From Antedon mediterranea (taxonomy: Eukaryota; Echinodermata; Crinoidea; Comatulida; Antedonidae), in assembly GCF_964355755.1 (NCBI RefSeq), contig NC_092675.1:3754312-3818311 (forward strand): a DNA stretch of 64,000 nucleotides. Direction: 5' to 3'. A model generated the notes under the pieces. The model made no database searches, was not told the origin of the DNA, and saw nothing but the letters and a program-made list of their open reading frames with translations. Within the stretch, counting starts at the first letter, position 1. Each line of letters opens with the position of its first letter. Shown in pieces: positions 1 to 64,000 of this stretch. The position numbers and the translations under genes are program-made.

Positions 1-112
1 CAACGCAAGTAATTTTACCAATCATGACGCCATAGATCATCTAAACTGTTGCTTGTGATTGGTCATTACGTAGAGCTACGTCCTTACATTGCGTTCTATT
101 TGGAACCAACCT
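1..112. mobile_element. MITE B fragment cut by the window edge
   Basis: Contains GCTTGTGATTGGTCATTACG and ends in CATTGCGTTCTATTTGGAACC, the right half of the GGTTCCCACTAG family seen at 31132-31316. Confidence 0.6.
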
Positions 113-360
113 TACGAATTTTCATATAAACTATTGTTATTTAAGGGCTATGTCCACAACTCAATACATCTAACTCAACATTTTAGTCTTTATATATATA
201 TATATATTGTATTGATATTTATTACTGTTATGTGTTTTCCTGTATTTTAAGTGTAATAAGCATCAAGGAAAACAAATTTTATGTTCGCCTTGTTGTGGTC
301 ATGACCATAAAGTTTTATCTTATCTTATGTAACCATTGGAATTATTCTTATGGTAAATTG

Positions 361-593
361 AGTGGAGCTGTAGCTTGGTGGTTAACGTGCTTGCCTTCCA
401 ATCCCAAGGTCCCGGGTTCAATCCTGACCTAGTGCAGGGTTGTAACTCATGACTCTTTCACCTCCACTCCCTAAGCCTCAAATGAGACTTAGTTTAAAAG
501 CACGATAAATTATTAAATAGTTTATCCATCCTGTAATTGGCGAGTTACTCGCTGTTGGATGAGTATGAATAAAAAAAAAAAAAAAAAAAAAAA
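361..593 (+). mobile_element. tRNA-derived SINE-1 in a ubiquilin intron
   Basis: The head carries TAGCTTGGTGGTTAACGTGC (A box) and GGGTTCAATCC (B box). The body and tail (AATAGTTTATCCATCCTGTA, CGCTGTTGGATGAGTATGAA) are shared with 16948-17164 and 38331-38562. It ends in 23 A. This is not a functional tRNA gene, since no cloverleaf can be completed after the B box. Confidence 0.8.
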
Positions 594-763
594 TTTAAAT
601 ACAGTATTAGATGTGACACTGGACACGGTAACATAATTTCCTTATACAGTATAATCTAGATACAGAAGGGAAAATAGATTACAATTGACAAATAACCAGG
701 TTATGTTAGTTGGTTTGAATTTCCCTATAGTCTGAATGTCTACTAAACATAGATAGAGCTTAC

Positions 764-3700
764 TTTGTTGGCAGATCTTATGACTAAATGAACTGTTAAT
801 CCATCCTTGATTCCTGTAAAAACAATGACAAATAAATAAATATAAAGAATATAGCACACCATGATATACAATGGAAAGTACATAATTATATAAACCAGTT
901 TATGGTTATGACTACATTCCATGTAGAGGACATCTTGAAAACACCTCAACGATTTGATTTTATTCGGTTTCAACATAAGATTACAAGACAATATGAATAC
1001 AAACAATTTACAAGCAAATACATTAAATAAGAAACCAGGATAGCTCATGAAGTTGAAAGAAAAATCAACTTAATTCCAATGGAGTCCAATGGTCTTGGAC
1101 TCTTTAAACTTCTAACCTGAGTCCAATTTTTAAGTATCATGCTCTCTTGCTTCTATATATAAATTTACGTAAGGGCAAAATTCGGTTAAACGCGCGTTAT
1201 TTCTAGAATGTTTACTCGATGGTATATAAAGTTGGTTAGAATCTGGGTTCTGATTTTAACCACCTGATGTATCCCTGTTTACTAATTAAATTTAGTTAGA
1301 TAATTAGTTATTGACAATTAAAACGAATTTAGGTTCACCAATTTGCCCCAAATAGGGGTGTTTTCCGATTTTGGTATACACTGTCTAATGGATGTCCTCT
1401 TGAAAAATACCTGCACACAATAATACGAGGATGCTTCGCATTTTCCTATCTCCTCCTACGATAATTGTTTTTAATAGCTGAAAACCGGTTGAACAGCTCG
1501 AGTACAGTCATAATGTTGAAGACAGGCTGATTTTCTTTAAAAAATACTATTTTCATAGATTTAATATACGTTTATACAAATGTAATGATTTGCGATTAAT
1601 GGAACATTCCAGTTTATAGGTAAATTTATGAGCCCTTGGTTTAACACAAGAAGGTAAATTTATGGGCCCTTGGAGAATAAACTTAAAACTGAGATATAGT
1701 ATTGCAATACTTTGACAATATTGTAAATACTACATATTAACATATTGGGTAGGCTCTACTGCTGGATATATAAACGCATAATATACAAATAAAAACTTTA
1801 TTACTAACCGTTGCTTCTCAACGTTTGTATTAATTAATAATTATAAAAAATATAAACGTCGTAGTGGTGTATCGTTAAATTTCATTTTAATATATATTTA
1901 TTTATTTATTTTACTATTTCAATCGACTATAACAGGGACAGTTTTAAAAAAGTATTAAATCGTAAATGTTTATTGTGTTTAGTGGCCAGTATATTATTGA
2001 TAGGCCTATAAAACATTTAAAACAATATTTCGTTACTGAGTGGATAAAGAATATATTTAAAAATTGTTCTTCCCATCCTCTTCCCCATCCCTCAACTCTA
2101 ATGTTATATACAAAAAACAAATTGGGTTTGTTTAAAATGAGTTCAAATAAAAAATTTGGACTCATTTTTAAGACAAGTTTCTCCTTCGGAAGTAGGCCTC
2201 ATTCCCAGGGTGCTAATTCTAGTTGACTACATTAATCATCGTGTCTATTTATTCGTTTCTGAAAACGACAATGTATTTATAGTCCAGTTTTTTTACGCTG
2301 AAATTACTGTGTATTCAAGAACCATCTGTGGACACGACCTAGCTAGGCTCGCACTGGCCGATCGCCAAGTCGCCATGGGCGAAAACGTTTCTAGATTGGC
2401 GAAAAATAAAACGGCTACTTTAGCCATTTTGGCGATGACATATGATAAAATAGATAATTAAATAATCATTTTGGCGAAAGCATAAAGTCCAACTAAAAGG
2501 TCCATTTGTCGATCTCCAAGCATTTATTTTGTTCGTTATCACGTTGTTTACTTCAAGCTCCATTTTTCGTCAACTTGTTTCGTTGTACCAGGCGTCTCTT
2601 TGTTATTTCAAAAAGGTGGATAGCAGAAGTAGACTGCACAGCAGAGAGACAGACGTTACACGACACATGGATGATGAAGTCTACAAAAACTATCACGTGT
2701 TGTGCGCTGCACAAACGATCGACTACGTAGCCGACGGTCGGCTAATTACCGGGATTGTCTATTTTTCGATAGGGGTGTACTTTTCAGATTAAAAAGAAAC
2801 ATAGTATCTTCGATGAATGACGTCTTAATCTTATCGAAATCAAAAATGTATGCGTTATGCATTTTAGAGTCTTCCAATTTAATGTAGTTTCATATTTTAG
2901 CCTTAATAAACTTCCTTCGTGCGTCAGTGTAAACAAAACAACATGCGGGAAATGGTAGAGTCTAACGGGGATTTAGCTAAACACACACGTGCATCTGAGC
3001 GGGGCCGGCCGCCGGCTTCTGTGTTGTTGTGTAAATAAATAATAATCGGATAAATTTCTCGCCCTGACAGAAACGCTTCGGCGCAGCCTTGAGGGATGGA
3101 AAGACGTGTACTCTGTGCTTTGGCCTATATTATCTTACGTTTAACAACGATACGAGTGTTCGTTTGCTAGGAATTTTCCTTAATATTTTTAGCATACGAT
3201 ATACCGTTGCGTTGTTGTACATAATTTTGTAGGCCTAGGCCGGCGGTTCTGCACTTTCGCACCTCTTGAGCATACCCAATTTAAAAACATTAACCCGCTG
3301 CGCGACGGTGATTCTGAGTGATTCTAGGACACGATTTTCGCCTGGTACGCCATGGAAGCCGTCACACGCAAACATGACCAGCCAAGCATAAAAAACAAAA
3401 GTAACATAGCGTTCAGGGGATTTCAGAAAACTGTAAAATGTTTCTTATTAAATTGATAACTGTATAAATGCTGTATGATTAAAAACAATTTGATCATGTA
3501 AAAAAAATACAAAAACAAATTTTTTTATAATCATACAGTGATTTAGGCATGTTTCTTTATCTCAATGCCTTACAAAAATGTTCAGGGAACAGTGTATAGA
3601 CCTGTTGACATAGATAAATTGACTAAAATGTTTTTACCACTATATTTCAAACATTTTAAATTTTGGCTATAAACCGATTCATTTGGCTAAATAAAAAAAT

Positions 3701-4671
3701 TTGACTTTAGCCATTTTGGCTATAGATAAACTGATTTGACTAAAAAAAATATTTTGACTTTCGCCAAATGGCTAAACAAAAAGAAATGTTAGTGCTACCC
3801 CAGCCTAGATGGTACGCGAGCGAAGCAAGCGTACCATCTAGTTAAAAATAATTTAGTAAATGCCATATTGAAAAAGATAAAAGAAAATACATATCAAAAT
3901 GAATGTGAAATGTATTATCTTAATAAAGATCAGTTATAAAAAATGTTTATACCATGCTTTGCTATTGTATCTGTATCCTTCAAAATTTTTCCAGCAAAAA
4001 TTAAACACAGTTGGTCTACTGAGGTGTTGTTAAATTTCTTGGATACTTCATCTTTGAACTGCAAAAACAAAAAATCAATTAATCAAAATATATATATATT
4101 CATTATGTTATACTCAGATTTGCAAATAGAGAACGGTTCTGATTGCTAATACGGATAGGCTGCCTAGCCAAACTAAATAGCAATACAACTTCTTCAGAAT
4201 TCATAAAAGAAATACCGATTCATTTGTTGAATGATGATGACCGGGTGGTTGTTAAAAATGTTGGCGGCATCATGACTTTTTTTTTGTTGCCCATTATTAC
4301 TAACCTTTGGCTAATAAAGCTAGGCCTAAGCAGTGTTTTTTGTAGGGTAAGAGTTTTACGGTCATGTGAGGACCAATCACAATGGCCATCTGAGTTAGCC
4401 TTTAGCTTTGCAGCCCATATCTGCTGGGTCTTGCAGGGGACAGGCCGCTACGCTACTGCCACACCACAGCCTTCTTGCCTCGTTTTAGTTAGGCCTAGCC
4501 TAGCCTAGATAGTCATATTGTACATTATGCACATACTATTGATTCGAAATTAACCTAAATAGTTACCTCTTTTACGGTGGCCGTTTCATCAACCTCTACT
4601 GTGTGTTTTTCTTTGGGAGTTTTCACCACAACTTCGATTTTTTTTGTCGCTTCCTCACCTTGATCGGCCAT
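764..4671 (-). CDS. UBQLN: Ubiquilin, N-terminal exons (UBL domain), partial
   Basis: Ubiquilins are shuttle proteins. An N-terminal ubiquitin-like domain docks on the proteasome, and a C-terminal UBA domain binds ubiquitinated clients in the cytosol. Three coding exons are visible on the minus strand: 4567-4671 (starts [11 protein letters not shown]), 3953-4058 and 764-813. The phases are 0, 1 and 0, the introns are GT-AG, and together they give 87 residues. The sequence contains VKTPKEK (residues 17-23), then [10 protein letters not shown], then [18 protein letters not shown], which are the hallmark strings of the ubiquilin UBL. The low-complexity lead before the UBL is short, about 11 residues, compared with vertebrate UBQLN1/2. 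The ATG at 4671 is the only one in frame with this domain. The STI1 repeats and UBA domain must lie beyond the left edge. The intron below 764 holds a SINE and a MITE fragment. Family assignment is confident; which vertebrate paralogue it matches cannot be said. Confidence 0.9.
3805..3841. repeat. Perfect 13-bp stem hairpin
   Basis: CTAGATGGTACGC and GCGTACCATCTAG are separated by an 11-nt loop (GAGCGAAGCAA). It is GC-richer than its surroundings, and no T-run follows. Confidence 0.6.
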
Positions 4672-4698
4672 ATTTAGTTTTCTAGTGTGTTCTATGGT

Positions 4699-4710
4699 GC
4701 ATTCTGGGAA
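4699..4710 (-). promoter_or_regulatory. ZNF143/SBS-like core upstream of the ubiquilin start
   Basis: On the gene strand this reads TTCCCAGAATGC, 28-39 bp upstream of the ubiquilin ATG. It matches the 3' half of the ZNF143 (Staf) binding consensus that is common in animal housekeeping promoters. The flanking 5' half (ACTACAA) is not conserved here. The call is a motif match only. Confidence 0.35.
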
Positions 4711-7700
4711 AATTAGAGTGAGCCCTCAACCTGCCACCAATTAACAAACTTAATTGATTCAAGTACTGGGATAGAACTTTGATACGATCTGTACTTAATT
4801 TGTATGTCCATACTATTTTCATAATGTTCTTAAAATAAAAATAAAATTTACTAAATGTAAACCTCCTCTGTGATTGCAGTGTATGTACATCCAATAAAAC
4901 ATTATCATAACATTATATTACATATCCTAACGTACTAAAATCCATTAAGTCATTGAACTTGAGTGGCAGTTGGGCGGACCTTGTAGAATAAAATGGGGTA
5001 GAAAAAACGAATTGGTGACAGACTTTACGTAGCAGGACGAGGACACGTACGTGCAGGTATAATGGTAAGATGAAGTTATATAATACGGTATCTATATATA
5101 AATTATGGTCAATTCTGACATAGGCGAGCACAATGGAAAAACTTCGGTACAAATATCTGCCTTGGATACCTACCTGATCTATCTCAGATGTACCGTGAAA
5201 TGTAAATTTGATAACATTAGTTTTCACTATTACGATATTGTTCCATATTTCTATCTTAGGAAGATATTATAAAGAGTTTTTTAACAAAATTTATGATTTC
5301 AACAGTAGATTTTCAACTCAATTTCAATTCTTCGCGGTCAAAGTAATTTCCGGGTTCACGATGAGTTCACCTTGCAACAACCTGGTTTCAACTATTTTCT
5401 CTCTTTTATACACAAGGGAGCAGTTAAAATAATAGATTTGACCCTAAAGGTGACTGGAAACAGGCACTTTTCATCAATCAATACAGTGTCCATTTGGAAG
5501 ATGGAAGAAAAAAACCGATAGTAGGACTGGAGCTTAAGTTGGCCATTAGAGTGGCTATAGCCATTTCAGTTTTTTTGTTTATTTTAGGAACGGACCGCGC
5601 GTGTGAAGGTACAGTAGTTAAAAAATAAAATTTATACTGCCAATTAATAAAGATCAAATTAAATATACGCCATAAAGAATCGGAATATATTGTGGGGAAT
5701 AGTATTATAAAATTACAGGGAGATTTGATGATAAGACATTTTGTTTAAAATTGAGTGAAATCCCGATAGCCGAGTTTTATTGAGTAGGCTAAGCTGGCAG
5801 GAATAACTGTAGGCTATCTGTGTCCCGTTAGGACCGAGATGTCTGCCCATGTTGCAAGCCGTAATGTCTTCTTTCTTGGGCCGAAACGGCCCACTCTGTC
5901 ACGGAAGTTAGTTTCAAAAGATGTTTAAATTAAATAATGTATTAATTATTAGGATGGTATTTATTTGAATAAACGCCCCTCCAATAAAACATCACTTTGA
6001 ATAATAATCCCCCCACCCCCAACCCAACTATTTAAACGTCCATCCACATTTATAATAACACAATTTGTAGTAGAATTCATCGCACTGTTATCTACAATTT
6101 ACCAAGCATTGTTATTCTTTTTTACCACTTTTCATATCTATTAGAGGATTTCATTTGATTATAAATGTTACCATATTATAAAAAAACTAACAAATTTAAC
6201 ATATTCCTCGAATAAGCACCTCCCTCAAATAAACTCCACTTCCCCACCTCCGCCCTATAAGGGTCCTACCAAACAATAAACACTATACTTTAAAATGTTA
6301 TTAATCATCTAAGACACTGTGAAACAGAGTAGTTTAGTTTCACACCAAGTTCACATGAAGAACGTTCTATCATGTCCTATTACTAAATATTTAATCACTT
6401 CGGGTTTTAGAATACAATATTTAAATCCCTTCTATGAATTAAGAGGAAACCCGTTAATATTTCTTTATAATGCCGTGGTTAAATTAGGCCTATTGAAGAA
6501 TGTTATTTATACCAATGTTCACACAATTAGGCCTACAAACAGCCCAACATAATACAAGCATGCCAAACAGCTTACATTAATCGCCATGTTCACACCTGTA
6601 ACCAGAGTACCCTGGTAGGTATTCACAGTACCCATCATCCCCATCTGTTCAAGCATGTACCCCCGTTCTCACATTGTGATCACATATATTGGCCAACTCT
6701 AAAAAGAAAATTCATTGATCTATGTTATTGGTGCACTTAGTAACAGAAAAGGTGAAACAGAAATTGTCCGCGGTCACGCCTGTAACATAATCGCTCAGTC
6801 CATCCATCCCCCATCCTGTTTCTCTTCTTTCTTGTATATATCATTTTACAAATGCCACTCTAGGCTTAGGCCTAAGTACACATGTGTATTTTTTTTAATA
6901 GGCTTAGACTAGCAAAAATGTAGCTTTTTTTAAATCTCTTTTGCAGACTGTTTTGTAGGTCTTTATTTTCAAGAGCATATTCAGGCCTAGTTTGGCCGAA
7001 TTGTAGCATATAACCACAAAGCCTATAATTAGACGCCTAATAAATAGTAGCGGGCTATACACATAAAAAAACATAACTTGTTTAATACAGTATTGAAATT
7101 TCATGGCGCATCGCTTACTTGCATACTTTTTCATAGGCGCTAAGTTTTGACGTCTGCGCCAGATTCAGAAATCAGCGTAGTTATCGTGATTATTTTGACC
7201 AATCACAAACTATATTGTTTTGAGGAAAGGAGATAATTTCACTGCAAACAGTGGAAACAGCCTATGTAAATAGAAGAGAAAAATGATTAAACCAAAAATG
7301 AAGGCCTAGGGCCTATTGTTTGTGAAAGCCTACTTTATTATGCATAAAACACGAATGTTTTTAAAGATGTGTTGTTGTGTGAACCTGTAAGAGGCCATAA
7401 AGCTATCATGCTCCTCCACCTTTCATAACCCCAGAGGTTTTAAAGTAACGCTACGTAAGCATAATATGTCTGATTGCAGAGCATAACGTCTTTTTTTCTT
7501 TTGATTTAGTACAAATAATGTTTCTAGTGACACAACCAGCTTATTTATTGCTCGTGTATTCTGTTTTATTCCTATTAAATATCATGTGTTTGTATTGTTT
7601 ATTTAGGTGACGTTCATGTTAACATAAACCTGCATTCGTTAAACAGTATTTAGTACTATAATTTATTTCAAAATTTATTGTGGAGTGACATGACCTTGAC

Positions 7701-7946
7701 CTTACCCTTCTAAATTGAACTACCCCCTTGATGATTGATCATGGATCATTGTGGCATTGTTTGGCAGACTGTTGTCTTTACGCGGGCCATAAACAGACAA
7801 GAAAACATAACCCCCTAGGCAGAGGTAACACACAGAAAGACAGCCAGACAGACAGACGAAAACAAACTTATATGGGTAGAGGTACAAAGAATATTAAAAT
7901 GTGTAAAAGTGAGTGTTTTCCGGTAGTTTTTCTTTATTAAACTGTA

Positions 7947-8092
7947 TAAAGCGTGGTTCCCACTAGAACGTAACGCAAGGACGTACGTAAACGCAACGCA
8001 AGCGTTTTAACCAATGACAAGCGAAGTTATAGACAGTTAGCAATCACAAGCGAATAAGCCATCGCTTGTGATTGGTCAACGCTTAAGAATTA
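7947..8092. mobile_element. MITE B, left part
   Basis: Starts AAAGCGTGGTTCCCACTAGA and runs through ACGCAAGG, CAATGACAAGCGAAG and GCTTGTGATTGGTCAA. It lacks a matching right terminus, so it is truncated. Confidence 0.65.
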
Positions 8093-8317
8093 AAATACTA
8101 ATAAACTTAAATTTTAAAACTACTAAAAAATGTGGTTCAGCATAACCACTTAAAAGGGGCGGAAACTTTCCTGGATATGTCAGTGAATGAGGACTCCCCG
8201 GAAAGATTTGCAACGTTTTTGATAAAAACAAATTGAATTGTAGAACGAGCTTCTCCATTTTCTAGATTTTGGCGTTTATTCCTTAAATCTTGAGCTGTTT
8301 GAATGAAATGGGAATAC

Positions 8318-8462
8318 AGTAGATCCATATTTAAGGACACCCATTATTATTAAGGGGACACTTTCAAGAAATATGCGGCCGACCCCCATTCAGAGGACAA
8401 CTCTATTAAGGTGACACTTTGTTGGTGGGTCTTTAAGGTGTTCTTAATAGCGACTCTACTGT
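8318..8462. mobile_element. Family F palindromic repeat
   Basis: Contains AAGGACACCCATTATTATTA, CTCTATTAAGGTGACACTTT and TAGCGACTCTACTGTA, the same inverted blocks as at 31078-31450. Confidence 0.5.
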
Positions 8463-9159
8463 AAATCTTATATTCTATTTACATATTATTTATGACTCAT
8501 GGTTCTAACTGTTTATATCAAAGTCTGGATCAACAGATGTAGGCCTTACGTTCATCATATTTAAATTTATAATGCCCTGTTATAGTAACTTGGTGGTACG
8601 CGTTTCGTTGGAGCTTGACTTCAATCTATACCGGGTCATTTCTGAATGAAACAAGCATTGCAGTGTGCTCATGATGTAGGGCGGTGTCACGTATGATTTT
8701 ACAAGTAAAGGTAAAAATAAAATTGCACTATATAATATGAATGTACTGTGGAGATGTCAAATGTATAAATCCCTGGAAATTTGTATAACAAATGTTGACA
8801 TACAGCAAGGCTTGTTTTTATTCATGGACCTACGGTACATTATTAGGCCTATGCCCGGCCTATGTAACCATATAGGCCTAACTATGTCTCTTTTTTGTGC
8901 ATGCTAATGCTTATTGCCGCTTGTCTGACTCTTTTAAAAGCTGAACTATATTCATGTAAGGAGATGAACTACCATGAGTGAGTGCAGAGTTCCCTCTATG
9001 ACAAATATTCATTGGTATAGCGACAACTAATACAGTAACACATTCAATACACTGTAAACAAGTTAATGTTTGTAATTGATAAAGTGTCTAAAGTAGGAGA
9101 AGGGGTACACCCCTAATCAGGAAGATGTTGTGATAGATATCATTCCTTTTAAGTTAATA

Positions 9160-9760
9160 CCCAAATAGTACTTTTTTTAATTGATTTCGTGTACGAAAAA
9201 AAAAATCTTTTCGCGTTTGGAAAATATTTTGTTAATACCATTACCTTAGAAATCCAACAGCGCCGCCTATTTTGTACTTCCGCCGCGATGATTCGAGTGT
9301 GATCTCGTATCGCGACGGAAGTACATTTTTGGAGAGATATTGTACTAATTAAGACCAAAAAGCATTTTAATTAGCTTTAGATCGTTTGCATGATTTTGAT
9401 TATTTAATGGGAGCATCTCTATAAGATGCCTTGCCGGTTGCCTGTTGAAGTTTCATCATGGTATCGTTGCCTTTCTAGCCTAGCTGGCCTAGGTGCTTTA
9501 GCCTAGGTAGGCCTGGTTGTTTGATCGTTTGTTGACATAATTAACACTACAGTAGGCCTACAGTTTATAAAATCCAAATAAATATAATATATAATATTAG
9601 TAAAAAACAAATAAATGTTACTGTTTTGATGTGAATCAAATTCGTGGAATGGTACAAATAATGTCATTCGGTGAATAATGAAAGGTTATATTTCATATGC
9701 CATTTTATTATTGTACCATTCCACTCATAAACATTCATTAATTGTATAATATTGTAATAC
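9160..9760 (+). repeat. Repeat D, copy 1
   Basis: About 600 bp that align in order with 20770-21625. Shared blocks include GTGTACGAAAAAAAAA, TTAGCTTTAGATCGTTT, GATTTTGATTA, a cluster of CCTAGG/AGGCCT palindromes, TTTGTTGACATAATTAACAC, and a terminal hairpin beginning at ATGGTACAAATAAT. The hairpin here is 9648-9724, shorter and more decayed than in copy 2. No protein is recognised in it. Confidence 0.75.
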
Positions 9761-12700
9761 TAACTATATAATCAGAATAAATAAGTAAACGTGAAAATAA
9801 CAAAGTAAAAGTATTCATTATTTTAGGCCTATTAATTTTAACAAATTTGTTTTTGGTAATGCTGAGCTGTGTTTTATAGTTATTGTTTGGAATTCAAACT
9901 TAAAAGTGATTTTAAGCACGATCTATGTGTCATTTAAAGCTACGCGTTATAGCTTCAGGTCTATCATCAAGGTCTACCATGAATTACCGTAAGTGCAGCG
10001 TCTACCATACTTCTATAAAAACATTTTTGAAATATAATATAGCTTCTATAAAATGAAGGTTATGATAATTGTTAGTTTAACATTCTTTGGAGCTCGTTTG
10101 AAAGTGTCGCTCCGCAAAATACGCATGCGCAACCAGACAAAATTGGTAAGCTAATACGTTATCTGTACTTTGTAAATACTGCAAATGATGTAACGTGTGC
10201 AGTGAAAATCCGTGAGAACCTAAGTTTTTACAGGTTCTACTAGATGATTTGTTTAAATGTTCGCTTGTTGATCGATAATTTCCACAATTGTGTGTAAGTA
10301 ACAACATACATATGTGATGACGTCACATAAGTTTATCAAATCTCGAGTCTGTATCTTTAGGCTACTGGCCAAAATATTAAATAGCGCACCCCTGTCGCTC
10401 TCTATATTTTGTGAAGTATTTCGAATAGTTGTCAACCCCATCCCTCACACATGATTCTTTTCCTGCTTTTACAAAAATAAGAATCTGTTTTTGATTTATT
10501 TTCTAGGGTACAATAAATAGTTGATTATGAAAGTATGAATGAAAACAATTGATTCCTAATTTCCAGTGAGTTTTTACTATATTACAAATTACTGTACCAT
10601 ACCTCAGTTTATCGAACTATGGCAGAGATTATTACAAAATAGTACTGATATTAGTACAAATTCGATTTTCATTTTCACTTCTCGCGAATAGGTCAATATC
10701 ACAAAGATATAGTATCTTTGTGATAAAAGATTGATTACAAAAGCGTATATGGTTTAATTATGCTGAATTTACAATTCTCACTAATCCATTATCGTTCATA
10801 GTGGATAATCATACTTGCTTGCAAAAGGTCTACTTGAAAATAATTATAATAATACACAGTATTACATCATCTTCTCTATCATTGAAAGATATGAATAGGC
10901 CTACGCCTATCAAAGTTTGATCAAATTTGTTTGTTTTAAAAAGTTGTTTCCTGTTGACACAAATGATACTAAACAATAATTATATTTAACAAGTGGTTGC
11001 CAAAACACTATTTATCATTAGAAAAAGAAAATAAGAATTTCATGATTTATATTGAACGTTCTGGCAACGAATGATTTACAGAAATCCTAAATTGAAAACT
11101 CTAGGCCTATACAAACCCGAGAGCCGAGGTTCGCAACATTACAATTTGAAAACGTAGGGGACAACCATGACTCCTTGGTTATGTATTTATGATTTTAAAT
11201 GCCTAACACAATAATAGGTATACGACTACAAACATAAAAAATAAATGAAGATTAATAAAAACAGACTTTGAATAGGCCATTTGCAGATCAAGAAAAGCAG
11301 CCAGAAATGAAAGAGAGTGCCATACATTATCTTTCGTCAAACATTATTTTCAAGCAGAATGCTTTTTGTCAAACATTTAATTTTTTTAGTTGCAACAGAA
11401 AATCAGAAAGCAGAACATTGTGTGGGATTGTTTAGGGGGTGGGCGGGGGGGAGTTGTACACGGTGTTTTACATAAAATTAAATTTATTCTTTGATGCTAC
11501 ATACGAAGAGGTGCGTGTAAGGTATTGAAACCAAAACCACTGAAACCCTAGGAAAAAGTCACCTAAGCGTAACAAATACTACTTAAAAACAAAGAAATTA
11601 TTTTTATCCTGTTGAGTTGAGTTATGTTCTGTGTGGAGATGGAGGTTTAGACATATTAGTGACGATATCATCCCAGTAGCCCGGTAAGCAATTACATAGA
11701 GTCAATTGAATGTGGAAAGTATGTGGCATGTTTTCCCTAATGGACCAACAGAAACTAAACGTCAACTTTGTTCTAGTTGTAAAATATTCTTTGTGTTATA
11801 TTTCAACAACATTTTAAGGGTGAATAATCTAAAAAGTGCTGCTTCCCCTACTGTTTATAATATCCCACAGTCAGTACCGGTACCGATCGAGACACTTATC
11901 ATAATCATAGATATAAATAGGTTAGCTGTCATCTACATCCGATCATAAAGAGAAATGTAAGATCAAACCCAGGACATCTGAGCCCACAACAGGAAATTAA
12001 AAATATAGAATTGAATGTCATTACTCCTAATAGGTAGATCCGGTATAATTGAATTGGAAAATGTGGAAAAAAAAAGGATAAATCTGTGTAAACTTAAAAG
12101 TTATAACAATATCATTTGTTTAAGCGTCTTTATAAAGATAAGTGCGATTTGCAAGTAACCGATCATCTGTCGAACATTACTCTATCGAAAAAAAGGTGAA
12201 TTTTTTCAGCATAACTGAATATTATTATTATTATTATTTACAACTGAACAATTAAAATTTTAGATCAAGACTGGTCCCGACCGACTTGATGGTATAAAAA
12301 AAAAGTCATACACATACTTGTGTATTAACAGTCAAAACAAAGTAGAAGAATTAAGCCCAGGGCTACTGTCAAAAATGATGTAGGCATCACACTGTTCATT
12401 CATCATTCACTCAACATGAATAACACATTTGAATAATACAAAATTGCATAACGTTATTGTTCAATACGGTAGCTAACCTTATTCTAATATAGGCCTTATA
12501 CTGTATCCCATGCAATAATATGTTTTCGGTCAATTTCCGTTACTAATTTGATCGCAATTATCCCGCCGCATGAATTGATTTACGATAAAGATACGGTCTC
12601 TGATATATATACTACTTTAATAATTTAGACATGGCATTTACACACCTGTCAATTACCTTACAGGTGTTCAGGGAGATACAAGTTGATAAATATATCAAAT

Positions 12701-14599
12701 AGGATCACTCACAGTAATGTTTAATCGGATATCAAAGCGGAAATGTAACCACCTGTAGTAATTCCCAACCAAGACGCGACGCAATTCGCAATCACTGAGA
12801 TCTGGAGTTTCTGGATCTTTGGCGGGCATCTGGCATAGACGCCTGGCTAACGTGCTTCAGAAGAATTTTAGATAATTTTAAACATAAATAAACCAATCTC
12901 TGTCTCCTTGCACCAGGCTGGAGACAATGCTTGTTAAAATAGCTATTTTGGAACATGTTGTGTCAACACGGCGTCTGTGGTTGGTGACTTGTACCCCCTA
13001 CATACACAAAACCGTCATTGCGATATGTGCTTCAAATTTGTGAGGCTTATGTTAGGTCTGGGAATGGGCGTCTCATTGACAACACGTGCCAATTTCAGGT
13101 TCCAACCTATTAACTTTAATTTAATCTTTTTTTATTTTGTAAAATTATAGTACATAGAAACTACCCTCAGGATTATTTAGACCTCCCGTTGCATCCTTCC
13201 GATGCGTCCATGTGGAATTCTTCCCTGCATGAAAATTGAAACAATTCAGATATAATGATTAATAAGAGCCCAGAGCATGTTTTGATAATTTGTTTCCGAT
13301 GCGGAAAAAAAAACAACATACAAATTCTTTACACTGATTTGACCACTAAAATTAAGTTATGAACTCTCACAAAAGCTCACGCACTTTGATATTTCTACTC
13401 AAATTGGGCAAAATGTCACTTGAACTTGAATTTCTTTGGCGACCTACTTCGTGTTACACTGTCAAATTTAATTAGATTATCAAAATTAAATTGATTAAAA
13501 AAATAGAATTAGATTTGTGTATGAAACTATTCCAAGTATAGCAGCTAATAATACAAATTACCACGAGACTGTCTGGAACTATTTTAGCACAAAAGAGGAA
13601 TTTAGAAGCGACTTTTGGCTCCGGAAGACACAAAAGTCTGGTGCATTTATCCAAGGCTATTTTCTGTACTATATCTAAATGTCTCTAGTATGATAAGCCT
13701 GTAGACAGGGTGGTTCGTAGGATTCGAAAGAACCTACTTTTTCCTGAAGTGCCCTTTCCAAACGATTTTTGAACAATTCTCTGTCTTGCTAGCTAGCAGG
13801 TAAATAATTTGTAGGCCTATCTATACCACTATAGGACTTTAAATATATTTTCTTCAGTGTTGCTAACGCTTGCACTTGCTCCTATTTGTAGAAGAAAAAA
13901 GAACCACTATGCTATGTGTCTCATATGAACATTACGTTAACCCAACCTCACATGTATGTGATGTGTTATCACATGCGATGCTGTATTACCGAATATTCCT
14001 ACGATACTGGACAAATGTTTTCGTATGTGGAGTTTATATCACTGAGAACCGGGAACGTCATTCCCCATTTTTATTGACCTCACTAGATCATTGGTTATCA
14101 TCAAAGTCCATCGTAAATATTGATTCACCCAAAAAACCATATAGTATTATCAATTATTTGTTTGTTATTTGGCAAATTAACTTTGAAATGTACTCTCCAC
14201 TCGAAAAGTTCGCTGAAAATGTATTTACCTAACAACTTTATTGATTAACGATGGTATAATGACAACGTTTTGCAAAGAATAGATAATGATAATAAGGAAT
14301 GTTTTTATAATTTCAGGCTCTTCAGGCAATCTGCTTTTTGATTGACGTTTCCACTTGTCTTTAAATTTCTAAATACAGGTGGTGATATTTGCATAGTATT
14401 CACTGTTCAACCATCTGTATTTACAGTTGCTACAATCGTAAGTGATGTCTGGCGAAAACGAATGATTTAATAGACATGTAAGTATGAATCCTATATGTTT
14501 CATTTGACTCATCACCAGACACATTATAACTCTTGTTATAAGAAATATAATGAATGTAGTTAGCAAATAGTCCTTTATCAACTAATTATTAAAAAGTCT

Positions 14600-14692
14600 A
14601 ATCTCTGCCTACACTATCAAACTTTATGTGATGTGCCCATTTATGACACGATGATGTCATATCACTACCATATTATTTGGGCACGCTATACA
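14600..14692. mobile_element. MITE A, partial
   Basis: Contains CTACACTATCAAACTTTATG, GTGATGTGCCCAT and GATGTCATATCACTACCATA, the left half of the family. The right terminus is absent. Confidence 0.6.
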
Positions 14693-16947
14693 AACTAGTC
14701 TATGTTAATATTTGGTTTGTTTTACTTGAGTTTGATTTAATAGAAATAAGTTGTAGAAGTTATGACCATATAATGAACATGAAACATTATAAATGTGTTT
14801 CTGCATTCCGAGTCCATATTTATGATAAAACTGTTGAGCATAGATTGTGGTATGTTGCGACTAATTAGAATAATATCGCACTGTAATTCGGCTCCGAAGT
14901 GTAGCCAAATTAATGAACATCATTTATCTAAATAATATTGTCTATGCCAATTAAAATTGTAATTTAGGCCAATGCTATCGAGTTATTTAATCTCACGCGT
15001 GTCGTCAACTAAATTTGAATAGTGAATAAAAAAATGTTTGATATTACCATAGTGATATGTTACTATGACGATAACGTTTTTCACAACATGGAATGTTATC
15101 AACAATTAGTATCTGTGGTTTTTGCTAAGAATATCTTACATAAACAGAAAGTTCTTTGTAAAATACTCCACAAAATATTTTATGTAAAGTTAACCAGACG
15201 ATAAAATAGTTTCACACACTGCTGTAGGCTGCTCGTGCCGCCAACAACCGATATCCTGTATGAAAACCGGGCTAACTTTAGATTTTCCAAGAAACTCAAA
15301 TATCAAATTCACTAATCGATATTTTTATATTGTTTACTCTGTCTACAATTTAATGTGTCATCCATAATATAGTTTACAGTACGTTCCGGTCAAGGCTTTT
15401 TGTGAACTTTTATGTCAACTTATTGGAATTCAAAAAATTGAAAATCAACCTGAAGGAGATATCGAATGTGTGCTATATACCCAACGTGATAAACCCTTAA
15501 GCATTTATGAATTGATTGTAATTCATTGAATTCTTTTGGCTTTTGGGACGGCTTAGAATGACAACAGAAACATTATCTTTACACTAATGTTTGTTTTACT
15601 TATGGATATTGATATGTTGACTCTCTTATGATTGGATGAATTACGTCATTTTTTTTTATAGAGGGCTCTCTCTTTGCATACGCCTTTTTATAGTGTTATA
15701 TATAAAATCATTTGCACTGTAGTATTAAAGCTCATTGACTCTTAAACGAGAAGACGTTAGCAACGGCACAGATTTGATTTACGGTAGGTGGAACTAATTT
15801 CTTAATTTTTTAAATAGTAATAATGATTAGAAGAATAACTAGAAAGCCACTCCGAGAGTGCATACCTCCGCCTACTGTAAAATTCTCCTACATAAGATTT
15901 TTCCGGGGAAAAAAATGTATATATATTTGTGTGTGTCTTAATGCTGTTTGTGATTTAGGCTAATTTCACTACAAGCAGGTGTATGCGAGTTTTATTTGTT
16001 GTAATGGTGTAATGTAAGCCTTTCAATTAACAATAGCTTCAGTTGAATAACAATAGAACAGCAACGCGAAAATCAAACGAGTGAATTTGAAAAGAAATAT
16101 ATTTTTTTAAACTACTCGCATAAAAAAACGTGTACATTAAATCAAACTATGTTTTAAAATTACAAATCAGAAATTATAACTCTTGCCTCTTGTACAAAAA
16201 TCAAGTTTTTTTGACAAGTAGTTCTTGAGAAAATGCAATTACAGTTTACTTGTTACTTTAAGATTGCTCGCCTGTTTTTGAAAAATTCTGTCCTATCTTT
16301 TAACACTAGCAGGTGGTCTGAAAAGTATACTAAAAAGTGGTCCAGAATTGAGACCGTGGTCCGAAATGGTCCCAAAATTAAATGGGATTGTCCTTGAACA
16401 CATCTATCTGTACATTCATTTTGGTAAAGATCTTGTAATTACTCTTTGAGTAATCCTGCTAACAAGCAAACAGACAAACAAACACACGCGAGGTAAATTA
16501 GTTTACGAGTATAATTGTCAAACGCGGTTACTTTAAACCGTATTTATAACTTCATCCTTGTAAGTTATGTACTTTTTCCGAATAAATAATATTATGCTTA
16601 TTAATATATTATGTTTTCAATCTGTTAGATTCATTTATCGTTGTAAATTCTCAATTCCATTTCCCTTCAAGTTTGTAAAAAAACAGTGGGACAGTAACTT
16701 CCCTACGGTATATAATATTAAAACTCTCGTTGGATACAGTACATACATATATTGTGCCTTATTTGGTAAAGCCTTAGCTGTATAGGATGTTATTGAATAT
16801 AATGATAACAACATGTATAATTCTACTACAAAGGGAAAAACTAACGGAATGATAAAAGAGTGTGCACACTGGTGCGTGCCGACATTTTTCTGTATTGTCG
16901 GTATGATCAGAATGTACCGCATAATATTCGTGAAGAAAGAGACTCAT

Positions 16948-17164
16948 TTTTTATTTCATACGCATCCAACAATGAGCAAAAACTCGCCAATTACAGGATA
17001 GATAAACTATTTTATAATTTAACGTAAACTAAGTCTCATTTGTGAGGCTTAGGGAGTGGAGTTGAAAGAGTCGTGAGTTACAATTCCTGGCACTATAGGT
17101 TTGGATTGAACCCTGAACCTTGGGATTGGAAGGCAAGCACGTTAACCACCAAGCTACGCTCCAC
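16948..17164 (-). mobile_element. SINE-1, minus strand
   Basis: Complement of the family from the tail (ATACGCATCCAACAATGAGC) to the head (AACGTTAACC-type A box and GGATTGAACCC B box complement). Confidence 0.8.
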
Positions 17165-17249
17165 TATTATAATAATATCATTTAAAGCTTACTTCATGGG
17201 GAGATATTAATCTACCTTTGAAAATATGCAATTATTGATGTAGAGGAAC

Positions 17250-17298
17250 TGGACCTTGGGATTGGAAGGCAAGCACCTTAACCATCAAGCTACAGCTC
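17250..17298 (-). mobile_element. SINE-1 head fragment, minus strand
   Basis: Only the tRNA-like head is present: CCTTGGGATTGGAAGGCAAG then CTTAACCATCAAGCTACAGC. It lies 123 bp upstream of the SC5D start. Confidence 0.6.
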
Positions 17299-17420
17299 AG
17301 CTACAACTTTGCAATTCTTTACAAACAATTTAGTTTTTTTCATTCTATTTAATGTAAATTAAAATAATTTTATGTTATAGACAAACCTTTATTATTTTGT
17401 TCTTTCTCACCACAGTTAAG

Positions 17421-19557
17421 ATGGATTCTGCCTTGTTTTACGCCAACACATACTTCTTTACACCGTACATCTACCCTACATTTGTTAGTGAGGATAACAT
17501 AAAACGACAGATTACCAGCCTGTATCTGATTGCATGTTCGTCCACTCTCTTTCTTTATGTCATAGTAGCTGCCATCAACTATTATTTTTTTTTCGATCAT
17601 CAGGTAATGCAGCACCCGCTGTTCGGCAAGGTTCGTAAAACATCTTGATTATTAAAAAAGGTTTCGAATGCCGATAATGTTCACGATTTACATCTGTATC
17701 GTGTCAACACTGACTTTTAATGAGCGAAATTGAATACATCAGTTTATTTGTAACAAAATACATGATGTATAATTATCCATTAAGTGGAGCATACTTCAAT
17801 CTTTTTATTTGTTTAAATACTTTCACGTGTGAGGATCAATTTCATCAATTTAAAAACATTTATTTGATATGGCATTTCACTTAAGTACATTAATAAATCA
17901 CAAATTATTTATGTTTATTGATAAAAGATTCAAAACCATCCCCAAATCATGTGTTTTGAAATCCTTATCACACAAATTGTGTTCTCTGAATCGGGCACTT
18001 TGCCCTAATTGTTTTGTTTACAATGTCGCAATATAATCCACCTTCCACAGAATGGAAATGTTCACATATGTGTACTTTAGGCCTACCACTATTCTACAAA
18101 CTTCCTAGTATTTTTAAGTAGTGAAATTCTGTTACTTAGTTACATAATTAATAGCAATTTGTCCTTTATACTGCAGAATCAATTACTTAGAGAGATTAAG
18201 CATTCATGCTCCGCCATCGCCGTCCTATCCTTCTTGTCGATACCATTTATATATGTCCTGGCAAATGGACAGACCAACCTTCGAGAAAACTACGATACAG
18301 CATTGTTAGGTAAGAATATTTATAGACGATGAACAATATTAAAGTATAACATACTTTAAAAAAATAAGGAAAATGGTTTATTTAAATAGAAAAAAAATAT
18401 TTTCCGAAAAATAGCCGTGTAATTTTTTTTGAATGAGATTGAACTTTGCGTCAAAAACTTGTATTCGATCGATCTTCCTAAAGGGTTTTGATGGAAGTTT
18501 GTTTTATGAGTGTTTTAAGCTAAAAAGATATTACCTCTTCTCTTTGTATGATTTAAAAACAAATACAAGATCGGAGACCCATGTATAATCATGTTTCTAG
18601 TCTAGTCTAGATTCCTTTCTCGTGGTAAAAAAAAGCTTGCTGGTTATGTGGTTTTGTGTTTCTGATTTTCTAAACTTTCTAAAATTCCATTTCAACTTCT
18701 CAATATTTGTTCCTCCCAAAACCCACCTCGCTCTTCCGCAACATAACTTTTTGACACAATATATTCATTTTCTTCTTACAGGATGGTTTAGCACTATTCC
18801 AGAAATAACAGTATGCCTATTATTTGTGGACATATTCAGCTATGGAGCGCACCGACTGGCGCACCATAAGTATGTCTATAAACACATTCACAAACAGCAC
18901 CATTCTTATAAGGTTACAACGCCATTTGCAAGCCATGCCTTCCACCCGATTGACGGACTAATGCAGGTTCTACCCTACTACCTTTGTGGTATATTCGTTC
19001 CAATTCAAAAACACGTATTCCTAGGAGTAATGGTTTTCGGCAACGTTTGGGCGGTTTTCATACATGATGGAGAGATACAGTTACCATCATGGACGGAGAA
19101 GTATATAAACGGAGCGCGGCATCATGCGGATCATCACCTAACGTTTAAGTACAATTACGGCCAGTTTTTAACTTTTTGGGATCGAAAGTTTGGCTCATTT
19201 AAGGAACCTTCACCTCATTCAACCGACAACACTGATGAGCAACAAGAAACAAAAGGAATGACGAACGACAGAAACGTCACCATAAAAAGTAGAAGAAAAG
19301 TACACTCTCTTGATATGCATGATCAATTATGTGATTGGTCAAACATTGGAAAAGATGGACCAATTGATGATCAACTATGTGATGACGTGTTCATTGAAAA
19401 TGATAAAACAATCAAGTCAAGTATGAACAATTTTACAAAAGAGCTGTATATTCACTTTTTGGAAAATCAGCGTAATTTGTCTTGCTGTGGCCCTCAATAC
19501 TACTGTCAGACTTTGTCGTTAATACAGCAACGCCAGCGTGCACACAGCACTAGATAA
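17421..19557 (+). CDS. SC5D: Sterol C5-desaturase / lathosterol oxidase
   Basis: SC5D is an ER-membrane di-iron enzyme that introduces the C5(6) double bond into lathosterol to give 7-dehydrocholesterol. The exons are 17421-17630, 18177-18309 and 18782-19557, with phases 0 and 1 and 372 residues. The N-terminus (YFFTPYIYP, residues 11-19) and DHQVMQHP match animal SC5D. Three histidine boxes are intact: H138-RLA-HH, H151-KQ-HH and H229-AD-HH. TPFASHAFHPIDG (161-173), characteristic of the family, is also present. An acceptor-like CACAG lies 6 bp before the ATG, so an untranslated upstream exon is likely. Beyond the catalytic core (about residue 250) the tail is about 120 residues against about 46 in the human enzyme. 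It is hydrophilic, cysteine-containing and includes a small internal repeat (DQLCD twice). The frame extends open upstream of 18782, but that part is intron. A poly(A) signal follows at 19696. Confidence 0.93.
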
Positions 19558-19695
19558 TATAGTTTGGCCAACTTTGAATCTCCGGCAACGTGCATTATAA
19601 CCAAATAATTATAACCGTCCTTGATATAACCTGATTATAGCCTTGAACTTCCAATAATTAGATACAGTTATTAATTGTTGTCATGATTTAAATTT

Positions 19696-19701
19696 AATAA
19701 A
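19696..19701 (+). terminator. Poly(A) signal AATAAA of SC5D
   Basis: A canonical AATAAA hexamer lies 139 bp after the SC5D stop codon, the first one downstream on the coding strand. Confidence 0.6.
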
Positions 19702-20483
19702 GCACATCTTTTACCAAAGATTTACAAACATGATACAGGTGTCAACCGACGGGGTTCTTAAGCTAATAATAGACAGACGATATGCCTTATACAAATTGTT
19801 GTTTAAGCATGCTTTCTACTTATATTTCCAACAAAGTAAGTTAACATGCACGACCACAAAGCTCGATGAAGTTTTGTTTGGTGGTGGGAAGTGCAATTAC
19901 GTTAGGCCCGGAATGTTTGTCGGTTTACGGTATACACTTTTGAGGTGTGCGTGTCCAAGCGCTTCGGCGCCGTCCGTACGCAGCGTCATACGCATAAGTG
20001 GTATAATGAGGCGGTTGTTAAAATTATGTTTTATAGATTATATCAAAGAATATTTTATTATCTTTGATTATATTTACAGTACTGTATAGGCCTATAGAGT
20101 ATACTATGTGAAAATGTTATTTTATAACCATGGCATTTAAAGAGGCAACTATAGCAAATGTCTGTACGCCGCCATTATAAGCGGTAGTGTGACTAGTAGG
20201 TCTACATTATACTTGCATTGAATTGATAAGGCATTTTAATTAATTAATTTATTAAATTTAGATAAATTTTATTCTTTATTTTTAATTGTAAATAGATAAT
20301 AATTATACAGAATATATGAATATATTAAATTTAAAATAAACGTTGATGTTGGTTGTCTTTCTGTAGAAGCAGAAGCCTAATTGTTATACAACATCATGAC
20401 ATAGCATATGGCAGAGTCCTAACCCAACAAAGTATTTACATAGCCAAATACGTGAACGTGATTGGTTGAAATCACGTGATCAA

Positions 20484-20783
20484 AAATGTTATAACGGACT
20501 GTTATAACATTTTGAATAATCTGACACAATGATTTGACAATGGATCCTGCCATTGGATTTTTTATGACCCGATGCTGTCATGATGCATGATGATGTACCA
20601 ATTATAACCGATCAGTTATAATTGGTACATTGTCAAATCAGTGTCAGATTATTCGAAACATAGACCATTATTATTAATGATAACATTTTATATAACACCT
20701 AAATAAATTCCTGTCATTTGATTGGACGATTGTGGGTCACATGGCGTGCAATAGTACGCACTATTAAACGATCGTTTAATAGT
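20484..20783. repeat. Cluster of short perfect inverted repeats
   Basis: Three compact palindromes sit within 300 bp. The first is a 12-13 bp stem around a 5-nt loop at 20484-20513 (GTTATAAC arms). The second is a perfect 14-bp stem, GTACCAATTATAAC, with a 6-nt loop at 20595-20628. The third is a perfect 24-bp palindrome at 20760-20783 centred on CGATCG. The blocks ATAATCTGACAC and ATGATTTGACA also recur inverted around them, so this is probably a degenerate foldback element. Confidence 0.6.
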
Positions 20784-21625
20784 ACTTTTTGAAACATTTT
20801 TGTGTACGAAAAAAAAAACGTCTCGTGGATGAAAAAAAATCTAGTACACAAATTATCCTATATGATATGGCTATGTACTGTGAAATACAACAGTGCCACC
20901 TGTCGTCTGGTCTCAGTTTCATTTGTAAACACCACCGCGAGATATGAAACAGCAGCAGATATTTGTGTACGATTTGGACATTATGTACTAATTTCATTCA
21001 AAAAGGCATTTAAATTAGCTTTAGATCGTTTTTAGGATTTTGATTAATTAATGGGGACATCCCTACAAGACGTGGAATTGTTGGAAAAACCATAATTAGC
21101 TTAGATAAGTTCCAATTGTCTGTCGAAGTTTTGCCTTTCAGCCAAGCTAGTACTAGGCTACTAGACCTAGCCTAGGCCATGCTAGTATTTAGGCTAGGCC
21201 TAGCCTAGGCGTTTTAGCCTTGCTAGGCCTAGGATTGTTTGGTCGTTTGTTGACATAATTAACACAAAAGTAGGTGTGTTTACGAAATCCATATAAATAT
21301 AACATTTAATATAACATTATTAAAAACCAAATGTTACTGTTTTTAATCAATGTGTGTGAATGAAATGTAGTAAGCTTTGGCTAGGGTAGGGCTACCTTTT
21401 ATTTGATTCAAATAACTAGAATTTATTTAGATGTTATATAAAACAAATAATGAATGTTTTGTATTCGTGTAATGGTACAAATAATGGCATTTGGTGAATG
21501 ATGAAAGGTTATATCAACTCGGCTTTGCCTCGTTGATATAACCTTTCATCATTCACCTCGTGCCATTATTTGTACCATTACACTCATAAACATTCATTAT
21601 TTGTATAATATTGTCATTCAATACA
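20770..21625 (+). repeat. Repeat D, copy 2, ending in a long hairpin
   Basis: Colinear with 9160-9760 but with insertions. It ends in a strong hairpin: arms 21467-21518 and 21532-21583 are complementary except for about four central positions, around a 13-nt loop. Complementarity continues outward through AAATAATGAATGTTT to roughly 21436-21613. Inside lies a dense run of AGGCCT/CCTAGG palindromes (21150-21235). Confidence 0.75.
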
Positions 21626-22009
21626 ACATGTTAGTTTAAAATGGTTGCAACTACTATTTTGGTACTGTGAACTTTGACCTCATATTCTAATATACCTCGG
21701 TATTTAATAAGTCTAGAGCGTTTTGGGAAAATATAATCCATTATTAAATGATAATCTATTTCAATCATAGCATGATATTTATTTGCTAATCAATAACCGT
21801 GAACATGGGCATAAATTGATTTGTTCTACAGATACATATCAGTCAGCAAACTATTTATAGTTCCCCAGCACGTCACGCATCGGGATAAGATCATTGTGGA
21901 GATCTATTGTTGAAATTCACTAAATTTTGAAAATTCTTGATAACGAGAATGAATTGTGTCGACCAACGATAATTCTAATGCTTGCATGCAGTGGCGGATC
22001 TAGGATACA

Positions 22010-22105
22010 CATTCACAGCGTTCCGCAAACTTTTTTGACCGCGACCCCATGATCCTATTTTGGGAATTTTCGCGACCCAACATTGCGTATTTATCTTACA
22101 GAACC
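22010..22105 (+). mobile_element. hAT-like terminal fragment
   Basis: The sequence GTTCCGCAAACTTTTTTGAC followed by CGCGACCCC resembles the terminal inverted repeat common to hAT transposons. A close copy lies at 48833-48930, so this is a dispersed family. It directly follows a second hAT-type terminus, CAGTGGCGGATCTAGGAT (21989-22006). No transposase was seen. Confidence 0.5.
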
Positions 22106-23925
22106 TATGCCATATGTAGTGTATGGAGTCGAGTTTGCTTAAAAAATGTATAACATTTACAAGGTTTTAAATATCTAATTTAATATCAAAACAATCAATT
22201 TGTTTAAAGGTTTTTGTTAAGATAACGCAACAATCATAAAGTTACTGCGAAGATGATTTTAAACAACAACATGTAAAAACAATGCATTACTAGAGAATCG
22301 CTGTACAAAATAAACGCGCACGCGTAGAGTGTGCATGGAGAGCGCACAGCCAGGGCCGTTAAATTTAAATGGATTAAAGTTATAAAGCCCTAATTACGGC
22401 GTTATAACGCCGTATTATTATAAAATAATTTTTTTTTCTTTGGCGGAAATCAGCCACCGTGTAGCAATGACCACTATATAGACCGGCAGCCAAGCGCATT
22501 TCGATCAAGCGACAAGGTACCAATATCCGAGTACAGGAATATTTATTACGTAACACAATATATCAATATATGGACGTCTGCCGGAGTCCCCCTGCTGGGT
22601 GTGGCCCCTGGAGCACCAAATAAGGGTCAGAAAAATGGGCTAGATCATGTTTTGGAGATACCACATAAAAGCAACTTAGAATTAACAAACATACTCTACT
22701 AACTATAAAAAGTGCATTGCCAGATAACTTATCCGCCGTATATGTCCCGCCAGACACCCCCGAAAGTTTCCCCCTGTGTTACACTGTAATATAATTGGGC
22801 AAAAATAAATATGTAAAGTATCACATAAAACTAAGTTTAAATGACTAGGTACATTTAACAGAGTACAGAATGACCCCTGCCAGACAAATTATCCACTGTA
22901 TTAGTCCCGCCACACACGCCCTTAGGGGTCACTAAATTTGGGCTAGATCATGTTTTGGAGATACCAAATAAAATCAACTTAGAATTAACAAACATATACT
23001 CTACTAAGTATAAAAAGTACATTGCCAGACAAATTATCCGCAGTAATGTCCTTCCAGACACCCCCGAAAGTTTCCCCCTGTTAACACCGTGATATAATTG
23101 GGCCAAAATAAATATGGAAAGTACCACATGAAACCAAGTTTAGATGACTAGATACATTTAACAGAGTACAGAATGACCGCTGCCAGACAAATTATCAACT
23201 GTATTAGCCCCGCCAGACACACCCAAAGGGGTCCTAAATTTGGGCTAGATCAGGTAACGGAGATACCTACAAACAAACACACTCTATTCTAAACACACTA
23301 GTATTTAGCCAAATTATTTGCATGATCTGCACGAGGCCTTCATAACACCCCCCTCCCTACATCCATAACAAAGGGGTCCCCAGATTTGGGCTAGATCAAA
23401 CATTGGATACAACATAAAATCATCTTAAAATTAACAAACAAAGTATAAAAAGTATTTTGCCCGACACACCCACTGTATGACCTGTCATAGGCCTATACAG
23501 TATTTACAAAATGTTTTCCCCGTGAACATTGTGATAAATTGGCCTAAAATACAGTACATGAACCATGTTTAAAATGAAATGATTACGGTAGGTACCTACA
23601 TTCACAAAGCAAGCAATAACGCAATGACCCTGTCAAATGTTAATATTATGCGTAAAGGCCGGCCAGCGGCAAATCGTAGGATAATTATACATAATAAATC
23701 AAAATACATTCATTCAAGATTGGACTGGATTAAAAGTTTCTTTCATTATAAATAAAAGTAAATTATTTTGGAAATGGAGGGCCATAGATTTTACATGAGT
23801 GAGTAAAGTCGCTATTAAAATGTCTTCATGATTATTGATATTAATGTAAATTCTCTGTTTCACTTTCTGAATCATCTGAATCATCACTCCAAGCAATTTC
23901 GAAAGATGAATCATCATCGTCATAC

Positions 23926-24726
23926 TCAGCAGCGTAAATTCTCTGTTTCACTTTCTGAATCATCTGAATCATCACTCCAAGCAATTTCGAAAGATGAATC
24001 GTCATCATCATCGTCATACTCAGCAGCAACATCTGGCTGGACACTCTGGATATTCACTGTAACATCTTCCTCTTCGTGAAAAAAAGAATCTGGCATTGCA
24101 TGTCCCAAATACCAGTCAGGAATATAGCATCCGTTGCTTTCCTTCCATCCGTAATTGAGAGGATCCAAGCCATGTCCTGAATGTGCAGAGTTGGCATTTC
24201 CCCACAGAATGCTGATAAAATGTGCCTCTTGCAATTTGTTATGCAAGGTGTTCGCACAAGGCGGTAGAAGTGCACAGTCCACTTTCTTCACGTTGGACAT
24301 TGGGTTCTCCTAAAACAAATTAAGATAATATAGATGATTAGTTATCAATGTGTTAAATTCATTTTAAATCTTGTTCAATACTGGTAATAATATTTTTAAT
24401 TAATGCTACTTTGTGTTAATCATCCACAGACAAGAACACTTATAATGAAATACAGTATTGTAGTTTAGGTTGCTGTTATGGATTCATTATTTTCCTTTTT
24501 ATGAAATGTGATGATATAGTACCTATAGTATCCATTCTCCCTGTCATCTGACACAGTTTATGAACCTGGCATCATTGACATCTTTGACATCACCCTTTAA
24601 GCCATACATGGAACAGACAAACTCTTCTGCTATTCTCTGGTCTGGTTCATCGTCAGAAGCCAGTCTACTAAAGAATTCAATCAATGTTCCTTCTGTGTCT
24701 TTTACAATTACTTCAAAGGGCTTCAA
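23926..24726 (-). pseudogene. 'LPPC'-domain multicopy protein, two-exon remnant
   Basis: Two coding blocks lie on the minus strand. Block one (24544-24726 and a little upstream) contains EEFVCSMYGLKGDVKDVNDA. Block two follows an AG acceptor (TTGTTTTAG, exon from 24310) and contains VDCALLPPCANTLHNKL, ISILWGNA and NYGWKES, then an acidic, serine-rich tail. From memory, this order (an F-V-C-x-LYG segment, then LPPC, then W and GW motifs) is typical of uncharacterised proteins found in many copies in aquatic invertebrate and fish genomes. I cannot give it a function. The donor of block one is not obvious. An 88-bp tandem duplication (23846-23933 and 23934-24027) lies in the tail; because 88 is not a multiple of three it shifts the frame and a stop follows. 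A broken copy carried by the surrounding element is the simplest reading. Confidence 0.5.
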
Positions 24727-24894
24727 TTTTCGTTTCCTTTTCGATCAAAGTTTATTATTAGTTTGTCGAAAAAGATCCGTACAGTATTTAGGAAGGATTT
24801 ATTTAAATTTACATTATGTAATATTTGTTATGAAGTGTGATGGAAACAGTTTCTCTAGCCTATTAAACAGTGTGTAAGCATCTATTTTTCAAAA

Positions 24895-24990
24895 CATTTT
24901 CGGAGCCAAACCCTCCCCCGCTCGGTGCTACGCACCTCATTTGCCACTTTCGTGGCCACCCCCCCTCGTCAGATCCTAGATCCGCCACTG
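24895..24990 (-). mobile_element. hAT-type terminus inside the foldback core
   Basis: The segment ends in ATCCTAGATCCGCCACTG, the exact complement of CAGTGGCGGATCTAGGAT at 21989-22006. This is a widespread hAT-type terminal sequence. The 8 bp flanking the two termini do not match, so they need not belong to one insertion. Confidence 0.5.
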
Positions 24991-26373
24991 ACAGTTACAA
25001 TTAACACAGTGTATAATGTCCTTATCAAACCTTAATATAAAAGTATAGTATAGTCCTATCCTTTTTTTCAGTTATCCTACATTATTTCAAATTAATTACG
25101 CTCTCTCGGTATCAATGACAACCACAGTGAAGTGCCAGTACCGATATAAGCCTATATCGGATCATTTTACCCCAGGCTTTACTCACCTAAGCTATACTGT
25201 GAGGTTATTGGCTAGAATTGAACCAGGCCGTCTGTAGACGAAACCGGGGACGAAACACAAACTCAGCTCATGTTCTACAGTTAGTAAAGTGTTTAGTTTG
25301 ATTACAAATACTTATTGTCATCAAGATACCCCTACTTCTTTGATCTTGACGCCGCATATTTATTGTTGAATAGTATCTTAAATAAGGGTCGACTTTTCGG
25401 GGGTGTCTGGCGGGACATATACAGCGGATAATTTGTCTGGCAATGCACTTTTTATACTTAGTAGAGTATGTTTGTTAATTCTAAGGCGTGTCTGGCGGGG
25501 CTAATACAGTGGATAATTTGTCTGGCAGGGGTCATTCTGTACTCTGTTAAATGTACCTAGTCATTTAAACTTGGTTTCATGTGGTACTTTCCATATTTAT
25601 TTTGGCCCAATTATATCACGGTGTTAACAGGGGGAAACTTTCGGGGGTGTCTGGCGGGACATATACGGCGGATAATTTGTCTGGCAATGCACTTTTTATA
25701 GTTAGTAGAGTATGTTTGTTAATTCTATGTTGATTTTATTTGGTATCTCCAAAACATGATCTAGCCCAAATTTAGGACCCCTTAGGGCGTGTCTGGCGGG
25801 GCTAATACAGTTGATAATTTTTCTGGCAGGGGTCATTCTGTACTCTGTTAAATGTACCTAGTCATTTAAACTTGGTTTCATGTGGTACTTTCCATATTTA
25901 TTTTGGCCCAATTATATCACGGTGTTAACAGGGGGAAACTTTCTGGGGTGTCTGGCGGGACATATACGGCGGATAATTTGTCTGGCAATGTACTTTTTAC
26001 ACTTAGTAGAGTATGTTTGTTAATTCTAAGTTGATTTTATTTGGTATCTTCAAAACATGATCTAGCCCAAATTTAGTGACCCTTTTTGGGCGTGTCTGGC
26101 GGGGCTAATACAGTGGATAATTTGTCTGGCAATCCACTTTTTATACTTAGTAGAGTATGTTTGTTAATTCTAAGTTGCTTTTATGTGGTATCCCCAAAAC
26201 ATGATCTAGCCCATTTTTCTGACCCTTAATTGGTGCTCCAGGGGCCACACCCAGCAGGGGGACCCGGCAGACGTCCATATATTGATATATTGTGTTACGT
26301 AATAAATATTCCTGTACTCGGATATTGGTACCTTGTTCGCTTGATCGAAATGCGCTTGGCTGCCGGTCTATAT

Positions 26374-29300
26374 CTTTGGCTGGAATTTGAGGGCGCAGTT
26401 TAGGATATAGGAAACTAAAAACAACAAAAAAACAAAGTCAACGGGAAGCGAAGGAGGAGGAGAGGATACACACATAACTTCACACAAATAGAGACGAGAC
26501 GCATAGGCTAGGCCTAGGTGAGCAAAATCTTCACCTGTAGTTGGTAAGCAAATACAATATTAGGATTAAATCATAAACTGTCACTTAACTACTGATTAAA
26601 TCCATGGAAATTACCTCCATGGTAAATCTACCACCAGCGCTGCAGCCTTATCATACAGTGATCAGGGCCAGTTACGCCATCCAGCAGGGCCTGTGTGGGG
26701 ACAAGACTATACGATACCTGCCCTAGAGCTTATGTAAATCCAGGCCTACTCAAGTGCTACACTCATCCTCGACCTACTACAGTATATAGTAGAGGCGTAG
26801 TTTGAGAATCTGGCTTACATAAGGTTGATTGCAAATAGGGTGCGTGGCGCATTATGAAGGACTGGAAGGGTTGGGAGTCGAGCAAACGTCACAAATGAGT
26901 GATTTGTGATTTATATGTACGTGTCAAGAAGTTTGCTCCCAGGGCCAGAACCCTTCCTTGCGAAATTAAGATATTTTCGATAAACCTTATTAGTATATCA
27001 GATAGATATGCTATACGCAATACAAATGATTTTAAATTGCAATTTTCCAGTCCAATTTGAAATTGTTCCAAGGATTTCCTGCAATTTCATATTGTGCTGT
27101 GCAATTTTGTTGAACACACAATAACAACAAGCATAAAAGTAGAAGCTCCATATTTACTCATCCTTGCGCAATTTCAAATTGTGCGAATCATTCAAATTGC
27201 GCATACATTTTGGGAGGCTCCCGGAGAAATCTTGAGGGTTGGAATGTCCCCAGTAGGTCTATGCCCCTTCCTCTTATTTCCCAACATCCTGAATCATCCC
27301 CTGGTTCCTTTAATCCCAAACTTTATCAACCTAAAGCCAATTTTCCACTAGGCGCATTTTGTTAGTGCTAATCGAAAACATCAGCTTATACGCATGCATA
27401 TTTATATTTTATCTACCAAATCCATCCGTCTACGCATGAATATAAGCTGACACTTTCGATTTGCACAAACAAATTCGCCTAGTGCAAAATATGTTTAAAG
27501 TCCTCACATGTGCATTAAAGCTCAGGTACAGGCATGAATTTTAAATATAATATTTGATTAATTGTACATAAATCAAATATTTGTAACAGAAATCAAGACG
27601 AAAAAACATCAATTTCCTGTATTATGGTCAAATACAAAATTTGGCAAAATTCTTCCATAAAAACCAGGATAATTTTTTTTCAGTAGTTAGGTAGTTAACC
27701 TAATGTAATAACATGTCTGGTGACTCCCTAGACGGTGAAAAAAGATGGTGGATATACAGTGGATAATTTTTGCTATAGCATGAAAATAAAAATCTGAAGT
27801 TGAATAAAAATATCAGAAATGTAATATTTAAGTTATATTACCTATATTTAGTCATCTGATAACATTTTTTACCACACCGTTTATTTTTCATAGCTTTTTA
27901 AAACGCCTCTCTATTTACAAAATTTGTGTACAAAAGAATAGAGATTTTACTGTGTAATTTGAACTATCCCCTCACTGATAAGAAAGTGCTTATTTTCAAC
28001 AAGCTTGTGTAACACAAATAAAATCCCAAAAATTATGAAACATAGGGGAAACTATAGATCGATAATTATTGGAATGTATGATCAATAGAAATTCTTTGCC
28101 CGCACCTGGCCTTTAAGATGGTTCATAGTTATACTACCACTACTGAATCCAGCTCTGAAGAAATTAACAAATAACAACAATCTTTTTTTATCGAGGTCTT
28201 TGATAATGCATGACATTGACAACAAGCCTTAATTTCCAAGTATGGATCGTGCGCCAACAATTAGTTCAAATTTCACAGCAGTTAAAGTTGCAGGTATTAT
28301 ATATTTTCATATCTTCGCAATATCATACATTTCTTTTGTCTCAAGTGTGGCTGAATATTTGTATCTAAAATGGTTCTTGTGATGCTTTTCCTCCTATCCA
28401 CTACTGCCTCAGTAGCCTTAACAGCTTACTGGTATGTGTGTCTAAAACTGTCTTTTAAAATTGTATTTTTTTATTATATAAATTGCATGATATTGTGTAG
28501 TTTTAAAGTAGAGTATTTAAGGAAATAGAGTACTAGTACAGTAGCAACCCAGAAGAAAAGGATTTATCAGTAGGCTACCTCGTACTTGTTATCTGTTGAT
28601 GTAGCAGAATTCTGGGAGTTTCTAATGGGAACTATTCACTTTTTATTAATCCTGACCTTGTGCTGAATTATACCTCTGTTAATTTTTAGCTAAACCATGA
28701 CACAAACAATTATTTTATTTTATAATAAAATAATAATAGATAGATTTATATAGCGCAAATAAACGATGTCTCTATGTGCTCGACAATAAAGAGAAAGAGT
28801 GGAAAACAAAAGGAAGAAAACAAAAAGACAAAACCACCAAGCTAGCACCCAAACTGGGGTACACCATCACTGCTAACTGGGGATCAGTTATCAAATTATT
28901 TATCTTAGTTAATTGTTAATTATTATTTAATTATAGCCTTGTAAATAATAATCACTATATTATTACGGTATAATATATTATGATAGATTAATATGATTGA
29001 TTGAAATTAGTTCCTAAATTAGTAAATGACATTGAAAACGAGCTTTAATTAGCAATCTGGCTTGCCACTTTCACGTTCTCTCTATCCCCTGATGTTTACT
29101 TATGAATAGTGTGCTGGCCTGGATTTCAATTAAATTGAATTTCCATACTGGTAATTAAACAGCTGTGTTCAAATCTATATAATTATAATAATGACTATTA
29201 TTATAACAAGCCATTACCTTGTTTTATGTCATCTTGCTGTTGTTGTCAATGTTTATCTACCAATTCTGCATGGTATGTTTCACGTTTGATTTGAATCTTT

Positions 29301-29461
29301 TTTAATAGGTTGTTTGCTGGTATAATAGTGACAACACTGATTTGTTCGTTCACGGATTGTGATGTTGGGCACAGTTATTAAATTGTTGCACTCGTGGCTT
29401 TAGTTTTTTTTGTTAATTTCCACATTGTGTTGTTTCATGTTGTCTGATGTAGTTTGTAGAA
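26374..29461. other. Upstream region of the anoctamin gene
   Basis: No confident gene. It contains MITE I (27341-27490), a dispersed repeat fragment with TTTATATAGCGC near 28735-28860, and a possible untranslated exon around 26440-26510 ending in CCTAG|GTGAGC. A 52-bp open segment at 28242-28293 begins with ATG, ends at a GT and would join in frame to the anoctamin exon at 29460, so it is a candidate alternative first exon. A signal-peptide-like ORF at 28370 has no support. Confidence 0.4.
27341..27490. mobile_element. MITE family I, palindromic
   Basis: A 150-bp element with inverted ends TTTCCACTAGGCGCATTTTG and, from the right, TTTGCACTAGGCGAATTTG. The inner parts (TCAGCTTATA and TATAAGCTGA) are also complementary, so the whole unit folds back on itself. 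Confidence 0.65.
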
Positions 29462-32400
29462 ATGGCTGAAGTTGAGCAACAAAAATTCACAAAAACAGCT
29501 TCAAAAAAGTACCAACAAGGTGAGTGTGTTTCTGTAGTAAAATATTTATGCTTAGATTTGTATCAATGTATTTATTTCATTTATAAATATTAAAGATGTA
29601 TTGTCCCCCTGAAAAATAATTTTTTAAATTTTTTTTTGTGAATATGACACTTTATTGTCACATAATAGTTATTGACTTCGACCAAAAATTGAATAGAAAA
29701 AAAAAATTATTTACCTGAAAAAATGGAATTTAAAGCAAAAAATTGTCAAATTGGATGCCAGCCAATGGATTTTTGATTGAATTTAACCATTTAGTAAGTA
29801 AGTGAAAACATTATTTTTCTTGGTTTTTTCTACGGAAGTGATTCACTTTATTAAAGCTACAAAATAACATATTCAAAGTCTGATTTAATTAATCTTCATT
29901 TTTCATGTTTTTGTCTACAATTTAAGATATTGTTTTTCAATATAAAACCAATCTGGGTGTATTTATAGTGTTCTAATTAATTTATACATCTTATTCTAGA
30001 TATGTTTTAAGCTTGGTTAGTTTTGAATATTAATAAGCATCCTTTACTATTTAAGATCACAAGTCTGGTTTTCTATTGTTTTTCATACAGCTTGTAGGAA
30101 AACAACATAACATCTGGGTGTATTTATAGAGTCTGACTTCATTTATAAATGTCATATTAATTATGAATATTAAAGAGTTTCATCTACAAATTCAATTACA
30201 ATACTGATTTCAATATAAAACTAGTCTGGGTGTGCATATTTTTAAGGTCTGCAATCATTTCTAAATGCTTTTTTGAATTAAAATGTTAGCCTAGATTCAT
30301 TTTAATTATGAACATTGAACATCTACAAAATTCAAACTAAAAAAACTTAATGTTTTCTATTACAATGACCATTTCTGTGGTCTAAAATGAACTCTAGAAG
30401 CTTAAACAGAAACTCAGTCCTAAGATAGGCTCAGTGCTAGGACCAACAGTGTAGTAAGTGAGTGTAGAGAGAAATAAGAAAGAAATAGCCCTAGAGATCA
30501 AATAGAGCTTCCAAATGACAATCAAAGTATGTATATTGGGAAAAGGAGCTTTCCATTTGAGAGACCTACTTATTAACAAGCTGAGGTCAGGTCAATCAAT
30601 GTTTCATCGGTTCGTCCAAACTGTTGGGTTGATGAGTGAGGAAGCATGCCCAAACTTCCCTGCATGCGGACAATTAAATATGGCAAAGTTGTCGTTCGTT
30701 CGTTGCATATCGCAAGCTGGTTAATAATATTCCTCTTGTCAATGTCAGCAACCTGTCAAAAACATAAATTTTGACTAGTGGATTATGCACAGTGCAGAGG
30801 CGTGTAAAGTAATTTGCATTTAAACACAATATGCTGGTATTTAACATTGAGAAATTTTTATAATAAAGAAAATGTTTATATTAGGTAAATTTAAGTATTC
30901 TAGTTAATGTTAATGTTAGAACCACCTTTTTAGGACACCCCATTTAAAGAACACTTTGTTGGGTCCCCAAAGGAGCCCCTAATAATGGGTCTACTGTATA
31001 TAAATTAAATTTAAAGAGAGAAAAATAAAATGCATACTGATATATGTTATAAGGATGTAAATTTTCAATTTTTATTATAGTAGAATCTCTATTAAAGGGA
31101 CACATTTAGGAACCACCAAAGTTTCCCCTTTAAGCGGGGTTCCCACTAGCGACGCAACACAAGGACGTAACGCAACACAAGTGAATTGACCAATCACAAG
31201 CAATGGCTTATTCACTTGTGATTGTTAACTGTCTATAACTTCGCTTGTCATTGGTTAAAACGCTTGCGTTGCGTTTACATCCTTGCGTTACGTTCTAGTG
31301 GGAACCAAGCTTAATATAGGTCTTCCCTGAATAAGGAATTGGCTACAGTATTAAAACATGTATTTCCAATCATTCATGTCATGGAAAAGTTTCTCCTTAA
31401 TAGGGGCGTCCCTTGAATAGGGGTGTTCTAAAGTACGACTTCTTTACTGTAGTTTTAATAGCTAGATTTAATGACAATTTTGTATCATTACTAACTAGGA
31501 ACATTTTAACAATTTAGCTAAATCTTGTGTGTACAGTATATTCAAAGGTTGTTTTATTTACATTTGTAGCCAAGATTTTTGGCAAGAAGTTTGCGAAAAC
31601 AAGTAAATTTGTTTACGCTAATCGACTATGGATGAATACAATCCCGACACGTGATTGCGACATTCTTATAACATTCCCCGAGAAGACTCAAGATGATACG
31701 TTGATGTGGTTATTGTCTCGTTTGCGTGCACGTACGCCCGAGATAGTTGTACAAGTTAGACATCATGGCAACACAGGAGTTCATGGTTTTTATCTTTCAG
31801 CCAACTATGAAAAGTAAGTTTTAGATTACTTTGCGCTTATGTGATTCCTTTTACATACAATTCCAAGATTTTATAATGTAAAATTGCATAATATTACATA
31901 TTTAAGTTTGATCATTCTGTTTTAACGCTGGTCAAACGTATTAAGTCCAATCACAGCCATTTGCTGTTTGTAGAGTACAACTTACTGCGTTCTGGCTATC
32001 AATTGCATAGTTATCATATCTATAACTACTAGGTATCATAATTCATTTGTTCCCAGCTCAATATAACATATAACAAGATGAGCAATAGATAGACTTGTAG
32101 ACTTAATCAACTTATTCCATTTTATATATTTAAATTTTTGTGCTTTTTTGTGTTTGTGTATGTCAAACATTAAATTTCCAATTTTTATATTTTTTATAAA
32201 TATTGGACAGTAAAAGTTTTTGAATTTAATTTGAATAATAATATTACAAAAACAGAATGCTTAGTAAATAAGCTATACTACTGCAGTCTGTGATAAAATT
32301 TAAAAAACACTGTATTGACTAGTTGAAGGTTGTATTTGCACATGCTGTGTCTGTTTACATGACACACTAGTAATGAGAACTTGTACAATATTATTATAAA

Positions 32401-35400
32401 CAAATAAATATAAAAGAAAAGAACAATAAATAAAACGGTACAACAGTACTGTAAGTAGAAGAGCATTGGGGATTGGCATGCTTTAATAATTGAACCGAAA
32501 GGACGTACTGTAACAAAAGATTTACACCATGTTAGCATGATTTATATATTAAAATATATTAATTAAAACTGGAGAACAGATATTTTAATCGACATAGATT
32601 TCCTGCGCATTTTTACAGTTTATTAAAAGGGGCAGAAAATCTAGCACTTCGTAAACCAATTAAAGAAGAATATGGCGGAGGTTTAAAAGAGTTTACGTGC
32701 GAAGAACGAGCAATCTTTGAAGGCATTGATAATCAAACTGAATTTCTCCCGTCACAAGTGAGTGTAGTGTTTATGTTATGTGAACACAGTAAAAAAACCG
32801 TAAAGCTCTGTCTACACTATCAAACCTTATGTGACAACATGTAGTGTGCCCATATATGGACATGATCATGTAATATCACTACCATATTTAAGCATATCAC
32901 TATCATATTTGTGCACATCACCTATGGGCATATCTGTTTGATAGTGTAGACAGAACTTTAAGGCTCTTTCATACAGTACATTGAAAAACCAGATGAAGAG
33001 GTAAACAAAGTAAATGAAAAGAAGTCTACGGTCATAATATTTAGTAATTAAAAATTCTTTTTCTTAGGACAGACAAGCAATTGTAATGCACATGCTTCAA
33101 AATTTAAGAGCAGTACAGAATGAGAGCCTTGGTAAGATTACATTCCATGATGGACAACCAATAGGTAAGTTTGTGCAAAGTAAGTACTGCTACTGTACAG
33201 TACAGTACATTCCTATTAAGGCCAACTCAAGCAGTGTCGTACGACGAAACGTCTTTACTCATCAGTGCTGTCTGATTTGAATCCCGATGAGACGAGTCAG
33301 CTTGAGAAAGCACGGGCATAATCTTTAGGTTGCCGAGTTAATTTTCTCCCGACGAGACAACTTGTCCGACATCGTAAAAAGCTGTCTGAGTTGGCCTTTA
33401 CAGTAGGCATACTATATAAGGCATGTGACGCAGTGTATTAGACGTTGGACTACTGATCGTGAGATCATGAGTCCAAATCCAACGCTTGTCGCATTGCTTG
33501 TATCATTAAGGTAAGACTCTTACCTTACATTTGCATCTCTCTACATAAAATGAATTAATAAATATTAATACGATAACTAAATATTGTTCATTGCAATTTT
33601 TTAATAGATATGCTATCTGATACGTACAGTAGATAATGTAGGAAACACGATAAATATATTATTTGTAAACAAACTAACTATAATGTAATTAAGTATATTC
33701 ATGATAGCAAAACCATTCAAGAAATTACAATAGTTTCTTGTTGCTATGGTTCTTCTTTATTAGAAGGTTGCTTCAAATATCAAACTAATTTATTATGGGT
33801 TCTCATCAATTGTGTCCATTAGATTAAAGAGACAGACAATAGCTGTTGTTACTGAAAGAATATTAAATGTCATAGAAAAAATTAGTTCTTTTTTTGTAAT
33901 GAGTTAAAATTCTCAATGATGACACAATGATGGAATATCTTATATTTTAAAGGAGAGTTTTTCTTTACCAAAGGGTGCTGCCAAGAAAGCTAATCCTTGA
34001 ATTGACTTTTGAACTTAGTAATATATTGGTTGTTTATATGTCAATTGTTTAAAGGGGCATTCATATTGCAGTGACATAAATTTTATCTTACCCAAATATG
34101 GATAATCAAAGTTTCTGGATGCCAACCTCCTCAACCAACCACACCACTCATGTAACGCAGAAATAGTGCATTACCTAAATTATTTTCTAAGATAACATAT
34201 TGCAAGATAGCTGATCTACTTCCTAAATACATGGAGGTATATAACTGAACCTAACCCTCTAATTAATATCTCTCAACTATTAATTATAAAAAAGAAATTC
34301 TTTTGATAGCCCTCGAAACCAGTGCTCCAATGTCATAGACTAAAAGCCTTTACCACTTGAACAAACATTTCAGTTGGCGAAACCTGTTGACATACAGGTA
34401 TTTAATCTCTCTCCATGCTTACAGTATATAGTGTTTCCTATAATGTCCTATATTATGTCATAATTATTATAATGAATTATTCATGTTTTCTGTTTTAAAC
34501 TCATAGAAAAAAAAAGAATGCATCCCCAAACCTGATATTTATTTATCAAATGAACCATATTCTGAAAATGCATTGTATAAATTTGTTTTGAATAAAAATT
34601 AAGTTCATTCTTTTTGTTGTTTGTATATTTTGTTCTCTTATTTTCAGTTTCTGTTCTATTGTCAAAGGGCGTAGTATCACAGGTGTTCCCGCTTCACAAT
34701 AATGATGACCTAGCAAAACTGAGACAGACATGGGTACAGGCTGTATTTAAAAAACAACCCTTAGGTAAAAGTTTAATCAATATAAATAATATAATTATTT
34801 AACTAGTGGATATATGTATAGAGTATGCACTTTATAAATTGACCTATTACTTGGTACAGGCTGTATTTAAAAAACAACCCTTAGGTAAAATTTCAATCAT
34901 TATATATAATAAATTATTGTACTATTGGATATGTATACAGTCTTTATAAATTGACCTATTACTGGGTACAGGCTGTATTTAAAAAACAACCCTTAGGTAA
35001 AAGTTTAATCAATATAAATAATATAATTATTTAACTAGTGGATATATGTATAGGACAGTATGCACTTTATAAATTGACCTATTACTGGGTACAGGCTGTA
35101 TTTAAAAAACAACCCTTAGGTAAAATTTTAATCAATATAAATAATATAATTATTTTACTAGTGGATATATGTATACAGTATGCACTTTATAAATTGACCT
35201 ATTACTGGGTACAGGCTGTATTTAAAAAACAACCCGGGTAATCAATATAAATAATAAATTAATTATTCAACTAGTTGATATGTATACTTATAAATTTACC
35301 TATTATTATTGCTTCTTATTATTGGTTAAATTACTTACATTGCGCATGCATCCTTGCGTTGTATCCAATTTAGAACCAAGTTTTTGACAAAACGTGATAT

Positions 35401-38400
35401 TTATGAATTAATTTGTCTTTTCAGATGAAATAAATGATTATTTTGGAGTTAAAATAGCAATGTATTTTGCTTGGCTGGGTCGGTACACTACAGCTTTGAT
35501 ACTCCCTGCTATTTTTGGTACGATATTATGGATTACAGAAAGTAATGATGATGTATGTATAATATCTACTAAGTCCTTTAATTGTTGATATTAATAGAAC
35601 ACACTAATATGTTTAGAATATTATAGTAATCATATTCTTCAAGATCATCTCATATTTGTTATTTCTGAAGGATATACAGTGTGCCACTGACTTAAAAATG
35701 TGAATCGAAATAACTAAATGAATAAAATATATTTTATTGCAAGTACTGTAACTATTAATGTTTTATTTTTTTATGTCATTTTTTTATTTTATTCAATTCA
35801 CAACCAACAGAAAAAAAAAACCTTTACTAACAGGCTGAGATAAAACAAAATAATACAATACCAATGTTGTATGCTCAAATATTTATTATTATCATGTCAA
35901 GACATTTTAAGGCAGTGTGCCTATTTATCAAATGTCTCACAATCGTGATTTTAACTCGAAAGTTTGGTGGAATCATACATGATTTATCTATCAAATATTC
36001 ATCTTTAATATCCTTTTTACAGATACAATATCTGTGTAATTATTACGCTATTATTAGCTTATAATAATTAATGTAGCCTTTTGTTGTCACGCTTTTTTCA
36101 GTGCATCACTTTATAATATTCTATATAAATAAACTTAAAGTCTTTTGTGACTTATATAAACCCTCCCCCCACATGATTACTTCATTGTATTTATTATTGT
36201 GTATGTGGAAATAAATTGAATTGAATTTTAATTAATGCATATTTTCAATTTAAAGTGACTTTGTATAATTGAACATTTCAATTATTAATTTTATAGACAA
36301 ATCATGATAAACACATAGTAATCTTCAGTGTTTTCAACATCATCTGGGGTACACTTTATCTGGAGTCTTGGAAACGACGCAGTGCTGAGCTTGCCTACCA
36401 GTGGGGTACATTGGACTCTAAACATGAACTTATTACAGATCCTCGACCTCTGTACACGGTAATTAACTTTTATTTAAATCTTTACCAACCAATTGTTGAA
36501 ACATATATCTGTATTATTAATTTTTTTTTAAATAGTCAAAGAATGCTAAAAACATAAAAGTAGCATCTTTGACTATTTTTTTTTTGTTCAATATGTCATA
36601 ATTTCACACAAATAGTTAAAAAAAATTGTTTACCTGAAAAAAGCAAAAAATAGTTAAATTGGCTGCCAGCCAATGGGTTTTTGGTTGAATTTAACTGTTT
36701 ATTTTGTCATTGTATAAGTTAAAGCATAATTATTTTTCAGGTTTTTTTTCTATGAGTGATTTTGTTAATGTTCATTTTTCATGTATTCATGTTTTTAAAC
36801 TGTTATAGAAGGTACTGTATGTGCATATTAATGTTCTTTTCTATACACATCATTGTATATTAATATCCCAGCAATAATTTTAACTGTATATACGAACTGT
36901 TTTATAAGTTGTTTTGTGACTGTGCAATTTGGTAGTAGTCACTCTCGTACTGTACATTTAAAAGTAACACATCCAAATGCAAACTTTAAGTCAATGGCTA
37001 CCAGATGTCTCTGTGAGACGGTTATTTGAACCAGTACCAGTACCAATAGAGACATTTTTGTTGTATCTTTGTAGGGTGATTTGTTTGAGAGCCCCATTTC
37101 TGGCAGACCAACTCCGTACTATCCAGCCTGGAAGCGGAACCTCTTTAGATATTTTGTTACTCTGCCTGTTATTTGTCTTTGCATTGTCGTCGTCTTTCTT
37201 TCAATGCTTTCAATATTTGAGCTGCAAGAATATGTAAACAAGAAAATTGATGAAGAGCAAATACCAGGGTAAGAAATATTAGTGGTTGAATGGTGGGGTG
37301 TATGCATAGAAAGTAGCTGCATCCAAGTTCAGGTCTCGGTGTGAGGACATTTTTTTTTATCTTTAAACATTGTCTTTTTCATCCATTTGGATTTGAATGA
37401 AATTATCATTAGCTCATATTCGATCGTCCAAAATTTAGAGAAACTCATTTTTCAAGAGCCTTGCTATGTTTGACACTGTTACAGTCATATGTGACGTAGC
37501 TCAACCTGATTGGTGATTCAATGTCCAATCATCTGGGGCTTTGTATAAAAGCTATGCTATAGATTTTAACACGTGCAGTATCCCCCTGCCTTGCATAATG
37601 GCAGGTGTCGCTCCTCCAGCAGAAAAGACCATTGTAATTGATGATTATTCATTGTACTTCTATTTAGTGAATTTTTCATTCTTTTACTGTTTTTCTGTAT
37701 TAATTTAAGATACCATAGTTTAAGGGGGAGGCCGCTTAATTAGCCACTAGCCTTAACGTCTATGTGACTCTGACTCCGGGAGACGTGTCTCCGAATTGTC
37801 ATATATAAATAAATATTTTATACTATTTATAAGGTAAAAAACATATATTTGATAGTTTTTATAGAATTTAACACATACAGTTCACCCTACATCAACATTG
37901 CATAAAGGGAGGTGTCGCTCCTCCACCATTATAAGACCATTGCAATTAATGTGATTATTCATTGTACTTTATATTTATAATGTGAAAACCTTTTTTTTTT
38001 GGTGACTGACTTTTACCTGCTGACACTAATCTTTGTACCCTCTTCATAGCTGGGTAAGCCTTGTACCAAAGGTATTATTAGGAATTTGTATTAACATAAC
38101 TGAAGATTTCTATAAGAAGATTGCAAAGTGGTTGAATGATATGGAAAACTACAGACTTCAAGAAACATATGAAAACCATCTAATAATTAAACTAGTTGTT
38201 GTAAGTACGAAATATGTATTACAATCAAGAAAACTTTAGTATTCTTTTAAAAAAAATATATATTTTTCAGATTTAAGTAAAATAATCGTAAAGTAGTACA
38301 GTATATACTATATAAAATGTAATACTGTATTAGTAGTGTAGCTTGGTGGTTAACGTGCTTGCCTTCCGATCTTAAGATCTATGGTTCAATCCTAACCTTG

Positions 38401-41400
38401 GATTGTAAAGTGGTTGTTGTAACTCACGAATCTTTCAACTCCACTCCCTGAGTCTCAAATTAGACTTAGTTCATGAGCACGATAAATTATAAAATAGTTT
38501 ATCCATTCTGTAATTGGCGAGTTACTTGCTGTTGGATGCGTATGAATTAAATAAATAAATACAATTTTGTTTTCCTTTCAGGTGCAATTTATAAATAATT
38601 TTTTGTCATTATTTTACGTCGCTTTTTATCTTCAAGATATGGCACGACTTAGAGCAGTAAGTTTTTCAATATGGTTATCCTTATTTACTATTTTGGTCAT
38701 TCCCGGGAAGGTGTTAGGGGTTCTGGGGAGTAATGGAGTATCAAAATGATCTTAGCTGGACTGAGAATGTTTTTACATTGGAAAACTGTCACTGAAGAAT
38801 TGTGGGTTGGGAGTAATTTCTTTCATCAACATAACTGCTCTGGAGTTTTGTTTCATTTTGTTTATTTTCCACTCATTTAAATGAAATGAAAACAAAAATA
38901 TGTATACAGAGTATAATATATGGGTGGAAGGAGGTCACAGTATAATAATAACAATGCTACAGTGTAGACTAAAATAAAAATTTTTTAAATGAGAAGGAGT
39001 TAATATTTCAATTTATTATTATTTCAAAAATATAATGCTTTACAGAAAAGAAATGTTTGTTTAAAGTACAATTTGTGAATAGCTTACAATATGTATTTGT
39101 TTTTCAACTTCTGCAGACACTCGCTACACTTTTCATCACAAAGCAAATTATCGGAAATGCCAAGGAAGCCATCTTACCATACATAATGGAAAAAGTTAAG
39201 ATGTATCACATGACCTACAAAATGGCTGAAGAGAACATTAACCTTGATGAAGACAGTGAGGATAATGAGAATTTAAATGAAGGACAGGATGAAATAGACC
39301 AGAAAAATGAACAGCATGAGCAAAAAGGTAAAGTATACTGTACCATGTAATTCAAGATAATAATGTTGAGAAATTTGTGTTGTCATCTTCTAGAGTAATT
39401 CTAGGCTGGAGTTAAAAAAATGCTATGTGCCCATATATGGACATGATCATGTCATATCACTACCATATTTGGATATATCACTACCATATTTGGATATATC
39501 ACTAAAACTCTGTGGCTGTATTCACCAATCATACTTAAGTGAGATCCTTTACTATTTCACTTAAGTAAAATATGTAAGGATATTTTTATTCTCTTAGATA
39601 TAAGACTTTTTTATATCACTACCATATTTGGGCATATCACTATCCTATTTGGGAACATCACACTTTTTTGTCAAACTAGTTTGATAGTGTAGATAGAGCT
39701 TTAGGCAGTGAAGTTGAGGAAAATATAAACAAGTCCATCACTGGGAAATAGTAGCTTCGTTTTTTATTATGATGAATCACTAGGCCAGACAATAGACTGG
39801 GAACCAAGCCAAAGTGCAGTATGTGTTCACACTAGATAAAGAAGGTGTCACGCCATTGTTTTGATTATGAAAAATAAAATATTAAAGCTAATGTAATTTT
39901 AATATTGATCGTGAAAAACGAAACATTTTAGAATGGGTTAACGAAGATGAATTTAATAATAATTTCAGATGAACATTCTGAACTATTCAATGCCAGAAAG
40001 AAATCAACATTTCACTCATTGAAGAAGAATGAATCTGAAATGTTCACGTTAACTCAAGCTGAAGTTGAGAGTTGTATGAAAACTTATGAGGTATTATTTA
40101 CTGTTGTATAGTCATCTCATCTACATATTTCTTTTTTAGTTTCCAACCACAAATTTTAAAGCTACCATACTTGAATTTTAATGTAGTGAAAACCACTTTT
40201 TAGAGCATAGTTCTATTGGTATTTAATAACATTTTGATTAAATAATTACAAATTCCTTAATTCATTTTATTATTCCAGAATTTGAAGACAAAGGGCGGAT
40301 TGCTATAAGCGGTCTATAACCGGTCTTAGCGCTTAGCCGGCTATAATTCGTGACGTAGCAAGTAGTCTTATATTATAGACCATTGCTATACCGCGGTCTA
40401 ACCTGTAAACGGTCTTTAAAATTAAAACCTACTCGAAGGAGTCTTAAAACAGTCTTAAACCTCTCTTTTTGTTGCTTTTACGTATTATTTATTGTCAAAG
40501 ACAACCAATTGAACAAGTTTTAAGTGTTAAATCAAATAATAACGGTGATTTTATTCAATAGGCCTAGAATAGATTTTCTCGTGTATAAATGTACGTACTG
40601 TTATGATTTCTGAATTGAACAAGCGTGACGAACATTACCTTATTTGGTATTCTACGCGCAAAGTACGTCTCAATTTGTTACTTTACGTGGTCTTATTTAA
40701 GACTGTTTTATAGCAATGGTCTATCAGGAGTGGCTTTAATAAGACCGTCTATCTGATAAAGCCGGCTTTAATCGGGGAGTTAAGACCATCAGTTAAGACT
40801 GTTTTATAGCAATCCACCCTAGAAAACATAAATCATTAGTTCAATTTATAGGAAATATAATATTAATAACACATCATAATAAATTACAAAAGAATTATAA
40901 TTCTGTTTGTTTCGTTTGATACTGGGATACTAATACTAGCAGTTGGGCATTTAATGTACATTCCTTTGCATCATAGTGGGCTAGTTAAAGTGAAAATTGG
41001 TGGGTAGTTTTTTAATATGACTTAGTTAAATCTACTGCTAACTTAGGCCTAATTTACACTTGCGATTTGGGTCAAATTTAAGTTCCAAACAACAGCTCCG
41101 AGGATTCATTACTTAAAATTTCAGGCCATTGGTCACGGTTCATTGCATCATGTACTGTAAATAGGGTCTTGCTACTGTAGCCCAGTGGTCTATAAATAAA
41201 AACCCCATCTCATATTTCTATTGTCTCTTTCAGGATACGTTTGATGACTATCTTGAAATGTTAATTCAGTTTGGTTATGTGATCCTGTTTTCATCTGCGT
41301 TCCCATTGGCTGGTATATGCGCTCTTTTGAACAACCTTGTTGAAATACGTACTGATGCCTTTAAGTTATGTACAAGTTTGCAGAGGCCGTTTGGCCAACG

Positions 41401-43292
41401 AGTTGAAAACATAGGAACTTGGCAGGTATGTCAAGACTTTCATATGTTCCTTTTACTATGATTGGATCTCTTTTTTTTATAACACAATGAAGTGTATCAT
41501 TGTCATTTGATTATTTCATTTATTTCACCATAGGGTGGTCCATGCAGCAAAATCTGATGATTATGGACCCTCAGATTACTGTTGATTACATATCATGTAC
41601 CATGCATTATTTTGATCTGGGTGTACATTGTTTGTTCAGTTTTTCTAAATATGTTGAGCATTTTGTGCAATGCAAAGCTGGTGACTGTTTGAAAACCAAT
41701 TCTAAAGCCCTTTATGGGACAAAAAAATATGATGTGCCCATATATGGACACGATGATATCATATCATTACCATATTTGGGCATATCACTACCATATTTAG
41801 GCACAAAGAGCTTAAAGCTTTTTGGGCTATCCAGGAAAATGTTTTGTTTTTTCAACAATTCAAACAAATCCAAATTATTTAATCCAATATTCAATTCCTA
41901 CAATTTATTTACGTTCTTTTTGTCACATTTCAGGATGCAATGGAACTGATGGGTGTAATAGGTGTTCTTGTCAACTTTGGACTCCTTGGTATATCTGGTC
42001 AAATTGAACATGCATTCCCTGGAGTAAGCACTGCCAATGTCATCATGATCATAGTCGTTCTTGAGGTTAGTCCAATTGTTATTCTAAAATCTATTTGTAT
42101 TAGGTTTAAGATTTTGCAAATGGAACATGTTCAACTTGAAGCAACTAAAGCTCTGTCTACGCTATCAAACTATTTTGACAAAAAAAAGTGTACCCAAATA
42201 TGGTAGTGATGTATATATGATACATATATGGGCACATCACATTTGTTTGCATTGCGTTGCATTGTGATGTATTAAGAATGCCTTTTGTTTAAAGTTTCGT
42301 TGCTTTCTTTTCTAGCATATAACTTTAGCCTGTAAGTTTGCAATAGCTTATGCCATTCCAGATATTCCACATTGGGTTTCACTACAGATGGCTAAATTGG
42401 AATTCAACAGAAGAGAAGCGTTAAAGGTATATTCCTTTTACTCTATTATTAGAGCTTTTGTTATTTTGTTTGAAACTCATGACTTGTGGTCCTATTTAAG
42501 TTTACATACAGTTTACATACTGTAGTATCTCATAATGAATATTTATGTGTTGAATGGTGAGAATATTTTGTTGGTTCGAAAGGACGACTTTTCTATTTCG
42601 AGGAACTAGAGCTGAGTTAGACCAGTCACTCTTTCAATGAATGAAGTATTCTCTCTGTTTAAAATGAGCTTTTGTTATTTTGTTCGAAACTGACTTGTGG
42701 AAATCCTATTTATGTTTACAATATATTATCTCATAATTAATGTTTATGTGTTGAATGGTGAGAATATTTCATTGGTTTGAAAGAATGACTGTTCTATTTG
42801 ATGAGGCACTAGAGCTGAGTTAGAGTCACTGTTTCAATGAATGAAGTATTCTCTCTGTTTTAAATGAAACCTGTTTAAATGAAACATTTATTCAATCAAT
42901 CTGCTGCTTTCATATAGGTATAGCAACACACACACACACAAATATCTTCTGAAGACTAATATTATTTTTCAATTTTGTCTTTTTTGAATTTTGAATTTTT
43001 TTTTTTTTTTTCATATTTTGCATCTTCTTAGAAACTTGATCAAGCTGTTTTGGCAAGTGCCAAGGAAAACAAAGAGAAAATAACAAAAACGCATGAAGAA
43101 CACTGTTCTAGCCCGACAACGAAAGAACTTAAGAAGCCTGAGCCAGGCAAGGTTTGGCCTACTGCTATGACCGAAACTGCTGCTAACTTTAAACTGTATG
43201 CCGGGCTACGTCCGGTTGACGAGGTTGACAAGGATTATCTTAATGAAGACTTTCAAAATAGTAAACCATTGGATGAAAAAAAGGATGATTAA
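29462..43292 (+). CDS. ANO8: Anoctamin-8-like (TMEM16H)
   Basis: ANO8 is an anoctamin-fold membrane protein that tethers ER to plasma membrane. Exons: 29462-29519, 31570-31813, 32619-32757, 33068-33164, 34648-34764, 35425-35552, 36297-36458, 37075-37268, 38050-38200, 38582-38656, 39117-39327, 39969-40090, 41234-41425, 41934-42065, 42316-42426, 43032-43292. This gives 797 residues, all phases consistent. ANO8-specific strings rather than ANO10 ones decide the call: [33 protein letters not shown]-type [11 protein letters not shown] (208-218), [40 protein letters not shown] and [14 protein letters not shown]. Residues about 490-545 form an acidic, hydrophilic linker that is much shorter than in human ANO8 (about 1230 aa overall), and the long vertebrate C-terminus is missing. 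An acceptor-like TTTGTAG just before the ATG suggests an upstream exon. Intron 5 carries a minisatellite made from exon 5. Several introns carry MITEs and SINEs. Confidence 0.93.
29930..30260. repeat. Degenerate tandem repeat in ANO8 intron 1
   Basis: CTGGGTGT-containing blocks (most followed by ATTTATA) recur at about 29955, 30114 and 30225 with related flanks (CAATATAAAAC, CATTTATAAATG), giving an irregular period of 110-165 bp. Confidence 0.45.
31078..31450. mobile_element. Family F palindromic repeat, split by MITE B
   Basis: The left part (TAGTAGAATCTCTATTAAAG) and the right part (TCTCCTTAATAGGGGCGTCC to TTTACTGTAG) are inverted halves of one 'rows of AGGACACC/CTATTAAGG' repeat. They are separated by MITE B copy 31132-31316. 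Related fragments lie at 8318-8462 and 30915-31000. Confidence 0.6.
31132..31316. mobile_element. MITE B, complete
   Basis: Inverted ends GGGGTTCCCACTAG and CTAGTGGGAACC, with inner ACGCAACACAAGGACG mirrored by CATCCTTGCGTTACG. It is inserted in a family F repeat. TTAA lies next to both ends, consistent with but not proving a TTAA target. Confidence 0.75.
32802..32960. mobile_element. MITE A, complete, in ANO8 intron 3
   Basis: Ends AAAGCTCTGTCTACACTATC and GATAGTGTAGACAGAACTTT are inverted repeats. The core has GTGCCCATATATGGACATGA and ATATCACTACCATATTT. Confidence 0.8.
33421..33560 (+). mobile_element. SINE-2 fragment in ANO8 intron 4
   Basis: GACGCAGTGTATTAGACGTTGG resembles a tRNA A box region and GAGTCCAAATCCA a B box. 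The tail CATTGCTTGTATCATTAAGG matches the copy at 58951. Confidence 0.6.
34731..35290 (+). repeat. 120-bp minisatellite spanning the exon 5/intron 5 boundary of ANO8
   Basis: About five head-to-tail copies with spacings of about 119, 115, 121 and 120 bp. Each begins with the last 33 or so bases of ANO8 exon 5 (GGTACAGGCTGTATTTAAAA, then AACAACCCTTAG) and continues into the intron. Copies 1-4 keep the donor TTAG|GTAAAA after 34764, 34884, 34996 and 35119. Copy 5 has lost TTA and reads CCCGG|GTAATC. Copy 1 is the true exon end by frame. Confidence 0.9.
37570..37965 (+). repeat. Spaced direct repeat in ANO8 intron 8
   Basis: Two roughly 95-bp copies, about 37570-37665 and 37868-37965, share GGTGTCGCTCCTCCA, AAGACCATTG and GATTATTCATTGTACTT. 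Confidence 0.7.
38331..38562 (+). mobile_element. SINE-1 in ANO8 intron 9
   Basis: Has A box GCTTGGTGGTTAACGTGC and B box GGTTCAATCC, then a family tail with AATAGTTTATCCATTCTGTA and GAGTTACTTGCTGTTGGATG. It ends 20 bp before the exon 10 acceptor. Confidence 0.8.
39420..39705. mobile_element. MITE A with an internal insertion, ANO8 intron 11
   Basis: Core blocks GTGCCCATATATGGACATGA and ATCACTACCATATTTGG flank a segment (about 39505-39605) that belongs to another palindromic family (TATTCACCAATCATACTTAA). The right end GATAGTGTAGATAGAGCTTT is intact and the left end is lost. Confidence 0.7.
40293..40820. mobile_element. MITE K, 528 bp, ANO8 intron 12
   Basis: Termini GGGCGGATTGCTATAA and TTATAGCAATCCACCCT are inverted repeats. 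Next to them, AGCGGTC/ACCGGTCTTA-type blocks on the left and GACTGTTTTATAG/GCCGGCTTTA on the right are related. It contains no coding capacity. Confidence 0.7.
41703..41821. mobile_element. MITE A, ANO8 intron 13
   Basis: Has GATGTGCCCATATATGGACA and two ATCACTACCATATTT-type units. The termini are eroded, with AAGCCC left and GAGCTTAAAGCTT right. Confidence 0.7.
42148..42245. mobile_element. MITE A, ANO8 intron 14
   Basis: Left end AAAGCTCTGTCTACGCTATC is intact, then GTACCCAAATATGGTAGTGA and ATGGGCACATCACATTTG. The right terminus is missing. Confidence 0.7.
42452..42868 (+). repeat. Tandem duplication in ANO8 intron 15
   Basis: Two copies of about 210 bp (42452-42664 and 42665-42868) share GAGCTTTTGTTATTTTGTT, TTTATGTGTTGAATGGTGAG, AGAGCTGAGTTAGA and CAATGAATGAAGTATTCTCT. 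Confidence 0.85.
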
Positions 43293-43315
43293 ATTTTACA
43301 AATTATGTTATATAG

Positions 43316-43321
43316 AATAAA
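43316..43321 (+). terminator. Poly(A) signal AATAAA of the anoctamin gene
   Basis: First AATAAA after the stop codon, 24 bp downstream. A second one lies at 43647-43652, so alternative 3' ends are possible. Confidence 0.55.
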
Positions 43322-44712
43322 ATATGATTAGGTTTATAATTTTTATTTATAACATTTTACCTATAGATAAAGCAATTTTTTAGCATAGATTTTGCCACTG
43401 TGATTTCAGCAGCCAATATCACAGAAATGTATTCAAACAAATATTCATTCAGACTACAGTCTAAAGAATATTCCATTATATTTTAGGTAATTTCAATGAC
43501 AGCATGGCAATGAATTGTTTATCCAAGTATCCATCTAGACTATCAACATGACCAGCTTTACCTTTTCTGGGTACATTGTATGTTCAGTAAAAATAGCAAA
43601 AAATTATAGATGGTTGTATTTGTTGAACTTGTTTTATTGAAATATAAATAAACTATTGCAATGGTTAGAATAGTACTATAGATATTAGATTTTAAAGCAC
43701 TTGATATACTTGTGTGTAAAACTAACTATACGCACAATTATATTTGTTCTAAGAGATTTTCTTTAATAGTTATAAAATACAATATATGTTACCTGAAATA
43801 CGGTAGTAATCAATCAATCAATCAATCGTTCGATTTATATAGTGCCATTCCAACATTCATTGCTCATGGCACTGTAGAAAAAATCAGAAAAGGTGAGTTT
43901 TGAGTAGTGACTTAAAGTGACTCAATAATGATGTGTGTTTAATGTAATGTAAAACTATGAAATATATAAAAAGACATATTCTCTTAACTCATCTAAAGAA
44001 ATTTCAATTATAATATAGACGAAATACTGTAAAAGTATTTGGAAACCAATTGACCCTAGTTTTTACTAATTTTCTACTCCATTCTGGAAAACTAATGATA
44101 TATCTGAGAGATGGGTTTCCTGTATGCAAAGTAATAATAGATTGGTATTCTACCTATTATGTGGTAATTATGTTTTCACCATAAATTATAGCAAAAATAG
44201 ATTAGTACTATTGAATGTTAAAATATAGCAATTTTGCCACTTGTATCTTGAATTAAGGTTTATACTATTGATTGAAAAGGATTTTAAGTAGCTAGTTTAA
44301 AACAGGTGTTAGAATAATATTTATAATATATTGTTGAAAACTAAATGCTTGCTGTACAACATGTAAAATCTGCCCATCCAATACATGTACAGTTTCATGT
44401 CTAGCGACAGTAAAAAGCCAGAAGTGTTGTGTCTGTGGCGTAAACCTTTGTCCCACATAGGCTATACTGTGAGATTATTTAGAGGGTTTCAGTCAGCAGA
44501 TATCATACTGCTTGAAGTTTATTGCCCCTAGGCATGATAAATACAAGAATATCATGATACCTGTTATATGACGTTTTACTGTAGTATTTATCATAGTTAC
44601 CAGATTATCAATTTAAAATGTGCTATTTTAAAATTCATTTTATTTATATTTATCAGTGACTTTCTAGTGAATTGTGTGAGTCAGAAGATATAAAAATAGA
44701 TTATTTAGTTAT

Positions 44713-44780
44713 GGAGTGATTTGGACAGGATTCGATCCAGGATTTTGAGATTGTTAGGCTAGCATCTTGCCTATTAACAT
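44713..44780 (-). mobile_element. SINE-like tRNA head
   Basis: The complement carries GGATCGAATCC (B box) preceded by AGGCAAGATGCTAGCC (A box region) at tRNA-like spacing. Confidence 0.45.
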
Positions 44781-46468
44781 TTCAGAATAATTCAACTTCT
44801 AATTCATAAGCATATTCTATAATTTCAATTCTATTATATACGAAATGTGTTTTAAAATATTATTAATTAATAAATCGTCTATTAAACCAAAAGAATGAAT
44901 TATTAAAATATGAAAGCAATAACATATCAAAAAACAAAGCTCTCCGCCAAAGCAAAACAAAGCAGTTTAAAATTAATTTTAATTATTTATCAACAGGCAT
45001 ACAGGTTATTTTTCATTTTTTAAAGTAAAAAGTGTGCTTTTTTAGTTAACGCTAAGTGCAATATCTATATCATACTCTGTGTGTGTAACAAAGATGATTT
45101 TATGTTTTATTGCGAAAACGATTATTACGATTTATTAAGATACAGTTCATACTCCCAGATCTTTTATCATTAAAGCATTTATTTTCATTATATTGATTAG
45201 CAGTTTTAACAATTTATATAAAAAATGTATATGTTTTAATTATTTTAATAATTTATTTTGTAAGCGATATATTTTTAGGTGGTATGTAATGGATATTATA
45301 ATGTGTTAGTGTGCTACATTATGTTGAATTAATGTGTTTAATTTAATTTTAAAGTATTATTCCGCTTTACATATTATATATGTACATTTATTTAAATTTG
45401 ACTAGGCTAGTATTACTGTTTGTGTAAACGCCAAACTTTTACAATACTTGTAGTACTCAAGGTCAAAGTTCAGAAACCCTTTCTCTATCATTTACGGATT
45501 TTATTAACAATTGAGCCAAAACTGATATGAATTGAGACTCATTTACATAACTCTATGATTATTATTATTATTAATTGTTAAGAAAATCAGTTTACACAAT
45601 TTACCTGTGAAGTTGTTTTACTGAAGAAGTTAAACTTTACATTAATTTTATATGGAGAAGTGTGCTTTTTATTAAATTAAGATATATATATAGTTTACTT
45701 TAAAATATGTAGTCTGCTTTATTAATATATATTATAGTTATGTTATCCTTTAGTCGGAATTATGGTATTATTTTTTTTTTATTTTTCAATCTTTCATTCA
45801 AGAAGTAAATATGATTTAGTTTTATGTTTTCAGTATTACAATTGTGTATGTTTCTTTCATCATTTATCATCAAAACCTAGTTTATTTGGTGGGTTTTCTT
45901 GTAATTTCAGGTTGTTCATTTGGTTTTATTTTACATTCCAACAGTAAGCGACATTCCTGAATCCATCCCCAACAATTCAAATTCTGCCATTTTATAGTAA
46001 CATAAGGTAAATCTGGCTTATACCAATCTATTTCTGGTTTATTACCATTATCTAAACTGTATTACCGTTATGAACAAATATATGTTAATTGCTTTTTTAT
46101 TTCTTGATTGTTTCATAAATGTAGTGATAGTATCTGTTTTCATTCAGTGTATTTTTATCATTATTATATAATTATTTTAGGATAATTTAAGATTAATCAT
46201 GGTTATAATTTGTTCAATAATAAGTTTATGTGCCAAAATATGGTAAGGGTATTTCATTTCAAAAGACATTTATTTTCCTCCATAGCAAAACAATACAAAA
46301 ATATAAACAGAAATGGTAAGGTATATTAAAAAGGAAATAGATGATTGTTGGATATACAAAAGAAAAGTGAATTTAAGAAAATTGGCTATGGAGGAAGGCA
46401 TAATCCCGAGAAGATGAGGAAATCTTGTGCTGGGTATGCCTATGCAAATAAAATGGATGTGTATGATG

Positions 46469-46541
46469 TTATGTGTCCATATATGGGCACATCACATTTT
46501 GTTGTCACATAGTTTGATAGTGTAAACAGAGCTTAAGATAC
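46469..46541. mobile_element. MITE A, right part
   Basis: GTGTCCATATATGGGCACAT, then GATAGTGTAAACAGAGCTTA. The left terminus is absent. Confidence 0.65.
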
Positions 46542-46746
46542 ATACAACTTCAACTTGTATGGGTTTTTTTTGCTGCAATATTAGTAAAACCTTTTAGTTG
46601 CATTGAAAGGTTTCATAGCTCACCGGGGTTACTGTGTAATAGTAACCATTGTAATCAATCATTGGAACTCGTATTTTACAATAAATTAGAACAAAATGCT
46701 AATAGTAAAGTGTGTATTGTGTCAGATGTTTCTATATATGAATAAT

Positions 46747-46966
46747 AGAGCTTGGTTCCCACTAGCAACGCAACGTAACGCAACCTACGCAACGTAAGAA
46801 AATGCTCTCCCAATAATTGTGTTTGCCCCGCCTGCGTGAAATCAAACCTGCGATTTTTGCAGCACTGCTTCATGTTCCCACTTGTGATTACGCAATACAT
46901 CACTTTGCGTCGATACGTCGCTGTTTTACGTTGCGTTGCTTTCTAGTGGGAACCACGCTTTAATGC
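46747..46966. mobile_element. MITE B, complete, variant core
   Basis: Ends AGCTTGGTTCCCACTAG and CTAGTGGGAACCACGCT. The core (GTGAAATCAAACCTGCGATT) differs from the 31132 copy but matches the 54448-54580 fragment. Confidence 0.75.
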
Positions 46967-47534
46967 GCAACATGTTATGGTGATGAGGATATCCGACACG
47001 GAAACCTTCCATTAGTACTGTCTGAGGGATGAAGTCTTCGGTGACGGTGCCGTCTGATGAAAGTCTGACCATGATCCAAGAAAATGAAAAAAAATACAAA
47101 CTCTACTAATAGAAAAATAGTAATAAAGCATGAGTGGACATTTTGAGTAGAAAATGCAATTTATCTTTTCTAGGCCTACAGACTTAATGTTGTAACAACA
47201 TTTTTAAGCAACTTGAAAAAATACACTAGAAAGTTTTTAGACTTCCCAAGATCATACTTAAAAGGTCAGCAGGCATTAATTAGGTTCGATGTTATATTGT
47301 TCGGTCTGTTTATGGATGCCATAGAGGCCAAACATTGAAAATGTGCTCAAAAGCATTTACAACGTGTAAAATAATTATCTCTGCTCATGACTCTTGAATT
47401 TTTAGACAGGTTAAGACTGTAATAACTGTTTACATTTCACGTCCTAACGTATTTTTATGTGCCGACAATAACTACAAGAATAGGTCGGAGAAAACGGAGA
47501 AAGGCGGGTTTTTTTTCAAATGATTTAATAGTAA

Positions 47535-48537
47535 TTAAACAAGGCACTCATATGATAAAAGAATCAAACAAATGTTGTTGATAAACAACGTTAAGAAATA
47601 AGCAAAAATTAAGAATACTATAAACAAACTGATTTCAAAGAACAACAAATCACAATAGTAGGTATTCGAAATAGTATCCGTAGATGGCGAGATGACTTGA
47701 AATTCTCTCTCATCAAATCCGGTCTTTGTTATTTGTCCTTTCAGCGCATAATCTTCGGAATTTGCTCCTGCAAAAAATAATAATAAAATACACTTATTTA
47801 ATTGTATGATTATGAGAGAAGTTGCTCAGTTACTACTTAGATACAACCAATTTCTACCTTATAGGGCTACATTGGTTTTGGAAAAACGTGTTTTAAAACA
47901 GAGAAAGTCTTAATATTCATTCGACAGAAAATACATCGCGTGGAATTGTTCATAATCACAAAAAGCTTAGGAGCTTATTTCTATTGGGATCCTTTTAGAA
48001 AGAATGATGATTCTGATATATCAAGTACACTTTATTATTTTTACCACAGTAATATATAACTTCAAATTAAATTAACAAAAATTCTGTGTTACAATTAACT
48101 TGTCTGGGATCTGTGGAAATTGAACAAGTAAGAAAGAAAACTCTTACAATTTGAGCAAAACTCCATTTTCTCTACTCTCCACAAATCCGCTTTGGAAAAG
48201 GGGAAGGTCTCTTGTAACATATGTTCGTGGATATGAAATGGTATGGTAACACATGTATACATTTAAATGAAGATAGGCCTAGCATACCTTCTAATAAAGA
48301 AATTCGCAAATTCCCTTTCTTTATGATAGACCTGCTGTCTACACTCGCAGCAACAGTCTGTGCTCTATGAAATATACCATTGTCTTCGTTGTGTTGCTGC
48401 TCACTGAATATAGAATCGGAAAACAAACTGTCCACGTCACAACTTCTTCCAAAAGCACAACTAATTAATTCGTTTAATTGTAATTCAAACTTCTTTGAAC
48501 CAAGATCAGGTTGACTGTTTTTTACAGATGAATTCAT
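47535..48537 (-). CDS. Hypothetical protein with C-terminal hydrophobic segment
   Basis: Two exons on the minus strand, 48288-48537 and 47535-47767, are joined by a GT-AG intron (donor GTATGC, acceptor TTTTTTGCAG) in phase 1. They give 160 codons ending in TAA. The N-terminal 115 or so residues are hydrophilic (starts MNSSVKNSQPDLGSKKFELQ; contains SRSIIKKGNLRISLLEG across the junction). The last 40 are strongly hydrophobic (LFIVFLIFAYFLTLFINN), as in a tail-anchored or single-pass protein. I do not recognise the family. The good splice sites and continuous frame support a gene. The hydrophobic end could instead be intron read-through past an unseen donor. It is divergent to POLR1A, 2.4 kb away. 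Confidence 0.4.
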
Positions 48538-48832
48538 GATTGTTTAATTCCCAACAAAACAATACAAATAAAAATTACATTATAATCATTGTTTATACTA
48601 CTATTAACAAACTACATATTTGTTTTCATCGTTGCTATGAACACTTTTACCATGGTAACAGTGAACGCATTGCGTTCGCGCAATGTTGTCGGCAGGCTCT
48701 TAAGTGCGCGAGTATTATGTTTTACAATTAAATGTAATAAGCTATTGTTGCTCAACTTATTAATCTGAATTTAATTTAACGTCTCATGATTCAGCCTTAA
48801 CCACGTATAATTAAGTTTTTGTTTTGTTTAGG

Positions 48833-48930
48833 CCAGAGTTCCGCAACCTTTTTTGACCGCGAACACATGATCCTATTTTGGGAATTTTCGCGACCCAACA
48901 ATGTGTATTTGATCTTACAGAATCAATTGA
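48833..48930 (+). mobile_element. hAT-like terminal fragment
   Basis: CAGAGTTCCGCAACCTTTTT then GACCGCGAACACATGATCC and TTTTGGGAATTTTCGCGACC. It is nearly identical over 80 bp to 22010-22105. Confidence 0.5.
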
Positions 48931-49942
48931 TTTTTCTTTTAATGAAATTATATTGTTTTTATTTTATTTTGAAAGATATTGAGACAGTTAAGTTAATTTA
49001 GGAAATAGATAAGTTAACTTTGCGATGTCTACCGTCATATTAATACATAGTCATGATACATACATAATCACTATCGTTCTCTCTTAATCTCTATTAATGG
49101 GGCCATAGCATTTTGTTGACAGCACATCAAAAATGCACACATTACCCATGGTGGGGCCTGTGGCAAAGCGAAATTTGTTAAATGACACCCCTGGCTGGAA
49201 ATGGTATACTCTCGCACGTAAACATTATGATAGCACCTCTTGTTGGTCGGAAATGACACTCTAATAGCGAGCTCGCAATTGACAAAACGACCGTAGCCTA
49301 CTTTTTCCGCAGGTAAACACATTTGCGTTCTATGCTAACGTCAAAGGATTTTCCCGAACCATAAATATTTCCCCTGGCTAGGGCCTGAACAACATCGCTA
49401 TGAGTGTAATTTAGGATGGACCTGTTTATATTGTTCCTTCTATTATTTTAATCTTCATTGTAAAAGTTCCCACCGCGAAACGGCGGTTTAGGCCACACAA
49501 GCCATAAGTTATTTATTAAAGCTCATTTTGTCTGGAAGTGAATGGGTTTTTGGTTAAATGTAATTGTTTATTTTGTTTTGTTTATAAGCAAGAACATATT
49601 AAAATTATTTTTGAGCAAAATTCAACTTTATTAAAACTACCTGTACAAGTAAATGGTCTCATTCGCTACTATAAGTTTTTTAGATCTAATTTAGGATCTA
49701 TTTAATTTAAAAATAAATACTATTTGGTCCTATTGCGATAACTTCTTTCTCGTTAATAAATTCACTTCACTGACTAACTTTGTTCGTTTTTACGTATTTA
49801 TAAGCTTAGAGTTTAATTTAAATGCTCGTTACCAATTTTACTTTATTTCGAGTCACTTTTTTGTATTTAAGTCTTCACTTTTTTATAAGCTTGTTTGTAG
49901 TTTTACTGATAATTAGGCCTAAGCCGTTATAATTTAAGTGTT

Positions 49943-50372
49943 CAACTCAGTTCGTTTCGTAACGCGAGGTTCGTCGATTATTTAACATTGTTGGCGTCTA
50001 TATCACGCTAATATTGAGGTTTTATTGTTGGAAATGCTATTAGAACTCTATATATATCATATTTCGTAAAATTAACACTTTAAATTGGCAGAACTTGGCT
50101 GGGCATACTAGTTGACGCAATACATACATTGTTGACGCAATGTATATATCAGATACACATCAACTCAGTTCATTTCGTATACAAATACTGCATGTATTAA
50201 TGTTACCACGTGTTGAGGATTGTTGATTATTTAAAATTGTTGGCGTCTAGGCTTAGCCTAGCCCTATATCGCTGTAAAATTGAGGCATGTTTTATTGTTG
50301 AAAATTCTATTAGAACCAACTCTAGATATATCATATTTTGTGTAATTAACACTTTAAATTGGCAGGGCTTGG
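49943..50372 (+). repeat. Duplicated segment upstream of POLR1A
   Basis: Copy 1 (49943-50099) and copy 2 (50161-50372) both run CAACTCAGTTC, GTTGGCGTCTA, TTTTATTGTTG, CTATTAGAAC, ATATATCATATTT, AATTAACACTTTAAATTGGC. Copy 2 has small insertions. Confidence 0.85.
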
Positions 50373-50949
50373 TAGGACTCCTGGCGTAGGAAAGCTATGC
50401 TAGGCCTAGGCCTACGCGCTAGCTAGTAGGCCTCAGTATTGAGAGTCGTACCACACGGCGCACACACGAGTTATGTAGCCTAGCTAGGCCAATCTTTTAA
50501 GAACATTTTACAGTAATTTTATTTTTGGATTTTTTAATCAACATGATTTCCCGAAATCCCCTGAAAACGCTATCTACCCTAGGCCCCTATGTTATTTTTG
50601 TTTTTTTACGCTTGGCTGGACACGACTGTTGTGTTGGTAGGACCTATCTCTGCTGCCAGAACAGATGGCTTCCGTAGCACGAAAATCAAAATACTCAATT
50701 CAAATTGTGCTTAACATCTATAATCTTTCTGTGTAAAATAGGCTTTTTTTTCTTTTTTTGCTAGTTGCTATTTTTATTTTTTTACAACAAACAAAAAACT
50801 GTATTAAATTAATATATGTTGTGCAATATTAAGGGGTCTTCACTATTATTATTACAGTAACAATAGTTATTAATTTGATCAGTGTTTTTTACCTGTTTCT
50901 AAAATGTTTTTCTAATTTGATTTAAGATATAACGGGTGTTGGCAGAAGC

Positions 50950-63706
<12,757 letters not shown>

Positions 63707-64000
63707 GTACTTACATTATTGTCTTGTCATTGTTTTATTTTTATTATAATTATTTTTGTTTAGGGTACTATATTAACTTTGCTCTTTTGTATTTGGTCTG
63801 TTTTTTGGTTTATATTAAATTGCTATTCTATTATATTATCACATTATGCAAATTTGGAAATCAAGTTTATAGGTTGATTATTTATTAAAAACACAATACT
63901 GTATAACAATTTGTTACTGTCTAAAATGGAATATACATGTTTTTGCTTCAGCCCTATAAATGGTTTTATCCATTATTATTAGTTGAAATCGTTTTAAATA

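Follow-up and report, generated by a model that had tools for sequence, protein, structure and literature searches.

INTRODUCTION

Academ DNA transposons carry a Cys8 zinc finger, and the nuclease domain of AcademX is of the XPG type; elements of the P superfamily generate target duplications of 7-8 bp. In the available text of PMC10045372, AcademX elements have 3-4-bp target duplications and a nuclease, and AcademH elements have 9-10-bp target duplications and a helicase. Academ elements are 5-8 kb long; the curated consensus sequences from bivalves average 5565 bp (PMC10294476, in excerpt). No report of foldback-type arms in Academ was found in the literature searched, an incomplete set with few subscription papers, and no paper in this same set used 'Academ' together with 'XPG'.

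Long inverted arms with internal tandem repeats are known from Foldback and Galileo. The arm repeats of Galileo carry multiple THAP sites, according to the accessible part of PMC3688188. As far as the excerpts of PMC4079207 and PMC3169594 describe them, Foldback (FB), Tetris and Mutator-type foldback elements share their foldback architecture and their non-autonomous derivatives with the locus described here; the likeness is one of form only.

Here, we analyse a foldback element within a stretch of 64,000 nucleotides from the crinoid Antedon mediterranea (the window, meaning the whole stretch of DNA at its full length), together with its relatives across the genome. The comparisons indicate that the window element is likely a non-autonomous, internally deleted copy of an AcademX-like (nuclease-bearing Academ) DNA transposon.

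RESULTS

Extent and arms of the window element

The outermost bases of the element are 22479 and 26370, where it begins with the tip TAGACCGGCAGCC and ends with its mirror image; in the comparison of tips, that of the window copy is TAGACCGGCAGCCAAGCG. An earlier note on this DNA had placed the element at 22476-26373. The element is present there, and the extra three bases on each side are flanking DNA that is complementary by chance. The same note had described nearly identical inverted arms of about 900 bp: the inverted arms were confirmed, with 95.8% identity over 770 aligned columns and 16 internal gap events in a global alignment, but their lengths are unequal (~790 versus ~980 bp). The arms pair perfectly over 37 bp at the ends and then in blocks further inward, for example one of 222 nt that is 94% complementary and one of 180 nt that is 93% complementary. 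Two occurrences of the 22-bp tip were counted in the window, versus 0 in 100 shuffles.

Tandem subunits of ~300 bp, also anticipated, were recovered in both arms (Table 1), and the Foldback-type arm form, i.e. long inverted arms with internal tandem repeats, was thereby upheld. Each ~302-bp arm unit consists of two diverged half-units of ~142-160 bp; in repeat family D1, the successive half-unit spacings are 85, 159, 142, 159 and 144.

Table 1. Coordinates of the parts of the window element and its immediate flanks.
Feature	Position	Strand	Description
Flanks	22476..22478; 26371-26373	.	ATA left of tip; TAT right of the other tip; 3-bp direct repeat absent
Left arm	22479..23267	+	starts with tip TAGACCGGCAGCC; end sequence of ~145 bp outside the tandem array, followed by ~2.1 units of ~303 bp in tandem
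Tandem units, left arm	22636-23267		303 bp x 2.1
Core between arms	23268..25394	.	degenerate arm pieces near 23370-23455
88-bp tandem duplication in acidic tail	23846..24016	-	within the core
LPPC exon, 127 codons	23926..24309	-	C-terminus of transposon protein, including the acidic tail; TTTTAG acceptor upstream of the exon; matches the L006 and L008 proteins
Upstream exon, 66 codons	24544..24744	-	matches the part of the transposon protein directly before the LPPC part
Nested interspersed repeat, ~253 bp	24738..24990	.	marks the inner boundary of the surviving coding sequence; at least 39 other genomic places
Right arm	25395..26370	-	inverted copy of the left arm, with about one half-unit extra
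Tandem units, right arm	25485-26131		301 bp x 2.1

The core carries the end of a transposon protein

The exons inside the core, which encode an LPPC motif, had been read as host-type gene cargo. They match the ends of long transposon ORFs, namely residues 1426-1529 of the L006 ORF (1.1e-08) and the end of the L008 ORF (1.3e-16), and the host-cargo explanation was therefore rejected. By these alignments, the supposed host gene is the tail end of the element's own transposon protein. The companion claim, that no transposase is recognisable, holds in that the window copy has none entire; it overlooked a C-terminal stub, which was mistaken for the host-type cargo. Coding sequence upstream of roughly the last 200 codons has been lost from the window copy. 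The LPPC exon has at least 117 matches across the genome, with 150 of 185 candidates scored.

The first five relatives to be fetched have ORFs of 1555 codons (L006 and L007), 1547 codons (L010), 865 codons (L008) and 664 codons (L009), and all five have a PPC or PPT motif near the ORF end. L006 and L007 are the same family at two places, and the two arms of L007 are 97.1% alike over 873 columns. The second set comprised the eight best remaining LPPC matches (L011-L018). Among them, L011 and L012 contain near-complete coding chains inside inverted arms, and L016 contains a broken coding chain, with arms undetected. The other five (L013, L014, L015, L017 and L018) have only ~113-189 C-terminal residues between inverted repeats, the same C-terminus-only state as the window copy; in L014 and L018, the inverted repeats overlap the C-terminal fragment by ~10 bases.

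Further ORF loci are L024 (1396 codons), L025 (1360 codons), L026 (1524 codons), L027 (1247 codons) and L028, where the ORF is in pieces. Overall, inverted arms surround the coding part at 8 of the 13 long-coding loci (L006, L007, L010, L011, L012, L024, L170 and L025, the last with weak arms of 101 bp at 82%). No arms were seen in the fetched stretches of L008, L016, L026, L027 and L028, some of which are possibly too short. Elsewhere in the genome, a ~1,550-codon ORF is thus found between long inverted arms, which are built from ~145/290-bp tandem units.

Common tips and 3-bp target duplications

The window tip TAGACCGGCAGCC is common to L011 and L167-L169, whose tip is TAGACCGGCAGCCCAGAG. 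L012 and L170 have two different ends, TAGACCAGGAGCCCAGAG and TAGAGCAGGAGCCCAGAG, the tip of L006 and L007 is TAGTCTGGGAGCCCAGAA, and that of L015 is TAGACCGGGCGCCCGGAA. The common pattern across the nine relatives with both tips located is TAG[AT]C..GCCC. Within these nine, to which the count is confined, a perfect 3-bp target duplication is present in eight (L007, L011, L012, L015 and L167-L170) and there is none in L006. The window copy has no 3-bp target duplication; a 4-bp ATAT is possible only if its tip is one base shorter, and ATAT is its own complement and hence ambiguous. Across the 10 elements checked, there was no target duplication longer than 3 bp.

Allowing up to one mismatch, the tip pattern occurs at 158 places in the genome versus 0 for a reversed control. 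Exact tips occur at 86 places, and neighbours less than 9 kb apart face each other in 21 of 22 pairs, with 15 of the 21 facing pairs measuring 5.3-5.8 kb. The common tips and the 3-bp duplications, together with the arms around long ORFs, bear out at the family level the proposal of a mobile element with Foldback-like arms.

Domains of the ~1,550-codon protein and its classification

From its sequence, the protein looks to begin with a Cys/His-rich part at the N-terminus and to continue through a DUF6589-like core and then a FEN1/XPG-like region to the LPPC C-terminus. The Pfam family DUF6589 matches the core in six of seven members (best 2.2e-08) and exceeds the curated cut-off in L024 and L027; the whole-protein matches of L006, L008 and L010 are under the curated cut-off, and L025, L026 and L012 have no Pfam match at the cut-offs used. 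The core is presumed to be a DDE transposase. It had 0 matches in the PDB, and no paper naming DUF6589 was found in the literature searched, which was incomplete.

In the region before the LPPC part, exactly seven columns are acidic in all eight aligned proteins. Archaeal FEN1, represented by 40 proteins picked at random from 99 extracted, has eight all-acidic columns, seven of which have the same order and a similar spacing as those of the transposon protein. Pfam XPG_I was found at six genome places, none of them at transposon-protein loci, and no XPG families were listed up to E 10 for the five A1 members scanned. A profile search of the PDB with the nuclease-like region yielded five PDB sequences at E up to 10; four of them are EXO1, with a best value of 0.22, and an unrelated ribosomal protein came first at 0.087. 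A profile from fewer sequences gave a similar outcome. An hhalign comparison with FEN1 was weak: P is 0.02, compared with 0.62 when the core region is used, and the aligned part is chiefly the last motif, with most of the acids unaligned. Because the Pfam, PDB and hhalign support is weak or negative, the region is called FEN1/XPG-like by residue pattern only. Further, PF03638 scores 16.7 bits in L027, under its cut-off of 23.5, marking a weak CXC-like cysteine cluster; by eye, cysteine clusters are visible in L010 and L026, and none is visible in the L006 C-terminus.

These features fit Academ, a name that we use provisionally because the likeness to AcademX rests on described features and not on sequence. 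The same kind of transposon could belong to another or an undescribed superfamily, as the Pfam family matched by its core has no known function and the Academ literature searched is thin; that assignment is nonetheless unlikely, given that the weak CXC-like cysteine cluster of L027 agrees with the Academ Cys8 motif and that the nuclease-like region, the 3-bp duplications and the single long ORF all agree with the description of AcademX. According to the available text of PMC10045372, AcademX is alike in its nuclease-type second activity (here a residue pattern only), its 3-4-bp duplications and its long single ORF. It is unlike the relatives of the window element in that these have arms of ~0.7-1.55 kb made of tandem half-units.

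Excess of transposase 3′ ends and palindromic derivatives

The representation of different parts of the protein was compared using three equal 77-residue queries from L008. The N-terminal query had 30 matches, the core query 52 and the C-terminal query at least 150 (with 150 of 359 candidates scored); after merging at 10 kb, the N-terminal query has 27 loci, the core query 39 and the C-terminal query at least 112. Among the C-terminal matches scored (150), 20 pairs face outward at a distance of ~0.9-1.0 kb, and none faces inward. Four such loci (L020-L023) were read entire; each is a palindrome in which both arms carry an LPPC-type part at their inner end.

Such an over-representation of the C-terminus is what a selected fragment might produce, acting for example as a repressor of the KP kind or as an auxiliary DNA-binding piece. 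The substitution ratios do not support it, making a selected product very unlikely: the palindromic copies differ by 9 synonymous, 28 non-synonymous and 1 stop change, a ratio of 0.92 with no sign of purifying selection (23 distinct sequences, from 32 of equal length among 40 found), and dN/dS among L013-L018 ranges from 0.27 to 1.69 in 7 of 10 pairs and is undefined in the other 3. The 3′-end excess is instead read as a by-product of derivative formation.

The palindromic elements as a whole (L020-L023 and L147-L161) carry an LPPT-type transposase 3′ end that points outward on either side.

Copies of the window element in the genome

The earlier note had looked to a second copy of the terminal 160 bp to separate a transposon from a local inverted duplication. 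The 354-Mb genome has no other full copy of the terminal 161 bp, where the only matches besides the element itself are two 103-bp stretches at 78% on C4, 32 kb apart; yet a local inverted duplication does not follow, because the very tip is common to other elements. With one arm unit as the query, a single further piece of 101 bp was found, on C3, and the core DNA, used in the same way (40 of 159 candidates scored), matched itself and the nested repeat and, weakly, the arms of the element.

It is extremely improbable that the element is an inverted local duplication of host DNA with no history of transposition: the window tip is common to dispersed elements having 3-bp duplications, the arms show the tandem design of the relatives, and the core is transposon coding sequence, even though the window copy is the single full copy and has no clean target duplication, two points that favour such a duplication and make movement of this particular copy presumptive.

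The two matches on C4 belong to a segmental duplication (L001 at C4:13077500 and L002 at C4:13109500), 97.7% alike over 7.8 kb, that contains an exon for a P-transposase HTH and an isolated tip of the window type. L001 is tied to the window element by the 103-bp end only. A coding stretch in L001 had appeared family-like by eye, on the strength of a motif; it had no match at E 1 or below, and no claim is based on it.

Comparison with Galileo and the P superfamily

Membership in the Galileo/P superfamily, as first suggested for this element, was rejected from the distances of P-transposase loci to the 100 listed tips. The P transposase PF21787 occurs at 35 places, or 33 loci, and 0 of these 33 are within 8 kb of 100 listed tips; for the DUF6589/XPG-like protein, 8 of the 39 loci of its core and 10 of the 27 loci of its N-terminal part are this near, as are 0.42% of random positions. 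These counts are lower bounds, covering 100 of the 158 tips and some tip variants only, such that a P element with other tips would escape them.

It is hardly credible that the window element is a Galileo-like member of the P superfamily moved by a THAP/P transposase, since its coding relic is a different, non-P protein, the duplications are 3 bp and not 7-8 bp as in P, and the opposite tip was not seen in L001 and L004, even though L001 has a P-type HTH (PF12017, 2.4e-06) at a distance of ~5 kb from its solitary related tip and a degenerate piece of PF21787 lies ~14 kb away from the tip of L002. What speaks for Galileo is form, its hallmark being arms of 0.5-1.2 kb with tandem repeats (PMC3688188, in part). 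In the same partial text, Galileo is alike in having long inverted arms with internal repeats, in which conservation is mostly limited to the tips and which may form transposase-site arrays, and unlike in its protein family, tip sequence and target size.

Arm identity and insertion age

The low divergence between the arms of the window element had been taken to imply recent movement. Three facing tip pairs were fetched, L167 (C4:16924765), L168 (C5:3295622) and L169 (C6:301064). L167 and L168 agree at 98-99% along most of their length, whereas the two arms within a copy are only 92.2% (L167) and 94.3% (L168) alike; in L169, the outer 1.2 kb of the arms are 96.3% alike. Because L167 and L168 are recent and their arms do not reflect it, arm identity is unsafe as a clock for the window copy; dating by arm identity was dropped, and such identity cannot stand for insertion age. 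The outer 767 bp of the L167 arm are 92% identical to the right arm of the protein-bearing L011, and it is plausible from this resemblance that L011 or a close relative supplied the transposase for L167-type copies.

L167-L169 form a foldback family of high copy number, whose ~1.55-kb arms are related to the L011 arms. Their core contains a GIY-YIG-like ORF (22.5 bits versus a Pfam cut-off of 22.6), presumably Penelope-like, and L169 has an additional nested reverse-transcriptase ORF. Retroelement cargo appears to have been captured here and then amplified within a DNA transposon.

DISCUSSION

The ~1,550-codon protein is probably the transposase. Supplied by a fuller relative, it would bind the tips and the repeated arm sites, on the model of the THAP sites of Galileo, pair the ends and move copies in trans by cut and paste to 3-bp targets, and its nuclease-like part may trim a strand, the ends or a flap. 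The window copy would now be immobile or rarely mobile.

In the arms, an offset of 140-170 bp is among the six best in 14 of the 16 loci scanned, which are those with direct repeats already seen; it is weak in L025, L010 shows twice 75, and it is absent in L020 and L027. The window arms share no detected arm sequence with the arms of most families, and the spacing is kept nonetheless. Because the offset recurs in so many loci, the kept half-unit spacing suggests a spacing constraint, for example a nucleosome-sized phasing of putative transposase sites. More tentatively, and with the odds against it, an Academ-like lineage could have independently built Galileo-like arms from ~141-167-bp half-units and could also give rise to palindromes with a transposase 3′ end in either half.

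The multicopy 'LPPC' protein, seemingly a repeated host gene, is here re-filed as a protein of a transposon lineage, and similar unnamed proteins of other animals may be mis-annotated likewise. Further, this one genome holds foldback arms, long-ORF relatives, near-identical mobile copies and 3-bp targets, and the question of why some transposons grow long repetitive arms therefore becomes testable.

Two smaller repeats accompany the element. The ~253-bp repeat nested in the core terminates in AGTGGCGGATCTAGGA, read on the opposite strand, which we take to resemble a hAT-type tip; AGTGGCGGATCTAGGA also occurs alone outside the element, at 21988-22005 (~21990). About 0.9 kb to the left of the element, at 21501-21549, lies an inverted repeat of 18 bp, ATGAAAGGTTATATCAAC / GTTGATATAACCTTTCAT, whose two halves match perfectly around a 13-base loop.
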